A stretch of 64,000 nt of DNA from Bacteroidetes bacterium MedPE-SWsnd-G2 (lineage in GTDB: Bacteria > Bacteroidota > Bacteroidia > Flavobacteriales > Flavobacteriaceae): assembly GCA_001874335.1 (NCBI GenBank), contig MPDE01000003.1, forward strand, positions 62,001-126,000. Reading direction: 5' to 3'. A program made the position numbers and the translations under genes. The notes below the pieces were generated by a model. It was given only the letters and a program-made list of their open reading frames with translations. It did not search any database and was not told the origin of the DNA. This document shows, piece by piece, positions 1 through 64,000 of the stretch (positions are counted from its first letter, which is position 1; every line of letters starts with the position of its first letter).

Positions 1-385
1 CTAACTCATAAGTAGAGCCGTCTTCATCAGATGAAACTGCACGACTAAAATAAGGCACTGTCATTACTACAGAGTCCAATTCGACATTATCACCAAATGA
101 TGGATCTAAAACCGTAGTGTTTAGCTGAGATACAAATGTTGAGGTTGTTTTTCCATAAGTTGGATCGTCTAAAATTCCTATTTGATTTACCGGTAAATTA
201 TTAGTTTGAACAGGGTCTAACTTATAAGTGTATGCCGTTACATCAAACAGAGAATCGTTTGTGATGAAGTTTGTTTCACCAACAATATCTGTTCCAATAC
301 TCGAAAAATCTTCGTCGCATGCGATAAATGATGTTAATACACCAACACATACTATGTATTTCAGGGCAAGTTTAATCTTTTTCAT
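1..385 (-). CDS. DUF4270 family lipoprotein, 3' end outside window
   Basis: The reading frame starts at an ATG whose complement lies at 383-385 and is open to the left edge, so only the first 128 residues are visible. The N-terminus is a lipoprotein signal peptide ending in a lipobox around SFIAC, followed by the acidic run DED. The next part (a GTDIVGE-like segment, then a region naming displacement of 'DDPTYGKTTS') matches what I know of the DUF4270 family, Bacteroidota outer-membrane lipoproteins of unknown function. It starts 9 bases after the stop of the GT5-like gene and is probably its operon partner; this pairing is common in flavobacteria. The function is unknown. The family call rests on recall of the pattern, not on a search. 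Confidence 0.75.
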   Translation of the reverse strand, partial: MKKIKLALKYIVCVGVLTSFIACDEDFSSIGTDIVGETNFITNDSLFDVTAYTYKLDPVQTNNLPVNQIGILDDPTYGKTTSTFVSQLNTTVLDPSFGDNVELDSVVMTVPYFSRAVSSDEDGSTYEL

Positions 386-394
386 TGCTTGTTT

Positions 395-1204
395 TTAGCT
401 TAATACTTTTGTTTGGTAAAATTCAGTATAAGGTTCAGCAAATTCGTCAATAGGGAAAAAATCTAGTACCGGTTTATCACAAGCATTTAAATGTGACTCA
501 ATCTCTTCAGGTAATTCTTCAGAACCCTTAATTAGAGCGTCAGAATGATCTATAGCAACCTTCATTAAGTTGTTATAGGTTGGTTTTTCTAGAGGCTTAA
601 TGGCGTCTTTGTCAATATTGTCAAACGTTACTTTGTTAACCATATTGCTATCTAACGTACCATCAAAGCTTTGATTGTATATTGAAGTCACAATTTTACT
701 TTCTGTAAAAAGAGGTTCGTCTTTGTAAAACTGCTTTAAGTAAAGCGGTAATAAAGAGGCTAACCATCCATTAACATGAATAATATCTGGAGACCAGTTT
801 AATTTTTTAACGGTTTCGATAACACCTTTAGCAAAGAATATCGCTCTTTCATCATTGTCTGGAAATAATTTTCCATTCTCATCAGTTAGCGTTGCCTTTC
901 TTTTAAAGTACTCTTCATTGTCTATAAAATAAACTTGGATTCTTTCCTTAGGAATGGAAGCAACTTTAATTATAAGAGGCATGTCAAGGTCGTTTATAAC
1001 CAAGTTAATCCCAGATAATCTAATGACTTCGTGAAGTTGATGTCTACGCTCATTGATATTTCCATATCTCGGCATAAATATGCGAATTTGCCCTCCTTGC
1101 TTGTTTACCATTTTTGGAGCTTCAAATGACATTGAAGAAATCTCTGTTTCAGGTAAATATGGGACTACTTCTGAAGATACGTATAAAATCCTCTTATCTT
1201 TCAT
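395..1204 (-). CDS. Shortened glycogen/starch synthase-like protein (GT5 N-terminal domain only)
   Basis: This 269-residue protein begins with the GT5 Rossmann start (MKDKRILYVSSEVVPY) and includes a segment IIHVNGWLASLLPLYLK that aligns with the HDW-containing part of GlgA. Bacterial GlgA is about 480 residues, so the whole C-terminal GT-B domain is missing. The GlgA substrate motif KTGGL is also absent: the sequence after VVPY reads LPETEISSMSFEAPK. Such short forms are common in flavobacteria and are annotated as glycogen synthase, but catalysis is doubtful. I chose the ATG at 1204 rather than 1240 because residues 1-12 of the longer form are not family-like and a TAnnTTTG element lies at 1242-1249 on this strand. 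It is divergent from panC and followed by the DUF4270 gene. Confidence 0.8.
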   Translation of the reverse strand: MKDKRILYVSSEVVPYLPETEISSMSFEAPKMVNKQGGQIRIFMPRYGNINERRHQLHEVIRLSGINLVINDLDMPLIIKVASIPKERIQVYFIDNEEYFKRKATLTDENGKLFPDNDERAIFFAKGVIETVKKLNWSPDIIHVNGWLASLLPLYLKQFYKDEPLFTESKIVTSIYNQSFDGTLDSNMVNKVTFDNIDKDAIKPLEKPTYNNLMKVAIDHSDALIKGSEELPEEIESHLNACDKPVLDFFPIDEFAEPYTEFYQTKVLS

Positions 1205-1241
1205 AGATGTTAATTTGTTGAAATTGAAAATAAAAAACATG

Positions 1242-1249
1242 CAAAATTA
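1242..1249 (-). promoter_or_regulatory. Candidate -7 element for the GT5-like/DUF4270 operon
   Basis: The minus strand reads TAATTTTG, matching the Bacteroidota -7 consensus TAnnTTTG. Transcription would start near 1236, giving a leader of about 30 bases before the ATG at 1204. I see no TTG at the expected -33 spacing, so this is a one-box match only. Confidence 0.4.
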
Positions 1250-1280
1250 CAAAAATTTATGCTAATTGCCCGTAATATAT

Positions 1281-1288
1281 TAATTTTG
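1281..1288 (+). promoter_or_regulatory. Candidate -7 element for panC
   Basis: TAATTTTG matches TAnnTTTG, and the predicted start near 1294 is about 20 bases before the panC ATG. The nearest upstream TTG (1266-1268) is only 12 bases away, shorter than the usual spacer of about 17-23, so the -33 box is not convincing. Confidence 0.4.
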
Positions 1289-1313
1289 CACCCTGTTAAT
1301 TTTTTGCCAATAG

Positions 1314-2162
1314 ATGGTTGTATTCAAGAAAAAGAGTGATTTAATCGCTTATTTGTCGTCAAATTTTGATTCAAATTCAAGTATTGGATTTGTGCCAACT
1401 ATGGGTGCTTTGCATCAAGGGCATTTGTCATTAATCCAAAAAGCACTGGATGATAACGAATTAGCTGTGGTTAGCATTTTTGTGAATCCTACTCAATTTG
1501 ATAATCCAAACGATTTAGTGGCATATCCCAGAACATTAGAGACTGATGTTGAATTGCTAAAAACTTTGTCTAATGATATTGTGGTTTATTCTCCTAATGC
1601 AGAGGATATCTATGGCGATGAAGTTGTAGCTTCTAATTTTAGCTTCGGCGGATTGGAAAATGAAATGGAAGGTCAATTTAGGACAGGACATTTTGACGGT
1701 GTTGGTACTATTGTAAAACGCTTATTTGAAATTGTAAGACCAACAAATGCTTATTTCGGTGAAAAGGATTTTCAGCAATTAGCAATTATTAGGCACATGG
1801 TAAAACAGCATGGTTTGCCAGTTACTATAGTAGGTTGTCCAATCTTTAGAGAAGATGATGGGTTGGCTATGAGTTCAAGAAATGTGAGATTGACAGAAAA
1901 TCAGCGAGATACAGCGCCGTTTATTTATAAAACTTTGTTGACTGCCAAAACAAAGTTTGGCACAGAAAGTGTTACTAAAATCAATGAATGGGTTAACACC
2001 AAATTCTCTAAAGTCGAAGCTTTAAACTTAGAGTACTTTGTTATTGCAGATGAGAATACGCTTAAGCCTATTGAAGAAAAAAAAGAACAATCAAAATATC
2101 GTGCATTTATTGCCGTTTATGCTGGAGATATTAGACTAATAGATAATATCGCCTTAAATTAA
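1314..2162 (+). CDS. panC: Pantothenate synthetase
   Basis: PanC joins pantoate and beta-alanine using ATP in the cytoplasm, the last step of pantothenate (vitamin B5, CoA precursor) synthesis. The 282 residues fit the family length. Visible motifs are [10 protein letters not shown] (residues 28-37, the HIGH-type nucleotide-binding signature), FVNPTQF, the [17 protein letters not shown] block, [12 protein letters not shown] and the KMSKS-like stretch MSSRN. It is followed after 13 bases by panD, which makes its beta-alanine substrate, so the two form a functional pair. The 109-base gap to the divergent GT5-like gene carries candidate promoters in both directions. Confidence 0.97.
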
Positions 2163-2163
2163 T

Positions 2164-2171
2164 TATCTTTG
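2164..2171 (+). promoter_or_regulatory. Candidate -7 element giving a leaderless panD transcript
   Basis: TATCTTTG matches TAnnTTTG and ends only four bases before the panD ATG. If used, the transcript would start at or next to the start codon, that is, it would be leaderless. It overlaps the end of panC (stop at 2160-2162). No -33 box is apparent, so use as a promoter is inferred. Confidence 0.35.
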
Positions 2172-2175
2172 CCCT

Positions 2176-2526
2176 ATGCAAGTTCACGTTGTAAAATCTA
2201 AAATTCACCGCGTAAAAGTTACTGGTGCTGACCTTAATTATATTGGAAGTATAACCATAGATGAAGATCTTATGGATGCCGCAAATATTATACAAGGCGA
2301 AAAGGTTCAAATTGTTAATAATGACAATGGAGAGCGTTTAGAAACCTATGCTATTCCAGGACCTCGAAATAGTGGTGAAATCACTCTAAATGGTGCAGCA
2401 GCAAGAAAAGTGGCTGTTGGAGACACACTTATTTTGATAACTTATGCCGTTCTTGAATTTGAAGAAGCAAAAACGTTTAAGCCTTCATTGGTGTTTCCTG
2501 ATGAAGCTACAAACCTTCTAAAATAA
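2176..2526 (+). CDS. panD: Aspartate 1-decarboxylase proenzyme
   Basis: PanD decarboxylates L-aspartate to beta-alanine, the second substrate of the panC product. The 116-residue chain is family-typical. The self-cleavage pair Gly24-Ser25 is present in YIGSITID; cleavage there would create the pyruvoyl cofactor on Ser25. The block [19 protein letters not shown] is also characteristic. It follows panC by 13 bases and precedes a membrane-protein gene by two bases, so all three may be cotranscribed, although a separate promoter element just before the ATG is possible. Confidence 0.97.
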
Positions 2527-2528
2527 TA

Positions 2529-3491
2529 ATGTTGAAGCCATCAGTTAAAAAAGTCATTAAAATCGGTTTGCCGATAGTATTGGCTATTTTTTTTGGATGG
2601 TACTCATTTTCAAAAGTTCCCCTATCACAGCTAACGCCTTATTTTAAAACGGCCAATTACGGCTGGATTATGTTGGGTATGTGTTGTGGTTTACTGAGTC
2701 ACTTGTCACGTGCTTATCGCTGGAAATATTTAATTGAACCTTTGGGGTATAGATTGAGACTTCCTAATAGTATTATGGCTGTTTTTATCACCTATCTTGC
2801 TAATTATGGCGTGCCACGATCTGGCGAGGTGTTAAGGGCAGGGGTAATTACTAATTATGAAGGAGTGCCTTTTGAAAAAGGATTTGGAACCATAGTTGCT
2901 GAACGCGTTGCAGATTTGATAGTCCTTTTGGGTATCATCGGGTTTACTTTGTTGTACGAATACGATTTTATAATTTCCATTTTTGAAAAATTAGTAAGTT
3001 CTAAAAACTTGATTTATATCGGTGTTGCAGGAATTGTCCTTTTGATTTTAGGATTTATTTTTATTCAGAAAAGCCAATCGTTTATTGCGGTTAAAATTAA
3101 AACCTTTGTCAGCGGGCTTTTAGAAGGCGTGTTGAGTATTTTTAAAATGAAGCATAAATGGGCTTTTATAGCTCATACCTTATTTATTTGGGCAATGTAT
3201 CTTTTAATGTTTTACATAACCACATTTGCTATAGCAGATTTAGGAGATGTCTCAGCAGGAGCTGTGTTGATTGGATTCATTTCTGCTAGTTTTACAATAG
3301 CAGCAACAAACGGAGGGGTGGCAGTTTACCCATTAGCAGTGGCTGCGGCATTTTCGTTATTTGATATTCCAGAAACACCCAGCATAGCTTTTGGTTGGAT
3401 CATGTGGTCCTCTCAAACCATAATGATTATTATTTTCGGAGTACTTTCGTTTATTTATTTACCGATTTACAACAGAAAGCCAATTAATTAG
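2529..3491 (+). CDS. Lysylphosphatidylglycerol synthase TM-region (YbhN/UPF0104-like) membrane protein
   Basis: This 320-residue protein is almost entirely hydrophobic with about seven or eight predicted membrane segments, beginning with a positive N-terminus and a helix at residues 12-27. The block around residues 85-110 (ANYGVPRSGEVLRAGV, then AERVADLIVL) is the signature of the flippase-like LPG-synthase transmembrane family (AglD/YbhN). These proteins are thought to move or sense polar lipids; there is no soluble aminoacyl-transferase domain here, so it is not MprF itself. It starts two bases after the panD stop. The substrate is unknown. Confidence 0.88.
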   Translation: MLKPSVKKVIKIGLPIVLAIFFGWYSFSKVPLSQLTPYFKTANYGWIMLGMCCGLLSHLSRAYRWKYLIEPLGYRLRLPNSIMAVFITYLANYGVPRSGEVLRAGVITNYEGVPFEKGFGTIVAERVADLIVLLGIIGFTLLYEYDFIISIFEKLVSSKNLIYIGVAGIVLLILGFIFIQKSQSFIAVKIKTFVSGLLEGVLSIFKMKHKWAFIAHTLFIWAMYLLMFYITTFAIADLGDVSAGAVLIGFISASFTIAATNGGVAVYPLAVAAAFSLFDIPETPSIAFGWIMWSSQTIMIIIFGVLSFIYLPIYNRKPIN

Positions 3492-3575
3492 GTTGTTTAG
3501 ACTAATTTTTTTTAAAAATTAGAGGGCTTAAATTTATTTTTTACCTTGCCAACTTATTGAAATAAATCAACCACT

Positions 3576-4724
3576 ATGTCCAAATCTTATATTCTAATTC
3601 TTTTTCTTTTTGTAAGTCTGTCGTCTAATGCACAAGCAATTTTTGAGTCTGTTTATTCTGAAAAATTAGGTGCTGATAGAGAAATTAAAGTCATGCTTCC
3701 TCGAGGATACTCTAATGAAGATGATAAAAGATATCCGGTAATTTATGTGTTTGATGGAGACTATCTTTTTGAGCCTGTGTCTGGTGATGTAGATTATTTC
3801 TCTTATTGGGAAGATATGCCTGAAGCTATTGTTGTTGGTGTGAAACAAGCAGAATCGAGAGATGAAGATTGTTTTTATTCCGAACAAAATTCTATGCCAG
3901 TTGAAACGGGAGCTTCATTTTTTGAGTTTGTTGGATTTGAATTGGTGTCATACATTGATAAAACGTATAAAACCGAAGTGTTTAGAGTGGCTTTAGCGCA
4001 TGGTAAAACTGCAAATTTCATTAATTATTTCTTGTTAAAACCGCAGCCGTTGTTTAACGCTTACATAGTATTGAGTCCAGATTTAGCTCCAAATATGGAT
4101 GCTTACATTACAGAAAGTGTTCAAAATATGGAGTCAAAAGTGTTTTACTATATGGCGACATCTACTAACGACGTTAAGCGATTAAAAGAAGAAACTACAA
4201 GTTTTAACACCAATCTTGAAGGTGTAGATAATAAAAACTTTCTTTATAATTTTGATACGTTTGACGGACCATCTCATTATTCTTTACCAGCACATGCTAT
4301 ACCTAAAGCTATAGAAAGTATTTTTCTTGTCTTCCAACCAATCAGTAAAAAAGAGTATAAAGAAACCATCCTTAAGTTAGAAGGCTCTCCAGTTGAATAT
4401 TTATTAGAAAAGTATAGCACTATTGAAGAATTGTTTGGCATCGATAAGCAAATATTAATAAATGATTTTAAAGCTATCGCAGCCGCAATTAAGAAAACAG
4501 AGAAGTTTGAATATTTTGAAGAATTAGGAAAGATCGCAAGAAAAGAATATCCTGATGCCTTGTTAGGACATTACTATTTAGCTCGTTTTTATGAAGAATC
4601 AGGAGAACCTAAAAAGGCAATGAAAACGTATAGGTCGGCGTATGTGTTAAATGAAATTGGTGGCTTGACAAAGGATATGATGTTGGAGCGCGCTGATAAT
4701 ATTAAAGCAGATTTTGGATATTAA
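3576..4724 (+). CDS. Exported alpha/beta-hydrolase (esterase-family) protein, nucleophile apparently lost
   Basis: The 382-residue protein has a Sec signal peptide (cleavage near SNAQA), an N-terminal esterase-like domain (KVMLPRGYSNEDDKRYPVIY, then DGDYLF) and a helical C-terminal part with a TPR-like unit (residues 325-375, HYYLARFYEESGEPKKAMK). It resembles enterochelin-esterase/antigen-85-like hydrolases. In that fold the elbow normally reads GHSxGG; here the equivalent segment is ALAHGKTANF, with glycine where the serine should be. A candidate histidine survives in GPSHYSLP. Its stop overlaps the radA start as TAATG, indicating translational coupling. It may be a non-catalytic binding protein; the true role is unknown. 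Confidence 0.75.
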   Translation: MSKSYILILFLFVSLSSNAQAIFESVYSEKLGADREIKVMLPRGYSNEDDKRYPVIYVFDGDYLFEPVSGDVDYFSYWEDMPEAIVVGVKQAESRDEDCFYSEQNSMPVETGASFFEFVGFELVSYIDKTYKTEVFRVALAHGKTANFINYFLLKPQPLFNAYIVLSPDLAPNMDAYITESVQNMESKVFYYMATSTNDVKRLKEETTSFNTNLEGVDNKNFLYNFDTFDGPSHYSLPAHAIPKAIESIFLVFQPISKKEYKETILKLEGSPVEYLLEKYSTIEELFGIDKQILINDFKAIAAAIKKTEKFEYFEELGKIARKEYPDALLGHYYLARFYEESGEPKKAMKTYRSAYVLNEIGGLTKDMMLERADNIKADFGY

Positions 4725-6085
4725 TGGCTAAAGTTAAAACCACCTTTTTTTGTCAGAATTGCGGAAGTCAGTTTGCCAAATGGCAGGGGCAATGTACGTC
4801 ATGCAAAAACTGGAATACACTGGTTGAGGAGATCATTGAAAAAGAGGACAAGAAAAACTGGAATCCGAATGTTTCAACCGTTAAAAAACGAAATTCAAAA
4901 CCGTTAAAAGTTCAGGAAATTGATAGCGCTCAAGACGCACGATTGGTAACATTGGATAATGAATTTAATCGTGTTTTAGGTGGTGGTGTTGTTCCTGGGT
5001 CAATGATATTATTAGGAGGAGAACCCGGTATAGGAAAGAGTACTTTATTACTTCAAATAGCACTCACTTTACCTTTTAAAACACTTTATGTTTCAGGTGA
5101 AGAAAGTCAGAAACAAATTAAAATGCGTGCTGAGCGCATAAACCCTGAAAGCGATTTTTGCTACATTCTTACCGAAACAAAAACTCAAAACATCTTTAAA
5201 CAAATTGAAGATTTAGAACCTGATGTTTTAATTATAGACTCTATTCAAACGCTTCATAGTGATTATATAGAATCATCGGCAGGATCGATTTCTCAAATTA
5301 AAGAGTGTACTTCAGAATTAATCAAATTTGCAAAAGAAACCGCAACCCCTGTAATTTTAATTGGGCATATTACTAAAGATGGTCATATTGCTGGGCCGAA
5401 AATTCTGGAGCATATGGTAGATACCGTACTTCAGTTTGAAGGGGATAGAAATCATGTGTTTAGAATTTTAAGAGCGAATAAAAACAGATTTGGCTCTACT
5501 AACGAATTAGGAATCTATGAGATGCAAGGTTCTGGTTTAAGAGAAGTTTCTAATCCTTCAGAAATCTTAATCACTAAAAAGGATGGAGATTTAAGCGGGA
5601 ATGCTATTGCAGCGACACTTGAAGGAATGCGCCCTCTTATGGTTGAAGTACAAGCGTTGGTAAGCACAGCTGTTTATGGGACACCTCAAAGAAGCGCTAC
5701 AGGTTTCAATGTAAAACGCCTAAATATGTTACTGGCCGTTTTAGAAAAAAGAGCAGGGTTTAGATTAGGCGCTAAAGATGTGTTTTTAAATATTACGGGA
5801 GGAATAACTGTTGATGATCCCGCTATTGATTTGGCTGTGGTTGCATCTATTTTGTCTTCAAATGAAGATGAACCTCTGCTAAGTAACTTTTGTTTTGCTG
5901 CCGAAGTTGGTCTGTCTGGAGAAATTAGGCCGGTACAGCGGGTAGAGCAAAGAATTTTGGAAGCTGAAAAATTAGGGTTTTCAACCATTTTTGTTTCTAA
6001 ATACAATAAGATTAGTTTAAAGAATACTGCAATCCAGGTGAGATTACTTTCTAAAATTGAAGACCTAGTAGGTGTAATCGTATAG
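4724..6085 (+). CDS. radA: DNA repair protein RadA (Sms)
   Basis: RadA is a RecA-like helicase acting in branch migration during recombinational repair. The 453 residues carry, in order, a C4 zinc finger (Cys10, Cys13, Cys24, Cys27), a Walker A motif GEPGIGKST (residues 99-107), Walker B around DVLIIDSIQ (167-175), the RadA-specific KNRFG motif (253-257) and a C-terminal Lon-protease-like domain. The ATG overlaps the previous stop by one base. All key residues are intact. Confidence 0.97.
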   Translation: MAKVKTTFFCQNCGSQFAKWQGQCTSCKNWNTLVEEIIEKEDKKNWNPNVSTVKKRNSKPLKVQEIDSAQDARLVTLDNEFNRVLGGGVVPGSMILLGGEPGIGKSTLLLQIALTLPFKTLYVSGEESQKQIKMRAERINPESDFCYILTETKTQNIFKQIEDLEPDVLIIDSIQTLHSDYIESSAGSISQIKECTSELIKFAKETATPVILIGHITKDGHIAGPKILEHMVDTVLQFEGDRNHVFRILRANKNRFGSTNELGIYEMQGSGLREVSNPSEILITKKDGDLSGNAIAATLEGMRPLMVEVQALVSTAVYGTPQRSATGFNVKRLNMLLAVLEKRAGFRLGAKDVFLNITGGITVDDPAIDLAVVASILSSNEDEPLLSNFCFAAEVGLSGEIRPVQRVEQRILEAEKLGFSTIFVSKYNKISLKNTAIQVRLLSKIEDLVGVIV

Positions 6086-6133
6086 TTTAAAATAGCTGAC
6101 TTTTTTACTCATTTTTAAATATCTATTTAGTAA

Positions 6134-6154
6134 TTGCTAATACTGTGTTAGCAA
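6134..6154 (+). repeat. Perfect inverted repeat in the radA-ileS gap
   Basis: TTGCTAA at 6134-6140 and TTAGCAA at 6148-6154 form a 7-bp stem with a 7-base loop; CTATT at 6123-6127 and AATAG at 6154-6158 could extend it with a bulge. It is not followed by a clear T tract, so it is a poor intrinsic terminator. The 146-base gap contains nothing else I can name. Confidence 0.4.
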
Positions 6155-6231
6155 ATAGCCATTTTTGAGTCATATCCTTATTCTTTTCTCAAAATTCATT
6201 AATTTCGCAGCTTATTAGAATTGTTGAAATA

Positions 6232-9200
6232 ATGAGTACGAAATTCACTGAATATAAAGGGCTTAATTTACCTAACGTAGCAAGCGAAATGCTAGGCTAT
6301 TGGGAAGCTAATTCAATTTTTGAAAAAAGTGTGGAAACCAGAGAAGGACAAAAGCCTTTTGTTTTTTTTGAAGGACCTCCATCAGCTAATGGTTTACCAG
6401 GTGTACACCATGTTTTAGCTCGTGCCATTAAAGATATTTTTCCGAGATATAAAACCATGAAAGGGTTTCAAGTAAAGCGTAAAGCTGGTTGGGATACACA
6501 TGGATTACCTATAGAATTAGGAGTTGAAAAGGAATTAGGCATAACCAAAGAAGATATTGGGAAAACTATTTCTGTAGAAGATTATAATGCAGCTTGTCGT
6601 AAAGCGGTAATGCGTTATACAGATGTTTGGAATGACCTAACTCAAAAAATGGGGTACTGGGTAAATATGGATGACCCATATATTACCTATGAACCAAAAT
6701 ACATGGAGAGTGTTTGGTGGTTGTTAAAGGAAATCTATAACAAATCGTTGTTGTATAAAGGGTATACTATTCAACCATATTCTCCAAAAGCAGGTACAGG
6801 ATTAAGTTCTCATGAGTTAAATCAGCCAGGTACTTACCAAGATGTTACAGATACTACCGTTGTTGCTCAGTTTAAAGCAAATGCTAACACACTACCAGAG
6901 TTTTTGCAAAATGAAGGAGATGTGCATTTCTTAGCTTGGACGACTACACCTTGGACCTTGCCTAGTAATACGGCCTTAACCGTGGGGCCCAAAATTGATT
7001 ATGTATTAGTAAAAACATTTAATCAATACACCTTTGAGCCAATAAACGTGGTTTTAGGAAAGCCTTTAGTTGCTAAACAGTTTTCTGGAAAGTTTGTTGC
7101 TGTAGAAAATGCAGAAGGTTTAGAAACATATTCCGCAGGAGATAAAAAGATTCCGTATTACGTGGTTAAAGCGTTTAAAGGTAAAGACTTGGTGGATATC
7201 ACCTACGAACAATTATTGCCTTATGCCTTGCCAAATGACAATCCAGAAAATGCTTTTAGAATCATTTCTGGGGATTTTGTAACAACAGAAGACGGCACAG
7301 GAATTGTACATACAGCGCCAACTTTTGGTGCAGATGATGCAATGGTTGCAAAACAAGCCAAGCCAGAAGTCCCTCCAATGTTGGTTAAAGATGAAAATGA
7401 CAACTTGGTTCCTTTGGTGAATCTACAAGGAAAGTTTAGACCAGAAATGGCTGAATTTGCTGGGAAGTATGTAAAGAATGAGTATTACGCAGATGACGAA
7501 GTTCCAGACAAATCTGTAGATGTAGAACTTGCCATAAAATTAAAAGAAGAAAACAAGGCCTTTAAGGTTGAAAAATATAAGCATAGTTACCCAAATTGTT
7601 GGAGAACCGATAAACCAATCTTATACTACCCATTAGATTCTTGGTTTATTAAGGTAACCGATGTAAAGGATAGGATGCATGAGTTAAATACAACCATTAA
7701 CTGGAAACCGAAATCAACTGGTGAAGGTCGATTTGGAAATTGGCTAGCAAATGCAAACGATTGGAATTTATCACGTTCAAGATATTGGGGAATACCATTA
7801 CCAATCTGGAGAACTGAAGATAGAAAGGAAGAAATCTGTATCGGCTCTGTTGAAGAATTAAAAGCAGAGATGGCTAAAGCGGTTGAGGCTGGAGTGATGT
7901 CTGAAGACATTTTTGCAGATTTTGAAGTAGGAAACAATTCCGAAGAAAACTATGCCAAGTTAGATTTGCATAAAAACATAGTGGATGCCATTGTTTTAGT
8001 TTCAGATTCTGGTCAACCTATGAAACGTGAAAGCGACTTAATTGATGTTTGGTTTGATTCGGGTTCAATGCCCTATGCACAATGGCATTACCCGTTTGAA
8101 AATAAAGAATTGATAGATGAAAATAAAACATTCCCTGCCGATTTTATTGCAGAAGGTGTAGATCAAACAAGAGGTTGGTTTTATACACTTCACGCTATTG
8201 GTACAATGGTTTTTGATTCGGTAGCCTATAAAAATGTAGTGTCTAACGGATTAGTTTTAGATAAAAACGGGCAGAAAATGTCTAAGCGTTTAGGAAACGC
8301 GACAGATCCGTTTGAAACCTTAGAAACTTATGGTGCAGATGCCACAAGATGGTACATGATAAGTAATGCTAACCCTTGGGATAACTTAAAATTTGACTTA
8401 GAAGGGATAGAGGAAGTGAAGCGTAAGTTCTTCGGAACCTTATATAATACGTATAATTTCTTTGCTTTATATACCAATTTAGATGGGTTTAAATATGCTG
8501 AAGATGAGATAGAAATTAGTCAACGTCCCGAAATTGACCGTTGGATTTTATCAGAATTAAACACTTTGGTTAAAAAGGTAGATGAATTTTATGCAGCCTA
8601 TGAGCCAACAAAAGCGGCAAGAGCTATTTCAGATTTTACCCAGGATTATTTAAGTAACTGGTATGTAAGATTATGTAGAAGGCGTTTTTGGAAAGGTGAA
8701 TATGAAGCAGATAAGATTTCGGCATATCAGACGTTATACACCTGCATGGAAACTATTGCAAAATTGGGAGCGCCAATAGCACCATTTTTCATGGATAAAT
8801 TGTACTTAGATTTAAATAAAGTTACAGGTAAAGAGACCTTTGAAAGTGTTCATTTAGCCAATTTCCCTGTTTATAATGCCTCTTTAGTAGATAAAACTTT
8901 AGAGCGCAAAATGGAAAATGCACAAACCATTTCATCTTTGGTATTATCACTAAGAGCTAAGGAGATGATTAAGGTGCGTCAACCATTGCAAAAGATAATG
9001 ATACCGGTTGATAGCGAGCAACAAAAAGAAGAAATTGAAGCGGTTTCAGGTTTGATAAAACACGAGGTTAATGTGAAGGAAATTGAACTTCTACATGACG
9101 CTTCAGATATATTAGTAAAGCAAATAAAACCAAACTTCAAAGTTTTAGGACCACGTTTTGGTAAAGACATGAAAGCTGTTGCTCAGTCAATTAGAGAATT

Positions 9201-9636
9201 AAATGCAGATGATATCAAAAAATTTGAGAAAAACGGGGGCTTAGATGTTGCAATTGGTCAAAAAAATATTACTTTAGAACTCAATGATGTGGAGATTACA
9301 TCGCAAGATATTGAAGGTTGGTTAGTTGCTAACGATGGGGCATTAACAGTGGCATTAGACGTTACTATTAATGAAAATTTACGAAACGAAGGAATTGCTC
9401 GTGAACTTGTAAATAGAATTCAAAACTTGCGTAAAGATTCTGGGTTTGAAGTAACAGACAGAATTTTAGTAACTCTGCAACATAATGATAATATGGTTTC
9501 AGCTATTGATGGATTTAAATCTTATATAATGGCAGAAACGTTATCAGACGACCTTGAAACTATTGATAACCTAGACAATGGTACAGATATTGCATTTGAC
9601 GATATAAATACCAAATTGTCAATCAAAAAAAATTAA
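6232..9636 (+). CDS. ileS: Isoleucyl-tRNA synthetase, eukaryote-like (IleRS2) type with GXHH signature
   Basis: IleRS charges tRNA-Ile and edits valine. The 1134-residue length and sequence fit the eukaryote-like class (IleRS2). The class I signature is in GPPSANGLPGVHH (residues 48-60): the HXGH positions read G57-V58-H59-H60, that is, GXHH. The second signature is KMSKR (682-686). The editing domain (roughly 190-400) contains the WTTTPWTLPSNTAL segment and GTGIVHTAPTFGADD. The C-terminal anticodon-binding region (about 770-1130) contains DRWILSELNTL. The next gene follows after four bases. A TAATTTCG sequence at 6200-6207 is a near-match to the promoter consensus. Confidence 0.97.
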   Translation: MSTKFTEYKGLNLPNVASEMLGYWEANSIFEKSVETREGQKPFVFFEGPPSANGLPGVHHVLARAIKDIFPRYKTMKGFQVKRKAGWDTHGLPIELGVEKELGITKEDIGKTISVEDYNAACRKAVMRYTDVWNDLTQKMGYWVNMDDPYITYEPKYMESVWWLLKEIYNKSLLYKGYTIQPYSPKAGTGLSSHELNQPGTYQDVTDTTVVAQFKANANTLPEFLQNEGDVHFLAWTTTPWTLPSNTALTVGPKIDYVLVKTFNQYTFEPINVVLGKPLVAKQFSGKFVAVENAEGLETYSAGDKKIPYYVVKAFKGKDLVDITYEQLLPYALPNDNPENAFRIISGDFVTTEDGTGIVHTAPTFGADDAMVAKQAKPEVPPMLVKDENDNLVPLVNLQGKFRPEMAEFAGKYVKNEYYADDEVPDKSVDVELAIKLKEENKAFKVEKYKHSYPNCWRTDKPILYYPLDSWFIKVTDVKDRMHELNTTINWKPKSTGEGRFGNWLANANDWNLSRSRYWGIPLPIWRTEDRKEEICIGSVEELKAEMAKAVEAGVMSEDIFADFEVGNNSEENYAKLDLHKNIVDAIVLVSDSGQPMKRESDLIDVWFDSGSMPYAQWHYPFENKELIDENKTFPADFIAEGVDQTRGWFYTLHAIGTMVFDSVAYKNVVSNGLVLDKNGQKMSKRLGNATDPFETLETYGADATRWYMISNANPWDNLKFDLEGIEEVKRKFFGTLYNTYNFFALYTNLDGFKYAEDEIEISQRPEIDRWILSELNTLVKKVDEFYAAYEPTKAARAISDFTQDYLSNWYVRLCRRRFWKGEYEADKISAYQTLYTCMETIAKLGAPIAPFFMDKLYLDLNKVTGKETFESVHLANFPVYNASLVDKTLERKMENAQTISSLVLSLRAKEMIKVRQPLQKIMIPVDSEQQKEEIEAVSGLIKHEVNVKEIELLHDASDILVKQIKPNFKVLGPRFGKDMKAVAQSIRELNADDIKKFEKNGGLDVAIGQKNITLELNDVEITSQDIEGWLVANDGALTVALDVTINENLRNEGIARELVNRIQNLRKDSGFEVTDRILVTLQHNDNMVSAIDGFKSYIMAETLSDDLETIDNLDNGTDIAFDDINTKLSIKKN

Positions 9637-9640
9637 CACT

Positions 9641-10024
9641 ATGGCTACAGATACTAAAGTAAGATACTCTGATGCTCACCTAGATGAGTTTAAAGTGCTT
9701 ATCCTAGAAAAAATGGAAAAAGCAGAACGTGATTTAGAGCTTATTAAAAGTGCCTACATGAATAATTTCACTAATGGTACTGACGATACATCTCCTACCT
9801 TTAAGGCTTTTGAAGAAGGTAGTGCAACGATGAGTAAAGAAGCAAATTCGCAATTAGCTATTCGTCAAGAGAAGTTCATTAGAGATTTAAAAAATGCTTT
9901 AATTCGAATCGAAAATAAAACGTATGGCATTTGCAGAGTAACTGGAAAATTAATCAATAAAGAACGATTAAAATTAGTGCCTCATGCTACTTTAAGTATT
10001 GAAGCGAAGAATATGCAAAAATAA
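9641..10024 (+). CDS. TraR/DksA family protein lacking the zinc-binding cysteine set
   Basis: The 127 residues have a helical N-terminal half and the DksA-like C-terminal block around ALIRIENKTYGICRVTGKLI (86-105) followed by ERLKLVPHATLSIEAK. DksA-type proteins bind the RNA polymerase secondary channel and modulate initiation. Here only one cysteine exists in the protein (Cys98); the CxxC-x17-CxxC zinc site is absent. This form is usual in flavobacteria as far as I recall and resembles zinc-independent DksA paralogues. It starts four bases after ileS and is followed by a terminator, so it is the last gene of the ileS unit. Confidence 0.88.
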   Translation: MATDTKVRYSDAHLDEFKVLILEKMEKAERDLELIKSAYMNNFTNGTDDTSPTFKAFEEGSATMSKEANSQLAIRQEKFIRDLKNALIRIENKTYGICRVTGKLINKERLKLVPHATLSIEAKNMQK

Positions 10025-10040
10025 AATTGAAAAATTTAGT

Positions 10041-10070
10041 AAAACGCTCTGGTTCTCCAGGGCGTTTTAT
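10041..10070 (+). terminator. Intrinsic terminator after the DksA-like gene
   Basis: A 12-bp stem (10041-10052 with 10057-10068, one T-G wobble) with a TTCT loop, ending in TTTTAT, lies 16 bases after the stop. Confidence 0.75.
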
Positions 10071-10107
10071 GTTTTAATAAGTTATTTTAGTTCGAAAGTA
10101 TTGGTTT

Positions 10108-10770
10108 ATGACTCCTAAGAAAACATTAATATTTGTGGTGCTTATTTTGCTAATTGATCAAATTAGTAAGATTTATGTAAAAACTCATTTTGAGTTACAT
10201 GAGCGCGTTGAAGTGTATTCTTGGTTTCAAATTGCTTTTGTAGAGAATGATGGTATGGCCTGGGGTACTAAAATCAGTGATTTTATTTCTATTATTTCAG
10301 ATCGTACTGCTAAACTGTGTTTAACCTTGTTTAGGATTTTTGCTGTTGCCGGAATTGGATATTGGCTTTATAAATCGGTTAAAAAAAATGGAAGCATAGC
10401 ATTGATTGTCGCAGTTTCATTAATATTTGCAGGTGCTCTGGGTAATATAATTGATTCCGTTTTTTATGGCGTCTTCTTTGAAGATAGTTACGGGAAGGTA
10501 GCTCAGTTTTTACCTGAAGAAGGTGGTTATGATGCCTTATTTCATGGTAAAGTAGTGGATATGCTATATTTCCCAATATGGGAAGGAACACTTCCTAATT
10601 GGATTCCAATATACGGCGGAAATACAGCTTCTTTCTTTGACCCAGTATTTAATATTGCTGACATGGCAATTAGTACTGGTGTTGGTATATTAATTGTTTT
10701 TAATGGTAAAGTATTTAGTAAATCTGATGAAGCAGATTCAGGAGACTTTCCAATTTCTCAAAACGTATAA
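10108..10770 (+). CDS. lspA: Lipoprotein signal peptidase (signal peptidase II) with a long insertion
   Basis: LspA cleaves lipoprotein signal peptides in the inner membrane before the lipidated cysteine. The 220 residues include four predicted membrane segments, the ENDGMAWG block (46-53), and the two catalytic aspartates in GNIID (Asp116) and FNIADMAIS (Asp185). These aspartates are 69 residues apart, against about 27 in the E. coli enzyme, because of an insertion at roughly 121-175. Such long forms are typical of Bacteroidota. The window encodes many lipoprotein substrates. Its last 13 bases overlap the end of the convergent cyclo-ligase gene. Confidence 0.95.
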   Translation: MTPKKTLIFVVLILLIDQISKIYVKTHFELHERVEVYSWFQIAFVENDGMAWGTKISDFISIISDRTAKLCLTLFRIFAVAGIGYWLYKSVKKNGSIALIVAVSLIFAGALGNIIDSVFYGVFFEDSYGKVAQFLPEEGGYDALFHGKVVDMLYFPIWEGTLPNWIPIYGGNTASFFDPVFNIADMAISTGVGILIVFNGKVFSKSDEADSGDFPISQNV

Positions 10771-11324
10771 GTTTTGTTAGGTGTAATGCAATAGTCTAAA
10801 CCAATATCAGTGGTCTCAGACGGTATATCTTGGTTTTCAGGTTCAAAAAAAGAAACCCCAATTTTAATTGTGTTTGGTTGGCACTCATTTAAAAACCGAT
10901 CGTAAAATCCTTTTCCATAGCCAATTCTATTTCCTTTTTTATCAAACACTAGAAGTGGTATAAATACAACTTCAATAGCATCTGCTCCTATTTTTATGCC
11001 GTCTTGAGGTTCAGGAATATTGTATTTGTTTTTTCTAATCACCGTATTGTCTGTTAGCAGATAGTGAGTGAGTGAATAATCTTCAAAATTGCTTTTAGAG
11101 ACGATGATGTTTTTGTCTTTACCTGATAGAATATTTAATAAATAATCTGAGTTCACTTCTTTTTGCTCTTCAATGCTTAAAAACAAATGATAATTAGTTT
11201 TATCCCAAATTGGTAATTGTAATGCCAAATTCGCTATTTCAATACTTCGGTCTTCAATGGTATCAACGCTTAATTGAGATCTTAGTTGTTTGTATTTGGT
11301 TCTTAATTGGGGTTTGGAAACCAT
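10758..11324 (-). CDS. 5-formyltetrahydrofolate cyclo-ligase
   Basis: This enzyme (MTHFS, YgfA type) converts 5-formyl-THF to 5,10-methenyl-THF with ATP. The 188-residue protein has the N-terminal basic helix typical of the family (KPQLRTKYKQLRSQL) and the diagnostic C-terminal block GNRIGYGKGFYDRFL (about 131-145) that binds ATP phosphates. It is tail-to-tail with lspA, overlapping by 13 bases, and its start is divergent from uvrC. Confidence 0.93.
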   Translation of the reverse strand: MVSKPQLRTKYKQLRSQLSVDTIEDRSIEIANLALQLPIWDKTNYHLFLSIEEQKEVNSDYLLNILSGKDKNIIVSKSNFEDYSLTHYLLTDNTVIRKNKYNIPEPQDGIKIGADAIEVVFIPLLVFDKKGNRIGYGKGFYDRFLNECQPNTIKIGVSFFEPENQDIPSETTDIGLDYCITPNKTYTF

Positions 11325-11404
11325 ATTTTGTTAAATCATCGTTATAAAACAAAAATACATGCTCTAAAACGGTTTTCCTATTTTATTTATAGTCCTAATA
11401 TCTA

Positions 11405-11412
11405 TAACTTTG
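11405..11412 (+). promoter_or_regulatory. Candidate -7 element immediately before uvrC
   Basis: TAACTTTG matches TAnnTTTG and ends five bases before the chosen uvrC ATG at 11418. It supports that start over an upstream in-frame ATG at 11307 and predicts a leaderless or nearly leaderless transcript. No good -33 box is seen. Confidence 0.4.
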
Positions 11413-11417
11413 AGTGC

Positions 11418-13211
11418 ATGGATCAACCAAATTTAGCACTACAAATTAAAACTTTACCACATCAACCTGGTGTTTACCAATATTTTGATGCGACAGATAC
11501 TATAATTTATGTGGGTAAAGCTAAAGATTTAAAAAAACGGGTTAGCTCATATTTTAATAAACAACACGATTACGGAAAGACTAAAGTGTTGGTTAAAAAA
11601 ATAGCCTATTTAAAACATATTGTAGTTGCCACAGAAACTGATGCTCTATTATTGGAAAATAATTTAATTAAAAAGCATCAGCCAAGGTATAATGTATTGC
11701 TTAAGGATGATAAATCGTATCCTTGGATTTGCATAAAAAAAGAACGTTTTCCTCGAGTTTTTCCAACGCGTAGAATGATAAAAGATGGGTCTGAGTATTT
11801 TGGACCTTATACCAGTATGAAAACGGTTTCTACGCTTTTAGATTTAATAAAAGGCTTGTTTAAACTAAGAACATGTAATTATGATTTATCACAATCTAAA
11901 ATAGATGCGCATAAATATAAAGTGTGTTTAGAATACCATCTTGGAAATTGTTTAGGGCCTTGTGAAGGATACCAAACTGAAGAGAGTTACCAAGAAAGTG
12001 TTATAGCAATTAGAGAAATATTAAAGGGAAATTTCAAAGATTCACTTTCAGGATTTAAATCCCAAATGAAATCTCTTGCTTCCGATTTGCAGTTTGAAGA
12101 GGCTCAACTTATAAAAGAGAAAATTGAGATTCTGGAAAACTATCAGGCTAAATCTACCATCGTAAACCCTAAGATTAGTAATGTAGATGTGTTTTCAATT
12201 ATTAGTGATGAATCCTACGCTTACGTTAACTTTTTACAGTTGAGTTATGGCTCGATTATAAGATCTCACACCATGGAGATTAAAAAGAAACTGCAAGAAT
12301 CTGATGCCGAATTGTTGCAATTGGCGATTACTGAAATCCGACAGCGATTTAATTCATTGTCAAAAGAAATTTACGTTCCTTTTAAGGTGAATATGGGTAA
12401 TGAAATTAAAGTTTCGGTACCGCAGTTGGGAGATAAAAAACGTATTGTCGAATTGTCTCTTAGAAACGCCAAGTATTTTAGAATGGATAGGTTTAAGCAG
12501 GAGAAAATTACAGATCCAGAACGGCATTCTAATAGAATTATGGCTCAAATGAAAGCCGATTTGTTGCTCTCTGAAGAGCCCAGGCATATTGAATGTTTTG
12601 ATAACTCTAATATTCAAGGTACAAATCCCGTTGCAGCCTGTGTGGTGTTTAAAAACGGGAAGCCAAGTAAAAAAGATTACAGACATTTTAATATAAAAAC
12701 TGTTGAAGGTCCCGATGATTTTGCATCGATGGAAGAGGTGGTTTATAGAAGGTATAAAAGATTGTTAAACGAGGAATCACCATTACCTCAATTAGTAATT
12801 ATTGATGGGGGTAAAGGGCAGTTGTCTTCGGCATTAAAAAGTATCGATGCTCTTAACCTGAGATCTACAATAACTGTTATCGGAATAGCAAAACGATTGG
12901 AAGAATTGTTTTATCCAGACGACCCAGTGCCATTGTATTTGGATAAGAAAAGTGAAACACTTAAAATTATTCAACAATTACGAAATGAAGCGCATCGATT
13001 TGGTATAGAACATCACAGAAATAGAAGAAGTAAAAATGCTTTGGTTTCCGAATTGGAAACAATACCGGGAATAGGTGAAAAATCTGTTGTAGATTTAATG
13101 AAAACTTTTAAAACGGTTAAAAAAGTATCTCAGGCAAGTTTGTCGGAGTTACAAGATGTTGTTGGGCTAAAAAGAGCTCAAATAATCACGACTTATTATT
13201 CGAAAAAATGA
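11418..13211 (+). CDS. uvrC: Excinuclease ABC subunit C
   Basis: UvrC makes the dual incisions of nucleotide excision repair. The 597 residues show an N-terminal GIY-YIG nuclease domain (PGVYQYFD ... IIYVGKAKDLKKRVSSYF), a cysteine-bearing linker (CLEYHLGNCLGPCEGY), a UVR helical hairpin (LQFEEAQLIKEKIEILENY), the RNase-H-like second nuclease (ECFDNSNIQGTNPVAACVVF, and VIIDGGKGQL) and C-terminal helix-hairpin-helix repeats (LETIPGIGEKSVVDLM). I placed the start at 11418 because the 37 codons upstream do not look like UvrC and because of the adjoining promoter element. The stop overlaps the next ATG by four bases. Confidence 0.96.
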   Translation: MDQPNLALQIKTLPHQPGVYQYFDATDTIIYVGKAKDLKKRVSSYFNKQHDYGKTKVLVKKIAYLKHIVVATETDALLLENNLIKKHQPRYNVLLKDDKSYPWICIKKERFPRVFPTRRMIKDGSEYFGPYTSMKTVSTLLDLIKGLFKLRTCNYDLSQSKIDAHKYKVCLEYHLGNCLGPCEGYQTEESYQESVIAIREILKGNFKDSLSGFKSQMKSLASDLQFEEAQLIKEKIEILENYQAKSTIVNPKISNVDVFSIISDESYAYVNFLQLSYGSIIRSHTMEIKKKLQESDAELLQLAITEIRQRFNSLSKEIYVPFKVNMGNEIKVSVPQLGDKKRIVELSLRNAKYFRMDRFKQEKITDPERHSNRIMAQMKADLLLSEEPRHIECFDNSNIQGTNPVAACVVFKNGKPSKKDYRHFNIKTVEGPDDFASMEEVVYRRYKRLLNEESPLPQLVIIDGGKGQLSSALKSIDALNLRSTITVIGIAKRLEELFYPDDPVPLYLDKKSETLKIIQQLRNEAHRFGIEHHRNRRSKNALVSELETIPGIGEKSVVDLMKTFKTVKKVSQASLSELQDVVGLKRAQIITTYYSKK

Positions 13212-15451
13212 GAAGATTAATTGCTATTACATGTTTGTTTCTTTCCTTCATATCCATGCAAGGGCAGACTTTTGATAGCGATTATAATGATAAAAAAGTG
13301 GGGCTGGTTTTGAGTGGAGGTGGGGCTAAAGGGTTTGCGCATATTGGTGTTTTAAAGGTTATTGATAGTTTAAACATTAAAATAGATTATATAGCTGGTA
13401 CAAGTATGGGTGCTGTTGTTGGCTCTTTATACGCAAGCGGGTATTCTGCTCGTCAATTAGATTCTATTTTTAATAGTCAAAATTTTGATCAGGTCATAAA
13501 TGATTATCTGCCTCGGAAGGCAAAAACGTTTTATGAAAAGGATAATTCAGAAAAATATGCCCTTTCATTACCGTTTGATAAGTTTAAATTATCACTACCT
13601 AAGTCTTTATCTCGTGGTCAGAATATCTATAATTTGCTTTCAAAATTGACGCTTCATGTTTCAGAAGTAGAAGAATTTGAGAATTTACCAATTCCTTTTT
13701 TCTGTATTGCTACCGATATTGAAACAGGTAAAGAGGTGATGTTAGATTCGGGTAATTTACCTCAAATGGTAAAAGCGAGTTCTTCTTTTCCTTCACTGTT
13801 TTCTCCAGTTAATGTCAATGATAGGTTGTTAGTTGACGGTGGTGTGACAAATAATTATCCAATCCAAGAGTTAAAGGATAAGGGTATGGAAGTGATTATA
13901 GGAGTGGATGTTCAAGATAGTTTAGTGGATAGAAATAAAATGAAATCTGCAACAGATATACTTCTTCAAGTGAGCAATCTGCCGACTATAAATGCTATGG
14001 TCGAAAAATCAAAGGCAACAGATATTTATATCAAACCAGATATAAAAGGGTTTACAGTAATGTCATTTAGTAAAGGGCGTCAAATTATTGATAATGGGGA
14101 GCAAGCGGGGCGATTAAAGGCAAAGGAGTTGGATTTACTCCCAAAAAGAAAAGAGTCTTGGGAGAGTAATGTGAAAATTGTTAGCATGGATTCTATCCCA
14201 ATAAACAATATTTATTTAAGCGGTAACTCAAGATACAGTCGTTCATATATTTTAGGGAAATTAAAAATAAAGAGCAATCAGATCACTAAGTATTCTGATT
14301 TTAATGATGGGGTGAACAATTTAGTAGCCACAAACAACTTCGATTCCTTTGATTATTATTTTAAAAGATCAGACGAATCAATAGGTTATGATCTCTATGC
14401 AAATTTGACTGAAAGTGAGAATAGTATGTTCGTGAAATTAGCATTGCATTACGATAATCTTTATAAAACAGGCTTGCTTTCTAACTTTACCAAAAAGCAT
14501 CTTCTTTTTGGTAATGATGTATTGTCAATAGACTTTATACTTGGAGATAATGTGAGGTATAATTTAGATTATTTTATTGATAAAGGTTTTTATTGGAGTA
14601 TTGGGCTGACATCACGATTCAATCAGTTTAATAGAAATATTCCCGTAACTATAGCAGAAAGTGCCTTGTCTACTTCTTTTGATCTTTCTGGAGTAAACAA
14701 GTTAGAAGTAGATTATGAAGATTTTACAAATCAAATTTATGTGCAAACCCTATTTACAAAGAGTCTTGCCTTAAGATTGGGGTTTGAGCATAAACATCTT
14801 AAGTTTAAGACCGAAACGCTTACAGTAAATCCCGATGATGAAGATTTTGTTTTTGAAAATAGCAATTATTTAAGCTTCTACGGTTCTTTGATTTTGGATA
14901 ATTTTGATGATAAATTTTTTCCAACATCGGGCTGGTATTTTAAAGGTGATTTCAATCTTTATGTTTACGGCAGTGATTTTAATACTGAATTCGAAGAATT
15001 TTCTCTAGCAAAGGCAGATGTAGGGTTTGCTTTTCGTATTGGAAATAAAGTAAGTTCAAAAATAAGTACCCAAGGCGGATTTAAAATAGGCGATAAATCA
15101 ACAAGAACTTTAGATTTTGCACTTGGTGGTGATAACATTAATCTTATCAACAACATTGAAACTTTTTACGGTTACGACTATTTGTCTTTAATCGCTAATA
15201 GTTTTGTAAAATCGGAGTTAGCCTTAAGTTATGAGCCAGTAAAAGGTCATTTTTTAACAGGTTATGCCAACATTGCTAATGTCGAAGATGATATGTTCGA
15301 AACAGGAGATTGGGCAAATTGGGCAGATTATACAGGTTTTGGATTGGGCTACAATTACGTTACTTTCATTGGACCTTTGGGGGTGGTTTATTCTTATTCA
15401 CCTGAAGTAAAGAAAAGCTTTTGGAATTTTAATTTGGGCTTTAGATTCTAA
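13208..15451 (+). CDS. Patatin-like phospholipase fused to a POTRA and outer-membrane beta-barrel
   Basis: The 747-residue protein has a signal peptide (cleavage near MQGQT), a patatin domain (about 30-315) with the oxyanion glycine motif SGGGAKG (36-42), nucleophile Ser66 in GTSMG, and catalytic Asp210 in VDGG, then a POTRA-like segment (about 330-400, NNIYLSGNSRYSRSYILGKL) and a C-terminal BamA/TamA-type barrel ending in FNLGFRF with a terminal Phe. This order is that of PlpD-type (type Vd) proteins, in which the lipase is carried to the surface by its own barrel. All catalytic residues are present. The start overlaps the uvrC stop as ATGA. Surface release of the lipase is inference. Confidence 0.9.
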   Translation: MRRLIAITCLFLSFISMQGQTFDSDYNDKKVGLVLSGGGAKGFAHIGVLKVIDSLNIKIDYIAGTSMGAVVGSLYASGYSARQLDSIFNSQNFDQVINDYLPRKAKTFYEKDNSEKYALSLPFDKFKLSLPKSLSRGQNIYNLLSKLTLHVSEVEEFENLPIPFFCIATDIETGKEVMLDSGNLPQMVKASSSFPSLFSPVNVNDRLLVDGGVTNNYPIQELKDKGMEVIIGVDVQDSLVDRNKMKSATDILLQVSNLPTINAMVEKSKATDIYIKPDIKGFTVMSFSKGRQIIDNGEQAGRLKAKELDLLPKRKESWESNVKIVSMDSIPINNIYLSGNSRYSRSYILGKLKIKSNQITKYSDFNDGVNNLVATNNFDSFDYYFKRSDESIGYDLYANLTESENSMFVKLALHYDNLYKTGLLSNFTKKHLLFGNDVLSIDFILGDNVRYNLDYFIDKGFYWSIGLTSRFNQFNRNIPVTIAESALSTSFDLSGVNKLEVDYEDFTNQIYVQTLFTKSLALRLGFEHKHLKFKTETLTVNPDDEDFVFENSNYLSFYGSLILDNFDDKFFPTSGWYFKGDFNLYVYGSDFNTEFEEFSLAKADVGFAFRIGNKVSSKISTQGGFKIGDKSTRTLDFALGGDNINLINNIETFYGYDYLSLIANSFVKSELALSYEPVKGHFLTGYANIANVEDDMFETGDWANWADYTGFGLGYNYVTFIGPLGVVYSYSPEVKKSFWNFNLGFRF

Positions 15452-15568
15452 CTTTTTTTGCGGTAATATTTGTATTCGATTATTAGTGAATACGAATAAA
15501 GAACATCTTCTAAATTGACAATTTTTAGGACTTAAAAAACCAAATTATTTTACGATATTTGTGCAACT

Positions 15569-15634
15569 ATGACACTTTATTGGACAGGTTTATTACTCCA
15601 TTTACGTTTCCTTATTAAAAGAAACCCAGAATAG
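15569..15634 (+). CDS. Possible 21-residue leader peptide upstream of hmgA
   Basis: An ATG at 15569 opens a 21-codon frame (beginning MTLYWTGLLLHL, ending RNPE) that stops at 15632-15634, inside a structured leader and 91 bases before hmgA. It contains one Tyr, one Trp and one Phe. There is no direct proof of translation, and a frame this short can occur by chance. Confidence 0.25.
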   Translation: MTLYWTGLLLHLRFLIKRNPE

Positions 15635-15680
15635 GTTGGCTTTTAGTTTCTTTCGCACCTCATTACATGTTACATGAGGT
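15618..15680 (+). promoter_or_regulatory. Structured leader upstream of hmgA (two hairpins)
   Basis: The 274-base gap before hmgA holds two perfect inverted repeats: AAAGAAAC (15618-15625) with GTTTCTTT (15646-15653), and ACCTCAT (15657-15663) with ATGAGGT (15674-15680). The second is followed by TATATATTTATT rather than a clean T tract. They could be an attenuator or a cis-regulatory RNA for tyrosine catabolism. No riboswitch class that I know fits. Confidence 0.35.
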
Positions 15681-15725
15681 TATATATTTATTAGTCTAAT
15701 AGTATTTTATTAAAACTATCACTTT

Positions 15726-16883
15726 ATGCCTTTTTACCATAAATTAGGAAAAATTCCACCAAAAAGACATACTCAGTTTAGAAAATCTGATGGTTCACTG
15801 TATTACGAACAATTATTTGGAACCATAGGATTTGACGGTATGTCAACAAATTCATATCATGAACACAGACCAACAATGGTCAAAGCCATTAATGGCCAAT
15901 ATAGCGTTGCGCCAAAAATTGCCAAAGCAAACAATATACAATCTTATAGATTTAGAGGGTTTCAGGTAAAGCCTGAAGCAGATTATCTTAAAAGTAGAAA
16001 AATAGTGTTAACCAATAGTGATTGCAATATCATATTGTCTGCGCCTAAAAATTCTACTACCGAGTATTTTTATAAAAATACAGATGCCGATGAATTAATT
16101 TTTATTCATAAAGGCACTGGGAAATTAAGAACCATGTTGGGGAATCTTGATTTTAAATACGGCGATTATTTGCTCATTCCTAGAGGAATTATCTATAAGT
16201 TAGATTTTGATACAGAAGATAACAGACTTTTTATTGTAGAGTCGTATAGTCCTATTTACACCCCAAAAAGATATAGAAATTGGTTTGGACAATTGTTAGA
16301 GCACTCTCCTTTTTGCGAACGTGATTTACGACAGCCACAAGAGTTAGAGACTCATAACGAACTTGGTGACTTTTTAATTAAAACTAAAAAGCAAGACGAA
16401 ATTATTGATATGGTGTATGCAAGTCATCCCTTTGATGTTGTTGGTTATGATGGGTATAACTATCCGTATGCCTTTTCAATTCATGATTTTGAGCCTATAA
16501 CAGGTAGAATTCACCAACCACCACCAGTACACCAAACATTTGAAACAGATGCATTTGTGATTTGTAGTTTTGTGCCTCGATTATACGATTATCATCCAGA
16601 TGCAATTCCTGCGCCATATAACCACAGCAATATAGATAGTGATGAGGTTTTGTACTATGTTGATGGCGACTTTATGAGTCGAAATGATATAGACGCTGGT
16701 CATATTTCATTACACCCTGCGGGAATACCTCACGGTCCACACCCCGGAGCAGCAGAACGAAGCATTGGTAAAGTTGACACCGAAGAATTGGCCGTAATGG
16801 TAGATACATTTAAGCCGTTAAAAGTAACAGAAGAAGCTATGAAAATAGCAGATGAAGATTATTACAAATCTTGGTTAGAATAA
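15726..16883 (+). CDS. hmgA: Homogentisate 1,2-dioxygenase
   Basis: This Fe(II) enzyme opens the ring of homogentisate to maleylacetoacetate in tyrosine/phenylalanine degradation. The 385-residue cupin-type protein has the family's N-terminal part (YEQLFGTIGFDGMSTNSYH, with the HEHRPT block), the central TGRIHQPPPVHQTF segment, and the iron-site region SLHPAGIPHGPHPG (about 328-341). It lies 65 bases upstream of hppD, which produces its substrate. A structured leader precedes it. The later pathway enzyme fumarylacetoacetase is not in the window. Confidence 0.96.
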   Translation: MPFYHKLGKIPPKRHTQFRKSDGSLYYEQLFGTIGFDGMSTNSYHEHRPTMVKAINGQYSVAPKIAKANNIQSYRFRGFQVKPEADYLKSRKIVLTNSDCNIILSAPKNSTTEYFYKNTDADELIFIHKGTGKLRTMLGNLDFKYGDYLLIPRGIIYKLDFDTEDNRLFIVESYSPIYTPKRYRNWFGQLLEHSPFCERDLRQPQELETHNELGDFLIKTKKQDEIIDMVYASHPFDVVGYDGYNYPYAFSIHDFEPITGRIHQPPPVHQTFETDAFVICSFVPRLYDYHPDAIPAPYNHSNIDSDEVLYYVDGDFMSRNDIDAGHISLHPAGIPHGPHPGAAERSIGKVDTEELAVMVDTFKPLKVTEEAMKIADEDYYKSWLE

Positions 16884-16905
16884 TTAATTAAAAACATTTT
16901 TAGGG

Positions 16906-16927
16906 TTCAATACATAAGCGTATTGAA
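16906..16927 (+). repeat. Perfect inverted repeat between hmgA and hppD
   Basis: TTCAATAC (16906-16913) and GTATTGAA (16920-16927) form an 8-bp stem with a 6-base loop, 21 bases before the hppD ATG. There is no T tract. It could be an operator half-site pair or an intercistronic RNA hairpin. Confidence 0.45.
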
Positions 16928-16948
16928 TTCGTTATTAAGCATATTAAA

Positions 16949-18109
16949 ATGAGTAAAGAAGTAAAATCAGTAAACTACGGTTTAGAAAAAATATTTGAAG
17001 GTGCGCAAGATTTCTTGCCGCTACTAGGTACGGATTATGTAGAGTTTTATGTTGGTAATGCTAAGCAAGCTGCACATTTTTATAAAACTGCATTCGGTTT
17101 TCAATCTTTTGCATATAAAGGATTAGAAACGGGATCTCGTGATGAAGTAAGTTATGTGTTGAAGCAAGATAAAATCAAATTGGTATTAACGACTCCTTTA
17201 AATAGTAGTTCTCCAATTAACGATCATATTGTGAAGCATGGTGATGGGGTTAAGGTTGTTGCTTTGTGGGTCGAAGACGCGAAAAAAGCCTATGAAGAAA
17301 CCACAAAAAGAGGGGCGAAATCTTATATGGAGCCTGTTGTTGAAAAAGATGAGCATGGCGAAGTTGTAAGAGCAGGAATCTATACTTATGGCGAAACTGT
17401 ACATATGTTTGTAGAGCGCAAAAATTATAACGGTACATTTTTACCTGGCTTCCAGGCATGGGAGTCTGATTATAATCCAACACCGGTTGGGTTGAAATTT
17501 ATTGACCACATGGTAGGAAATGTTGGTTGGGGTGAAATGAACACTTGGGTAAAGTGGTATGAAGATGTTATGGGCTTTGTAAATTTCTTGTCATTTGACG
17601 ATAAACAAATCCATACCGAATATTCTGCACTAATGAGTAAGGTGATGAGCAACGGAAATGGTAGAATTAAGTTTCCTATTAACGAACCTGCAAAGGCGGC
17701 TAAAAGAAGCCAGATTGAAGAGTATTTAGATTTTTACGAAGGTTCAGGAGTGCAACACATTGCTGTAGCTACCGATGATATTATTGAAACTGTAGCTCAG
17801 CTTAAGGCACGTGGAGTAGAATTTTTACCACCACCTCCCCAAGCTTATTACGATGATATTCCGCGAAGATTAGGAGTTCATAAAGACATGATGAAAGAAG
17901 ATATTAAGGAGCTGCAAAAGCTATCTATTTTGGTAGATGCTGATGAAGAAGGTTACTTACTTCAAATTTTCACAAAACCAGTAGAAGATCGGCCAACGTT
18001 GTTTTTTGAAATCATTCAAAGAATGGGAGCTCGTGGATTTGGAGCTGGTAATTTTAAAGCATTGTTTGAGTCAATTGAACGCGAACAAGAGTTAAGAGGT
18101 ACACTTTAA
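16949..18109 (+). CDS. hppD: 4-Hydroxyphenylpyruvate dioxygenase
   Basis: HPPD converts 4-hydroxyphenylpyruvate to homogentisate, the substrate of the adjacent hmgA product. The 386 residues comprise two VOC-fold halves; the C-terminal half has the Fe(II) ligands in LKFIDHMVGNV (His187), in GVQHIAVATDD and in the FFEIIQRMGARGFGAGNF block near the end. The gene is followed by a strong terminator, closing the hmgA-hppD unit. Confidence 0.96.
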   Translation: MSKEVKSVNYGLEKIFEGAQDFLPLLGTDYVEFYVGNAKQAAHFYKTAFGFQSFAYKGLETGSRDEVSYVLKQDKIKLVLTTPLNSSSPINDHIVKHGDGVKVVALWVEDAKKAYEETTKRGAKSYMEPVVEKDEHGEVVRAGIYTYGETVHMFVERKNYNGTFLPGFQAWESDYNPTPVGLKFIDHMVGNVGWGEMNTWVKWYEDVMGFVNFLSFDDKQIHTEYSALMSKVMSNGNGRIKFPINEPAKAAKRSQIEEYLDFYEGSGVQHIAVATDDIIETVAQLKARGVEFLPPPPQAYYDDIPRRLGVHKDMMKEDIKELQKLSILVDADEEGYLLQIFTKPVEDRPTLFFEIIQRMGARGFGAGNFKALFESIEREQELRGTL

Positions 18110-18132
18110 GGCACTTTTAACGTTTATATAAC

Positions 18133-18167
18133 AAAAAACTCCATCCTAATTTTGATGGAGTTTTTTT
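18133..18167 (+). terminator. Intrinsic terminator after hppD
   Basis: AAAAAACTCCATC pairs with GATGGAGTTTTTT around a short AT-rich loop, with a 7-T tract, 24 bases after the stop. Confidence 0.9.
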
Positions 18168-18174
18168 GTTTGAG

Positions 18175-18182
18175 TAATTTTG
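18175..18182 (+). promoter_or_regulatory. Candidate -7 element for the DUF3108 gene
   Basis: TAATTTTG matches TAnnTTTG just after the hppD terminator and 72 bases before the ATG. The upstream spacer falls inside the terminator, so the -33 match is not convincing. Confidence 0.3.
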
Positions 18183-18254
18183 GAACAGTCTTTGTAAATT
18201 ATCTATTACAATAAAACTTGTAATGTAATGTTACAATTACTAAACTGTTTCACT

Positions 18255-19034
18255 ATGAAATACACTTTTCTTATCTTCGCGTTTTTATTGGCATCAGCAT
18301 CAAGTAATGCTCAGGACTCTACGGCCTTTAATGGAGGAGAGTTTTTTAAATTTAGGGTGAGTTATAGTGGATACCTTACAGCTGGAGAAGCTACTTTGGC
18401 AGTTCATGAAACTCAACTTAATGGCAAACCTGTTTTTCACGTAGTGGGAAAAGGGAAATCTACTGGAGCTGTACGTTGGTTTTATAAAATAGACGATTTA
18501 TACGAGAGTTATTTCGATAAGTATTCTGGCTTGCCTTATAAGTTTATCCGAAAAATAGATGAAGGAGGACATACCAAAGATGTTGAAATTGAGTTTGATC
18601 AAGAATCAAATACCGCTCATGTAAATAATAAAAAGCATAAAGTGAAATCTAAAATCCCAACTGAAACAGCAGTTCAGGATATGATTTCTGCCTTTTATTT
18701 TTTGAGAAATAATTATGAAACCGATAGCATTAAAATTGGAGAAGAAGTGTCTTTGAACATGTTCTTTGACGAAGAAAACTATAAGTTTAAACTTAGGTTT
18801 TTAGGTCGAGAGCGTTTAGATACCAAATTTGGTGTGATTGAAACCTTAAAATTTAGACCTCTAGTAATGGCTGGTAGGGTTTTTAAGGAACAAGAAAGTT
18901 TGACACTTTGGGTTAGTGCCGATCAAAACAAAGTACCTTTAAAGATAAAGGCCGATTTAGCTGTTGGTTCTTTAAGGGCCGATTTAAAAGAATTTAAAGG
19001 ATTAAAACATCCTTTTTTAATAGAATTTGACTAA
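18255..19034 (+). CDS. DUF3108 domain-containing exported protein
   Basis: This 259-residue protein has a clear Sec signal peptide (MKYTFLIFAFLLASASSNAQ). The mature part, beginning around GEFFKFRVSYSGYLTAGEATL and including VQDMISAFYFLRN, is characteristic of DUF3108, a periplasmic beta-rich family of unknown function. The ATG at 18255 was preferred over one nine codons upstream because it begins the signal peptide. The tryptophan dioxygenase gene starts seven bases later. Confidence 0.88.
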   Translation: MKYTFLIFAFLLASASSNAQDSTAFNGGEFFKFRVSYSGYLTAGEATLAVHETQLNGKPVFHVVGKGKSTGAVRWFYKIDDLYESYFDKYSGLPYKFIRKIDEGGHTKDVEIEFDQESNTAHVNNKKHKVKSKIPTETAVQDMISAFYFLRNNYETDSIKIGEEVSLNMFFDEENYKFKLRFLGRERLDTKFGVIETLKFRPLVMAGRVFKEQESLTLWVSADQNKVPLKIKADLAVGSLRADLKEFKGLKHPFLIEFD

Positions 19035-19041
19035 AACAAAC

Positions 19042-19974
19042 ATGTCGTTAGAAAAACAATTAGACCCAGTTCTTCAAAACCTTGAAGAAAAATATACTTC
19101 CATTAATCAAGATTTACATACCCACTTAGAAGGTTTACTTCATAGTAAACCAATAACATATTGGGACTATATACAGACTGATGCCTTATTAAATCTACAA
19201 ATTCAGAGAACAACCTTACCTGATGAAATGGTTTTTATTGCTTACCATCAGATTAACGAGTTGATTTTTAAGATGATACTTTGGGAAATTGATCAAGTTG
19301 CTGATAATGCTAACTTAAACGCCGTCTTTTTCGAAAGTAAAATTATGCGAATTAGTAGGTATTTTGATATGCTTACAACCTCGTTTAATATCATGAGAGA
19401 AGGGATGGAGGTTGAACAATATATGAAGTTTAGAAACACTTTAACACCGGCAAGCGGATTTCAAAGTGCACAGTATAGATTTATTGAATTTGCCTCTACA
19501 GAGTTAATTAATTTAATCGATTATAGATTTAGAGCAACAATTGATAGAGACACGCCTTATTCTCATGCCTTTGAGCATTTGTATTGGCAAGCCGCAGGGA
19601 AGGATTATAAAACAGGAGGGAAGTCGACCTTGTTAGTGAATTTTGAAGACCGTTATAGAGAAGAGTTTTTAAGATATATGGAATCTTATAACACTAAAAA
19701 TCTGTGGACTAAATTTAAAAGTTTGCCTAAGGAAGATCAAGAAAATGAAGCTCTTGTAAAAGCCATGAGACATTATGATTACACAGTTAATGTCACTTGG
19801 GTCATGGCACATTATAATGCCGCAAAGCATTATATTGAAAGCGGATCGGAAAAGGTGGAAGCTACAGGCGGTAGTGATTGGAAAAAATATATGCATCCAA
19901 GATATCAGAGACGTATATTTTTCCCTGAATTATGGAGTGAAGATGAGTTAGAGAATTGGGGAAAAAATGTTTAA
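19042..19974 (+). CDS. Tryptophan 2,3-dioxygenase family protein
   Basis: This heme enzyme opens the indole ring of tryptophan to N-formylkynurenine, the first step of the kynurenine route. The 310-residue chain has the family block TTLPDEMVFIAYHQINELIF (57-76), whose HQxxEL matches the substrate-side histidine region of known enzymes, the FRNTLTPASGFQSAQYR segment, a candidate proximal heme histidine in VMAHYNAAKH, and ATGGSDWKKYM near the C-terminus. The ATG at 19042 is preferred over a TTG at 19027. It is somewhat divergent from the best-studied enzymes, so specificity for tryptophan is inferred. With hmgA and hppD it makes this a region of aromatic amino-acid breakdown. Confidence 0.88.
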   Translation: MSLEKQLDPVLQNLEEKYTSINQDLHTHLEGLLHSKPITYWDYIQTDALLNLQIQRTTLPDEMVFIAYHQINELIFKMILWEIDQVADNANLNAVFFESKIMRISRYFDMLTTSFNIMREGMEVEQYMKFRNTLTPASGFQSAQYRFIEFASTELINLIDYRFRATIDRDTPYSHAFEHLYWQAAGKDYKTGGKSTLLVNFEDRYREEFLRYMESYNTKNLWTKFKSLPKEDQENEALVKAMRHYDYTVNVTWVMAHYNAAKHYIESGSEKVEATGGSDWKKYMHPRYQRRIFFPELWSEDELENWGKNV

Positions 19975-19985
19975 TAAGAGAAAAA

Positions 19986-21269
19986 ATGCAATTTAAAAGA
20001 ATACTATTAGTCTTGATGGTGAGTATAGGGTTTTTATCCTGTGATGAAGAGGTCAAGCGAGAAGAACAGGAAACGATTACTAGTATTAAGCCAAAGGAGC
20101 TAAAGGAGTTTGGTTTTAATTTGAATGATTATATAGTGAAGCGCGACACTATAAAAAATGGCGATAGTTTCGGTAAAATTTTAGAGCGAAACCGTATTGG
20201 CTATCCTCAAATTTATAATATAGTTGAGAGCGCAAAAGACTCTTTCGATATTAGAAAATTACAAATTGGTAAGCCTTATACTGTGCTTTGTGCAAAAGAC
20301 TCTTTAGAGTCGGCAAAGGCATTTATTTATCAACCTAATAAAGAAGATTATTACGTTGTGAATTTTCAGGATTCTGTGGTTCATGCTTACAAAAAATCTA
20401 AGCCAATTGTTTATAGAGAAAGAGAGGTTTCAGGAGTTATTGAAAGTAGTATTTCGCAATCATTAGACGAACAAGGTATTGGTGTTGGTTTGGCTTACGA
20501 AATGTCTGATGTATATGCTTGGACTATTGATTTCTTCCGACTTCAAAAAGGAGATCGGTTTAAAGTAATCTATAGTGAGAAATTTATTGATGATACTATT
20601 TATGCGGGGATTCATAAAATTAAAGCAGCTTATTTTGAGCATAATAAAGAGCCGTTTTATGCTTTCGAGTTTAAAACTGATAGTATAAAAGGTATCGTTG
20701 ATTATTTTAATGAAGATGCAAAAAATATGCGTCGTGCATTTTTGAAAGCTCCTGTAGAATATAAAAGAATCTCCTCCCGATTTAATTTAAAACGCCGTAT
20801 AGCTTTGTACGGTAATCGTGTGAGACCTCATAAGGGTACAGATTTTACTGCAGATATTGGTACACCAATTATGGCAACCGCAAATGGAACCGTAATCGAG
20901 TCGGCCAAGCGTGGAGGAAATGGTAATTATGTGAAAATTAAACACAACTCAACTTATACTACTCAATATCTTCATATGAAGAAAAGAAAAGTTAGAAAAG
21001 GCGAGTTTGTAAAGCAAGGTGATATTATTGGCTGGGTAGGAATGACAGGAAACACCTCGGGACCTCATGTGTGCTATCGCTTTTGGAAAAACGGAAGACA
21101 AGTTGATCCTTTTAGACAAAAATTACCTGAAGCCGAACCAATTTCGGACAGCTTAAAAGTAAAATACTTAGAATATATAAAACCACTTAAAATACAATTA
21201 GATACTATCCCCTTTCAAAATGAAGTAACTTTAGAAGATTCAAAATTAATAACTCAAGTAGTAAAGTAA
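19986..21269 (+). CDS. M23 family metallopeptidase lipoprotein
   Basis: A 427-residue lipoprotein with lipobox FLSC (Cys19) followed by DEE. The C-terminal half has a LytM/M23 domain with the zinc ligands in RPHKGTDFTAD (HxxxD) and SGPHVCYRF, and QYLHMKK between them. M23 enzymes cut peptide cross-links of peptidoglycan; the N-terminal half fits the LysM/OapA-like region seen in MepM-type proteins. The start at 19986 begins the signal peptide; an upstream frame opening at 19956 was rejected. The stop overlaps the pgi ATG as TAATG, so the two are translationally coupled although functionally unrelated. Confidence 0.92.
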   Translation: MQFKRILLVLMVSIGFLSCDEEVKREEQETITSIKPKELKEFGFNLNDYIVKRDTIKNGDSFGKILERNRIGYPQIYNIVESAKDSFDIRKLQIGKPYTVLCAKDSLESAKAFIYQPNKEDYYVVNFQDSVVHAYKKSKPIVYREREVSGVIESSISQSLDEQGIGVGLAYEMSDVYAWTIDFFRLQKGDRFKVIYSEKFIDDTIYAGIHKIKAAYFEHNKEPFYAFEFKTDSIKGIVDYFNEDAKNMRRAFLKAPVEYKRISSRFNLKRRIALYGNRVRPHKGTDFTADIGTPIMATANGTVIESAKRGGNGNYVKIKHNSTYTTQYLHMKKRKVRKGEFVKQGDIIGWVGMTGNTSGPHVCYRFWKNGRQVDPFRQKLPEAEPISDSLKVKYLEYIKPLKIQLDTIPFQNEVTLEDSKLITQVVK

Positions 21270-22912
21270 TGGCGTTAAAAGCAATTAATCCAACAGGGAC
21301 AAAGGCGTGGTCTGAATTAAAATCGCATTTTAATTCGGTAGAAAAATTAGAATTGAAAGAATTGTTTAAAACCGATTCAGAAAGAGCTAATAAAATGACC
21401 GTAAAATGGGATGATTTTTATGTAGATTATTCTAAGAATAGAATTACAGATGAAACATTAAAATTGCTCGTCAATTTAGCCGAAGAGGTTGAATTAAAAG
21501 ATGCGATTCAAAAGTATTTTGAAGGAGATGTCATTAATGAAACCGAAAATAGAGCCGTTTTACATACTGCGTTAAGAGCGCCAAAATCTGCTGAGGTATT
21601 TGTAGATGGGAAAAATGTAATTCCAGAAATCTATGAGGTAAAGGATAAAATAAAGGCGTTTTCAGAATCTATTATTTCTGGAGCACATAAAGGCTATACA
21701 GGTAAATCAATCACTCATGTTGTTAATATAGGTATTGGAGGTTCTGATCTTGGTCCAGCTATGGTTGTTGACGCATTACAGTATTATAAAAATCATTTAA
21801 ATACTCAGTTTGTGAGTAATGTAGATGGTGATCATGTAAATGAAGTCATTAAAACTTTAAATCCTGAAACGACTCTTTTTGTAATAGTATCTAAGACGTT
21901 TACAACTCAAGAAACGTTGTCTAATGCCAATACCTTAAGAGATTGGTTTTTAGAATCTGCTCCAAGCGAAGCTGTAGCACAACATTTTGTGGCTGTTTCA
22001 ACTAACATTGAAAAGGTAAAGGAATTTGGAATTTCAGAATCTAATATTTTTCCAATGTGGAATTGGGTTGGAGGACGATTCTCTTTATGGAGCGCAGTTG
22101 GTTTGTCAATAAGTTTGTCTGTAGGGTTTAATAATTTCGATCAATTATTGGCTGGAGCACATAAAATGGATACACATTTTAGAACTGCAGATTTTGACAG
22201 TAATATTCCGGTTATTGGAGCACTTTTAAGCGTGTGGTATAATAATTTCTTTGGATCAGAAAGTGAAGCTGTGATTTCTTATTCTCAATATTTAAATCAG
22301 TTTGCAACGTATTTGCAACAAGGGATAATGGAAAGTAACGGTAAAAGTATAGATCGAAATGGTAATCCCGTAAACTACCAAACAGGTACGATTATTTGGG
22401 GTGAACCAGGAACAAATTCTCAGCATGCATTCTTTCAATTAATTCATCAAGGCACAAAATTAATCCCTGCTGAATTTATTGGTTTTGCAACAGCATTACA
22501 CGGTAATAAAGATCATCAAGATAAATTAATGTCAAACTTCTTTGCGCAGACAGAGGCATTGATGAATGGTAAAACCGAAGCACAAGTTAGAGCAGAGTTT
22601 GAAGCTGCGGGTGTCGATAAGCAAACGGCAGATAGGTTAACACCGTTTAAAGTGTTTGAAGGTAATAAGCCAACAACAACTCTATTTATTGATAAATTAA
22701 CGCCTGAAAGTTTAGGGAAGTTAATAGCAATGTATGAGCATAAAATTTTTGTTCAAGGCATCGTTTGGAACATTTTTAGCTATGACCAATTTGGTGTGGA
22801 GTTAGGAAAACAACTTGCAAATACAATTTTAGGAGAATTTGGTAATCATGCATCCAAAAATAACCATGACAATTCTACTTCAAATTTGTTAAATCACTAC
22901 AAGAAGTTTTAG
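21269..22912 (+). CDS. pgi: Glucose-6-phosphate isomerase
   Basis: PGI interconverts glucose-6-phosphate and fructose-6-phosphate. The 547 residues carry the sugar-phosphate-binding segment NIGIGGSDLGPAMV, the signature GGRFSLWSAVGLSI, the catalytic His region ALHGNKDHQDKLMSNF, and the C-terminal lysine region QFGVELGKQLA. The length and motifs are complete. It is followed by a strong terminator. Confidence 0.97.
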   Translation: MALKAINPTGTKAWSELKSHFNSVEKLELKELFKTDSERANKMTVKWDDFYVDYSKNRITDETLKLLVNLAEEVELKDAIQKYFEGDVINETENRAVLHTALRAPKSAEVFVDGKNVIPEIYEVKDKIKAFSESIISGAHKGYTGKSITHVVNIGIGGSDLGPAMVVDALQYYKNHLNTQFVSNVDGDHVNEVIKTLNPETTLFVIVSKTFTTQETLSNANTLRDWFLESAPSEAVAQHFVAVSTNIEKVKEFGISESNIFPMWNWVGGRFSLWSAVGLSISLSVGFNNFDQLLAGAHKMDTHFRTADFDSNIPVIGALLSVWYNNFFGSESEAVISYSQYLNQFATYLQQGIMESNGKSIDRNGNPVNYQTGTIIWGEPGTNSQHAFFQLIHQGTKLIPAEFIGFATALHGNKDHQDKLMSNFFAQTEALMNGKTEAQVRAEFEAAGVDKQTADRLTPFKVFEGNKPTTTLFIDKLTPESLGKLIAMYEHKIFVQGIVWNIFSYDQFGVELGKQLANTILGEFGNHASKNNHDNSTSNLLNHYKKF

Positions 22913-22941
22913 CAAATTGTTAAAAACTATTTAATAGATAT

Positions 22942-22976
22942 GAAAGCCTCACGAAAATGTGAGGCTTTCTTTTTTT
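22942..22976 (+). terminator. Intrinsic terminator after pgi
   Basis: AAAGCCTCAC (22943-22952) pairs perfectly with GTGAGGCTTT (22959-22968), followed by CTTTTTTT. Confidence 0.9.
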
Positions 22977-23074
22977 AAATTAGGGAACGGTAATGTTAAC
23001 ATTATGATCACATTAAGTCTTAATAATTCCTTAATTTTACCGCGATTTTAACAATTTGTTTTTAAATAACTTTT

Positions 23075-25615
23075 ATGAAAAAAATTATTCATTTTTCGTT
23101 TTTAACTGCGGTCATGTTATTGACTACGGTGGCTTTTTCACAAAGCACAATTACAGGTTCTGTAATAGGGTCTGATACTGGCGGCCCGTTGCCAGGAGCT
23201 AATATTATTGAAAAGGGAACGTCTAACGGAGCAACAACTGATTTTGATGGTAATTTTAGTATTACTACGCAAAGCACATCAGGTGAGTTAGTGATTTCTT
23301 ACATTGGATTTTTAGATCAAGTAATTCAGTTTTCAGGAAATATGGATCTTGGAGCTATTACTTTAGAAACTAGTGAAGTTGGATTACAAGAAGTTCAAAT
23401 TATTGCTTCTGTAGCCGTAGATCGTAAGACACCTGTAGCGGTTTCTACAATTAAAGCTAACGACATCGAATTAAAATTAGGTACACAAGAGTTTCCTGAA
23501 ATTCTTAAATCTACTCCAGGGGTATACGCTACAAAATCTGGTGGTGGTTTTGGAGATGGTCGTATTAACTTAAGAGGGTTTAACTCAGAGAACGTTGCAG
23601 TTATGATTAATGGGGTGCCTGTTAATGATATGGAAAACGGACGTGTCTTCTGGAGTAACTGGGCTGGATTAAGTGATGTTACAAGTACAATGCAAGTTCA
23701 AAGAGGTTTAGGTGCTTCTAAAGTTGCTGTGCCTTCAGTGGGTGGTACCATTAATATCATATCTAAAACTACAGATGTTGAAGCTGGTGGAAATGTTTAC
23801 ACAACTTTAGCAAATGATGGTTATAAGAAATTTGGGTTAACTTACTCTACAGGTTTAAATGAGAAAGGATTTGCTGCAACAGTTTCTGCTTCTAAAACAG
23901 ATGGTGATGGTTATGTAGATGGTACTGAGTTTAATGCAGTATCTTACTTTGTTAACTTGTCAAAAGAAATTAATGATAACCATAAATTATCATTCACAGC
24001 TTTTGGAGCAAAACAACGTCACGGTCAAAGACAAAACAGACATACGATCGCTACTTATAGAGAAAGCGAAAGAGATATTAAATATAACTCTGATTGGGGT
24101 TATAAAAATGGTCAGGTTACTCATATTGAAGATAACTTCTACCACAAACCACAGTTATCACTTAACTGGTACTGGGATATTAATGATAAAACAAGTTTAT
24201 CAACTGCTGCCTATGCGTCTTTCGGGTCCGGAGGTGGAGGAGGAACAGTAGGTTCTGAATCAAGTAAGTTTTTCTCTGATGAGTACAAAGTTGGAAACTT
24301 AGGTCCAGTTGATTTAGATCGTATTGTTGATGAAAATATTGCAAACGGTGCAAATGGGTCTTCTGCAGCTTTAAGAGCTTCAAGAAATGATCATAACTGG
24401 TATGGTATATTATCTACCTTAAAAACTGATTTAAACGATAACTTAGTATTGTTAGCTGGTTTAGATTGGAGAGATTACAAAGGTATTCACTTTAGAGAGG
24501 TTACAGATTTAATGGGAGGTCAGTTTTTGGCAGACGATAATAACGTAAACGATCCTTTAGCGACTGCTCAAGTAGGCGATAAAATTGCTTACCATAATGA
24601 TGGTAAAGTGGGTTGGTTAGGTTTATTTGGTCAATTAGAGTATTCTAAGGACGCCTTATCTGCATTCGTGTCCTTAGCTGCTTCTAATACGTCTTATAAA
24701 AGAATTGATTACTTTAATTACTTAGATACAGATCCTCTACAAGAGACAGATCGTTATAACTTCTTTGGATATAGTGCTAAAGGTGGTGCTAACTACAATA
24801 TTGATGATAACCATAATGTATTCGCTAACCTTGGTTATTTTGAAAAAGCTGCTGGTTTTGATGCTGTTTTCCAAAACTTCAACAACGAGGATATCAATGA
24901 CGATGCAGAGAACCAAAAAATCATGAGTTTTGAGGTTGGTTACGGTTATAGAGCTGAGAAATTTTCTGCTAACGTAAATGTTTACTATACATCTTGGAGA
25001 GATAGAACAGAAACAGAATCTTTCCAACAACCAGGTGGAGAAACTGCATTTGCTAATATTTTAGGAGTAAACGCAATTCACCAAGGTATTGAGATTGACT
25101 TTGTATATCGTGCAACAGATCAGTTAAGATTTACAGGTATGGCTTCTTTCGGAGATTGGAGATGGGAAGATGACGTAAGAGATGTACAGATTTTTGATGA
25201 GGAACAAAACTTAGTTGATACTGTTGATTTATTTATTAAAGATTTACGTGTTGCCGATGCAGCTCAAACAACATTAGCTTTAGGGATGAACTACAAAATT
25301 ACACCTGTAACAACTTTCATCTTTGATTATAACTATTACGATAACATTTATGCAGATTTCGATCCGAGTGATAGAGGTATAGAAGGTGCTCCTGGAGCAT
25401 GGAAAATGCCAAGCTACGGATTATTTGATATGGGGCTAACTCATGGATTTGATTTTGGAAATTTAGATATGACTTTATCAGGTAGAATCAACAACTTATT
25501 TAACACAGATTATATTTCTGATGCTTTAGATGGTGCAGGTTCAACTGCTGATACAGCTTTAGTATGGTACGGGTTCGGAAGAACTTTTAGTGTAGGAGCT
25601 AAACTTAACTTTTAA
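23075..25615 (+). CDS. TonB-dependent receptor with carboxypeptidase-like regulatory domain
   Basis: The 846-residue outer-membrane protein has a Sec signal peptide (cleavage near AFSQS), a CarboxypepD_reg-like beta-sandwich (about 24-105, ITGSVIGSDTGGPLPGANII), a plug (about 115-230, with the INLRGFNSENVAVMINGVPVND segment and VQRGLGASKVAVPSVGGTINII) and a long beta-barrel ending in GRTFSVGAKLNF with a C-terminal Phe. It takes a ligand across the outer membrane using TonB. It is shorter than SusC (about 1000 residues), and its partner 11 bases downstream is not a SusD. The ligand is unknown. Nothing suggests sugar use beyond the accident of pgi upstream. Confidence 0.93.
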   Translation: MKKIIHFSFLTAVMLLTTVAFSQSTITGSVIGSDTGGPLPGANIIEKGTSNGATTDFDGNFSITTQSTSGELVISYIGFLDQVIQFSGNMDLGAITLETSEVGLQEVQIIASVAVDRKTPVAVSTIKANDIELKLGTQEFPEILKSTPGVYATKSGGGFGDGRINLRGFNSENVAVMINGVPVNDMENGRVFWSNWAGLSDVTSTMQVQRGLGASKVAVPSVGGTINIISKTTDVEAGGNVYTTLANDGYKKFGLTYSTGLNEKGFAATVSASKTDGDGYVDGTEFNAVSYFVNLSKEINDNHKLSFTAFGAKQRHGQRQNRHTIATYRESERDIKYNSDWGYKNGQVTHIEDNFYHKPQLSLNWYWDINDKTSLSTAAYASFGSGGGGGTVGSESSKFFSDEYKVGNLGPVDLDRIVDENIANGANGSSAALRASRNDHNWYGILSTLKTDLNDNLVLLAGLDWRDYKGIHFREVTDLMGGQFLADDNNVNDPLATAQVGDKIAYHNDGKVGWLGLFGQLEYSKDALSAFVSLAASNTSYKRIDYFNYLDTDPLQETDRYNFFGYSAKGGANYNIDDNHNVFANLGYFEKAAGFDAVFQNFNNEDINDDAENQKIMSFEVGYGYRAEKFSANVNVYYTSWRDRTETESFQQPGGETAFANILGVNAIHQGIEIDFVYRATDQLRFTGMASFGDWRWEDDVRDVQIFDEEQNLVDTVDLFIKDLRVADAAQTTLALGMNYKITPVTTFIFDYNYYDNIYADFDPSDRGIEGAPGAWKMPSYGLFDMGLTHGFDFGNLDMTLSGRINNLFNTDYISDALDGAGSTADTALVWYGFGRTFSVGAKLNF

Positions 25616-25626
25616 AAAATTGCAAC

Positions 25627-27282
25627 ATGAAAAAAATAGTTTATTTATTAACCATTTTAGGTACAGTCTTTATAGGTTGTAACCCAATGGAAGATATCCA
25701 TAATGATATCGATAATCAACCAAATCCAGTTGTAGGTCAGGATGAATACACACTTACCGCTGATGATTACGCTGCTTTAGAATTAGGATTTGGAAGCTTT
25801 GATTCTGAAGATCAAGCAAAAGAATTATTACCTCCATTTTTAAGTGATAAATACCCAGTATGGGGTAACGGTTCTGCAGTTGTTGTAGGATATAACCTTT
25901 ATATTGGTAGTGCAGAAGGTGTAAGTGATTACACTGGAGCAGATTCATATTCGTTGACAAATGAAGATTACGCTTTAACGGGTTCTGATGCTTTCGGATT
26001 TTATCCAAATGTAGACCCAGTTGAAGAGATTCCTGCTGTTTTAGCTGCTCAAGTTGATATGCCTACCGAAGGTCAAATCGTTTTGGCAAGATACAAGCAA
26101 TATGTTGGTACTCCAGAAGTAGGTTTAGCTAACGTATATGAGTATAACTTTGATGGTTCTTTCGAAGATTGGACAGTTGTAGATAATTTAGGAGCTCAAG
26201 GTTGGACTTCTGAAGCTGCTTATGCTGAAGGTAACGGTTATGACGGTGGTCAATTTGCTAACGAAGATTGGTTAGTCTCTCCAGAATTAGATTTAACAGA
26301 TGAGTCTAATTTAAAATTCCAAATCAACCAAGCAATTAACTATGCTGGTGATTTAAGTTTAATGAAAATTTTAGTAGCTACAGATTATTCTGGAGATGTT
26401 GCAACGGCAACTTGGACTGAGATTACTTTGGCTAATGCGCCATTAGGAGATAGTAATGATTGGTTCTTATCTGAAGAATATGATTTCTCTGCTTATGATG
26501 GAGAAACTATCAATATCGCATTTAAATACGAATCAACTGATTCTGACGCTGGTCGTTGGAGAATTGATAATGTAGCAGTAAAAACTTTAGGAGTAACTGG
26601 AGACAGAACTTCTGCTGGAGCTTACTTTATGTTTGCAGAAGGTGAATGGGAAGCTGTAGAAGGTGTTTACTTATTAAGCGAAATGGATTTTGATTCAATG
26701 GGTGAAGGATTTGGGCAACCAGGTTACTACAACAACTTTAGTAGTTCAATCTCTCCAAACGATTATATGCCACAATTCATGGCTATTAACTATCCGTTTG
26801 GTCAAGACGATGACGAAATGATTGTTATCTATGATTACTTTTCAAGTTCTAGTGGAGCACAGTTAAGAGGTAACCTTTATACAGTAACAGATGGTGCTTG
26901 GGAAGCGTATTCATCTGTAATCGAGACAACTTTACAGTTTGGTCATGATGGTGTTGAGTGGGTACCTGACAATACTATAAGATATACATTAACTGGTGAT
27001 GATTTTACATTCATTTCAGAAGCTTTAATTAATGAGCCAGGATATGAAGGTCCTGCTGAATCTTGTGGTAACTACGGTAACTTTGACCGTAGAGTAGGTA
27101 ATGCTAATGAATGGACTGACGAAATGTTAGTTGTTGCTATGGATGTATTGCTTAACGGTAGCGTTGATCCAAATGCTGAAGAAGGACAAAAATATGTAAT
27201 GACATTTGCTATCTATAATGGTTCTGCAGGAACTGAAGATTTAGCAGTTATTAAAGAAGGTGGTTCTTGGGTAGCTCAATAA
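25627..27282 (+). CDS. Surface lipoprotein with choice-of-anchor J-type domain, receptor partner
   Basis: This 551-residue lipoprotein has lipobox FIGC (Cys18). Its middle (about 165-320) contains FDGSFEDWTVVDNLGAQGW, NEDWLVSPELDL and RWRIDNVAV, which is the pattern of choice-of-anchor J / MAM-like jelly-roll domains. The rest has repeated YFMFAEGEWEAVEGVYLL-like strands reminiscent of DUF5017-type binding lipoproteins. It follows the TonB-dependent receptor by 11 bases and ends in a strong terminator, so the pair most likely forms one uptake complex, with this protein as the ligand-binding lid or surface partner. Ligand unknown. Confidence 0.78.
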   Translation: MKKIVYLLTILGTVFIGCNPMEDIHNDIDNQPNPVVGQDEYTLTADDYAALELGFGSFDSEDQAKELLPPFLSDKYPVWGNGSAVVVGYNLYIGSAEGVSDYTGADSYSLTNEDYALTGSDAFGFYPNVDPVEEIPAVLAAQVDMPTEGQIVLARYKQYVGTPEVGLANVYEYNFDGSFEDWTVVDNLGAQGWTSEAAYAEGNGYDGGQFANEDWLVSPELDLTDESNLKFQINQAINYAGDLSLMKILVATDYSGDVATATWTEITLANAPLGDSNDWFLSEEYDFSAYDGETINIAFKYESTDSDAGRWRIDNVAVKTLGVTGDRTSAGAYFMFAEGEWEAVEGVYLLSEMDFDSMGEGFGQPGYYNNFSSSISPNDYMPQFMAINYPFGQDDDEMIVIYDYFSSSSGAQLRGNLYTVTDGAWEAYSSVIETTLQFGHDGVEWVPDNTIRYTLTGDDFTFISEALINEPGYEGPAESCGNYGNFDRRVGNANEWTDEMLVVAMDVLLNGSVDPNAEEGQKYVMTFAIYNGSAGTEDLAVIKEGGSWVAQ

Positions 27283-27294
27283 TCGCTTTGGCAT

Positions 27295-27330
27295 AAAAAA
27301 AAAGCCTATCAGAAATGATAGGCTTTTTTT
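27295..27330. terminator. Bidirectional terminator between the receptor operon and gldD
   Basis: A 13-bp perfect stem (AAAAAAGCCTATC with GATAGGCTTTTTT) has A-runs and T-runs on both sides, so it can stop transcription from both converging units. Confidence 0.92.
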
Positions 27331-27336
27331 ATGCTT

Positions 27337-27921
27337 TTATTTTTCAATTGATTTCCATTTCAAGGATTCCATAATTTGTTTGATGTCATTTTTTAAATAA
27401 TGTGCAGCGGGATAAATAGAATCATAATTGGGTTTAGTGTAGAAGTATAAAGACCCGTTTACAAAGTGATTTATACTGTCTGTTACGTAAAACTGCGATT
27501 GAGATGCCGCATTACCACCAACTTCATAAAACATGCCGTAAACATCTTCTTTTTCGTTTGCATAAATCTGTTCTACAATCTCATCAGCTTTTACCGTATG
27601 CTTTTGAGTCAAATTTTGAGCATCTCTTAAATGGTCTTTTAAATTGCCATTAACTGGCTTGTATGTTAGGTAAATAGTGCCTTTTAGATTAGGGTATTCT
27701 ATGTTTATACCATGAACCCCAGTTTTTGTATTAACCTTAATGTTAGTTATAGGTTTTGCGAAAATGTTTCTTTCAAACACAAAAGGAACACCCAAGTTTA
27801 CCTCTTTATATTCGGGTGCAGGATATTCTAAACGTAATAAAGCTTTGGGTTTAGGCAGTGTATCTTCGTCACCACAAGAAAACATTAACGCTGTTAATGC
27901 TATTAAAGTTATTTTTTTCAT
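27337..27921 (-). CDS. gldD: Gliding motility lipoprotein GldD
   Basis: The 194-residue lipoprotein has lipobox MFSC (Cys16) followed by GDED. The body, with LLRLEYPAPEYKEV, GVHGINIEYPNLKGTIYLTY and MFYEVGGNAASQSQFYVTDS, matches GldD as I recall it. In Flavobacterium johnsoniae gldD is required for gliding, and the gliding proteins work alongside the type IX secretion apparatus. It overlaps the gldE stop by four bases and lies in the conserved order mutY-ssb-gldE-gldD. Its molecular role is not known. Confidence 0.93.
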   Translation of the reverse strand: MKKITLIALTALMFSCGDEDTLPKPKALLRLEYPAPEYKEVNLGVPFVFERNIFAKPITNIKVNTKTGVHGINIEYPNLKGTIYLTYKPVNGNLKDHLRDAQNLTQKHTVKADEIVEQIYANEKEDVYGMFYEVGGNAASQSQFYVTDSINHFVNGSLYFYTKPNYDSIYPAAHYLKNDIKQIMESLKWKSIEK

Positions 27922-29228
27922 GAACTTGGCAATGTTGTCTTAATGCGCTTAAGTCTTTTTCGGTCTAATGCTTCAATGGTAAAGACGTAATTATTAAAAC
28001 TTATTTTATTATTTAATTTTGGGAAACTCCCTGATATTTCTAAAATAAAACCGGCAATGGTTTCAGCTTCTCCTTTTCGATCTTCAAAAACTTGAGGCTC
28101 TTTAATTTTTACAATTTTATAAAAATCTTTTAAAGTTGTTTTGCCTTCAAACACATAGTTTAAATCATCAATTTTGGTGTAGCTAATATCGTCCTCATCA
28201 AACTCATCACTAATATCACCAACAATTTCTTCAATTACATCTTCTAATGAAATAATACCTGAGGTTCCACCGTATTCATCTACTACAACGGCTAAATGCA
28301 CCTTTTTGTTTTTGAATTCTACCATTAAATCATCTAATTTCTTGTTTTCTGGAACAAAAAATGGATTTCTGATGAGTGAGGCCCATTCAAATTCGTTTTT
28401 ATCTAAAAATGGAAGTAAGTCTTTAATGTATAAAATACCTTCAATGTTATCGATATTGTCTTTGTAAACAGGTATTCTTGAATAGCCTTGTTTTACAATG
28501 TTAGGAAGGATGTCTTTAAATTTAGTCGAAACTTCTATCGCAAATATGTCAATTCTTGGTTGCATGACTTGCTTGGTGTCTGTGTTCCCAAAAGACACGA
28601 TGCCTTGTAATATTTTATGTTCTTCAATAGTTGTTTCTCCATCACTTGTGAGTTCTAATGCTTGTGACAACTGGTTGACACTTATGTTCGATTTCTGCTT
28701 ACCAAGTTTTTTGTTAATGAGATTCGTAAACGACTTCATAGGATAAGTTATAGGGGAGAACAAGACGTTTAAAAACCGTAAAGGGTATGCCATAAATGAA
28801 GAGAACTTAACATTGTTCCTACTGGCGTATACCTTGGGAAGAATTTCTCCAAAAAGTAGAATTAAAAAAGTAACCAATCCTACTTCTATAGCAAACCTTA
28901 CGTATCTATTACTGATGTCATTAAAAAGAAACTCGCCTATATATGCAAATAGTAATACTACCGCAATATTTATAAAGTTATTGGCGACTAATATTGTTGC
29001 TAATAATTTATTGGGTTGTTGTAATAACCGATCTATAATTTTGAAACGTTGAGGTGAGCGTTCTAAGCCGTTTTCTATATCAGATCTGCTAAGAGAAAAA
29101 ACAGCGACTTCAACCCCAGAAATTAGGGCAGAGCAAATTAATAATAAACTAAGAACGGTAAGCCCAATAATTAAGGTGTAGTTTAATTGAAAGGCGATAA
29201 ATAAAAAACTCGTGGGTTCAGGATCCAA
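27918..29228 (-). CDS. gldE: Gliding motility-associated protein GldE (CNNM/CBS membrane protein)
   Basis: The 436-residue protein has an N-terminal CNNM (DUF21) membrane domain with about four helices (residues 12-165), paired CBS domains (about 205-330, including QPRIDIFAI and SRIPVYKDNIDNIEGILYIKDLL, then VDEYGGTSGIISLEDVIEEIVGDI) and a C-terminal CorC_HlyC domain (345-430, with AETIAGFILEISGSFP). Relatives transport Mg2+/Co2+ or sense ions. In F. johnsoniae gldE lies with gldD and can modulate gldD phenotypes. It follows ssb by 23 bases. Confidence 0.93.
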   Translation of the reverse strand: MDPEPTSFLFIAFQLNYTLIIGLTVLSLLLICSALISGVEVAVFSLSRSDIENGLERSPQRFKIIDRLLQQPNKLLATILVANNFINIAVVLLFAYIGEFLFNDISNRYVRFAIEVGLVTFLILLFGEILPKVYASRNNVKFSSFMAYPLRFLNVLFSPITYPMKSFTNLINKKLGKQKSNISVNQLSQALELTSDGETTIEEHKILQGIVSFGNTDTKQVMQPRIDIFAIEVSTKFKDILPNIVKQGYSRIPVYKDNIDNIEGILYIKDLLPFLDKNEFEWASLIRNPFFVPENKKLDDLMVEFKNKKVHLAVVVDEYGGTSGIISLEDVIEEIVGDISDEFDEDDISYTKIDDLNYVFEGKTTLKDFYKIVKIKEPQVFEDRKGEAETIAGFILEISGSFPKLNNKISFNNYVFTIEALDRKRLKRIKTTLPSS

Positions 29229-29251
29229 TTTAATGGGGTTTAGTTATACAA

Positions 29252-29695
29252 TTAAAACGGTAAGTCGTCTGGTTCACTTGGCGCAGTTGATGCGTTGTTT
29301 TCAGTAGATTTCTCAACGGATTGATTTTGGTTTTGTTGTGCATTGATTTCAGATTCTCTCTTTGTCGATAAAAATGTAAAATCTGTACACTGTATTTCGG
29401 TTGAGTAGCGTTCGGTACCTTTATCGTCTTGCCACTTTCTGGTTTTAAGTCGGCCTTCAACATAAATTTTATCCCCCTTACTCAAATACTTTTCGCAAAT
29501 TTCAGCGCCTTTGTTGCGCACTACAATATTATGCCACTCTGTGTTAGAGACACGTTCGTTGGTTTGTTTATTGGTATAGGTTTCGTTAGTCGCTAACGGA
29601 AATCTTCCAACGCAGCCTCCGCCTTCAAAATAGTGCATTTTCACTTCATCTCCTAAATGCCCAATTAGCATTACTTTGTTTAAGGTTCCAGACAT
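29252..29695 (-). CDS. ssb: Single-stranded DNA-binding protein
   Basis: A 147-residue SSB with an OB fold (about 1-105: LNKVMLIGHLGDEVKMHYFE, then NTEWHNIVV, GDKIYVEGRLKTRKWQD), a Gln/Asn-rich linker, and the acidic tip DDLPF that in SSBs recruits replication and repair partners. A TAATTTTG element on this strand at 29718-29725 provides a likely promoter about 18 bases upstream of the leader. It heads the ssb-gldE-gldD unit. Confidence 0.95.
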   Translation of the reverse strand: MSGTLNKVMLIGHLGDEVKMHYFEGGGCVGRFPLATNETYTNKQTNERVSNTEWHNIVVRNKGAEICEKYLSKGDKIYVEGRLKTRKWQDDKGTERYSTEIQCTDFTFLSTKRESEINAQQNQNQSVEKSTENNASTAPSEPDDLPF

Positions 29696-29717
29696 ATTAT
29701 AATTTAATTACGGTTGG

Positions 29718-29725
29718 CAAAATTA
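29718..29725 (-). promoter_or_regulatory. Candidate -7 element for ssb-gldE-gldD
   Basis: The minus strand reads TAATTTTG, a match to TAnnTTTG, with the predicted start about 17 bases before the ssb ATG. It lies in the 75-base mutY-ssb gap. No clear -33 box is seen. Confidence 0.45.
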
Positions 29726-29770
29726 CTTCTTTTTATTAGTAACTTAAAAGTAATAAAAATATTGATTGCT

Positions 29771-30817
29771 TTATTTCGTGTTCTCAAATTGCGTGATAAA
29801 ATTAGCTATAAGTGTTGGTGCAGGGAACTCTTTTATGATTTTATAAAGAATTTTTTCTGCGTATAGCTCTGAGCACCTTATAATATAAAAGTGTGTGTGC
29901 AAATGTTGATGAGATAATTTGTGAATAATCTCCTCCTTATTATATAATGAAATTTCAAATTCTTGCTGACCTATTATGGTATTAAATACCTCTGAAGACT
30001 TAATATCGACGTAGTTTAATTTCTTTGAAGATTCTATTAGCGGAAATTGATAAAGGTTTTGCCAAATTCCTTTTCCTGTTCTTTGTTGAAATATGGTATG
30101 ATTGTCTTCTGTTAGAAACACCAAATATGAAAAATGTTTTTTTGTCACTTTGGTTTTCTTAAGTTTTACTGGTAGTTTTTCAACACTTTTAGTTTGGTAG
30201 GCAACACAACCAGTTTGTAACGGACACTTTATACAGTCTGGGGCCTTTGGTTTGCACATTCTTGCGCCATACTCCATAATGGCCTGGTTAAAAAGTGCCG
30301 GATGTTTAGGGTCAATAAGATGACTTGCAAGTGTTTTAAATTGTTTGTTGCCTTCGGTAGAGTTGATTGGTGTGGAAATTCCATAAAAACGAGAAAGCAC
30401 TCTATATACATTCCCGTCAACCACAGCAGTAACTTCATTAAAACAAATTGAAGCTACAGCGCTAGCGGTGTAATCACCCACTCCTTTTAATTTTAGCAAC
30501 TCTTTATATGTATTTGGGAATTTGCCGTTGAAATCTGAGACGATTTGCTTAGCTGTAAAATGTAAATTTCTGGCTCGAGAATAGTATCCTAAGCCCTGCC
30601 AAAGATTCAAAACCTCTTCTTCTGTGGCGTTTGCAAGGTCAAAAATAGTAGGGAAATGCGTTAAAAATTGCCTAAAATATGGCAGACCTTGCTTGACTTG
30701 AGTTTGCTGAAGTATAATTTCTGATAGCCAAATTTGATAGGGGTCTGTGGTGTGTCGCCACGGTAAATCTCGCTTATTAATTGAATACCAGTTAGTTATG
30801 GTTGATGAAAATTTCAT
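29771..30817 (-). CDS. mutY: A/G-specific adenine glycosylase
   Basis: MutY removes adenine mispaired with 8-oxoguanine. The 348 residues contain the HhH-GPD domain with catalytic Glu33 (SEIILQQTQ), the hairpin LKGVGDYTASA (110-120), Asp134 in VVDGNVYRVLSR, the [4Fe-4S] cysteines 188, 195, 198 and 204 (C-x6-C-x2-C-x5-C) and a NUDIX-like C-terminal domain (about 225-340) for 8-oxoG recognition. All key residues are intact. It begins the conserved mutY-ssb-gldE-gldD block. Confidence 0.96.
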   Translation of the reverse strand: MKFSSTITNWYSINKRDLPWRHTTDPYQIWLSEIILQQTQVKQGLPYFRQFLTHFPTIFDLANATEEEVLNLWQGLGYYSRARNLHFTAKQIVSDFNGKFPNTYKELLKLKGVGDYTASAVASICFNEVTAVVDGNVYRVLSRFYGISTPINSTEGNKQFKTLASHLIDPKHPALFNQAIMEYGARMCKPKAPDCIKCPLQTGCVAYQTKSVEKLPVKLKKTKVTKKHFSYLVFLTEDNHTIFQQRTGKGIWQNLYQFPLIESSKKLNYVDIKSSEVFNTIIGQQEFEISLYNKEEIIHKLSHQHLHTHFYIIRCSELYAEKILYKIIKEFPAPTLIANFITQFENTK

Positions 30818-30879
30818 AAATTTGTGTTGAGAGTCTGCGAATTTAATTCTTTAGAAGCTTAAATTTTAATTATTTAGGC

Positions 30880-30911
30880 TTGAAATATTGAAATTAAATT
30901 ACCTATATTTG
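30880..30911 (+). promoter_or_regulatory. Two-box Bacteroidota promoter for the HU gene
   Basis: TTG at 30880-30882 and TATATTTG at 30904-30911 are separated by 21 bases, fitting the TTG / TAnnTTTG promoter of Bacteroidota. The start would be near 30917, giving a leader of about 35 bases before the ATG at 30952. Confidence 0.6.
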
Positions 30912-30951
30912 CAGTCCTAATATTTAATTGATAACCCTAAAATTTAATATA

Positions 30952-31245
30952 ATGACTAAAGCTGATATTGTAGCGAAAATTTCTGATAAATTAGGAATTG
31001 AAAAAGGAGATGTACAAGCAACTGTTGAAACATTCATGGAAGAGGTGAAAACTTCTTTAGAAAGTGGAGATAATGTTTACTTGAGAGGATTTGGAAGTTT
31101 TATTATAAAAACTAGAGCTGAAAAAACTGGAAGAAATATTTCTAAGAATACAACTATTAAAATTCCAGCTCACAATATTCCAGCATTCAAGCCAGCAAAA
31201 GTTTTTGTTGAAGGCGTAAAAACGAATGTTGAAGTTGAGAGCTAA
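30952..31245 (+). CDS. HU family DNA-binding protein
   Basis: The 97-residue nucleoid protein begins MTKADIVAKISDKLGI and contains the DNA-binding arm region GFGSFIIKTRAEKTGRNISK (family pattern GFGxF...R..R.GRNPxT), with IPAHNIPAFKPAKVF after it. Family members bend DNA as dimers. The ATG at 30952 is preferred over an upstream one at 30928 because it matches the family N-terminus. A two-box promoter precedes it, and a small basic-protein gene follows after 35 bases, likely in the same transcript. Confidence 0.93.
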   Translation: MTKADIVAKISDKLGIEKGDVQATVETFMEEVKTSLESGDNVYLRGFGSFIIKTRAEKTGRNISKNTTIKIPAHNIPAFKPAKVFVEGVKTNVEVES

Positions 31246-31280
31246 ACAATAAACTATTATTAATTTTAAAACTTTGATTT

Positions 31281-31370
31281 ATGCCAAGTGGTAAAAAAAG
31301 AAAGAGACACAAGGTAGCGACACATAAGCGCAAGAAACGTAGACGCGCTAATCGTCACAAAAAGAAATAA
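31281..31370 (+). CDS. 29-residue extremely basic protein, probable ribosome-associated peptide
   Basis: An ATG at 31281 opens a 29-codon frame starting MPSGKKRKRHKVATHKRKK and ending in RHKKK; about two thirds of residues are Lys, Arg or His. The composition is like small ribosomal proteins (Thx, bL36 size class). It lies between the HU gene and a strong terminator and just before the RNase G gene, so it is very likely transcribed. I recall the same peptide from other flavobacterial genomes in this place. A new small protein, bL38, was reported in the F. johnsoniae ribosome; whether this is that protein I cannot confirm from sequence alone. Confidence 0.75.
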   Translation: MPSGKKRKRHKVATHKRKKRRRANRHKKK

Positions 31371-31373
31371 ATT

Positions 31374-31410
31374 GAAAAAGTAGTTTTATAACTACTTTTT
31401 CATTTTTTTT
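31374..31410 (+). terminator. Intrinsic terminator after the small basic-protein gene
   Basis: GAAAAAGTAGTT (31374-31385) pairs perfectly with AACTACTTTTTC (31390-31401) and is followed by ATTTTTTTT, three bases after the stop codon. Confidence 0.9.
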
Positions 31411-31523
31411 ACAAAAACGTTCTTTGATATAAAATTCATAAATACAACTGCTAATACCTTGGCAGCTTATGAATTTACCGGATTAACATCCTGTGTCAAA
31501 AATTTAGTATAATCCATCTATCT

Positions 31524-31545
31524 CATTGATTTGAGGTGGATATAA
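31524..31545 (+). repeat. Possible hairpin in the 5' region of the RNase G gene
   Basis: In the 144 bases before the start, the segments ATCCATCT and AGGTGGAT, with an inner CTCA/TGAG pair, can form a nested stem around 31513-31542 (approximate limits). RNase E of E. coli controls its own mRNA through its 5' region; whether this hairpin does similar work is speculation. The remainder of the gap shows nothing I can name. Confidence 0.25.
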
Positions 31546-31554
31546 ATTTACAAC

Positions 31555-33099
31555 ATGAATAAAGAATTAATTATTCGATCAAGTTCAGATGTTGTTGATT
31601 TTGCCTTATTAAAAGATGGAAAACTTATTGAATTACATAAGGACGAAGATGATAACAACTTTGCGGTTGGCGATGTGTTTATCGCTAAAATACGCAAAGC
31701 TGTTCCAGGACTAAATGCTGCTTTTGTAAATGTAGGCTATGAAAAAGATGCCTTTTTACATTATCACGATTTAGGGCCTCAATTATCTTCTCTTTTGAAA
31801 TTCGTTAAACGTGTAAGCACAGGGAAACCAACAGATTTTTTATTTAAAAATTTCCCATTTGAGAAGGATATTGATAAAAACGGAGCAATAGCAAACGTTT
31901 TAAAATCAAATCAGTCTACTTTAGTACAAATAGTTAAAGAACCTATTTCCACCAAAGGCCCCCGAATAAGTTCGGAGTTGTCTATTGCTGGTAGGTATAT
32001 TGTTTTAGTACCATTTTCAGACCGGATTTCAATTTCACAAAAAATTGAATCTAAAGAAGAAAAAGATCGTTTAAAACGATTGGTGAAGAGCATTACACCT
32101 AAAGGCTTTGGCGTCATTGTACGTACAGTCGCTGAAGGCAAGAAAGTTGCCGAGCTCGACAAAGATTTGCAGAATTTGCTGGATAGATGGACAGCAATGT
32201 GTAAAAAATTGTACAAAGCACATCACCCGAGTAAAGTACTTGGAGAAATGAACAAGGCCTCTTCTATGTTAAGAGACATTTTTAACGATTCATTTTCAAG
32301 TATCATAGTGGATGATGAAGCTTTATATGTACAGATAAAAGATTATGTGCAAGAAATTGCACCAAAAAAAGAGTCTATTGTGAAGTTGTATAAAAATGGC
32401 GTACCAATTTTTGAAAAGTACGGTATTGAAAGACAAATTAAAACTTCATTTGGACGTACAGTATCGATGGCAAAAGGAGCGTATTTAGTGATTGAACACA
32501 CAGAGGCCCTTCATGTTGTCGATGTAAATAGCGGTAATCGATCTAATAAAGAAAAAAATCAGGAAGACACGGCTTTAGAAGTGAATTTAATTTCAGCCTC
32601 AGAAATAGCACGACAATTGAGATTGCGTGATATGGGAGGAATTATAGTCGTAGACTTTATCGATATGTCTAACCCTGAAAACCGTAAAAAGCTGTACAAT
32701 CATCTTCGTGATGAAATGAAAGATGATAAAGCAAAACATAAAATATTACCTCCGAGTAAATTTGGATTAGTTCAAATTACAAGACAACGCGTTCGCCCGG
32801 AAAGGAATATTAAAACCAAAGAAGAAAATCCTAACGGATCTATTGGAGGTGAAATCGAAGCACCAATTAAAATTGTGCAGAAAATCACCACTGATTTGGA
32901 AAGACTCTTCAAGAAAGACTATAATAAGGTGACCTTAAACACGCATCCTTTTATAGCGGCCTTTTTAACCAAAGGGTTTCCATCAATACGTTGGAAATGG
33001 TTTTTTGACCATAGAAAATGGGTAAAGATTTTACCCAGAGATGCTTACACTTATCTTGAATACCATTTTTATGATGAAAATGGAAAAGAAATCAAATAA
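31555..33099 (+). CDS. rng: Ribonuclease E/G family endoribonuclease
   Basis: This 514-residue protein corresponds to the catalytic core of RNase E/G, which cleaves single-stranded RNA in rRNA maturation and mRNA decay. It has an S1 domain (about 35-130, GDVFIAKIRKAVPGLNAAFV) and the DNase-I-like catalytic part with the metal-binding aspartates in LHVVDVNSGN and MGGIIVVDFIDM. The usual zinc-link CPxCxGxG after QRVRPE is missing: the region reads ENPNGSIGGEIEAP, and I find only one Cys in the whole protein. There is no RNase-E-like scaffold tail, so RNase G is the better name. A bidirectional terminator follows. Confidence 0.94.
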   Translation: MNKELIIRSSSDVVDFALLKDGKLIELHKDEDDNNFAVGDVFIAKIRKAVPGLNAAFVNVGYEKDAFLHYHDLGPQLSSLLKFVKRVSTGKPTDFLFKNFPFEKDIDKNGAIANVLKSNQSTLVQIVKEPISTKGPRISSELSIAGRYIVLVPFSDRISISQKIESKEEKDRLKRLVKSITPKGFGVIVRTVAEGKKVAELDKDLQNLLDRWTAMCKKLYKAHHPSKVLGEMNKASSMLRDIFNDSFSSIIVDDEALYVQIKDYVQEIAPKKESIVKLYKNGVPIFEKYGIERQIKTSFGRTVSMAKGAYLVIEHTEALHVVDVNSGNRSNKEKNQEDTALEVNLISASEIARQLRLRDMGGIIVVDFIDMSNPENRKKLYNHLRDEMKDDKAKHKILPPSKFGLVQITRQRVRPERNIKTKEENPNGSIGGEIEAPIKIVQKITTDLERLFKKDYNKVTLNTHPFIAAFLTKGFPSIRWKWFFDHRKWVKILPRDAYTYLEYHFYDENGKEIK

Positions 33100-33104
33100 T
33101 ATCT

Positions 33105-33140
33105 AAAAAAAGCCCTTCCTATATTGGAAGGGCTTTTTTG
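33105..33140. terminator. Bidirectional terminator between rng and the aldo/keto reductase
   Basis: AAAAAAGCCCTTCC pairs with GGAAGGGCTTTTTT around a TATATT-like loop, with A and T runs on both sides, between two converging genes. Confidence 0.92.
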
Positions 33141-33161
33141 TTTTATATCAAATCCAACTAT

Positions 33162-34199
33162 TTACGGAGCCGGATTCGGAATCAGATTATGAATACCGTT
33201 AATTTCTTCTAATAACTCTGAAGATAAATCAACATTAATACTTTCAATGTTTTCCTTTAATTGCTCCATTGTAGTTGCTCCTATTATATTACTTGTTACA
33301 AATGGCTGTTGGTTTACAAAGGCCAAAGACATTTGTGCCAAACTAAGATTGTGATTGGTTGCCAAGTCCAAATATTTTTGGGTTGCCAGTGTTGATTCCT
33401 TACTACTGTAACGCGCAAACCTTGGAAAAAGTTTTAATCTTGAATTTTCTGAAGCTGTTCCTTTTATGTATTTACCAGAAAGCACACCAAAAGCCATTGG
33501 AGAATAGGCTAAGAGTCCCATGTTTTCTCTAATTGCTACTTCTGCCATATCACCTTCAAATACACGATTAAGCAGAGAATATGCGTTTTGATTACTAACT
33601 ATTGGGGGTAAATTATGCAGTCTTGATTCTTCAGCAAATCGCATTGCTCCCCAGGCTTTTTCATTAGAAAGACCAATTTCTCTAATTTTACCAGCCTTAA
33701 TAAGTTTACTTAAAGTTTGTAATACTTCATTTATGTTATCTGTCCAAGTGTCTTGTGGATTATGCTTATAATCCCTGACTCCAAAAGTATTAGTTTGTCG
33801 TTCTGGCCAATGTAGTTGATACAGGTCTATATAGTCGGTTTTAAGCCGTTTCAAACTATCATTTACAGCCGATTCAATGGCTTCTGCTGAGAAACCATTT
33901 GTTCTAATATGAGCGGTGTATTCACCTGGTCCAGCAATTTTACTTGCTAATATTATGTTTTCTCGTTGCCCAGATTTTTGAAACCAATTGCCAATAATGC
34001 GTTCGGTTTCAGCATAGGTTTCAGCTGTTGCAGGGACAGGGTAAAGCTCGGCAGTGTCAAAAAAGTTTACACCATTGTCAACAGCATAATCCATTTGTTC
34101 AAAGCCTTCTGCTTGGGTGTTCTGGTTTCCCCAAGTCATAGTGCCAAGACAAATTTTACTGACTTTAATTTCACTATTTCCTAAACTGCTATATTTCAT
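33162..34199 (-). CDS. Aldo/keto reductase (Tas-like)
   Basis: The 345-residue TIM-barrel oxidoreductase has the N-terminal MKYSSLGNSEIKVSKICLGTM, the catalytic Asp/Tyr segment FFDTAELYPVP, the Lys in ILASKIAGPG and the His in LYQLHWPER. The long loop after LHWPERQTNTFG resembles E. coli Tas. These NADPH enzymes reduce aldehydes and ketones; the substrate is unknown. I chose the ATG at 34199 because the ten codons upstream (IFKKKKT) are not family-like. It stands alone between two terminators. Confidence 0.9.
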   Translation of the reverse strand: MKYSSLGNSEIKVSKICLGTMTWGNQNTQAEGFEQMDYAVDNGVNFFDTAELYPVPATAETYAETERIIGNWFQKSGQRENIILASKIAGPGEYTAHIRTNGFSAEAIESAVNDSLKRLKTDYIDLYQLHWPERQTNTFGVRDYKHNPQDTWTDNINEVLQTLSKLIKAGKIREIGLSNEKAWGAMRFAEESRLHNLPPIVSNQNAYSLLNRVFEGDMAEVAIRENMGLLAYSPMAFGVLSGKYIKGTASENSRLKLFPRFARYSSKESTLATQKYLDLATNHNLSLAQMSLAFVNQQPFVTSNIIGATTMEQLKENIESINVDLSSELLEEINGIHNLIPNPAP

Positions 34200-34249
34200 T
34201 GTTTTCTTTTTTTTAAAGATACGACCCAAAATCAGGAAGCAAAAAAAAG

Positions 34250-34275
34250 ACCTCTTAAAAAAAAGGCCTTTTATT
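34250..34275 (-). terminator. Terminator after the OmpA-family gene
   Basis: On the minus strand AAAAGGCCT and AGGTCTTTT form a 9-bp stem with one G-T wobble and an AT-rich loop, followed by a T run, 20 bases after the OmpA stop. Confidence 0.7.
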
Positions 34276-34295
34276 ATTTAAATGTTCTAAATGAA

Positions 34296-35255
34296 TTAGA
34301 TATCATTAAGCAGTTGAGTGATTTCATCCAGTTTTGGGGTAAGGATGACTTCAATTCTTCTGTTTTTTGCTTTGTTTGTAGCTGTGTCATTTGGAGCAAC
34401 AGGTGCAAATTCACCACGTCCTGCGGCTGTTAAGTTTTCAGGGTTTATAGAAGAGTTACTTCTCAAAATTTGAACAATTGCAGTTGCTCGTTTTGTAGAT
34501 AAATCCCAGTTGCCTTTAATTTGCCCAGAGCCTGTGTAAGGCACGTTATCTGTATGACCCTCAATGAGTACAGCGATTTCTGGATTGTCGGCTAAAACAG
34601 TTCCTAATTGCTTTACAGCTTGTTTTCCTTCTGCACCAACAGACCAGCTTCCTGATTTGAATAACAGTTTATTTTCCATAGAAACATATACCTTTCCGTT
34701 ACGTTGCTCTACAGTTAAGCCCTTACCTTCAAAATTGGTTAAGGCTTTAGAAATAGCATTTTTTAAAGCAGTCATTTCAGCCTCCTTAGATGCAATCATG
34801 CCTTCCAATTCTGCAACACGTTGAGATCTGTTTTCTAATTCTTTTTTCAACTTTTCAAGACGTTCGTTTTCTGCCAATAACGCTTGTTCTTTAGCTTCCA
34901 ATTGAGCTAAAAGCTCTCTGTTCTTTTTTGAATTTGCAGCAATTGCAGACGAACTATTTTTTTCTAATGCATCATAAGAATTGGTAAGGTTGTCGTAATT
35001 CAATTTTAATGCTTCATGCTCATTTTTTAATTTGTCTCTTTGAGCAACTGCAGCATTATATTCACTTTGAAGCTTTTCAAAATCGTTTTGAAGTTGGTTT
35101 TTGGCGCTAAGAAGATCGTCGTTCTCTTCTCCCAGCGCTCTGTTTTCCTTTTTTAGATTGGCGTATTTATTTTCTAAATCTGTGTATATCTTTTTTGAAA
35201 CACAAGAGGTTGCTAAAACCAGGGTTAAGCTTAAAATAACAGCTTTTTTAATCAT
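34296..35255 (-). CDS. OmpA family lipoprotein with coiled coil
   Basis: The 319-residue lipoprotein has lipobox ATSC (Cys18), a long heptad-rich coiled coil (about 25-170, rich in Leu, Glu and Lys), and a C-terminal OmpA-like peptidoglycan-binding domain (about 200-305) with LIEGHTDNVPYTGSG, LSTKRATAIVQIL and NRRIEVIL. It probably tethers the outer membrane to peptidoglycan across the periplasm. It starts 22 bases after xth and likely shares its transcript. Confidence 0.93.
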   Translation of the reverse strand: MIKKAVILSLTLVLATSCVSKKIYTDLENKYANLKKENRALGEENDDLLSAKNQLQNDFEKLQSEYNAAVAQRDKLKNEHEALKLNYDNLTNSYDALEKNSSSAIAANSKKNRELLAQLEAKEQALLAENERLEKLKKELENRSQRVAELEGMIASKEAEMTALKNAISKALTNFEGKGLTVEQRNGKVYVSMENKLLFKSGSWSVGAEGKQAVKQLGTVLADNPEIAVLIEGHTDNVPYTGSGQIKGNWDLSTKRATAIVQILRSNSSINPENLTAAGRGEFAPVAPNDTATNKAKNRRIEVILTPKLDEITQLLNDI

Positions 35256-35277
35256 TTTTTGATTTGTTTATTATAGG

Positions 35278-36042
35278 TTAAGATTTGATTTCTAATAAAA
35301 TTGGGCAGTGGTCACTATGTTTGGCTTCAGATAGTATAACGCTTCTAACCAGATTTTCTTGTAAAGGTTTGCTTGCTAAAGCATAATCAAGACGCCATCC
35401 TTTATTGTTTGCTCTCGAGTTTGCGCGATAGCTCCACCAGGTATAATTATGTGGTTCTTTATTGAAAAATCTAAAGCTATCAATAAAACCACTATTCATA
35501 AAATTGCCTATCCATTCACGCTCTTCAGGTAAAAATCCAGATACTTTTTTATTTCTAACGGGATCATGAATATCAATAGCTTCATGACAAATATTATAAT
35601 CACCACAGATTACTAAATTGGGATATGTAAGTTTTAGGGTGTTGATGTAGTCTTGAAACTCATCCATGAAATTTAGTTTAAACGAGATACGGTCTGTATT
35701 TGTTCCAGAAGGTAAATACAAACTCATGATAGAAACGTTGTCGTAATCTACTCTTAAATTTCGGCCTTCAAAATCCATAGTTTCAATACCAGTACCATAC
35801 TCTACATGGTTGGGTTCGGTTTTACAAAGAATAGCAACTCCACTATAGCCTTTTTTTTGAGCACTAAACCAATACGAATACTTATATCCAGCTTCTTCAA
35901 AAACACTTAAATCTAATTGTTCTTTTAAAGCTTTAATTTCCTGAAGACAAATAACATCTGGGTCACTGCTTTTAAGCCATTCAATAAATCCTTTTTTAAG
36001 GGCAGCTCTAATGCCGTTGACATTATAGGAGATGATTTTCAT
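35278..36042 (-). CDS. xth: Exodeoxyribonuclease III
   Basis: A 254-residue AP endonuclease/3' exonuclease of the base excision repair pathway. Catalytic motifs of the EEP fold are present: YNVNGIRAALKKG (5-17), CLQEIKA (with the metal Glu), GDYNICHEAIDIHDP, and the C-terminal SDHCPILLEI with catalytic His. The OmpA-family gene follows on the same strand after 22 bases. The start faces the 1145-residue outer-membrane protein gene across a 110-base gap. Confidence 0.95.
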   Translation of the reverse strand: MKIISYNVNGIRAALKKGFIEWLKSSDPDVICLQEIKALKEQLDLSVFEEAGYKYSYWFSAQKKGYSGVAILCKTEPNHVEYGTGIETMDFEGRNLRVDYDNVSIMSLYLPSGTNTDRISFKLNFMDEFQDYINTLKLTYPNLVICGDYNICHEAIDIHDPVRNKKVSGFLPEEREWIGNFMNSGFIDSFRFFNKEPHNYTWWSYRANSRANNKGWRLDYALASKPLQENLVRSVILSEAKHSDHCPILLEIKS

Positions 36043-36071
36043 AGTTGGTTTTTAGATTTCAGCTAAAATAA

Positions 36072-36121
36072 ATAATACGTTACTTTTACACTAAAATTTT
36101 ATGCGTGTTTTAACGTATTAT
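36072..36121. repeat. Spaced inverted repeat in the xth / outer-membrane protein divergent gap
   Basis: ATAATACGTTA (36072-36082) is the exact reverse complement of TAACGTATTAT (36111-36121); the arms are 11 bp with a 28-base spacer. It lies between two divergent genes, where an operator pair acting on both promoters would sit. A hairpin with a large loop is also possible. Confidence 0.5.
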
Positions 36122-36152
36122 ATATAGTAAACCTTCATCGTATTGTGATCTC

Positions 36153-39100
36153 ATGAAATTTTACCTCAATTTGATTCTACTTTTATGCTTTAGCTCTGTT
36201 TTTGCTCAGGAGTCAGGGTCAAATTATAGAACCAAAAGGTACGCCGCACGGGATACTATTAAAATTGATTCGGTAAGTATCAACTCAAGTCGGTTTGTTG
36301 TAAAAACTAAGGCGAATAAACTCGTAGATTCTTCTCATTATTCCATAAACTTTTTGGATGCCACCTTGGTTTTTAAAAAATCAATTGGTACAGATAGCAT
36401 TATTGTGGATTATTTGAGATACCCTGATTTTTTGACACGCAGTTATTCTCAATTAAGTACTGATGTTATTGTGAATTCAAGTAGCGGAGGTAACACCTTA
36501 TATCAATTGTCACAGTCAAATAAAACTTCAAATTTTAAACCCTTTGATGGATTAAGTACTTCGGGAAGTATATCTCGAGGTGTGACTGTTGGCAGTAATC
36601 AAAACTCTGTTTTAAATAGTGAATTAGATCTACAAATTACGGGGCGATTAAGTGATAAGGTGTCTATTAGAGCCTCTATTCAGGATGCAAATATCCCGTT
36701 GCAAGAGAGTGGATATTCTCAACGTTTAGATGAATTTGATCAAGTTTTTATCGAGTTACTTAGTGATAATTGGAACATTAGGGCGGGAGACATTGACCTT
36801 ACCAATACCGACACCTATTTTGCGAAGTTCAATAAGCGTGTTCAAGGGCTTTGGGTAAATTTTGATTTGGGAACAGAAGAGCAACGCACAAATTTGTTTG
36901 CTTCTGGAGCTTTGGTTAGAGGGCAGTTTACTTCCAGTCAATTTACAGCTCAAGAAGGAAATCAAGGGCCTTATAAACTAAGAGGGCCTAATGAGGAGTT
37001 GTATGTTTTAATTGTCTCAGGTAGTGAAACCGTTTATGTTAACGGAATGCCATTAGAACGAGGGGAGAGCAAAGATTATATTATAGATTATAATGCAGGT
37101 GAGATTATTTTTAATTCTACCTTTCCTATTACATCAGAAATGAGAATTATTGTTGATTATCAGTATTCTGAACGAAATTATTCGCGATTTACGTTTTATG
37201 GTGGTGGTAAACATAAAACTGAAAAATTAGAAATTGGAGCCTATTTCTATTCAGAATCAGATTCAAAAAATCAACCGTTACAGCAAAATTTATCACCAGA
37301 ACAAACTCAGATATTAGCCGATGCAGGGGATGATAGAGCATTGATGGTTGCTCCATCGGCAGTAGAAGAAGGGTACTCAGAAAACAGAATATTATACACT
37401 AAAGAAATAGTTGATGACACCGAAATTTTTGTGTATTCAAATGATTCTGAAGCAGAACAGCTTTACAGCGTGAAATTTACTCTGGTCGGCGCCAATCAAG
37501 GTGACTATGTGTTACTTAATAGTAACGCTATTTCAAATATTTTTGAATATGTAGCGCCAATTAATGGAGTGCCTCAAGGAGCCTACGCACCAGTAACCCA
37601 ACTTGTAGCGCCAGTAAAATTACAGATGGCTGTTGTAAACGCAACATATACACCTACCGAAAAAACCAATGTGTTTTTAGAATTAGCAGCAAGTAAAAAT
37701 GATTTAAACTTGTTTTCAAATATTGATAATGAGAATAATGATGGCTATGCAGTCAAGCTAAATATTGAGCAAAATCTGGTGCAAAAAGACACTTTATGGC
37801 GGTTAGATGCTATGGCTAATGTTGATTACATAGATACTAATTTTAGAAATATAGAGCCCCTTTATGCTCCCGAATTTAATAGAGATTGGAATATTGATAA
37901 CCCTAATAGAAACCAGTTGATTACTGATTTTGGAGATCAGTTCTTATTTAATGGTGGACTTGTGTTTAACCATTCAAAATCGGGATTGGCATCTTATAAT
38001 TTTGAGTATTTGGATTATACCGAAAAGGTGAAAGGAAGTCGACATTTGTTTTTGGCTAATTTCAATATAAACGACTTTAATTTTTATTCAAACTCCAGCA
38101 TATTAAGTAATACTGGGTTTCTTACCACATCCCATTTTATGCGTTCTTTTAATAGAGTAGTTTATAATTTTCAGAAACAATGGGCCGGTGTGAAACTTAG
38201 CTTTGAGGATAACCAACAAAAGGAAGTTGAAACTAATCAATTGTCTGAGTTGAGTCAAAAATTTAGTAATTACGAAGTGTTTTATGGTATTGGTGATAGC
38301 ACCAAAGTATTTGGTGAAGTAGGGTACAAATTTAGAACTAACGATAGTATACGCAATGGCACACTGAAAGAGGTTAATAAATCAAACACCTTTTATGTAA
38401 ACACCAAACTTATTCAGAATTCGCAGACAAATTTGGGAGTCTATGCCAACTATAGGAAGTTAAACAACTTAGAAGACGGTGTTGAGGATGAGCAATCTTT
38501 CAATTCAAGGTTGAATTTTAGCCAACAATTATTTAGCCAAATGGTGTTTTTAAATACCACTTTTGAAACCAATTCTGGGACGCTTGCCCAACAGGATTTT
38601 ACTTATGTAGAGGTTGAGCCAGGTCAAGGTTCATACACTTGGATTGATTATAACGGTAATGGGATTCAGGAATTAGATGAATTTGAATTGGCGCAATTCC
38701 AAGATGAAGGAAACTATATTAGGGTGTTATTGCCAAACCAAGTGTTTGTTAAAACCCATCAAAATAGATTAAGTCAATTATTGACTTTAAACCCACAGCA
38801 ATGGAATAATTCTGAAAATAAATCGAAGCGTTTTTGGTCTCATTTTTATTCTCAAACCTCTTACCTGATTGATAGAAAAATTTTAAGAGAAGACAATACG
38901 TTTGATGTAAACCCTTTTGATGATAGTTCAGAAAATCAATTAGGATTAAACAAAAGCGTGCGTACCGTTTTGTTTTATAATAGAGGGAAACAACGTTTTA
39001 CAACGTCTTATACCTTTTTAAATAGCTCGAATAGGGCTTTGTTGACAACTGGTTTAATTGAAAATAATTCGAAATCACATCAGTTTAAGTTCTTGCATAA

Positions 39101-39590
39101 ATTTGGAAAAAGTTGGTTGGTAGATGCCGATACAAGTTGGGAAGAAAAGGAAAGCACAAGTGAGAATTTTGTTTCCAGAAATTTTGATTTAAATGAGTTT
39201 AGGCTTAGACCAAAACTATCTTATATATTAAATGAAAATGTAAGGTTTGATGCTTTTTACAGGTTTACATCCAAGGACAATACCATAAACGAAATGGAGC
39301 AATTAGAGCAGCATAATTTGGGAACCTCTTTCACTTATAACACTTCAAAAAAGATATCGTTAAACGGAGAAATAAACTATTTTAAAAACGATTTTGAAGG
39401 GAACCCTAACACACCAGTTGCTTATCAATTATTAGAAGGGTTGCAAGCAGGGAACAACTTTACTTGGTCTATTCTTGGGCAATGGAAACTAACTAAGTTT
39501 TTAGATTTAAATCTAAGTTATTTTGGTAGAAAAACAGAAACCAGTAGCACTATACATACAGGGACCATGCAGTTAAAGGCTTATTTTTAA
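36153..39590 (+). CDS. Large predicted outer-membrane protein of unknown function
   Basis: The 1145-residue protein has a Sec signal peptide (cleavage near VFAQE). The N-terminal region (about 25-320) contains SGSISRGVTVGSNQNSVLN, SELDLQITGRLSDKVSIRASI and the block ETVYVNGMPLERGESKDYII followed by DYNAGEIIFNSTFPIT, a motif I recall from Bacteroidota surface proteins, including the SprA type. From about residue 340 on, alternating aromatic/polar strands continue to the C-terminus (TGTMQLKAYF, terminal Phe), as in a large beta-barrel. A DYNGNGIQELDEFELA segment (about 830) resembles an EF-hand-like calcium loop. It stands alone. No specific function can be assigned. Confidence 0.8.
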   Translation: MKFYLNLILLLCFSSVFAQESGSNYRTKRYAARDTIKIDSVSINSSRFVVKTKANKLVDSSHYSINFLDATLVFKKSIGTDSIIVDYLRYPDFLTRSYSQLSTDVIVNSSSGGNTLYQLSQSNKTSNFKPFDGLSTSGSISRGVTVGSNQNSVLNSELDLQITGRLSDKVSIRASIQDANIPLQESGYSQRLDEFDQVFIELLSDNWNIRAGDIDLTNTDTYFAKFNKRVQGLWVNFDLGTEEQRTNLFASGALVRGQFTSSQFTAQEGNQGPYKLRGPNEELYVLIVSGSETVYVNGMPLERGESKDYIIDYNAGEIIFNSTFPITSEMRIIVDYQYSERNYSRFTFYGGGKHKTEKLEIGAYFYSESDSKNQPLQQNLSPEQTQILADAGDDRALMVAPSAVEEGYSENRILYTKEIVDDTEIFVYSNDSEAEQLYSVKFTLVGANQGDYVLLNSNAISNIFEYVAPINGVPQGAYAPVTQLVAPVKLQMAVVNATYTPTEKTNVFLELAASKNDLNLFSNIDNENNDGYAVKLNIEQNLVQKDTLWRLDAMANVDYIDTNFRNIEPLYAPEFNRDWNIDNPNRNQLITDFGDQFLFNGGLVFNHSKSGLASYNFEYLDYTEKVKGSRHLFLANFNINDFNFYSNSSILSNTGFLTTSHFMRSFNRVVYNFQKQWAGVKLSFEDNQQKEVETNQLSELSQKFSNYEVFYGIGDSTKVFGEVGYKFRTNDSIRNGTLKEVNKSNTFYVNTKLIQNSQTNLGVYANYRKLNNLEDGVEDEQSFNSRLNFSQQLFSQMVFLNTTFETNSGTLAQQDFTYVEVEPGQGSYTWIDYNGNGIQELDEFELAQFQDEGNYIRVLLPNQVFVKTHQNRLSQLLTLNPQQWNNSENKSKRFWSHFYSQTSYLIDRKILREDNTFDVNPFDDSSENQLGLNKSVRTVLFYNRGKQRFTTSYTFLNSSNRALLTTGLIENNSKSHQFKFLHKFGKSWLVDADTSWEEKESTSENFVSRNFDLNEFRLRPKLSYILNENVRFDAFYRFTSKDNTINEMEQLEQHNLGTSFTYNTSKKISLNGEINYFKNDFEGNPNTPVAYQLLEGLQAGNNFTWSILGQWKLTKFLDLNLSYFGRKTETSSTIHTGTMQLKAYF

Positions 39591-39595
39591 TCATA

Positions 39596-39625
39596 AAAAA
39601 AGCCCTAATTTCTTAGAGCTTTATT
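39596..39625. terminator. Bidirectional terminator between the outer-membrane protein gene and glyS
   Basis: AAAGCCCTAA (39598-39607) pairs with TTAGAGCTTT (39612-39621) with one mismatch and a TTTC loop, with an A run before and T-rich sequence after. Confidence 0.75.
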
Positions 39626-39644
39626 AATTCTATTTATCCACCAA

Positions 39645-41186
39645 TTACATTTTCTGAAGCCAGTTTTTAACATCAACTTCTTCTTTTATAATTTGTTTTA
39701 ATTCTGAAATTAGAACTCGGTTTTGTTCCATTGTATCACGATGTCTTATGGTTACCATATTGTCTTCTAAGGTGTCATGATCTACAGTAATACAAAATGG
39801 TGTTCCATTGGCATCTTGTCTTCTGTATCTTCTTCCAACAGCATCTTTTTCATCATAAGTAACATTGAAATCCCATTTAAGATCTTCAATTATTTTTCTT
39901 GCTACTTCTGGTAAACCATCTTTCTTAACCAATGGCAATATTGCTGCTTTAGTTGGCGCTAATACTGCAGGTAATTTTAAGACCGTTCTTGAAGTACCAT
40001 TTTCTAATTCTTCTTCTTGCAGAGCATTAGAGAAAACGGCTAAGAACATACGGTCTAATCCAATAGAAGTTTCTACCACATAAGGCACGTAGTTTTTGTT
40101 GTCTTCATGGTCAAAATATTGAAGTTTTTTACCGCTAAACTCTTCGTGTTGTTTTAAATCGAAATCTGTTCTTGAGTGAATCCCTTCTAATTCTTTAAAT
40201 CCAAAAGGGAATTTAAATTCTATATCTGAAGCAGCATCTGCGTAATGCGCTAATTTTTCATGGTCATGAAAACGGTAATTATCAGCCCCCATTCCTAAAG
40301 AGAGATGCCATTTTAATCGCGTCTCTTTCCAAGCGTCATACCATTCTTTTTGAGTTCCTGGTTTTACAAAAAATTGCATTTCCATTTGTTCAAACTCTCT
40401 CATTCTAAAAATAAATTGTCTCGCAACAATTTCATTTCTAAATGCTTTTCCTGTTTGAGCAATGCCAAATGGTATTTTCATACGTCCAGTTTTCTGAACA
40501 TTTAAAAAGTTTACAAATATACCTTGAGCAGTTTCTGGTCTCAGGTATAAATCCATAGCGCTTTCTGCCGAAGCCCCTAATTTAGTACCAAACATTAGGT
40601 TAAATTGCTTAACGTCTGTCCAGTTTTTAGAGCCGGTTAAAGGATCTGCAATGCCAAGTTCTTCAATCAATGCTTTTACATCGGCCAAGTCTTCCTTTTC
40701 TAAAGATTGCCCCATTCTTGATAAAATGCTATTTATCTTTTCTTGGTAACCTAAAACTCTGCCGTTTGTAGCTAAAAATTCTTCTTTATTAAAGGCGTCG
40801 CCAAAGCGTTTTGCAGCTTTTTTAACTTCTTTTTCAATTTTACCTTCAATTTTAAGGCAGTAATCTTCAATTAAAACATCTGCACGATATCTTTTTTTAG
40901 AATCTTTGTTGTCAATTAATGGGTCGTTAAACGCATCAACGTGGCCAGAAGCTTTCCAAGTTGTTGGATGCATAAATATAGAAGCGTCTATACCAACAAT
41001 GTTTTCATGCATTTGCACCATGGCTTTCCACCAATAGTCACGAATGTTCTTTTTTAATTCAGCTCCATTTTGTGCATAGTCATAAACTGCACTTAATCCG
41101 TCATATATTTCACTACTCTGAAACACATATCCATACTCCTTTGCATGGGAGATTACTTTCTTAAATTTATCGTCTTGATTTGCCAT
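39645..41186 (-). CDS. glyS: Glycyl-tRNA synthetase, single-chain type
   Basis: A 513-residue class II synthetase of the homodimeric (GlyQS/eukaryote-like) type rather than the alpha2beta2 type. Visible blocks are SSEIYDGLSAVYDYAQNGAEL near the N-terminus, LRPETAQGIFVNF (motif 2 region), FRNEIVARQFIFRMREFEQME and the C-terminal anticodon-binding domain (about 410-510). The gene order around it does not suggest a functional operon. A minus-strand terminator for the upstream gene lies just before its start. Confidence 0.96.
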   Translation of the reverse strand: MANQDDKFKKVISHAKEYGYVFQSSEIYDGLSAVYDYAQNGAELKKNIRDYWWKAMVQMHENIVGIDASIFMHPTTWKASGHVDAFNDPLIDNKDSKKRYRADVLIEDYCLKIEGKIEKEVKKAAKRFGDAFNKEEFLATNGRVLGYQEKINSILSRMGQSLEKEDLADVKALIEELGIADPLTGSKNWTDVKQFNLMFGTKLGASAESAMDLYLRPETAQGIFVNFLNVQKTGRMKIPFGIAQTGKAFRNEIVARQFIFRMREFEQMEMQFFVKPGTQKEWYDAWKETRLKWHLSLGMGADNYRFHDHEKLAHYADAASDIEFKFPFGFKELEGIHSRTDFDLKQHEEFSGKKLQYFDHEDNKNYVPYVVETSIGLDRMFLAVFSNALQEEELENGTSRTVLKLPAVLAPTKAAILPLVKKDGLPEVARKIIEDLKWDFNVTYDEKDAVGRRYRRQDANGTPFCITVDHDTLEDNMVTIRHRDTMEQNRVLISELKQIIKEEVDVKNWLQKM

Positions 41187-41198
41187 GGTGCAAAAATA

Positions 41199-41230
41199 AA
41201 AAACCGCTCCAATTAATAGAACGGTTTTAA
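41199..41230 (-). terminator. Terminator between the coiled-coil protein gene and glyS
   Basis: On the minus strand AAACCG...CGGTTT arms (41201-41206 and 41222-41227) with further partial pairing form a hairpin followed by TTTTT, just after the stop of the upstream gene. Confidence 0.65.
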
Positions 41231-41247
41231 TAAATATATAATACGGT

Positions 41248-42132
41248 TTAGTCTAATATAATTGTTGTGCCTCCTAATCTTCGATTATTTTCAAAGATTG
41301 AAACAAAATACGACCCTTTTGATAAAGGTTCGTCATCATTTTCTATTGTAACAAACTCACAGATGTCCTTATTTTGTTTGTTGTAAAACGTATTTATTTT
41401 TTTGGAATAAATTAATGAAGCATTTTCAAATGCCACAGCTCCCTTATCTGCAATAATATTGTTTTTAGGATTTAATATTTGCAAATAAAGCGTGCGTTCA
41501 CCCGGTTCTGCTAAAATATTTTCTGCTATCGTAAAACAAACTTCAATAGCTTTTGTTTTTGAAGCTTTTGTAGTTGTGCTCTGCTTGTCAGAAATTTTAG
41601 TTTTAGCCATAGCGCTAAACGAGTTAGCTGTAATTAAAGCAGCTTCAGAAATGGTTTTTTCTAATGTTCTGTTTTTAGCCAGAAGGGCAGCTATCATTTC
41701 ACGTTCCTTATTTAAAGAAGCGGTAGCTAACAGTTTTTCAGTACTCAGTTTTTGAGTTAATGCTTTTAACGAATCTATTTTAGAAAACAAATGTGTTTCC
41801 TTTGATTGTAAAATTATAAGTTGATTTTTAAACTTAGAGATCACCTCTATATCTCCATTGACTAATCTCAATGAATCTAAGGCATTGGTTGTTTCTAACT
41901 TTGCTGCTTTTAATTGCTCTGTCATGTGACCCTTTTCAGAAGCAATAGCATCATATCTCTTTATCATTTGCGAAAGCTCAGATTCTACAATCTTTTTTTC
42001 GTTTTCAAGGTATTGTTGTTCTGAATTAATGGATTGATAATTAGAAAAACTGAATACCCCTAAAACGGCAAACGCAACTATTAATGAACTTATAATTAAT
42101 CTATAGTTAAATAATTGAGGGTTAACTATCAT
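41248..42132 (-). CDS. Membrane-anchored coiled-coil protein of unknown function
   Basis: A 294-residue protein with one N-terminal membrane helix (about 11-30, LIISSLIVAFAVLGVFSF), a long coiled coil (about 35-175) and a C-terminal beta-rich domain (about 195-294, ending in GSYFVSIFENNRRLGGTTIIL). Similar proteins occur widely in Bacteroidota, sometimes misnamed as chromosome-partitioning proteins; there is no ParA-type ATPase here. It is probably a periplasm-facing or cytoplasm-facing structural protein. It is divergent from comF. Confidence 0.75.
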   Translation of the reverse strand: MIVNPQLFNYRLIISSLIVAFAVLGVFSFSNYQSINSEQQYLENEKKIVESELSQMIKRYDAIASEKGHMTEQLKAAKLETTNALDSLRLVNGDIEVISKFKNQLIILQSKETHLFSKIDSLKALTQKLSTEKLLATASLNKEREMIAALLAKNRTLEKTISEAALITANSFSAMAKTKISDKQSTTTKASKTKAIEVCFTIAENILAEPGERTLYLQILNPKNNIIADKGAVAFENASLIYSKKINTFYNKQNKDICEFVTIENDDEPLSKGSYFVSIFENNRRLGGTTIILD

Positions 42133-42208
42133 TAATTAATTATTTAGGATTTTAATGCTGCCAAAGTAAAGATTCTGACAACTTTAGATTATTTTTATCG
42201 ATGAAGTG

Positions 42209-42886
42209 ATGAAAAATTTGTTGAACTTATTTTTTCCTGACATTTGCATTACATGCAAATCGGTATTGACTGATTTTGAGTCATTTGTTTGTTTGGATTG
42301 CAGACATCAACTTCCAGTTTTTGATACTCCGAAATTGGCAGATGAGGCTATTAAAAAAATATTAAAAGGACGAGTTTCTATTGAAACCGGTTACACCTTA
42401 TTGCGCTTTAGTAAAAAAGGAAAAGTCCAAGAGTTAATCCATCAATTAAAATATAAAGGAAATGAAGCTGTAGGGGAGTTTCTTGGTGATTGGATGGGTT
42501 CAGAATTAAAGCCTTACAGGAATTTAGAGGAGATTGATGTTGTAATTCCGGTGCCTATTCACAAGAAAAAATTAAAGGAGCGTGGCTATAATCAAGTTGA
42601 GAAATTTGGAAAATCCATAGCTAAAGAGTTAAAGGTGCCCTACATCGATACAGTTTTAGTAAAACGATCTAACACCAAAACTCAGGTTTTTAAAACGAGG
42701 TTGTCAAGATGGATGGATAAAAAAGGTGTTTTTGAGCTTGAAAATCCTTCAGTTTTACAAGATAAACACATCCTAATAGTAGATGATATTATTACCACTG
42801 GTTCTACCATGGAGGTTTGCGTATCTCAATTGCAAAAAATAAAAGGTGTGAAAGTAAGTATTGCGGCAATGGCCGTTACCGAATAG
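42209..42886 (+). CDS. ComF family protein (phosphoribosyltransferase fold)
   Basis: The 225-residue protein has an N-terminal zinc-ribbon-like cysteine set (CITC ... CLDC, residues about 14-33) and a C-terminal phosphoribosyltransferase domain with the PRPP motif ILIVDDIITTGST (about 190-202). ComF proteins function in natural DNA uptake, where known. I chose the ATG at 42209 over a GTG one codon upstream. Confidence 0.92.
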   Translation: MKNLLNLFFPDICITCKSVLTDFESFVCLDCRHQLPVFDTPKLADEAIKKILKGRVSIETGYTLLRFSKKGKVQELIHQLKYKGNEAVGEFLGDWMGSELKPYRNLEEIDVVIPVPIHKKKLKERGYNQVEKFGKSIAKELKVPYIDTVLVKRSNTKTQVFKTRLSRWMDKKGVFELENPSVLQDKHILIVDDIITTGSTMEVCVSQLQKIKGVKVSIAAMAVTE

Positions 42887-42907
42887 AAAAAAGCTTATAT
42901 CATTCTA

Positions 42908-42942
42908 TTTGGTAGAATTTGTAAAATAATCCTCTATTTTTG
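42908..42942 (+). promoter_or_regulatory. Two-box candidate promoter for the Ig-like lipoprotein gene
   Basis: TTTG at 42908-42911 and TATTTTTG at 42935-42942 are 23 bases apart, at the long end of the usual range for Bacteroidota promoters. The start would be near 42948, before both possible ATGs. Confidence 0.45.
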
Positions 42943-42975
42943 CGTTGTAAATAGATAAAATTTAAAACTTTTTTA

Positions 42976-44598
42976 ATGCGCCTTAATTCTATGTCTTATA
43001 ATAATGTATGGTCTAAAATTGTATGTGTTCTTGTGATTTTGGCATTATATAATTGTGCAAATAGAGGGACACCTACTGGTGGATTAAAAGATGAAATTCC
43101 TCCAGAAATTGAGAAAACTACTCCCGAAAACTACTCTGTAAACTTTAACGAAGATGAAATAAGAATATATTTTAATGAGTATGTGAAACTAAAAAATATC
43201 CAAAAACAATTGGTGATTTCTCCGCCAATGGATTATGAGCCAGAGATTACTCCTTTAGGGACAGCCAGTAAAATGGTGAAAATTAAAATAAAAGATACCC
43301 TTAAACCAAATACTACTTACGCCTTTAATTTTGGTCAGAGTATTACAGATAATAATGAGTCTAATCCATTTAGTTACTACAGGTATGTTTTTTCTACCGG
43401 ATCAACAATAGATTCTCTAAAGGTTTCTGGAGCTGTTTTGGATGCTGAGAAAAGAACCCCAGAGCAGTTTGTGTCTGTAATGCTATACCCTTTTAATGAA
43501 ACTTATACAGATTCTACGGTTTACAAAGAAAAACCTATGTATGTTACCAATACATTGGATAGTTTAAAGGTTTTTGAAATCCAAAATGTAAAAGCAGGTA
43601 CGTATAAACTAATTGCAATAAAAGACCAAAACAATAACTTTACTTATCAGAATAAAACGGATAAGATTGGGTTTTATGAAAAAACGATTTCTGTACCTAC
43701 AGATTCACTTTACACCATAAAGTTGTTTAAAGAAGTAGTAGATAGCAAGGTGATGAGGCCAAAGCAAGTAGCTGGAGAGAAAATTGAATTTGGATACGAG
43801 GGTGAATTGCAAAACATGAAAATCCGGATGTTAGCCGATCTTCCTGAAAACTTTGAATATCGAATAGTAAAAAACAGTGAAACAGATAGTTTGTATTACT
43901 GGTATAAGCCCAAATTAGAATTAGATTCAACCTATTTTGTGGTGTCTCATAAGTCGTTTGTAGATACCTTAAAACATCGATTTAGAACTATTGATAGAGA
44001 CACATTAAGAATGAAATCATTACAAACAGGTACTGTTGCTTTTGATGAAGATTTTTTAGTGACTGGTACAACTCCATTGCAAGATTTTGATGATTCTAAA
44101 ATTTCTATAATGGATAAGGATTCTACATTAGTGCCGTTTAAATCAAATTTTGATACGCTTCAAAACACCTACGCCTTGAAATTTGATAAATCTGAAGGAA
44201 ACTCATATAAATTACAGTTTTTCCCAGATGCAATTACCGATTTTTATGGTAAATCTCACGATACTTTAAACTATAGCATTAGAACCAAATTAGAAGCCGA
44301 TTACGGTAATGTTAGAGTGCAGTTGCAAAATGCAGTTTACCCTGTTATTATTCAATTAATAACAGAAAAAGGGGAGGCGAAATATGAAACCTATGCAGAA
44401 AAACAGCAATACTATGACTTCAGAAATGTAGAAGCAGGAAACTATAATTTAAGGGTGTTATTTGATTCTAATAAAAACGGGGTTTGGGATACCGGTTGGT
44501 TTCTAAAACAACAACAACCAGAGCGTGTTAGTTATTATCCAGATTTGTTAGATGTAAGAGCGGGTTGGGATCTGATTCAGGAGTTTATTTTAGAGTAA
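42976..44598 (+). CDS. Lipoprotein with N-terminal Ig-like (Big_5) domain
   Basis: A 540-residue lipoprotein with lipobox LYNC and then a Bacterial Ig-like Big_5/SbsA-type domain (about 40-140: DEIPPEIEKTTPENYSVNF, EIRIYFNEYVKL, LKPNTTYAFNFGQSI). The remainder has beta-rich segments including two stretches shaped like carboxypeptidase-regulatory domains (around 150-235 and 455-535, NVEAGNYNLRVLFDSNKNG). The true start may be the ATG at 42991, which gives a more compact signal peptide. Its last 14 bases overlap the convergent omega-amidase gene. Function unknown. Confidence 0.82.
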   Translation: MRLNSMSYNNVWSKIVCVLVILALYNCANRGTPTGGLKDEIPPEIEKTTPENYSVNFNEDEIRIYFNEYVKLKNIQKQLVISPPMDYEPEITPLGTASKMVKIKIKDTLKPNTTYAFNFGQSITDNNESNPFSYYRYVFSTGSTIDSLKVSGAVLDAEKRTPEQFVSVMLYPFNETYTDSTVYKEKPMYVTNTLDSLKVFEIQNVKAGTYKLIAIKDQNNNFTYQNKTDKIGFYEKTISVPTDSLYTIKLFKEVVDSKVMRPKQVAGEKIEFGYEGELQNMKIRMLADLPENFEYRIVKNSETDSLYYWYKPKLELDSTYFVVSHKSFVDTLKHRFRTIDRDTLRMKSLQTGTVAFDEDFLVTGTTPLQDFDDSKISIMDKDSTLVPFKSNFDTLQNTYALKFDKSEGNSYKLQFFPDAITDFYGKSHDTLNYSIRTKLEADYGNVRVQLQNAVYPVIIQLITEKGEAKYETYAEKQQYYDFRNVEAGNYNLRVLFDSNKNGVWDTGWFLKQQQPERVSYYPDLLDVRAGWDLIQEFILE

Positions 44599-45370
44599 AT
44601 TGATCTTTATCGTTTAAAAAGTTAAGTTTTTGTCTTGTTTTTAAAAGTCGTTCTTTTGAAAGTGAGATGACTTGAGAAGCTTCAGTTTCAGCGATGAAAT
44701 TGTCTAAGCGATCTCCAAGTTCATTAAAGACAGCGCTGTGACCAGAGTAATTATGATTGTTTCCATCTAGGCCAACTCGATTTACCCCAATACAATATGT
44801 AATATTTTCTATTGCTCGAGCCTGAAGTAATGCATCCCAAGCTTTGATGCGCGGTTGGGGCCAATTTGCAACATATATTAAAACATCATAGTCTTCAGTA
44901 TTTCTTGCCCAAACAGGGAATCTTAAATCATAACAGATCAAAGGGCAAATGCGCCAGCCGTTATACTCAATAATAAGTTTGTCATTACCAGCGGTAAATA
45001 CTTTTTCTTCTCCTGCTAAAGTAAATAAATGCCGTTTGTCATAATGTTGAACCGCTCCTTCTGCCGTAATAAAAACAAGTCGGTTGTAGTAATTTGAATC
45101 TTCTTTAATGATTAAACTACCCATAATTGCAGCATTTGTATTTACTGCAATATCTTTCATCCAGCTTATGGTTTCACCATTCATGCGTTCTGCTACGGCT
45201 TCCACATTCATTGTAAATCCAGTGGTAAACATTTCTGGTAGAACTATTAATTGATAGGGAGCTGTTATAGCTTCAATTTTCTTTTTTAACTGAATTCTAT
45301 TGGCAGATGGGTTTTCCCAGGCAAGTGAGGTTTGTATGATTGCAACTTGTAATGGAGGTAATAAGGTCAT
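44585..45370 (-). CDS. Omega-amidase-type nitrilase-family hydrolase (YafV-like)
   Basis: A 261-residue carbon-nitrogen hydrolase with the catalytic triad Glu46 (VLPEMF), Lys112 (YDKRHLF) and Cys146 (PLICYDLRFP). The subfamily and its tight link to the aminotransferase gene five bases upstream suggest omega-amidase, which hydrolyses the 2-oxoglutaramate or 2-oxosuccinamate left when glutamine or asparagine donates its amino group. The pair would pull transamination of 2-oxo-4-methylthiobutyrate to methionine forward. This activity is inferred from family and context. It ends by overlapping the convergent Ig-like gene by 14 bases. Confidence 0.9.
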   Translation of the reverse strand: MTLLPPLQVAIIQTSLAWENPSANRIQLKKKIEAITAPYQLIVLPEMFTTGFTMNVEAVAERMNGETISWMKDIAVNTNAAIMGSLIIKEDSNYYNRLVFITAEGAVQHYDKRHLFTLAGEEKVFTAGNDKLIIEYNGWRICPLICYDLRFPVWARNTEDYDVLIYVANWPQPRIKAWDALLQARAIENITYCIGVNRVGLDGNNHNYSGHSAVFNELGDRLDNFIAETEASQVISLSKERLLKTRQKLNFLNDKDQFTLK

Positions 45371-45375
45371 GATTT

Positions 45376-46518
45376 TTAGATGTTTTGAAGAATATCGGCA
45401 GCTTGTTTTAATGTGTCTTCGGTTTTAGCAAAACAGAATCTAAGCATTTTATCATCCTGATTATTACTGTTAAAAACAGACATTGGGATGGACGCTAATT
45501 TATTATTAATTGTAAGTTGTTTTGCGAATTCAACGTCATTTTCATCAGTTATAGCCTTATAATTAAGAAGTTGAAAATAACTACCTTTAGATGGTGTAAA
45601 TGTAAATTTTGATCCTTCAATAAGTTTGATGAATAAATCTCTTTTCTGTTGAAAAAAAGCATTCAATTCTGTGTAATTGGAAGGTGTTTGAAGATACTCG
45701 GCCAAGGCAACTTGGGTTGGATGGTGAACACTAAAAACATTAAATTGATGTACTTTTCTAAATTCCGACATTAATTCCGAAGGACCACAACAGTATCCAA
45801 TTTTCCATCCTGTATTGTGAAAGGTTTTTCCAAAGGAAGCCGTTATAAAGGTTCTCTTTTTTAATTCAGGGAACAAACAAGCACTTTGGTGTTGGGCGTT
45901 GTCAAATACAATATGCTCATAAACTTCATCACTAAGCACTATAATATCTGTGCCATTTGTCAAATCTTGAAGCGCTAATAAATCAGTTGCGTTAAGAATA
46001 CTACCGGTTGGATTGTGAGGCGTATTGATAATAATCATTTTGGTTTTAGAAGTGACTTCACTTTTTACCAAATTCCAGTCAATAGCATAATTCGGGCTTT
46101 GCAACTGAATGGCTTTGGGGATACCTTGATGAAGTGTAATTGCAGGCTCATAACAATCATAAGCCGGACTAAAATAAATCACTTCATCTCCCTTAGATAT
46201 AAAAGTTGATATTACTGTAAAAATGGCTTGAGTCGCTCCTGCAGTAACTGTTATTTCTGATTCTGGATGGTAACTTGAGTTGTACAAGTTTTCAAATTTT
46301 TCCGAAATAACCGTTCTTAAATCAAAGCTTCCGGGCATTGGTGCATATTGATTAAATCCTGAGTTCATGGCTTTTGAAACCATGTATATTAATTTGCTAT
46401 CGCTTTTAAAATTAGGAAACCCTTGTGATAAATTAATGGCATTGTGTTCTTGAGCTAAGGCGCTCATTACACTAAATATAGTGGTGCCTACATGAGGTAA
46501 TTTAGATTGGTATTGCAT
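45376..46518 (-). CDS. Methionine aminotransferase-like PLP enzyme (YbdL/KAT type)
   Basis: The 380-residue fold-type I aminotransferase begins with QYQSKLPHVGTTIFSVMSALA and shows NLSQGFPNF, NTPHNPTGS, the aspartate in LSDEVYEHIVFD and the PLP lysine Lys231 in SFGKTFHNTGWKIGYC. These match the YbdL/kynurenine-aminotransferase/glutamine transaminase K group. YbdL prefers methionine and 2-oxo-4-methylthiobutyrate. The omega-amidase gene five bases downstream strengthens a methionine-salvage role with glutamine as donor. Confidence 0.92.
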   Translation of the reverse strand: MQYQSKLPHVGTTIFSVMSALAQEHNAINLSQGFPNFKSDSKLIYMVSKAMNSGFNQYAPMPGSFDLRTVISEKFENLYNSSYHPESEITVTAGATQAIFTVISTFISKGDEVIYFSPAYDCYEPAITLHQGIPKAIQLQSPNYAIDWNLVKSEVTSKTKMIIINTPHNPTGSILNATDLLALQDLTNGTDIIVLSDEVYEHIVFDNAQHQSACLFPELKKRTFITASFGKTFHNTGWKIGYCCGPSELMSEFRKVHQFNVFSVHHPTQVALAEYLQTPSNYTELNAFFQQKRDLFIKLIEGSKFTFTPSKGSYFQLLNYKAITDENDVEFAKQLTINNKLASIPMSVFNSNNQDDKMLRFCFAKTEDTLKQAADILQNI

Positions 46519-46597
46519 GGTTTAAAGATAAAATTTCTTGTTTGGATTTATGAAATCTAAAGGCATAATAATTTAATCTTCTATGCGTTTGTTTTTT

Positions 46598-47371
46598 ATG
46601 AGAAAATTAGTACTTATTAGTTTGCTTTTTATTTGTGGATTGAAATACGGATTAGCCCAAGAAAATCAACCTAATGTAATTCATGTTTTTGTAGCCTTAT
46701 GTGATAACAAAAACCAAGGTATAGTTCCTGTGCCAGAAAAGCTGGGTAACGGTCAAGACCCAAGCAGTAATTTATATTGGGGCGCATTGTATGGCGTGAA
46801 AACTTTTTTCAAGAATTCGAGCAATTGGAATCTAGTGTCAAGTTCTAAAACAACTGATTTTCCTATTTTAAATCGAGTAGTTTTCAAGCATGTTTCATCA
46901 CATACGTACATCATTGCAGATGCCTATGATGGTGAATTTATCAAAACATGTATTACCTCCTTTTTAGAAGCTGCAGCAGGAAATTTGAAAGAAGAAACTA
47001 TTAAAGTTGATGGCCAGAAATTATTGCTATGTCAATCTAATTTGGTGGCTTATATAGGTCATGATGGATTAATGGAATTTGATGTTGAAGGTAATTTTGA
47101 TAATGAAAATGGCATTAATAAGGACGCAATAATATTAGCTTGTTACAGTAGGTCTTATTTTACGCCTTATTTAAAACGTACAAAAGCTAAACCACTGGTT
47201 TGGACTACAGGTTTGATGGCTCCTGAGGCATATACTTTAGAAGCGAGTATAGAAACTTGGATTAGTGGAGGAGATGCAACTGAAATAAGAGAGAGTGCAG
47301 CAAGCGCCTACCACAACTATCAGAAATGCGGTTTGAGAGGTGCAAGGGGTTTATTGGTTACGGGTTTTTAG
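46598..47371 (+). CDS. Exported protein with possible caspase-fold (clan CD) His/Cys dyad
   Basis: I do not know a named family for this 257-residue protein. It has a Sec signal peptide (MRKLVLISLLFICGLKYGLA, then QEN). After NVIHVFVALCDNKNQGI the sequence contains NLVAYIGHDGLMEF with His155, then DAIILACYSRSYFTP with Cys182. A His after a hydrophobic strand in a GH context, and a Cys after the next strand, is the arrangement of clan CD peptidases (caspase, gingipain, CHAT). Whether it is active is unknown. The start at 46583 is also possible. A terminator follows. Confidence 0.65.
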   Translation: MRKLVLISLLFICGLKYGLAQENQPNVIHVFVALCDNKNQGIVPVPEKLGNGQDPSSNLYWGALYGVKTFFKNSSNWNLVSSSKTTDFPILNRVVFKHVSSHTYIIADAYDGEFIKTCITSFLEAAAGNLKEETIKVDGQKLLLCQSNLVAYIGHDGLMEFDVEGNFDNENGINKDAIILACYSRSYFTPYLKRTKAKPLVWTTGLMAPEAYTLEASIETWISGGDATEIRESAASAYHNYQKCGLRGARGLLVTGF

Positions 47372-47388
47372 ACTTTTTGAAAAAATAA

Positions 47389-47418
47389 AAAGCGCCTAAA
47401 CATAATTTAGACGCTTTA
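47389..47418. terminator. Bidirectional terminator between the caspase-like gene and ahcY
   Basis: AAAGCGCCTAAA (47389-47400) pairs with TTTAGACGCTTT (47406-47417) with one mismatch, flanked by an A run and T-rich sequence, between two converging genes. Confidence 0.8.
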
Positions 47419-47442
47419 AATAATTTAATCCTTATAGATTGT

Positions 47443-48759
47443 TTAGTATCTGTAGTGTTCAGGTTTAAAAGGACCTTCAACAGTTACTCCAATATATTTA
47501 GCTTGTTCATCTCGAAGCTCAGTAAGTTCTACTCCAATTTTTGCTAAATGTAATTTTGCCACTTTTTCATCTAAATGTTTTGGTAACATATAAACATCGT
47601 TTCCGTAGTTTTCACTGTTATTCCAAAGCTCTATTTGAGCAAGTGTTTGGTTTGTAAATGAGTTACTCATTACAAAACTTGGGTGACCTGTAGCACAACC
47701 TAAGTTTACTAAACGCCCTTCTGCAAGTATTATAATATCGTTTCCATTTACATTGTATTTATCAACTTGAGGTTTAATAGTGTCTTTAGTATCTCCAAAG
47801 TGCCCATTTAACCAAGCCATATCAATTTCATTGTCAAAGTGTCCAATATTACAAACTATGGTTTTGTCTTTCATAGCTTCAAAATGACGGCCTTGTACAA
47901 TGTCTTTATTACCAGTTGTTGTAATAATAATATCACTATTAGAAACTACTGTTTCTAGGCGTTTTACTTCAAAACCATCCATTGCAGCTTGTAATGCACA
48001 AATAGGGTCGATTTCTGTTACAGTAACAATACTACCGGCACCTTTAAAAGATGCAGCAGTTCCTTTTCCAACATCACCATATCCACATACTGTTACACGC
48101 TTTCCTGCTAACATTATATCTGTTGCACGACGAATTGCATCTACAGCAGATTCTTTACAGCCGTATTTGTTATCGAATTTAGATTTAGTTACAGAGTCAT
48201 TTACATTAATAGCAGGCATCGGTAATGTCGCGTTTTTCACTCGTTCATATAATCTGTGAACTCCAGTTGTAGTTTCTTCAGATAATCCCTTAATGTCTTT
48301 AGCTAATTCTGGGTAACGGTCTAAAACCATATTTGTTAAATCACCACCATCATCTAAAATCATATTTAATGGTTGACGATCTTCACCAAAAAACAAAGTT
48401 TGTTCAATACACCAATCAAACTCTTCTTCGGTCATGTCTTTCCAAGCATAAACAGCAGTTCCTGCCGCAGCAATAGCAGCAGCAGCCTGATCTTGAGTTG
48501 AAAAGATATTACAAGAACTCCAAGTTACTTCAGCACCCAAAGCTTGTAAAGTTTCAATTAAAACTGCAGTTTGAATCGTCATATGTAAACATCCAGCAAT
48601 ACGGGCACCTTTAAGTGGTTGAGAATCTTTGTATTCTTCTCTAAGACTCATAAGTCCTGGCATTTCTGCCTCAGCCAAATTAATTTCCTTTCTTCCCCAA
48701 GCCGCTAACGACATGTCCTTAACTTTGTGTGAGATGTAAGCCTCTGTTTTTGTATTCAT
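47443..48759 (-). CDS. ahcY: Adenosylhomocysteinase
   Basis: This NAD-dependent enzyme splits S-adenosylhomocysteine to homocysteine and adenosine, clearing a methylation inhibitor and feeding the methionine cycle. The 438 residues show the N-terminal [21 protein letters not shown], the substrate block [20 protein letters not shown], the NAD motif [17 protein letters not shown] and the conserved C-terminal FKPEHYRY. The ATG at 48759 is preferred over one 12 codons upstream. A promoter-like TAACTTTG is at 48793-48800 on this strand. The nearby methionine aminotransferase may belong to the same metabolism. Confidence 0.97.
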
Positions 48760-48764
48760 AATTG

Positions 48765-48772
48765 TATATTTG
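48765..48772 (+). promoter_or_regulatory. Candidate -7 element for the phosphopantetheinyl transferase operon
   Basis: TATATTTG matches TAnnTTTG with the start predicted near 48778, 45 bases before the ATG at 48823. A TTTG lies 12 bases upstream, closer than usual. Confidence 0.4.
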
Positions 48773-48792
48773 TACTTCAAATTTTGTGACTG

Positions 48793-48800
48793 CAAAGTTA
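48793..48800 (-). promoter_or_regulatory. Candidate -7 element for ahcY
   Basis: The minus strand reads TAACTTTG, with the start predicted near 48787. Since the plus-strand start is near 48778, the two divergent transcripts would overlap by about ten bases at their 5' ends. Confidence 0.4.
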
Positions 48801-48822
48801 CATAATAAGTCTGACAATAGAA

Positions 48823-49446
48823 ATGCCTCTTTACAAAAGCCTTAATCCTAATTCACAAACTTCCGTTAAAATCTGGAAAATCACAGAGTCTTTAGAAGCA
48901 CTCAAAGCTCCAGTAACGTTAAAACCTGAAAGTGAAGAACGACTCAATGGGATGAAAAGTGAAATTCATCAGCGTGGCTTTTTGAGTGTTAGACATTTGC
49001 TAAGAGCTTTTGGATATACAGATCTCGATTTGTATTATGATGCTTTAGGAAAGCCACATTTAAAAGATGGAAGACAAATTTCTATAACGCACTCCTTTAC
49101 TTTTTCAGCAGTTATAGTTAGTGATTCTATTGTAGGTATAGATATTGAAATGCAACGAGAAAAAATCACGAGGATTGCCAGAAAATTTATTGATTTTGAA
49201 GCCGATTATTTAAAATCGGGAGTTGATTTGGTCAATAGACTTACCGTGATTTGGGGAGCAAAAGAATCCTTGTATAAATTGGCGGAAACTCCTGGTTTGA
49301 GTTTTAAAAATAATTGTTTGGTATTACCATTTACCATGAAAAATGATACAACTACTGCTTGGATAGATTTTAACAACCATAAATCTAAATACGAAATTCG
49401 TTTTTTAGAGTTTGAAGGTTTTACTTGTGCCTATGCCTTGTCATAG
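48823..49446 (+). CDS. 4'-Phosphopantetheinyl transferase superfamily protein
   Basis: A 207-residue Sfp-like enzyme that loads the phosphopantetheine arm of CoA onto carrier proteins. The core has [17 protein letters not shown], the Mg-binding DIEMQREKI (GIDIE pattern) and the [19 protein letters not shown] block (WxxKE(A/S)). panC and panD elsewhere in the window make a precursor of its CoA substrate. It heads a compact operon of seven genes; the next gene overlaps its end by 14 bases. Confidence 0.93.
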
Positions 49447-50158
49447 TATTTATGAACAATTAAGGGGTAATAAAAAGGCATTAGTCATTTTGTTAGATCC
49501 TGATAAAATAGAGGTGGGCCAAATTTCTAACCTTGTGTCTAAGATTAATGAATCTGTTGCAAAGTTTATTTTTGTTGGAGGAAGTACTGTTGAAAATAGT
49601 GTTACCCAGCAATTGATTGAAAGATTAAAAAGCTTAACTACAATTCCAATAATTATCTTTCCTGGGGATGTGAATCAAATTTCAGAGGCCGCAGATGCCA
49701 TGTTGTTTTTATCTCTAATCTCAGGTAGAAATCCAGAATACTTAATAAGTAAACAGGTTAAGGCAGCCAATAAGTTAAAAACCAGCAAGCTCGAAATTAT
49801 ACCAACGGCTTATCTATTAATTGAAAGCGGTAAGCAAACGGCAGTAGAACGAGTGAGCGAAACTAAACCTATGTCTTTAAATGATGTAGATAAAATTGTT
49901 GATACGGCTTTGGCTGGACAACTATTAGGAATGAAACTGGTTTATCTTGAAGCAGGAAGTGGAGCCTTAAACCCAGTGCCAAATACCCTCATTTCACGGG
50001 TTAAAAACGCTATAGATATTCCGTTAATTGTGGGCGGCGGAATTAGATCGTCAGAACAACTAAACGCAAGTTTTAATGCCGGTGCAGATGTGGTAGTAAT
50101 TGGTACCGCTTTTGAAAATGATATTAATTTTTTTAATGCTTTAAAATCTAATTTTTAA
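49433..50158 (+). CDS. Geranylgeranylglyceryl/heptaprenylglyceryl phosphate synthase
   Basis: This TIM-barrel enzyme of the GGGPS/PcrB family joins a polyprenyl diphosphate to glycerol-1-phosphate through an ether bond, a step best known in archaeal lipids. The 241 residues show LVILLDPDKI, FIFVGGSTVENS, PIIIFPGDVNQIS, the YLEAGSGALNPVP block and IVGGGIRSSEQ near the end, with phosphate-binding glycines. Members exist in Bacteroidota, but their physiological product there is unclear. The ATG at 49433 is favoured over a TTG at 49412. The stop overlaps the next ATG as TAATG. Confidence 0.93.
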   Translation: MPCHSIYEQLRGNKKALVILLDPDKIEVGQISNLVSKINESVAKFIFVGGSTVENSVTQQLIERLKSLTTIPIIIFPGDVNQISEAADAMLFLSLISGRNPEYLISKQVKAANKLKTSKLEIIPTAYLLIESGKQTAVERVSETKPMSLNDVDKIVDTALAGQLLGMKLVYLEAGSGALNPVPNTLISRVKNAIDIPLIVGGGIRSSEQLNASFNAGADVVVIGTAFENDINFFNALKSNF

Positions 50159-50418
50159 TGAATGTATCAATAGAAATAACACTGTTGCCCTTACAAGATG
50201 AATTTGAATCATCAATAATTAAATTTATAAATGCCTTGAGAGCTTCTAAGTTTAAGGTATTAGAAAACCCTATGAGTACTCAAATATATGGGCCATTTAA
50301 TGAAGTGATGCCGTTTTTAAATCAACTCATAGAAGAAACGTTTATCGATTTAGAAAATGTGGTTTTAAATTTGAAATTGGTTAAAAGTGATAGAAGCAAC
50401 TATGAACCCCATCTTTAA
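50158..50418 (+). CDS. Thiamine-binding-like protein (MTH1187/YkoF family)
   Basis: An 86-residue protein with the pattern of the small ferredoxin-like Thiamine_BP family: an N-terminal strand VSIEITLLPL, helix SSIIKFINAL, strand KVLENPMSTQIYG and second helix NEVMPFLNQLIEE. Relatives bind thiamine. It sits immediately before a PnuC-type vitamin transporter (overlap 17 bases) and in an operon just upstream of a TPP-riboswitch-controlled receptor, which fits a thiamine role. The family call is by pattern only. Confidence 0.75.
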   Translation: MNVSIEITLLPLQDEFESSIIKFINALRASKFKVLENPMSTQIYGPFNEVMPFLNQLIEETFIDLENVVLNLKLVKSDRSNYEPHL

Positions 50419-51019
50419 TTTCTTTCTGGAGGCTTACCAAGATACTCCAGTACTACATATCATCTTAGAAGGAATAGCCTTTGTATTTGGAATAGCCAGT
50501 GTTTATTTCGCTAAAAAGGAAAATATTTGGGTGTATCCAACGGGGTTAATCTGCACTGTTATTACAGTTTATTTGTTGTATATCAATGAGTATTTTGGTG
50601 ACATGATGATTAATTTCTATTATTCTTTAATGAGTTTGTATGGCTGGTGGAATTGGTCAAGAATGAGAGATGACAAGCCTATTGTGCCTATTAGTAGAAC
50701 AAACGACAGGGAGAAAATAATTGGTGTTTTGCTTTGTGTTCTGACGATGTTTGTCACTTTTGGTGTGTATAAAGCATTTGATTACGATTTACAATTACCT
50801 AATTATATAGATATATTTACTTCTGGTATTTTCTTTACCGGGATGTGGTACATGGCCAACAAAAAAATAGAAAATTGGACCTTATGGATAATTGGAGATT
50901 TAATCACTATTCCGCTTTATGCTTACCGCGGATTAGGAATGCTGTCCTTTCAATATTTGATATTCACTATCTTAGCAATTCAAGGATATAGAGAATGGAA
51001 AAAGAGCTTGAACAGTTAG
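50402..51019 (+). CDS. PnuC-family vitamin transporter (nicotinamide riboside or thiamine)
   Basis: A 205-residue membrane protein with about six or seven helices. Features include GIASVYFAKKENIWVYPTGL, LYINEYFGDMMINFYYS and the LYGWWNW segment (about 82-88) with several tryptophans, all typical of PnuC. PnuC members carry nicotinamide riboside, while PnuT members carry thiamine. The gene lies between a thiamine-binding-like gene (overlap 17 bases) and a NadR-like kinase (overlap 25 bases), so context points both ways. The ATG at 50402 is preferred over one five codons upstream. Confidence 0.9.
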   Translation: MNPIFNFFLEAYQDTPVLHIILEGIAFVFGIASVYFAKKENIWVYPTGLICTVITVYLLYINEYFGDMMINFYYSLMSLYGWWNWSRMRDDKPIVPISRTNDREKIIGVLLCVLTMFVTFGVYKAFDYDLQLPNYIDIFTSGIFFTGMWYMANKKIENWTLWIIGDLITIPLYAYRGLGMLSFQYLIFTILAIQGYREWKKSLNS

Positions 51020-51573
51020 AGTCAAATTGCATAAAAGTGGTTTTGTTTGGGCCTGAATCAACAGGTAAAACAACCCTTTCAAAGCAATTGGCAAGACATT
51101 ATAATACAGTATGGGCTCCAGAATATGCAAGGGAGTATCTTCAAAATATTTGGAATACCGAAAAAAGAACCTGCTTGCCAAAAGATTTACTGCCAATAGC
51201 ATATGGCCAAATGAATTTGGAAAATAACTTATTAAAGCATGTAGAGCGCGTTTTAATTTGTGATACAGATCTTTTAGAAACAAAGGTGTATTCCGAGGCT
51301 TATTATTCAGGCTCATGTGACCCCTTATTAGATAAATATGCTCAAAAAAATAGTTATGATCTTTATTTTTTGACCTATATTGACATACCATGGGAAGCCG
51401 ATGATTTAAGAGATAAGCCTAATGAAAGAGAACGGATGTTTAAAGCCTTTGAGGATACGCTTATAAAATATAATCGCCCCTATGTTATACTAAAAGGGAG
51501 TAAGGAAGAACGGCTTAAAACAGCCATTTTCCATATCCAACAATTATTAGATAAAAATGAACCTAAGCCATAA
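50995..51573 (+). CDS. NadR-like AAA ATPase/kinase (ribosylnicotinamide kinase-type)
   Basis: The 192 residues have a Walker A motif FGPESTGKTTLS (about 18-29), the APEYAREYL segment that follows in NadR kinases, Walker-B-like ICDTDLLETKVY and a C-terminal DDLRDKPNERERMF lid. NadR's kinase domain phosphorylates nicotinamide riboside, trapping it after PnuC import; here only the kinase domain is present, with no adenylyltransferase or HTH part. If the transporter carries thiamine, this enzyme could instead phosphorylate thiamine. It overlaps both neighbours. Confidence 0.88.
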   Translation: MEKELEQLESNCIKVVLFGPESTGKTTLSKQLARHYNTVWAPEYAREYLQNIWNTEKRTCLPKDLLPIAYGQMNLENNLLKHVERVLICDTDLLETKVYSEAYYSGSCDPLLDKYAQKNSYDLYFLTYIDIPWEADDLRDKPNERERMFKAFEDTLIKYNRPYVILKGSKEERLKTAIFHIQQLLDKNEPKP

Positions 51574-53113
51574 AGAATTAAGTCAACTTGAACAGAAAGG
51601 GATATCCATTCAAAAATTAAAAGCGCAACTTAAAGTTTTTGAAGAGGGAATGCCATTTATGCATTTAGATTCTGCAGCAACAATTGGCAATGGAATTTTA
51701 AAATTTAATGATGAGGATTCTAACAAAGCAATCAGATATTTTGATACAAATAAAGGAACTTTAGAATTACTGAAGTTTGTTCCAGCTTCTGGTGCAGCAA
51801 CAAGAATGTTTAAATCATTATTTGCATTCATAAAAGGGTTTAATCTTGGCGAAGAAACTATTAACGCTTATATCAATAGAACTGAAGATGTTACCTTGCG
51901 TTTGTTTTTAATTGGAATTGAAAAATTGCCATTTTATGAAAAGGTATTAGGTCAAGCGAAAACGTATTTCCCGAATTTTGATAACGAAAATCAAGATTGT
52001 AAAAATTACTACTTCATTAAAACCTTATTAGATAAAGATAAATTTAATTATGGTGCTTTTCCAAAAGGGTTAATTCCGTTTCATGTTAAGGATGGAGAGC
52101 TCTTAACTGCTTTTGAGGAGCATTTGATAGAGTCTTATTTATACGCTTCCAATTCAAATAAAGCCAAGTTGCATTTTACGATTTCTAAAACGCATTATGA
52201 GAAATTTAAAGCCGAAATAAAACGAATTATTTCAAAAGTAGAACGTAATACTGGGGTTGCCTTTGATATTTCAATGTCTTTCCAGAAGGAAGAAACAGAT
52301 ACAATTGCGGTAACTCTTCAAAACGAAATCTTTAAGTTAAATAATGGAGATATGCTTTTTAGACCAGCGGGTCATGGGGCATTAATTGAAAATTTAAACG
52401 ATGTTGATGCCGATGTGATTTTTGTAAAAAATATTGATAATGTTGTAGTGAGTCAATATCAAGAAGAAATGGCACAACAAAAAAAGTTGTTGGCGGGTGT
52501 TTTAATTGAAAACCAACAAATTTCTTTTAACTATTTAAACGAATTAGACCAATTTTCTGGTGAAGAGCAGGGCTTAAATTCTATTCTGAAATTCGCACAG
52601 GATAAATTGAATGTGAAAGTTTCTTCTGAATTTGAAAACTTCAAATTAGAAGCAAAAGTGTCTTATTTAAAATCAGTTTTAAATCGACCAATTCGTGTTT
52701 GTGGGATGGTTAAAAACGAAGGTGAGCCTGGAGGTGGTCCATTCTGGACCAAAAACCAATCCGGTCAAGTGTCTTTGCAGATTGTAGAATCGGCACAGAT
52801 AGATTTAAATCGCCCAAGCCAAGCTAAAATAGTTGAGCAGGCAACGCATTTTAATCCGGTCGATTTAGTTTGCGGAACAAAAAACTACAAAGGAGAGAAA
52901 TTCAATTTGTTGGATTTTGTAGATTATAAAGCCGGGTTTATAACTCACAAATCTGTAGAAGGAAGACCTGTAAAGGCATTAGAGCTTCCGGGCCTTTGGA
53001 ACGGTAGTATGTCTAATTGGAACACCATTTTTGTTGAGGTACCACTGAGTACTTTTAATCCGGTAAAAACGGTTGCAGATTTATTAAAGCCTGGGCATCA
53101 AATCAAATCATAA
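51557..53113 (+). CDS. DUF4301 family protein
   Basis: The 518-residue cytoplasmic protein matches the DUF4301 family as I recall it: LLKFVPASGAATRMFKSLFAF (nucleotidyltransferase-like loop), GHGALIENLNDVDADVIFVKNIDNVV, and RVCGMVKNEGEPGGGPFWTK. The VPASGAATRMFK and DADVIFVKNIDN segments recall sugar-nucleotide (UDP-sugar pyrophosphorylase) folds, so a nucleotidyltransferase role is a reasonable guess. The function is not established. It overlaps the kinase gene by 17 bases and is followed one base later by the ArfB-like gene. Confidence 0.85.
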   Translation: MNLSHKELSQLEQKGISIQKLKAQLKVFEEGMPFMHLDSAATIGNGILKFNDEDSNKAIRYFDTNKGTLELLKFVPASGAATRMFKSLFAFIKGFNLGEETINAYINRTEDVTLRLFLIGIEKLPFYEKVLGQAKTYFPNFDNENQDCKNYYFIKTLLDKDKFNYGAFPKGLIPFHVKDGELLTAFEEHLIESYLYASNSNKAKLHFTISKTHYEKFKAEIKRIISKVERNTGVAFDISMSFQKEETDTIAVTLQNEIFKLNNGDMLFRPAGHGALIENLNDVDADVIFVKNIDNVVVSQYQEEMAQQKKLLAGVLIENQQISFNYLNELDQFSGEEQGLNSILKFAQDKLNVKVSSEFENFKLEAKVSYLKSVLNRPIRVCGMVKNEGEPGGGPFWTKNQSGQVSLQIVESAQIDLNRPSQAKIVEQATHFNPVDLVCGTKNYKGEKFNLLDFVDYKAGFITHKSVEGRPVKALELPGLWNGSMSNWNTIFVEVPLSTFNPVKTVADLLKPGHQIKS

Positions 53114-53114
53114 G

Positions 53115-53519
53115 TTGAATTTTGAAATCTTAAAAAGAGAGCTGTCGTTTAAAGCTGTTAGAAGCTCGGGTGCCGGTGGACAACATGTAAATAAGGTGTC
53201 TTCTAAAGTTGTTTTAACTTTCGATTTAGAGCATTCAAAAGGAATTGCTGAAGAAGAAAAACAACGAATTATAGCCTTCTTAAAACCAAGATTAACAACA
53301 AATAATGTGTTGATGTTGACCTGTGATTCAAGCAGAGTGCAATCCCGAAATAAGACAAAAGTAACTTCAAGATTTTTTGATTTAATCAAAGCAGCCAATG
53401 CAATTCCAAAAAAAAGAATAAAGACTAAAATGTCTAAGTCGGTTAAAATTAAGCGGTTAAAAGCTAAAAAGTTTAATGCTTTAAAGAAGGAAAACCGAAA
53501 AAAGCCAAATTTAGATTAG
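53115..53519 (+). CDS. arfB: ArfB/YaeJ-like peptidyl-tRNA hydrolase (release factor homologue)
   Basis: A 134-residue rescue factor with the catalytic GGQ (residues 21-23) in SSGAGGQHVNKVSSKV and a Lys/Arg-rich C-terminal tail (about 99-134) like the one ArfB threads into the empty mRNA channel of stalled ribosomes. The initiation codon is TTG (53115-53117), one base after the DUF4301 stop; no in-frame ATG exists close by that would keep the N-terminal helix. It is the last gene of the operon. Confidence 0.9.
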   Translation: MNFEILKRELSFKAVRSSGAGGQHVNKVSSKVVLTFDLEHSKGIAEEEKQRIIAFLKPRLTTNNVLMLTCDSSRVQSRNKTKVTSRFFDLIKAANAIPKKRIKTKMSKSVKIKRLKAKKFNALKKENRKKPNLD

Positions 53520-53531
53520 ATTATTTTTTTC

Positions 53532-53563
53532 TTGCAGGTATCATTTTTTTGTGTTTACCTTTG
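53532..53563 (+). promoter_or_regulatory. Two-box promoter for the TPP-riboswitch transcript
   Basis: TTG at 53532-53534 and TACCTTTG at 53556-53563 are separated by 21 bases, the same spacing as at the HU gene. The start would be near 53569, directly before the riboswitch aptamer. Confidence 0.65.
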
Positions 53564-53571
53564 CAGCGTTC

Positions 53572-53646
53572 TCAAAAAAGGGGTGCCTATTATCGGCTGA
53601 GATCATACCCAATGAACCTGAGCAGGTAATGCTGCTAAGGGAAGGC
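53572..53646 (+). promoter_or_regulatory. TPP riboswitch (thi box)
   Basis: The segment has the conserved TPP aptamer blocks in order: GGGGTGCC, GGCTGAGA, ATACCC, GAACCTGA, then GGTAATGCTGCTAAGGGAAG. It lies 110 bases upstream of a TonB-dependent receptor gene on the same strand. TPP binding normally reduces expression of thiamine synthesis and uptake genes, so the receptor is predicted to rise when thiamine is scarce. Confidence 0.95.
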
Positions 53647-53668
53647 GATAGTCGCCAATTGTAAAAGG

Positions 53669-53700
53669 AATCTATTTCTTAAAAAAGAAGTAGATTTTAT
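53669..53700 (+). terminator. Riboswitch expression platform, likely intrinsic terminator
   Basis: AATCTATTTCTT pairs with AAGAAGTAGATT (one G-T wobble) around an A-rich loop, followed by TTTATT. It sits after the aptamer and a small GGCGA/TCGCC hairpin (53644-53656) and before the gene, so ligand-controlled termination is plausible. The T tract is short. Confidence 0.55.
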
Positions 53701-53756
53701 TAATCAACTATTAAGAATAATTACCTCTTTTTATTCGCATAAATTATTTTTATCGG

Positions 53757-55937
53757 ATGAAAAATTTATTCAAATTTTCACTGCTATTTGCACTTTCATT
53801 TAGTGCCTATTCTCAAGAAAAAGCTAAGGATTCTACTCAAGTAGAAACCTTAGACGAAGTATTGGTAAAGTCTGTAAGGGTAGAGACAACGTCTCCAATT
53901 ACACATTCAAATGTCACAAAAAAAGACATTGAAAAAAGAAACTTAGGTCAGGATATTCCTTACTTGTTAAACTTTTTGCCATCGGTTGTGACCACAAGTG
54001 ATGCTGGCGCTGGTATTGGTTATACGGGTATTAGGGTTCGTGGGGTAAGTTCGCAATCAACTAACATTACGATTAATGGTATTCCTTACAACGATGCCGA
54101 GTCACAAGGTACTTTTTGGGTGAACTTGGGAGATTTTGCATCTTCAGTAGAAAGTATGCAATTGCAAAGAGGTGTCGGGACATCAACAAATGGTTCTGGT
54201 GCTTTCGGTGCTAGCTTAAATGTATTGACCGATGCCATTTCTAAAGAGGCAAGCGGGGAAATCAACAATTCTTTTGGGAGTTACAATTCAAGAAAGCATA
54301 CATTAAAGTTTACTACTGGGCTAATCAATGACCACATTGAAATAGCTGGTAGGCTGTCTCAAATTAAATCTGATGGTTATATTGATCGTGCTTCTTCAGA
54401 CTTGAAGTCGTTTTTTCTACAAGGGTCGTATGTTGATGATAATACATTAATTAAAGCCATTACTTTTTCAGGTCATGAACAGACTTACCAAGCATGGAAC
54501 GGAATTGATGCTCAGACTTTAGAGGATGACAGAACATTTAATTCTGCCGGTATGTACACAGATGCCAATGGAAATGTGAAGTTTTATGATAAGGAAGAAG
54601 ATAATTACAAGCAAGATCATTATCAACTGCATTGGAATGAGAAATTTTCTAACCAATGGTCATTAAATGTGGGTCTTAATTACACCTATGGTAGAGGGTA
54701 TTTTGAGCAGTATAAAGAAGATGAAGATTTTTCAGATTACGGATTTACTCCTATTGAAATTGGAGGTGAAACCATTGAAACAACAGATTTGATTAGACGC
54801 AGATGGTTGGATAATGATTTTTATGTGGCCAATGTTTCAGCAAATTATAAATCTGATGATTTAAGTGTAATTTTTGGAGGGTCGTATAGCTCTTATGACG
54901 GAGACCATTTTGGAGAAGTAATTTGGTCTCAATATGCAAGTGATAGCGAAATTAGAGATCATTATTATGATGGTAATGGAAAAAAGACCGACGGTAATAT
55001 GTTTGCAAAAGGAACGTATAACTTAAATACGAAATGGAGTGTTTATGGTGATTTGCAGTATCGCTTTATAGATTATAAAACGACAGGAATTACTTCAGAC
55101 TTAGTGGCTTTAGAAATTGATAAAGATTACCAGTTTTTCAATCCTAAATTAGGTGTAACTTTTGAATTAAATGAGGGGCATAATTTCTATTTGTCTTATG
55201 CAAGAGCTAATAGAGAGCCAAATAGAACAGATTTTGAAAACAATCCTAATATTAAGCCCGAAGAATTAAACGATTTTGAAATTGGATGGCGCCATAAAAC
55301 AAATAAATTGGCTTTCAATGCTAATGCTTATTTTATGTTATATGATGAGCAATTAGTACTTTCAGGAGCAATTGATGATGTCGGAAATCCAATTAGAACT
55401 AATAGTGGAAAAAGCTCAAGAATAGGGTTAGAATTAGAAGCTGCTTGGGCGATCACTCCAACATTTACTTGGATGCCAAATATTACTTTGAGTTCAAACA
55501 AAAATGAAAAGACAATATCTCAGTTTGATGGAAGTTTAGTAGATTTTGGAAGTACTAACTTAGCATTCTCACCTGAAGTTGTAGCTGGAAATGCTTTTGT
55601 TTATGCACCTTTAAAAGGATTGCAATTATCATTGTTAAGTAAGTTTGTTGGAGATCAATATATGGGTAATACAGATTCAGATGTGTCTAAGTTAGACAGC
55701 TATTTTGTAAATGATTTTGCAGCAAGTTATGAATTAGAAATGAACAAAATTTTCAAATCTATAGTATTCACAGGTATGGTAAACAATATCTTTAATGAGA
55801 AATATGTCTCTAACGGATATTATTATACCTATGACGATACATGGTCAGATCCAAATCAAGTAACAACTATTGAAGGTGCTGGGTACTACCCACAAGCAAC
55901 AACAAACTTTTTAGTAGGTGTTAATTTAAAATTTTAA
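53757..55937 (+). CDS. TonB-dependent receptor under TPP riboswitch control, predicted thiamine-compound transporter
   Basis: The 726-residue protein has a Sec signal peptide (cleavage near AYSQE), a TonB-box-like LDEVLVKSVRV (about 33-43), a plug (about 50-160, with GIRVRGVSSQSTNITINGIPYND and LQRGVGTSTNGSGAFGASLNV) and a barrel ending in ATTNFLVGVNLKF with terminal Phe. TPP-controlled receptors of this type (called OMR1) have been described by comparative genomics in the CFB group as thiamine uptake proteins. The direct riboswitch makes thiamine or a precursor the best substrate guess. It lacks the carboxypeptidase-like N-terminal domain of the receptor at 23 kb. Confidence 0.93.
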   Translation: MKNLFKFSLLFALSFSAYSQEKAKDSTQVETLDEVLVKSVRVETTSPITHSNVTKKDIEKRNLGQDIPYLLNFLPSVVTTSDAGAGIGYTGIRVRGVSSQSTNITINGIPYNDAESQGTFWVNLGDFASSVESMQLQRGVGTSTNGSGAFGASLNVLTDAISKEASGEINNSFGSYNSRKHTLKFTTGLINDHIEIAGRLSQIKSDGYIDRASSDLKSFFLQGSYVDDNTLIKAITFSGHEQTYQAWNGIDAQTLEDDRTFNSAGMYTDANGNVKFYDKEEDNYKQDHYQLHWNEKFSNQWSLNVGLNYTYGRGYFEQYKEDEDFSDYGFTPIEIGGETIETTDLIRRRWLDNDFYVANVSANYKSDDLSVIFGGSYSSYDGDHFGEVIWSQYASDSEIRDHYYDGNGKKTDGNMFAKGTYNLNTKWSVYGDLQYRFIDYKTTGITSDLVALEIDKDYQFFNPKLGVTFELNEGHNFYLSYARANREPNRTDFENNPNIKPEELNDFEIGWRHKTNKLAFNANAYFMLYDEQLVLSGAIDDVGNPIRTNSGKSSRIGLELEAAWAITPTFTWMPNITLSSNKNEKTISQFDGSLVDFGSTNLAFSPEVVAGNAFVYAPLKGLQLSLLSKFVGDQYMGNTDSDVSKLDSYFVNDFAASYELEMNKIFKSIVFTGMVNNIFNEKYVSNGYYYTYDDTWSDPNQVTTIEGAGYYPQATTNFLVGVNLKF

Positions 55938-56359
55938 TTAGTAATCGAATACTGATTGTTGCTTAAGGGCGTTACACGATACGCTTTTAAGGCACATGGT
56001 AAAGGGTTATTTACTGATAAACCTGTAAATAAACTGTATTCGTTTTCATCACTACAACCACATTTGCCATTTGCTCCTTCTATAGTTAATAGGGAGCAAT
56101 TGGTAAGTTGGTGATTAGGGTCGGCAGCATCCCAAGCATATAAACCTGTTCCCGCATTTATTACAATTATACCTGCATTTCCTTGATTTGGTATATACAC
56201 CGAATTACTGGTAAACATTAATTGGCTAAACTGTGGTAAGTTTAAATTTATGGTTGTATTTACGCCAACATTTAATAAGTAATTACAATTGTTTGTAGAA
56301 TCATCTCCACTGCAAGAAAGAAGTAAAAGAAGGCAAAAAGAGGCTAATATTTGTTTCAT
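55934..56359 (-). CDS. Small lipoprotein, possible degenerate Rieske-fold
   Basis: A 141-residue lipoprotein with lipobox LLSC followed by SGDDS. The C-terminal half reads NCSLLTIEG, GKCGCSDENEYSLFTG, then LPCALKAYRV, spaced like the strand-and-loop pattern of a Rieske domain, but the canonical C-x-H / C-x2-H iron-sulfur ligands are not intact. Its stop overlaps that of the convergent receptor by four bases. The fold is a guess; the function is unknown. Confidence 0.7.
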   Translation of the reverse strand: MKQILASFCLLLLLSCSGDDSTNNCNYLLNVGVNTTINLNLPQFSQLMFTSNSVYIPNQGNAGIIVINAGTGLYAWDAADPNHQLTNCSLLTIEGANGKCGCSDENEYSLFTGLSVNNPLPCALKAYRVTPLSNNQYSITN

Positions 56360-56415
56360 GTTCTTAAAATTGTGTTGCAATTTACGATAAAATAAACCTT
56401 ACAATAAATATTTTG

Positions 56416-56423
56416 TATATTTG
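56416..56423 (+). promoter_or_regulatory. Candidate -7 element for greA
   Basis: TATATTTG matches TAnnTTTG; no TTG at the usual spacing. The start would be near 56429, immediately before a stable hairpin. Confidence 0.45.
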
Positions 56424-56429
56424 CTATGC

Positions 56430-56453
56430 AATCTCGTGAGAACGAGATTTTTT
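56430..56453 (+). promoter_or_regulatory. 5' hairpin with GAGA loop and T tract before greA
   Basis: AATCTCGT (56430-56437) and ACGAGATT (56442-56449) form a perfect 8-bp stem with a GNRA-type GAGA loop, followed by TTTTG. It lies between the candidate promoter and greA and 51 bases before the ATG. It could be a leader terminator or a 5' stabilising stem. Confidence 0.55.
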
Positions 56454-56504
56454 GTGTTTATAGAACATTGCATGGTTCAATTATAAACTTTAAACGAAAA
56501 GATT

Positions 56505-56981
56505 ATGAGTAAAGTATCCTATTATACACCTGAAGGTTTAAAAAAATTAAGAGATGAGTTACGTCATCTAAAAGATATAGAACGTCCTAATGCTTCTCAA
56601 GCTATTGCTGAAGCAAGAGATAAAGGAGATTTAAGTGAAAATGCTGAATACGACGCGGCAAAAGAAGCTCAAGGTATGTTAGAAATGAAGATTTCTAAAT
56701 TAGAAGAAGTTTTGGCTAATGCTCGTGTTATTGATGAGTCTCAATTAGACAATTCAAAAGTTTTGGTGTTGTCAACTGTTAGAATTAAAAACCAAGTGAA
56801 TGGTATGGAAATGACCTATACATTGGTGGCAGATGGTGAAGCCGATTTAGCTTCAGGTAAAATCTCTGTAAATTCTCCTATTGGTAAAGGCCTGTTGGGT
56901 AAAGAAGTGGGTGATGTAGCAGATATTCAAGTTCCTAACGGAATAATAAAATTTGATGTCTTAGAGATTACACGTGAATAA
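56505..56981 (+). CDS. greA: Transcription elongation factor GreA
   Basis: GreA rescues backtracked RNA polymerase by stimulating transcript cleavage. The 158 residues have the N-terminal coiled coil with the acidic tip block DLSENAEYDAAKEAQGMLEM (about 46-65) and the C-terminal FKBP-like domain (STVRIKNQVNG, then ISVNSPIGKGLLGKEVGD). The DxxE-type tip is intact. It is followed after 23 bases by a HIT-family gene. Confidence 0.97.
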   Translation: MSKVSYYTPEGLKKLRDELRHLKDIERPNASQAIAEARDKGDLSENAEYDAAKEAQGMLEMKISKLEEVLANARVIDESQLDNSKVLVLSTVRIKNQVNGMEMTYTLVADGEADLASGKISVNSPIGKGLLGKEVGDVADIQVPNGIIKFDVLEITRE

Positions 56982-57004
56982 TAATCGATAATTAAAATAA
57001 TAGT

Positions 57005-57394
57005 ATGGGGTCAATATTTTCGAAAATAGTTGCAGGTGAAATACCTTGTTATAAGGTCGCTGAGACAGATGAATTTTTGGCGTTTTTAGATGTTAACCCC
57101 AATGCTGTTGGACATACACTTTGTATTCCGAAGAAAGAAACTGACAAAATCTTTGATTTGGATAAAGAGACTTACGCGCGTTTAATGGAATTTAGCAGAA
57201 TTGTGGCAGTAGCCATTGAAAAAGCTGTGCCTTGTAAGCGCGTTGGTTTGACGGTTATTGGATTAGAAGTGCCTCATGCCCACGTGCATTTAATTCCTTT
57301 AAATAGCATGCAGGATGCGCAATTTCAAAACAAAGTAAGCTTAAGTCAAGAAGAGTTTGAAGCTGTTGCAAAGTCCATTAATCAAGCGTTATAA
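57005..57394 (+). CDS. HIT family protein
   Basis: A 129-residue histidine-triad nucleotide hydrolase, probably an Hint-type purine nucleoside phosphoramidase. The N-terminal SIFSKIVAGEIPCYKVAE and the triad in VPHAHVHLIPL (about 94-104) are intact. It follows greA closely and overlaps the end of the convergent histidine kinase by six bases. Confidence 0.95.
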   Translation: MGSIFSKIVAGEIPCYKVAETDEFLAFLDVNPNAVGHTLCIPKKETDKIFDLDKETYARLMEFSRIVAVAIEKAVPCKRVGLTVIGLEVPHAHVHLIPLNSMQDAQFQNKVSLSQEEFEAVAKSINQAL

Positions 57395-58537
57395 ACGTTT
57401 TAAAGAAATCTGCATGGTAGTGCCTTTTCCTATTTCAGACTGTGCAACTTTTAATCTTCCCTTATGATAATCTTCAATTATTCTTTTAGATAAGGATAAG
57501 CCTAATCCCCAACCACGCGTTTTAGTGGTGAAACCTGGTTCAAAAATTTGAGATTGTAAGTGCTTAGGAATTCCTTTTCCTGAATCTGTAACTGTAATTT
57601 TCACATGTTTATCATAAGGAACAATAGCGATGCTTAAAGACCCTTTTCCTTTCATAGCATCAATCCCGTTTTTTACTAAGTTTTCAATGGTCCAACTAAA
57701 AAGTTGCTTGTTGAGGTTAACGTAAATTTCAGAATTTGGAACTTCTAAAGAAAATGTGATGAGCTTAGATGATCTCGATTTTAAATAGTCAACTGCTATG
57801 GTAGTCTCCTCAACAATTTCGGCTCGCTCTAATTTTGGTTTTGAACCAATCTTACTAAAGCGCTCGGTTATAGTTTGAAGCCTATTAATATCTTTTTCAA
57901 TTTCTTTAATATACTCTGGGTTGACCTGTTCTGATCTTAGAATTTCGGTCCAACCAACTAACGACGATAATGGCGTTCCTATTTGGTGAGCAGTTTCTTT
58001 TGCCATACCCGTCCATAGTTTGTTTTGAGAAGCGTTTTTTGAACTTCGATAAAAGAAAAACACCACAGCCATAAACAAAAAGATAATAAGTAAAAGTGCT
58101 AAGGGATAATATTTAAGTTTGTTTAGCAATACCGAGTCTCCATAGTAAATGGTATTCACCCATTCGTCTTTAAGTTTTACACGAATAGGGGCGTTTTCGC
58201 TTTCAAATTTTGAAATCAACTTTTTTGTGAATTCGGGGTCGCTTAAACGGTCGTCTTCAATATTGTTAGTGCTTATAACATTGCCTTTTTCATCTGTTAG
58301 AATCATAGGCGTTGTTTTATTACTCTCTAAGATTCTGGAGGTAACTTCTATTTCATCGTCAGAATTGGAATTAATAAAATTTTGCTGGGCAAATGACCAA
58401 TTCTCCATTTTGATACGTTCTTCATTTTTGAAGTTTTGAAAGAAGATATAAGTATTCCAAAGGATGAGTGAAATGATAAAGAATGAGGCTATTATAATAA
58501 TCCATCGTATTACATTTCGGTTTTTAACTATGGTCAT
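57389..58537 (-). CDS. Orphan sensor histidine kinase
   Basis: The 382 residues have two membrane helices (about 11-32 and 143-163) enclosing a periplasmic sensor of about 110 residues, then a HisKA domain with His184 in KETAHQIGTPLSSL and a HATPase_c domain (NLVKNGIDAM, TVTDSGKGIP, GWGLGLSLSKRI). No HAMP domain is evident between the second helix and His184, and no response regulator gene is next to it. The signal and partner are unknown. Its 3' end overlaps the convergent HIT gene. Confidence 0.93.
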   Translation of the reverse strand: MTIVKNRNVIRWIIIIASFFIISLILWNTYIFFQNFKNEERIKMENWSFAQQNFINSNSDDEIEVTSRILESNKTTPMILTDEKGNVISTNNIEDDRLSDPEFTKKLISKFESENAPIRVKLKDEWVNTIYYGDSVLLNKLKYYPLALLLIIFLFMAVVFFFYRSSKNASQNKLWTGMAKETAHQIGTPLSSLVGWTEILRSEQVNPEYIKEIEKDINRLQTITERFSKIGSKPKLERAEIVEETTIAVDYLKSRSSKLITFSLEVPNSEIYVNLNKQLFSWTIENLVKNGIDAMKGKGSLSIAIVPYDKHVKITVTDSGKGIPKHLQSQIFEPGFTTKTRGWGLGLSLSKRIIEDYHKGRLKVAQSEIGKGTTMQISLKRL

Positions 58538-58644
58538 TTGTTAATGTTGTGTGGTTTGTAATGTGTTGTTTTACCAACGATAACTTGTTAATATTATTGT
58601 TATAATAATGCCCAATTTCTTTTTTATCCGCAGTCTAATATAAT

Positions 58645-58652
58645 TATCTTTG
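58645..58652 (+). promoter_or_regulatory. Candidate -7 element for the flavin reductase gene
   Basis: TATCTTTG matches TAnnTTTG and would give a start near 58658, about 13 bases before the ATG at 58671. This supports the shorter protein start. No -33 box at standard spacing is evident. Confidence 0.45.
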
Positions 58653-58670
58653 CTTAAAACCAACAGTAAC

Positions 58671-59540
58671 ATGACCTCTTTTGACCCAAAAGAACTTTCT
58701 ACGGCAAAACTACATGGCTATTTGTTAAGTGCTGTGGCTCCAAGGCCAATTGCATTTGCAAGTACAATGGATAAGGATGGGAATCCTAATTTGTCACCGT
58801 TTAGTTTTTTTAATGTGTTTAGTGCAAATCCACCAATTTTAATTTTTTCTCCTGCGAGAAGAGTTAGGGATAATACAACTAAACATTCTTTAGAAAATGT
58901 TTTAGAAACAAAAGAAGTGGTAATTAACGTGGTTAATTATGACATGGTTCATCAAATGTCTTTGAGTAGTACCGAGTATGCTAAAGGAATAAATGAGTTT
59001 GAAAAAGCCGGTTTTTCAATGTTGGAGTCAGACAAGGTTAATCCATTTCGTGTAGCTGAATCTCCGGTACAATTTGAATGTAAGGTGAACGAAGTTGTTG
59101 CATTGGGAAGCGAAGGTGGCGCTGGTAATTTGGTAATTTGCGAGGTTGTAAAATTACATATTGCCAATGAGGTGTTAGATGAAGATGGCAAAATAAACCA
59201 AGAAAAATTAGATTTGGTTGCAAGAGCAGGAGGGAGTTATTACAATAGAGCGAAAAAGGGATTTTTTGAAATACCAAAGCCTCTGTCAACATTGGGTATT
59301 GGAGTTGATGCGTTGCCAGATACCGTTAGAAATAGCATGATTTTAACAGGTAACAATTTGGGGATGCTTGCTAATGTAGAGTCTTTACCAAATCAAGACG
59401 AAATAGATGCTTTTATTGCAGATGTAAGTTCTCGATACCCTGGTATCAAAGATGCATCACATAGAGACAAACATAAACTTGCACAAAACTATCTGAGCTA
59501 TGGCGATGTTAGTAGTGCATGGAAATTATTATTATCATAA
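58671..59540 (+). CDS. Flavin reductase family protein
   Basis: A 289-residue FMN-binding split-barrel protein with AVAPRPIAFASTMDKDGNPN and LSPFSFFNVFSANPPILIFSP, typical of the flavin reductase/FMN-binding family. It may supply reduced flavin to another enzyme; the partner is not apparent. The ATG at 58671 was chosen over a TTG seven codons upstream. DUF3127 follows 15 bases later. Confidence 0.9.
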   Translation: MTSFDPKELSTAKLHGYLLSAVAPRPIAFASTMDKDGNPNLSPFSFFNVFSANPPILIFSPARRVRDNTTKHSLENVLETKEVVINVVNYDMVHQMSLSSTEYAKGINEFEKAGFSMLESDKVNPFRVAESPVQFECKVNEVVALGSEGGAGNLVICEVVKLHIANEVLDEDGKINQEKLDLVARAGGSYYNRAKKGFFEIPKPLSTLGIGVDALPDTVRNSMILTGNNLGMLANVESLPNQDEIDAFIADVSSRYPGIKDASHRDKHKLAQNYLSYGDVSSAWKLLLS

Positions 59541-59555
59541 ACATAAATTATTTAA

Positions 59556-59927
59556 ATGGAAGTTCAAGGAAAAATTAAGATGATTGGAGAGACGCAGTCG
59601 TTTGGGAGTAATGGATTTAGAAAAAGAGAAGTAGTATTGACTACAGAGGAGCAATACCCTCAACATATATTAGTAGAGTTTGTTCAGGACAAAACCGATT
59701 TATTAAACAATTATCAAGTAGGGCAAGCTGTTAAAGTTAGTATCAATCTAAGAGGTAGAGAATGGGTTAACCCGCAAGGAGAAACAAAATACTTTAACTC
59801 TATTCAAGGATGGAGAATTGAAGGTGCTCAAACAGCTCAAGAAGGTGTGCCACCTGCAGCTCCTGCTCAAGCGTTTGAACCTGCTACAAACTTAAATGAA
59901 GAAGAGCACGATGATTTACCGTTCTAA
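59556..59927 (+). CDS. DUF3127 protein with SSB-like acidic tip
   Basis: The 123-residue protein opens with VQGKIKMIGETQSFGSNGFR and includes ILVEFVQDKTDLLNNY and SINLRGREWVNPQG, as in DUF3127, an OB-fold-like family of unknown function. After a short Ala/Pro/Gln-rich linker it ends in HDDLPF. DDLPF is also the exact C-terminus of the SSB encoded at 29.3-29.7 kb. Binding of single-stranded nucleic acid and of SSB partners is therefore a hypothesis. Confidence 0.88.
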   Translation: MEVQGKIKMIGETQSFGSNGFRKREVVLTTEEQYPQHILVEFVQDKTDLLNNYQVGQAVKVSINLRGREWVNPQGETKYFNSIQGWRIEGAQTAQEGVPPAAPAQAFEPATNLNEEEHDDLPF

Positions 59928-59963
59928 TAAAAGAACAGTATAATTATTCTGAATTATATGATT

Positions 59964-59996
59964 AGCCTTAACGTACTATGTATGTTAAGGCTTTTT
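59964..59996 (+). terminator. Intrinsic terminator after DUF3127
   Basis: AGCCTTAAC pairs with GTTAAGGCT, with an inner GTAC/GTAT extension, followed by TTTTT. Confidence 0.88.
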
Positions 59997-60026
59997 CGTT
60001 TTTAAAAATAAATGTATTTTTCCAGA

Positions 60027-61403
60027 ATGAATATTACCCAATCCATAGAACGCTTATTTAATAAGTACCTGCCTTCTCCTTTTTCTATAGCCATTTTGCT
60101 TACTGTGCTTACCATTATTTTGGCAATTGGCTTCACGGATGCGCCCAAAGACGAAAGTCAATTTTTAACTATTTTGGGCTATTGGGAATCAGGAATTTGG
60201 AACAACAATTTGCTTGTTTTTGCATATCAGATGATGCTTATTTTGGTATTAGGGCATGTTTTAGTGCTAAGTAAACCAATGAATCGTATTATTTTAAAAA
60301 TCACAAAATATGCGACAACAACTTTAAATGCAGTAGTCATAGTTAGTGTTTCAACAATGTTGGTGGCCTTTTTTAATTGGGGATTAGGATTGATTTTTGG
60401 AGCTATTTTGGCTCGAAAAATTGGAGAGCAAGCAGCAAAAAACAATACACCTATAAATTACCCACTAATCGGAGCTTCTGCCTACGTTGGTTTAATGATT
60501 TGGCACGGAGGTATAAGTGGTTCTGCTCCTATAAAGGTGGCCGAATCGGGTCATTTAACAAGTCTTATGGCTGGTATTTCTGATTCAACATTAATTAATC
60601 AGTTGCCAGATATGATTCCGTTTAGTAGTACGGTTTTTAGTTCCTGGAATTTAATTGTATTTGGAGTTTTACTGGTCGTCATTCCATTGGTGTTGCGGTT
60701 TTTAGCAAAATCTACTAAAGAGCAGATTGTGACTTTAGACACCTATAGTTTTGGCGCTAAACCCAGTACTGATGTTGTGGGTGCAGAGAAGATTGATCAC
60801 TCCAAGTGGTTTGCATATGGATTTGGAGGATTACTAATGTTTACATTTTGCTATGTGTATGGCGATCAATTATTAGCGCTTCAAATCACACCAAATATGC
60901 TCAACTTTTTCATGTTGGGATTAGCGATAATTTTGCACGGTTCATTTTATAGTTTTTTAAAAGCTTTAGAAGAAGCTATTGGAGATGCATCAGGGATTTT
61001 GATTCAGTTTCCATTGTATTTTGGGATTATGGGTATTATGAAAGGTTCAGGATTAGTGGTTTTAATCTCCGACTTTTTTGTGAGTATAGCTACCGAAAAC
61101 ACCTTGCCTATTTATACTTTTTTTAGCGCTGGTTTGGTTAATGTATTTGTACCGAGTGGTGGTGGGCAATGGGCTGTTCAAGGGCCAATTGTAATTGAGT
61201 CTGCATTGAAGTTGGGAGTGCCTTTACCGAAGGCGGTGATGGCCTTGGCTTATGGGGATCAGGTTACCAATATGCTTCAACCCTTTTGGGCGTTACCTCT
61301 ATTGGGAATTACTAAATTAAAAGCGAAAGAAATCTTGCCATACAGTTTAATATTAATGCTTGTTGGTATAGCTGTTTTCATTTTAAGTTTAATTTTGGTG
61401 TAA
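60027..61403 (+). CDS. Short-chain fatty acid transporter, AtoE family
   Basis: A 458-residue membrane protein with about ten to twelve helices. The N-terminus RLFNKYLPSPFSIAILLTVL, LIFGAILARKIGEQA, MIWHGGISGSAPI and the C-terminal FVPSGGGQWAVQGPIV and ALAYGDQVTNMLQPFWALPLLGI are typical of AtoE permeases that take up short-chain fatty acids such as acetoacetate or butyrate. The ATG at 60012 is a possible alternative start. aat follows 10 bases later. Confidence 0.93.
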   Translation: MNITQSIERLFNKYLPSPFSIAILLTVLTIILAIGFTDAPKDESQFLTILGYWESGIWNNNLLVFAYQMMLILVLGHVLVLSKPMNRIILKITKYATTTLNAVVIVSVSTMLVAFFNWGLGLIFGAILARKIGEQAAKNNTPINYPLIGASAYVGLMIWHGGISGSAPIKVAESGHLTSLMAGISDSTLINQLPDMIPFSSTVFSSWNLIVFGVLLVVIPLVLRFLAKSTKEQIVTLDTYSFGAKPSTDVVGAEKIDHSKWFAYGFGGLLMFTFCYVYGDQLLALQITPNMLNFFMLGLAIILHGSFYSFLKALEEAIGDASGILIQFPLYFGIMGIMKGSGLVVLISDFFVSIATENTLPIYTFFSAGLVNVFVPSGGGQWAVQGPIVIESALKLGVPLPKAVMALAYGDQVTNMLQPFWALPLLGITKLKAKEILPYSLILMLVGIAVFILSLILV

Positions 61404-61413
61404 ATTTTTAACA

Positions 61414-62040
61414 ATGATCTACCTTGATGACAATATGCCTTTTCCAGATGTGCGATTAACTTCGACTGAAGGCTTATTGGCTATTGGCGGAGAATTGAGT
61501 ACTGAGCGTTTACTTTCGGCTTACAGACAAGGAATTTTTCCGTGGTTTGAAGAAGAAGAGCCTGTTTTATGGTGGTGTCCCGATCCTCGATTTGTGCTTT
61601 TTCCAAGTAAGCTAAAAGTGTCTAAAAGCATGAAAAAGGTGTTGAAGTCTGAAGCTTTTAAAATCACCTATAATACCGCTTTTGATGATGTTATTATTGC
61701 GTGTTCCAAGGTAGAAAGGGCTGATCAAGAAAGTACTTGGATTACCTTTTCTATGATAAAGGCATATTCAAAACTACATGAATTGGGTTATGCAAAATCA
61801 GTTGAAGTTTGGTTAGACGACCAACTGGTAGGAGGGTTGTATGGAATTGATTTAGGGAACGGTGTATTTTGTGGTGAAAGTATGTTTAGTACAGTGAGTA
61901 ATGCCAGTAAAGCCGGTTTTATTTCCTTTGTGCAAAACGGTAATTATAGGTTAATTGATTGTCAAGTCTATACTAATCACCTGGAAAGTTTAGGTGCAGA
62001 AGATATTGATAGAGAGGTGTTTTTGTCTTATATAAATTAA
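61414..62040 (+). CDS. aat: Leucyl/phenylalanyl-tRNA-protein transferase
   Basis: Aat adds Leu or Phe to N-terminal Lys or Arg, marking proteins for ClpS/ClpAP degradation. The 208 residues contain the characteristic AYRQGIFPWFEEEEPVLWWCP with DPRFVLFP, WITFSMIKAYSKLH, SVEVWLDDQLVGGLYGIDLG and GESMFSTVSNASK. Its stop overlaps the convergent tag gene by four bases. It likely shares the AtoE transcript. Confidence 0.96.
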   Translation: MIYLDDNMPFPDVRLTSTEGLLAIGGELSTERLLSAYRQGIFPWFEEEEPVLWWCPDPRFVLFPSKLKVSKSMKKVLKSEAFKITYNTAFDDVIIACSKVERADQESTWITFSMIKAYSKLHELGYAKSVEVWLDDQLVGGLYGIDLGNGVFCGESMFSTVSNASKAGFISFVQNGNYRLIDCQVYTNHLESLGAEDIDREVFLSYIN

Positions 62041-62600
62041 ACTTCAGAATATCTAAAACAACTGGTTTCATGGTCGTTGACCATTCCCGTAGCTTGCATA
62101 TGCGCATATACTACAGTCGAGCCCACAAATTTGAATCCGCGTTTTTTTAAGTCCTTACTAATTCCGTCACTTAGAGGCGTATTTGCCGGAGCTTCTTTAT
62201 AAGAATTAATCGTGTTTTTTATGGGAATATCATTTACAAATCCCCAGATGTATGTGCTAAAGCTACCAAACTCTTTTTGAATTGCCATAAAAGCTTTTGC
62301 ATTATTAATAGTAGCTTTTATTTTTAATTTGTTTCTTATTATTCCTGCGTCATTCCTTAGGGATTCTTCCTTTTTAGCATCGTAATTGGCAATTTTTTTA
62401 TAATCAAATCCGTCAAAGGCTGTTCTGAAATTCTCACGTTTTCTAAGAACAGTAATCCAACTTAATCCAGCTTGAAAAGTTTCTAAAGTTAGAAACTCAA
62501 ATAGGGTAGCATCATCCTTTATAGGTACACCCCATTCGTTATCGTGATACGCTTCATATAACGGGTCACCTAGACACCAACCACATCTTTGTTTCTCCAT
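62037..62600 (-). CDS. tag: DNA-3-methyladenine glycosylase I
   Basis: This 187-residue glycosylase removes 3-methyladenine from alkylated DNA. It opens with RCGWCLGDPLYEAYHDNEWG, holds WITVLRKRENFRTAF, and ends with TVVYAHMQATGMVNDHETSC; Cys6, His19, and a C-terminal His and Cys correspond to the zinc set of E. coli Tag. The gene ends within aat. Confidence 0.95.
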   Translation of the reverse strand: MEKQRCGWCLGDPLYEAYHDNEWGVPIKDDATLFEFLTLETFQAGLSWITVLRKRENFRTAFDGFDYKKIANYDAKKEESLRNDAGIIRNKLKIKATINNAKAFMAIQKEFGSFSTYIWGFVNDIPIKNTINSYKEAPANTPLSDGISKDLKKRGFKFVGSTVVYAHMQATGMVNDHETSCFRYSEV

Positions 62601-62733
62601 GCTGAAATTTTTAATTCCTAAGTATAGTAAATTATTATATCCTTATAAATAATAGTAATTAGATGTAAAGTAAGGAATTATGTATTAATCTACTAATGTA
62701 ACATCTGTTACCAGAATTTTAAAATGGGAATAG

Positions 62734-62741
62734 TAAATTTG
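62734..62741 (+). promoter_or_regulatory. Candidate -7 element for the thioredoxin-like gene
   Basis: TAAATTTG matches TAnnTTTG, 20 bases before the ATG at 62762. The rest of the 161-base gap between tag and this gene shows nothing I can name. Confidence 0.35.
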
Positions 62742-62761
62742 ATTAATTTAAAACGATATTC

Positions 62762-63370
62762 ATGCTTAGTGAAGTAGTACAAAAAGAAGTGATTTTAGAG
62801 AGTTTGAACAAGAGTCAAACTTACGATGAATATAGAGCTATGGTAAAAACATTAGCTGCTGAAAAAGGAACAACTGGAGCAGACAAATCTGAAGCATTGG
62901 TAAATTATACCGCCTTAAATGACAGACGTATGAAGCGTTGGGATAAAACGGTGAAGGTTTCAGATGAAATCAAGTCCAAAACGGAAGCTTATGAAGGCCG
63001 TGCTACTTGGTTAGTGCTAACTGAGAGTTGGTGTGGTGATGCGGCGCATATTATGCCAGTTATAAATAAAGTAGCACAATTAAATTCTAACATAGATTTT
63101 AAGGTGGTACTTAGAGATGAGAATGATGAGTTAATGAATGCATTTTTGACCAATGGAGGAAAATCCATTCCGAAGTTAATAATGATAGATTCTGATACTC
63201 ATGATGTGATTGCTGATTTTGGTCCTCGGCCTCAAAAAGCAACACAATTAGTTGAAGATTATAAGGCTGAACATGGTAAATTAACTCCCGAGTTTAAAGA
63301 AGATTTACAGCTTTGGTATAATAAAGATAAAGGACAGAGCACCTTAGAAGATTTAATGCAGTTGCTCTAA
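62762..63370 (+). CDS. Thioredoxin-family protein lacking CxxC
   Basis: The 202-residue cytoplasmic protein has an N-terminal helical part (1-75) and a thioredoxin fold with ATWLVLTESWCGDAAHIMPV; Cys91 is present but the second cysteine of CxxC is replaced (CGDA, 91-94). It matches the Thioredoxin_9-like family seen in Bacteroidota, with KFIPKL-type cis-proline in KSIPKLIMID. It may act through a single Cys. Its end overlaps the convergent TonB-like gene by four bases. Confidence 0.85.
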   Translation: MLSEVVQKEVILESLNKSQTYDEYRAMVKTLAAEKGTTGADKSEALVNYTALNDRRMKRWDKTVKVSDEIKSKTEAYEGRATWLVLTESWCGDAAHIMPVINKVAQLNSNIDFKVVLRDENDELMNAFLTNGGKSIPKLIMIDSDTHDVIADFGPRPQKATQLVEDYKAEHGKLTPEFKEDLQLWYNKDKGQSTLEDLMQLL

Positions 63371-64000
63371 GTTTTTCCTTTAAAGTAAAATGTAATAGAC
63401 CCTATCTGTGATTTGGTTGTGCTTGATGCATCAAATAATACGTTTTTAGCGTACGAAAGCGCATGGTCTATTAAACATTGATTTTTTGTGGTGGAGGCAT
63501 TGTTAACGTAAGTTTCAATGACTTCACCTTTTTCATTTACAGAGATATTTATTATAATTTTACCTGAAGTTTCACAGAGGTAAATAGGGGTGTCATAGTT
63601 GAGCAGAGTTCTGTCTTTTAGAGAATAGGTGAATGAGCTATTTGAATTTTTTGTTTCAGAATGTGGTTTGTTTTTGTGTTTGTTTAAAACATCATTTATG
63701 GCATCAAAATCCTTTTTTTCTTTTTTGCTAACAGCGTAATCACTGGCTTTTCGCGCTGTGTATTTACCTTCGTAATCTTCTGCTTGAGATTCTGATTCTT
63801 CAGTGGTTTCAGGTGATGTAGTTTTGACTTCGTCTTTAACAGTCCTAAAATTTTTCATCAAATCTTCAAACTCGTGATCTTCATTAAAGGCTTTATTGGT
63901 TTCTGACAAAGAAGCGTTTCTATCAAATAATGGCTCCTTTTCTTCTAAAACGTCTTCAAGTTCTGGTTCAATAAGAAAGTAGCTTTCGGCAATAAATTCT
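63367..64000 (-). CDS. TonB-type energy-transducer-like protein, N-terminus outside window
   Basis: The frame remains open to the right edge without a stop, so the visible 210 residues are the C-terminal part; the in-frame TTG at 63909 is not the start. The visible sequence has an acidic, Ser/Thr-rich central region and a C-terminal domain (about the last 75 residues: GKIIINISVNEKGEVIETYV, NQCLIDHALSYAKNVLF, then IGSITFYFK) that fits the TonB C-terminal fold. TonB would energise the two receptors found in the window, though a link to either is not shown. Confidence 0.75.
   Translation of the reverse strand, partial: EFIAESYFLIEPELEDVLEEKEPLFDRNASLSETNKAFNEDHEFEDLMKNFRTVKDEVKTTSPETTEESESQAEDYEGKYTARKASDYAVSKKEKKDFDAINDVLNKHKNKPHSETKNSNSSFTYSLKDRTLLNYDTPIYLCETSGKIIINISVNEKGEVIETYVNNASTTKNQCLIDHALSYAKNVLFDASSTTKSQIGSITFYFKGKT

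Follow-up and report, generated by a model that had tools for sequence, protein, structure and literature searches.

Type 2 isoleucyl-tRNA synthetases (IleRS2) include enzymes in which the first and third positions of the class I signature HXGH are swapped. This G/AXHH motif was named and tied to mupirocin hyper-resistance by Brkic et al. in 2023, through exchanges made in both directions (PMC10485003). In their set of 163 IleRS2 sequences, 86 carried G/AXHH and 77 carried HXGH, no IleRS1 carried the swapped form, and the motif was proposed to have arisen at least twice, with a reversion in Deinococcus-Thermus. For naturally swapped enzymes, mupirocin Ki values reach the millimolar range, i.e., 10 mM in S. 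griseus (PMC4861432) and 6.6 mM for the ALHH enzyme of D. radiodurans, with an 823-fold loss upon change to HVGH and a shift of kcat from 45.5 to 24.4 per s and of KM for isoleucine from 44 to 17.9 uM (PMC10485003). The opposite exchange, to GVHH, raised Ki from 0.20 to 35 uM in T. thermophilus IleRS2 and from 1.08 to 460 uM in P. megaterium IleRS2 (PMC10485003). The link between GXHH and hyper-resistance, on which the preliminary description of the locus studied here relied, is therefore a published one, with the nuance that the P. megaterium GVHH enzyme is laboratory-made and its wild type carries HVGH. Motif, mechanism, and wide distribution are all already known from the 2023 study. The word stem “bacteroid” is absent from the main text of PMC10485003, its source-data tree may well show fixation of the motif in Bacteroidota, and at the level of titles and abstract openings we noticed no statement of such fixation in the open-licence literature.

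The window analyzed here, i.e., the whole 64,000-nucleotide stretch to which all positions refer, encodes an IleRS2 with a swapped signature (ileS, 6232–9636, + strand; an open reading frame with ATG start, 1134 aa). At 6400–6411 (+ strand) it reads ggtgtacaccat (codons ggt gta cac cat), which encodes Gly57-Val58-His59-His60 in place of HXGH; DNA, translation, and alignment agree on this, and the preliminary description had placed the motif correctly to the base. GXHH occurs once in the translated protein, at residue 57, and a search for H-x-G-H over the whole 1134-aa IleRS, which would have located a canonical signature elsewhere in the catalytic site, found none. When aligned with entries of known structure, the GVHH stretch fell without gaps onto GVHH of 8C8W (the P. 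megaterium IleRS2 GVHH mutant) and, at the same site, onto HVGH of both 8C8U (wild-type PmIleRS2) and 1ile, which we take to be the T. thermophilus enzyme. These comparisons with solved structures were made by sequence, with the identities of 8C8U and 8C8W drawn from the data statement of PMC10485003. In an alignment of 16 sequences from diverse members of the phylum, G57, H59, and H60 were invariant. As judged from these alignments, GVHH sits at the catalytic signature and is neither a chance match nor a misalignment.

Overall, the remainder of the protein has the features of a complete synthetase. It scored 992 bits against TIGR00392 (ileS), for which the curated cut-off is 621.4, and the Pfam domains matched included tRNA-synt_1, Anticodon_1, and a C-terminal DUF5915 (PF19302, residues 941–1133, 9052–9630, + strand; 203 bits against a cut-off of 27). 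The KMSK core, the anticodon domain, and a threonine-rich stretch were all present: a protein motif search placed the second class I signature, KMSKR, at residues 682–686 (8275–8289, + strand), and the threonine-rich stretch WTTTPWTL, presumably part of the editing domain, spans residues 236–243 (6937–6960, + strand) and was invariant in the 16-sequence alignment.

Next, we considered enzyme type and copy number. The best PDB relatives by sequence were the PmIleRS2 entries 8C8U, 8C8V, 8C8W, and 8C9D (778–791 bits), followed by 1ile, while the PmIleRS1 entries 8C9E and 8C9F scored 298 and 306 bits. The protein also carries HYPFE (residues 619–623, 8086–8100, + strand), a mark named in a figure legend of PMC4861432 as characteristic of eukaryotic and eukaryote-like IleRS. 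By similarity and by this mark, the window enzyme is assigned to type 2, i.e., it is eukaryote-like, as the preliminary description had stated. That description had also supposed the enzyme to be the only IleRS of the organism and had called for a check for a second ileS. In the 3.04-Mb genome (completeness 99.76%, contamination 0.26%), a single match exceeded the TIGR00392 cut-off, and three other frames accounted for the rest of the matches at E ≤ 0.001 (4 of 5 in the protein search, 6 of 7 in the family-model search). Stretches of these frames exceed the cut-offs set for tRNA ligase models of valine, leucine, and methionine. A second, canonical IleRS is thus rejected for this 99.76% complete assembly, none having been found by either protein or family-model search. 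With no other IleRS found in the genome, the window ileS encodes the housekeeping enzyme, and this part of the preliminary description follows from the single copy.

To place the swapped signature in a wider context, we examined a phylum sample of 118 genomes, each counted once, in which a few families and genera make up much of the list. A match to the enzyme was found in all 118, and all 118 carried G[I/V]HH at the signature, including one genome (G067) in which the frame has an in-frame stop further on. Among the 29 genomes from the same class as the window, 26 had GIHH and 3 had GVHH, and the 89 phylum genomes outside this class comprised 59 with GIHH and 30 with GVHH. A family-model search restricted to matches at E ≤ 1e-100 returned one IleRS match in each of 116 phylum genomes (116/116), with the enzyme seen as part matches in two of them (G057 and G103). 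The preliminary description had implied that the motif was special to this organism, which was overstated: the motif is present in every phylum genome sampled and had already been published as a kind.

The same pattern was found in named loci, for which the best 80 of 589 matches were considered, a selection that leans toward close relatives. Of these 80, 76 carried G[I/V]HH and the other 4 ended before the motif; identity to the window IleRS over the best segment ranged from 53 to 84%. Their titles (best 80 of 589) named flavobacteria, Bacteroides, Prevotella, Alistipes, Pedobacter, and Chitinophagales from animal-gut, pond, plant-root, and marine sources. Among them, identity was highest for an uncultured Flavobacteriaceae bacterium (84%) and for Aestuariibaculum marinum (82%), and the window is accordingly assigned to a flavobacterium close to these two. 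Outside the phylum, four named IleRS2 records gave GIHH (Acetoanaerobium), GVHH (Nonomuraea), HIGH (Paenibacillus), and HAGH (Sutcliffiella), which agrees with the published mixed distribution, although four records are no survey.

At the second signature, KMSKR was found in 27 of the 29 same-class genomes of the phylum sample vs. 1 of the 89 outside the class, where the other forms were KMSKS (80 genomes), KMSKT (6), and KMAKS (2); for the named loci, 4 of the best 80 of 589 gave no reading at this signature.

Two further observations concern individual relatives. In the draft genome G067 (110 contigs), the ileS frame is broken by one in-frame TAG. The stop may reflect a base or assembly error, as no other IleRS match at E ≤ 1e-100 is listed for this genome. 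Separately, four plasmid-labelled records of Riemerella anatipestifer, of about 102–105 kb, carry an ileS ~68% identical to that of the window.

The neighborhood of ileS bears on how the gene was inherited. Upstream lies radA (sms; 4724–6085, + strand; over the TIGR00416 cut-off), a DksA-like gene follows directly downstream (9641–10024, + strand; below curated cut-offs), and lspA, for signal peptidase II, comes next (10108–10770, + strand; over the NF011369 cut-off). We counted neighbors in the 54 of the 80 named loci with full flanks, each at least 8,000 bases long: the DksA-like gene was near ileS in 40 of 54 and lspA in 36 of 54. Of the genes upstream, radA was near it in 3 and an esterase gene in 2, and 9 of the 54 had none of the four tested neighbors. 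The recurrence of the downstream DksA-like gene and lspA speaks for vertical inheritance of ileS, which is most likely how the gene was acquired; the 9 loci with none of the neighbors count against it. Elsewhere in the window, a 281-aa protein (395–1240, − strand) aligns below cut-off with glycogen/starch synthase models over their N-terminal half only (residues 13–248 on model positions 4–237 of 489), the pattern expected of a protein lacking the second glycosyltransferase domain. A 747-aa patatin-like protein (13208–15451, + strand) has a long C-terminal part, and its matches to phospholipase models are weak, none of them reaching the cut-off. tRNA genes were looked for in the window and none was found.

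Taken together, the window ileS very likely encodes a sole housekeeping IleRS2, most likely inherited vertically, whose natural GXHH signature predicts very weak sensitivity to mupirocin, and it is best read as one unremarkable orthologue of a housekeeping enzyme found across the phylum. Following the mechanism proposed by Brkic et al. (PMC10485003), His59 would replace the first histidine of HXGH in isoleucine activation, His60 would be the usual fourth signature residue, and Gly57 would occupy the site of the lost histidine. Binding of mupirocin would push back the tip of the helix, and the third-position histidine would then clash with the nonanoic-acid part and the ring of the drug, a steric exclusion proposed to raise Ki by orders of magnitude. 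Isoleucine charging in the organism would consequently be only very weakly sensitive to mupirocin. Hyper-resistance of the window enzyme is a prediction by homology, and we infer catalysis by His59, a high Ki, and whole-cell resistance each by analogy. The enzyme background contributes to Ki as well, as the engineered GVHH enzymes, at 35 and 460 uM, fall short of the millimolar values.

Several other explanations can be weighed against these data. We attach next to no probability to the reading in which a sequencing error or a misalignment produced the motif, or in which it marks a dead or paralogous synthetase beside a working canonical enzyme: the frame is open over its full length with its domains intact, HXGH is absent elsewhere in the protein, the genome holds a single IleRS, and all readable relatives share the motif, so that we consider this reading refuted. 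A second possibility is selection of the swap by natural inhibitors of IleRS other than mupirocin that occur in the habitat, e.g., thiomarinol, which is related to mupirocin. Thiomarinols are produced by marine Pseudoalteromonas (PMC3069032), and marine-named flavobacteria are among the close named relatives (best 80 of 589), yet gut members carry the swap just as these do, as judged from the titles of the same loci. The swap would thus be older than any one habitat, and selection of this kind appears improbable.

Greater weight belongs to the idea that the phylum IleRS2 fixed the swap long ago as a structural alternative, kept since reversion takes two changes at catalytic residues, with resistance as a by-product rather than what maintains it; here we see the chances as evenly balanced. 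No reversion was found in the 118 phylum genomes or in the 76 readable named loci (best 80 of 589), whose titles name varied habitats, as would be expected if the alternative were fixed. In addition, the D. radiodurans enzyme largely keeps its activity after the exchange of ALHH for HVGH (PMC10485003), so that there would be little selection for the swap in the absence of the drug. However, Brkic et al. suggest antibiotic pressure, and the natural reversion reported in Deinococcus-Thermus indicates that reversion is possible (PMC10485003). This alternative is compatible with a sole, vertically inherited housekeeping IleRS2, as both predict resistance and the two are not exclusive.

The absence of exceptions among the samples, together with the single copy, suggests an old and stable state rather than a species-level adaptation. 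Specifically, we consider it probable that the phylum, as defined in the genome collection, charges isoleucine only with an inverted-HIGH IleRS, and that the swap is ancestral and entrenched and provides a phylum-wide hyper-resistance of the target instead of a local adaptation. If the prediction holds, members of the phylum would be insensitive to mupirocin at the target level, with consequences for the use of mupirocin in selective media and for the annotation of resistance genes, in which the intrinsic ileS should not be scored as an acquired resistance gene. A published model predicts that mupirocin raises the diversity of Bacteroidaceae isolates. What is added here, i.e., a phylum sample without exception at the motif and with one IleRS match per genome, is a small extension of modest value.

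The window enzyme can finally be set beside the systems already described. Like the IleRS2 of S. griseus and D. radiodurans (ALHH), it is of type 2 with the first and third signature positions swapped; for those enzymes millimolar Ki values have been measured, whereas the resistance of the window enzyme is predicted from sequence. With the PmIleRS2 mutant in 8C8W it has in common the type of IleRS and the tetrapeptide GVHH, which is identical in sequence and position. Wild-type PmIleRS2, by contrast, has the canonical HVGH and coexists with an IleRS1, while the window enzyme has GVHH by nature and is the sole IleRS found in its genome. The two also differ at the second signature (KMSKR vs. KMSKS in PmIleRS2) and at Leu674, where PmIleRS2 has His582 (position counted from the structure-entry alignment; His582 from PMC10485003), and the size of the resistance effect is uncertain because of these two differences. 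Finally, MupA and MupB, the staphylococcal mupirocin-resistant ileS2 products, are likewise IleRS2 relatives linked to mupirocin resistance. The window IleRS scored 746 bits against the MupA model and 748 against the MupB model, far below the NCBIfam cut-offs of 1900, and its identity to plasmid MupA is about 36.5% (tblastn); a MupA-like acquired gene was rejected on these model scores and on gene context. MupA and MupB are encoded by an extra plasmid copy, whereas the window ileS is a single housekeeping gene of chromosomal type.
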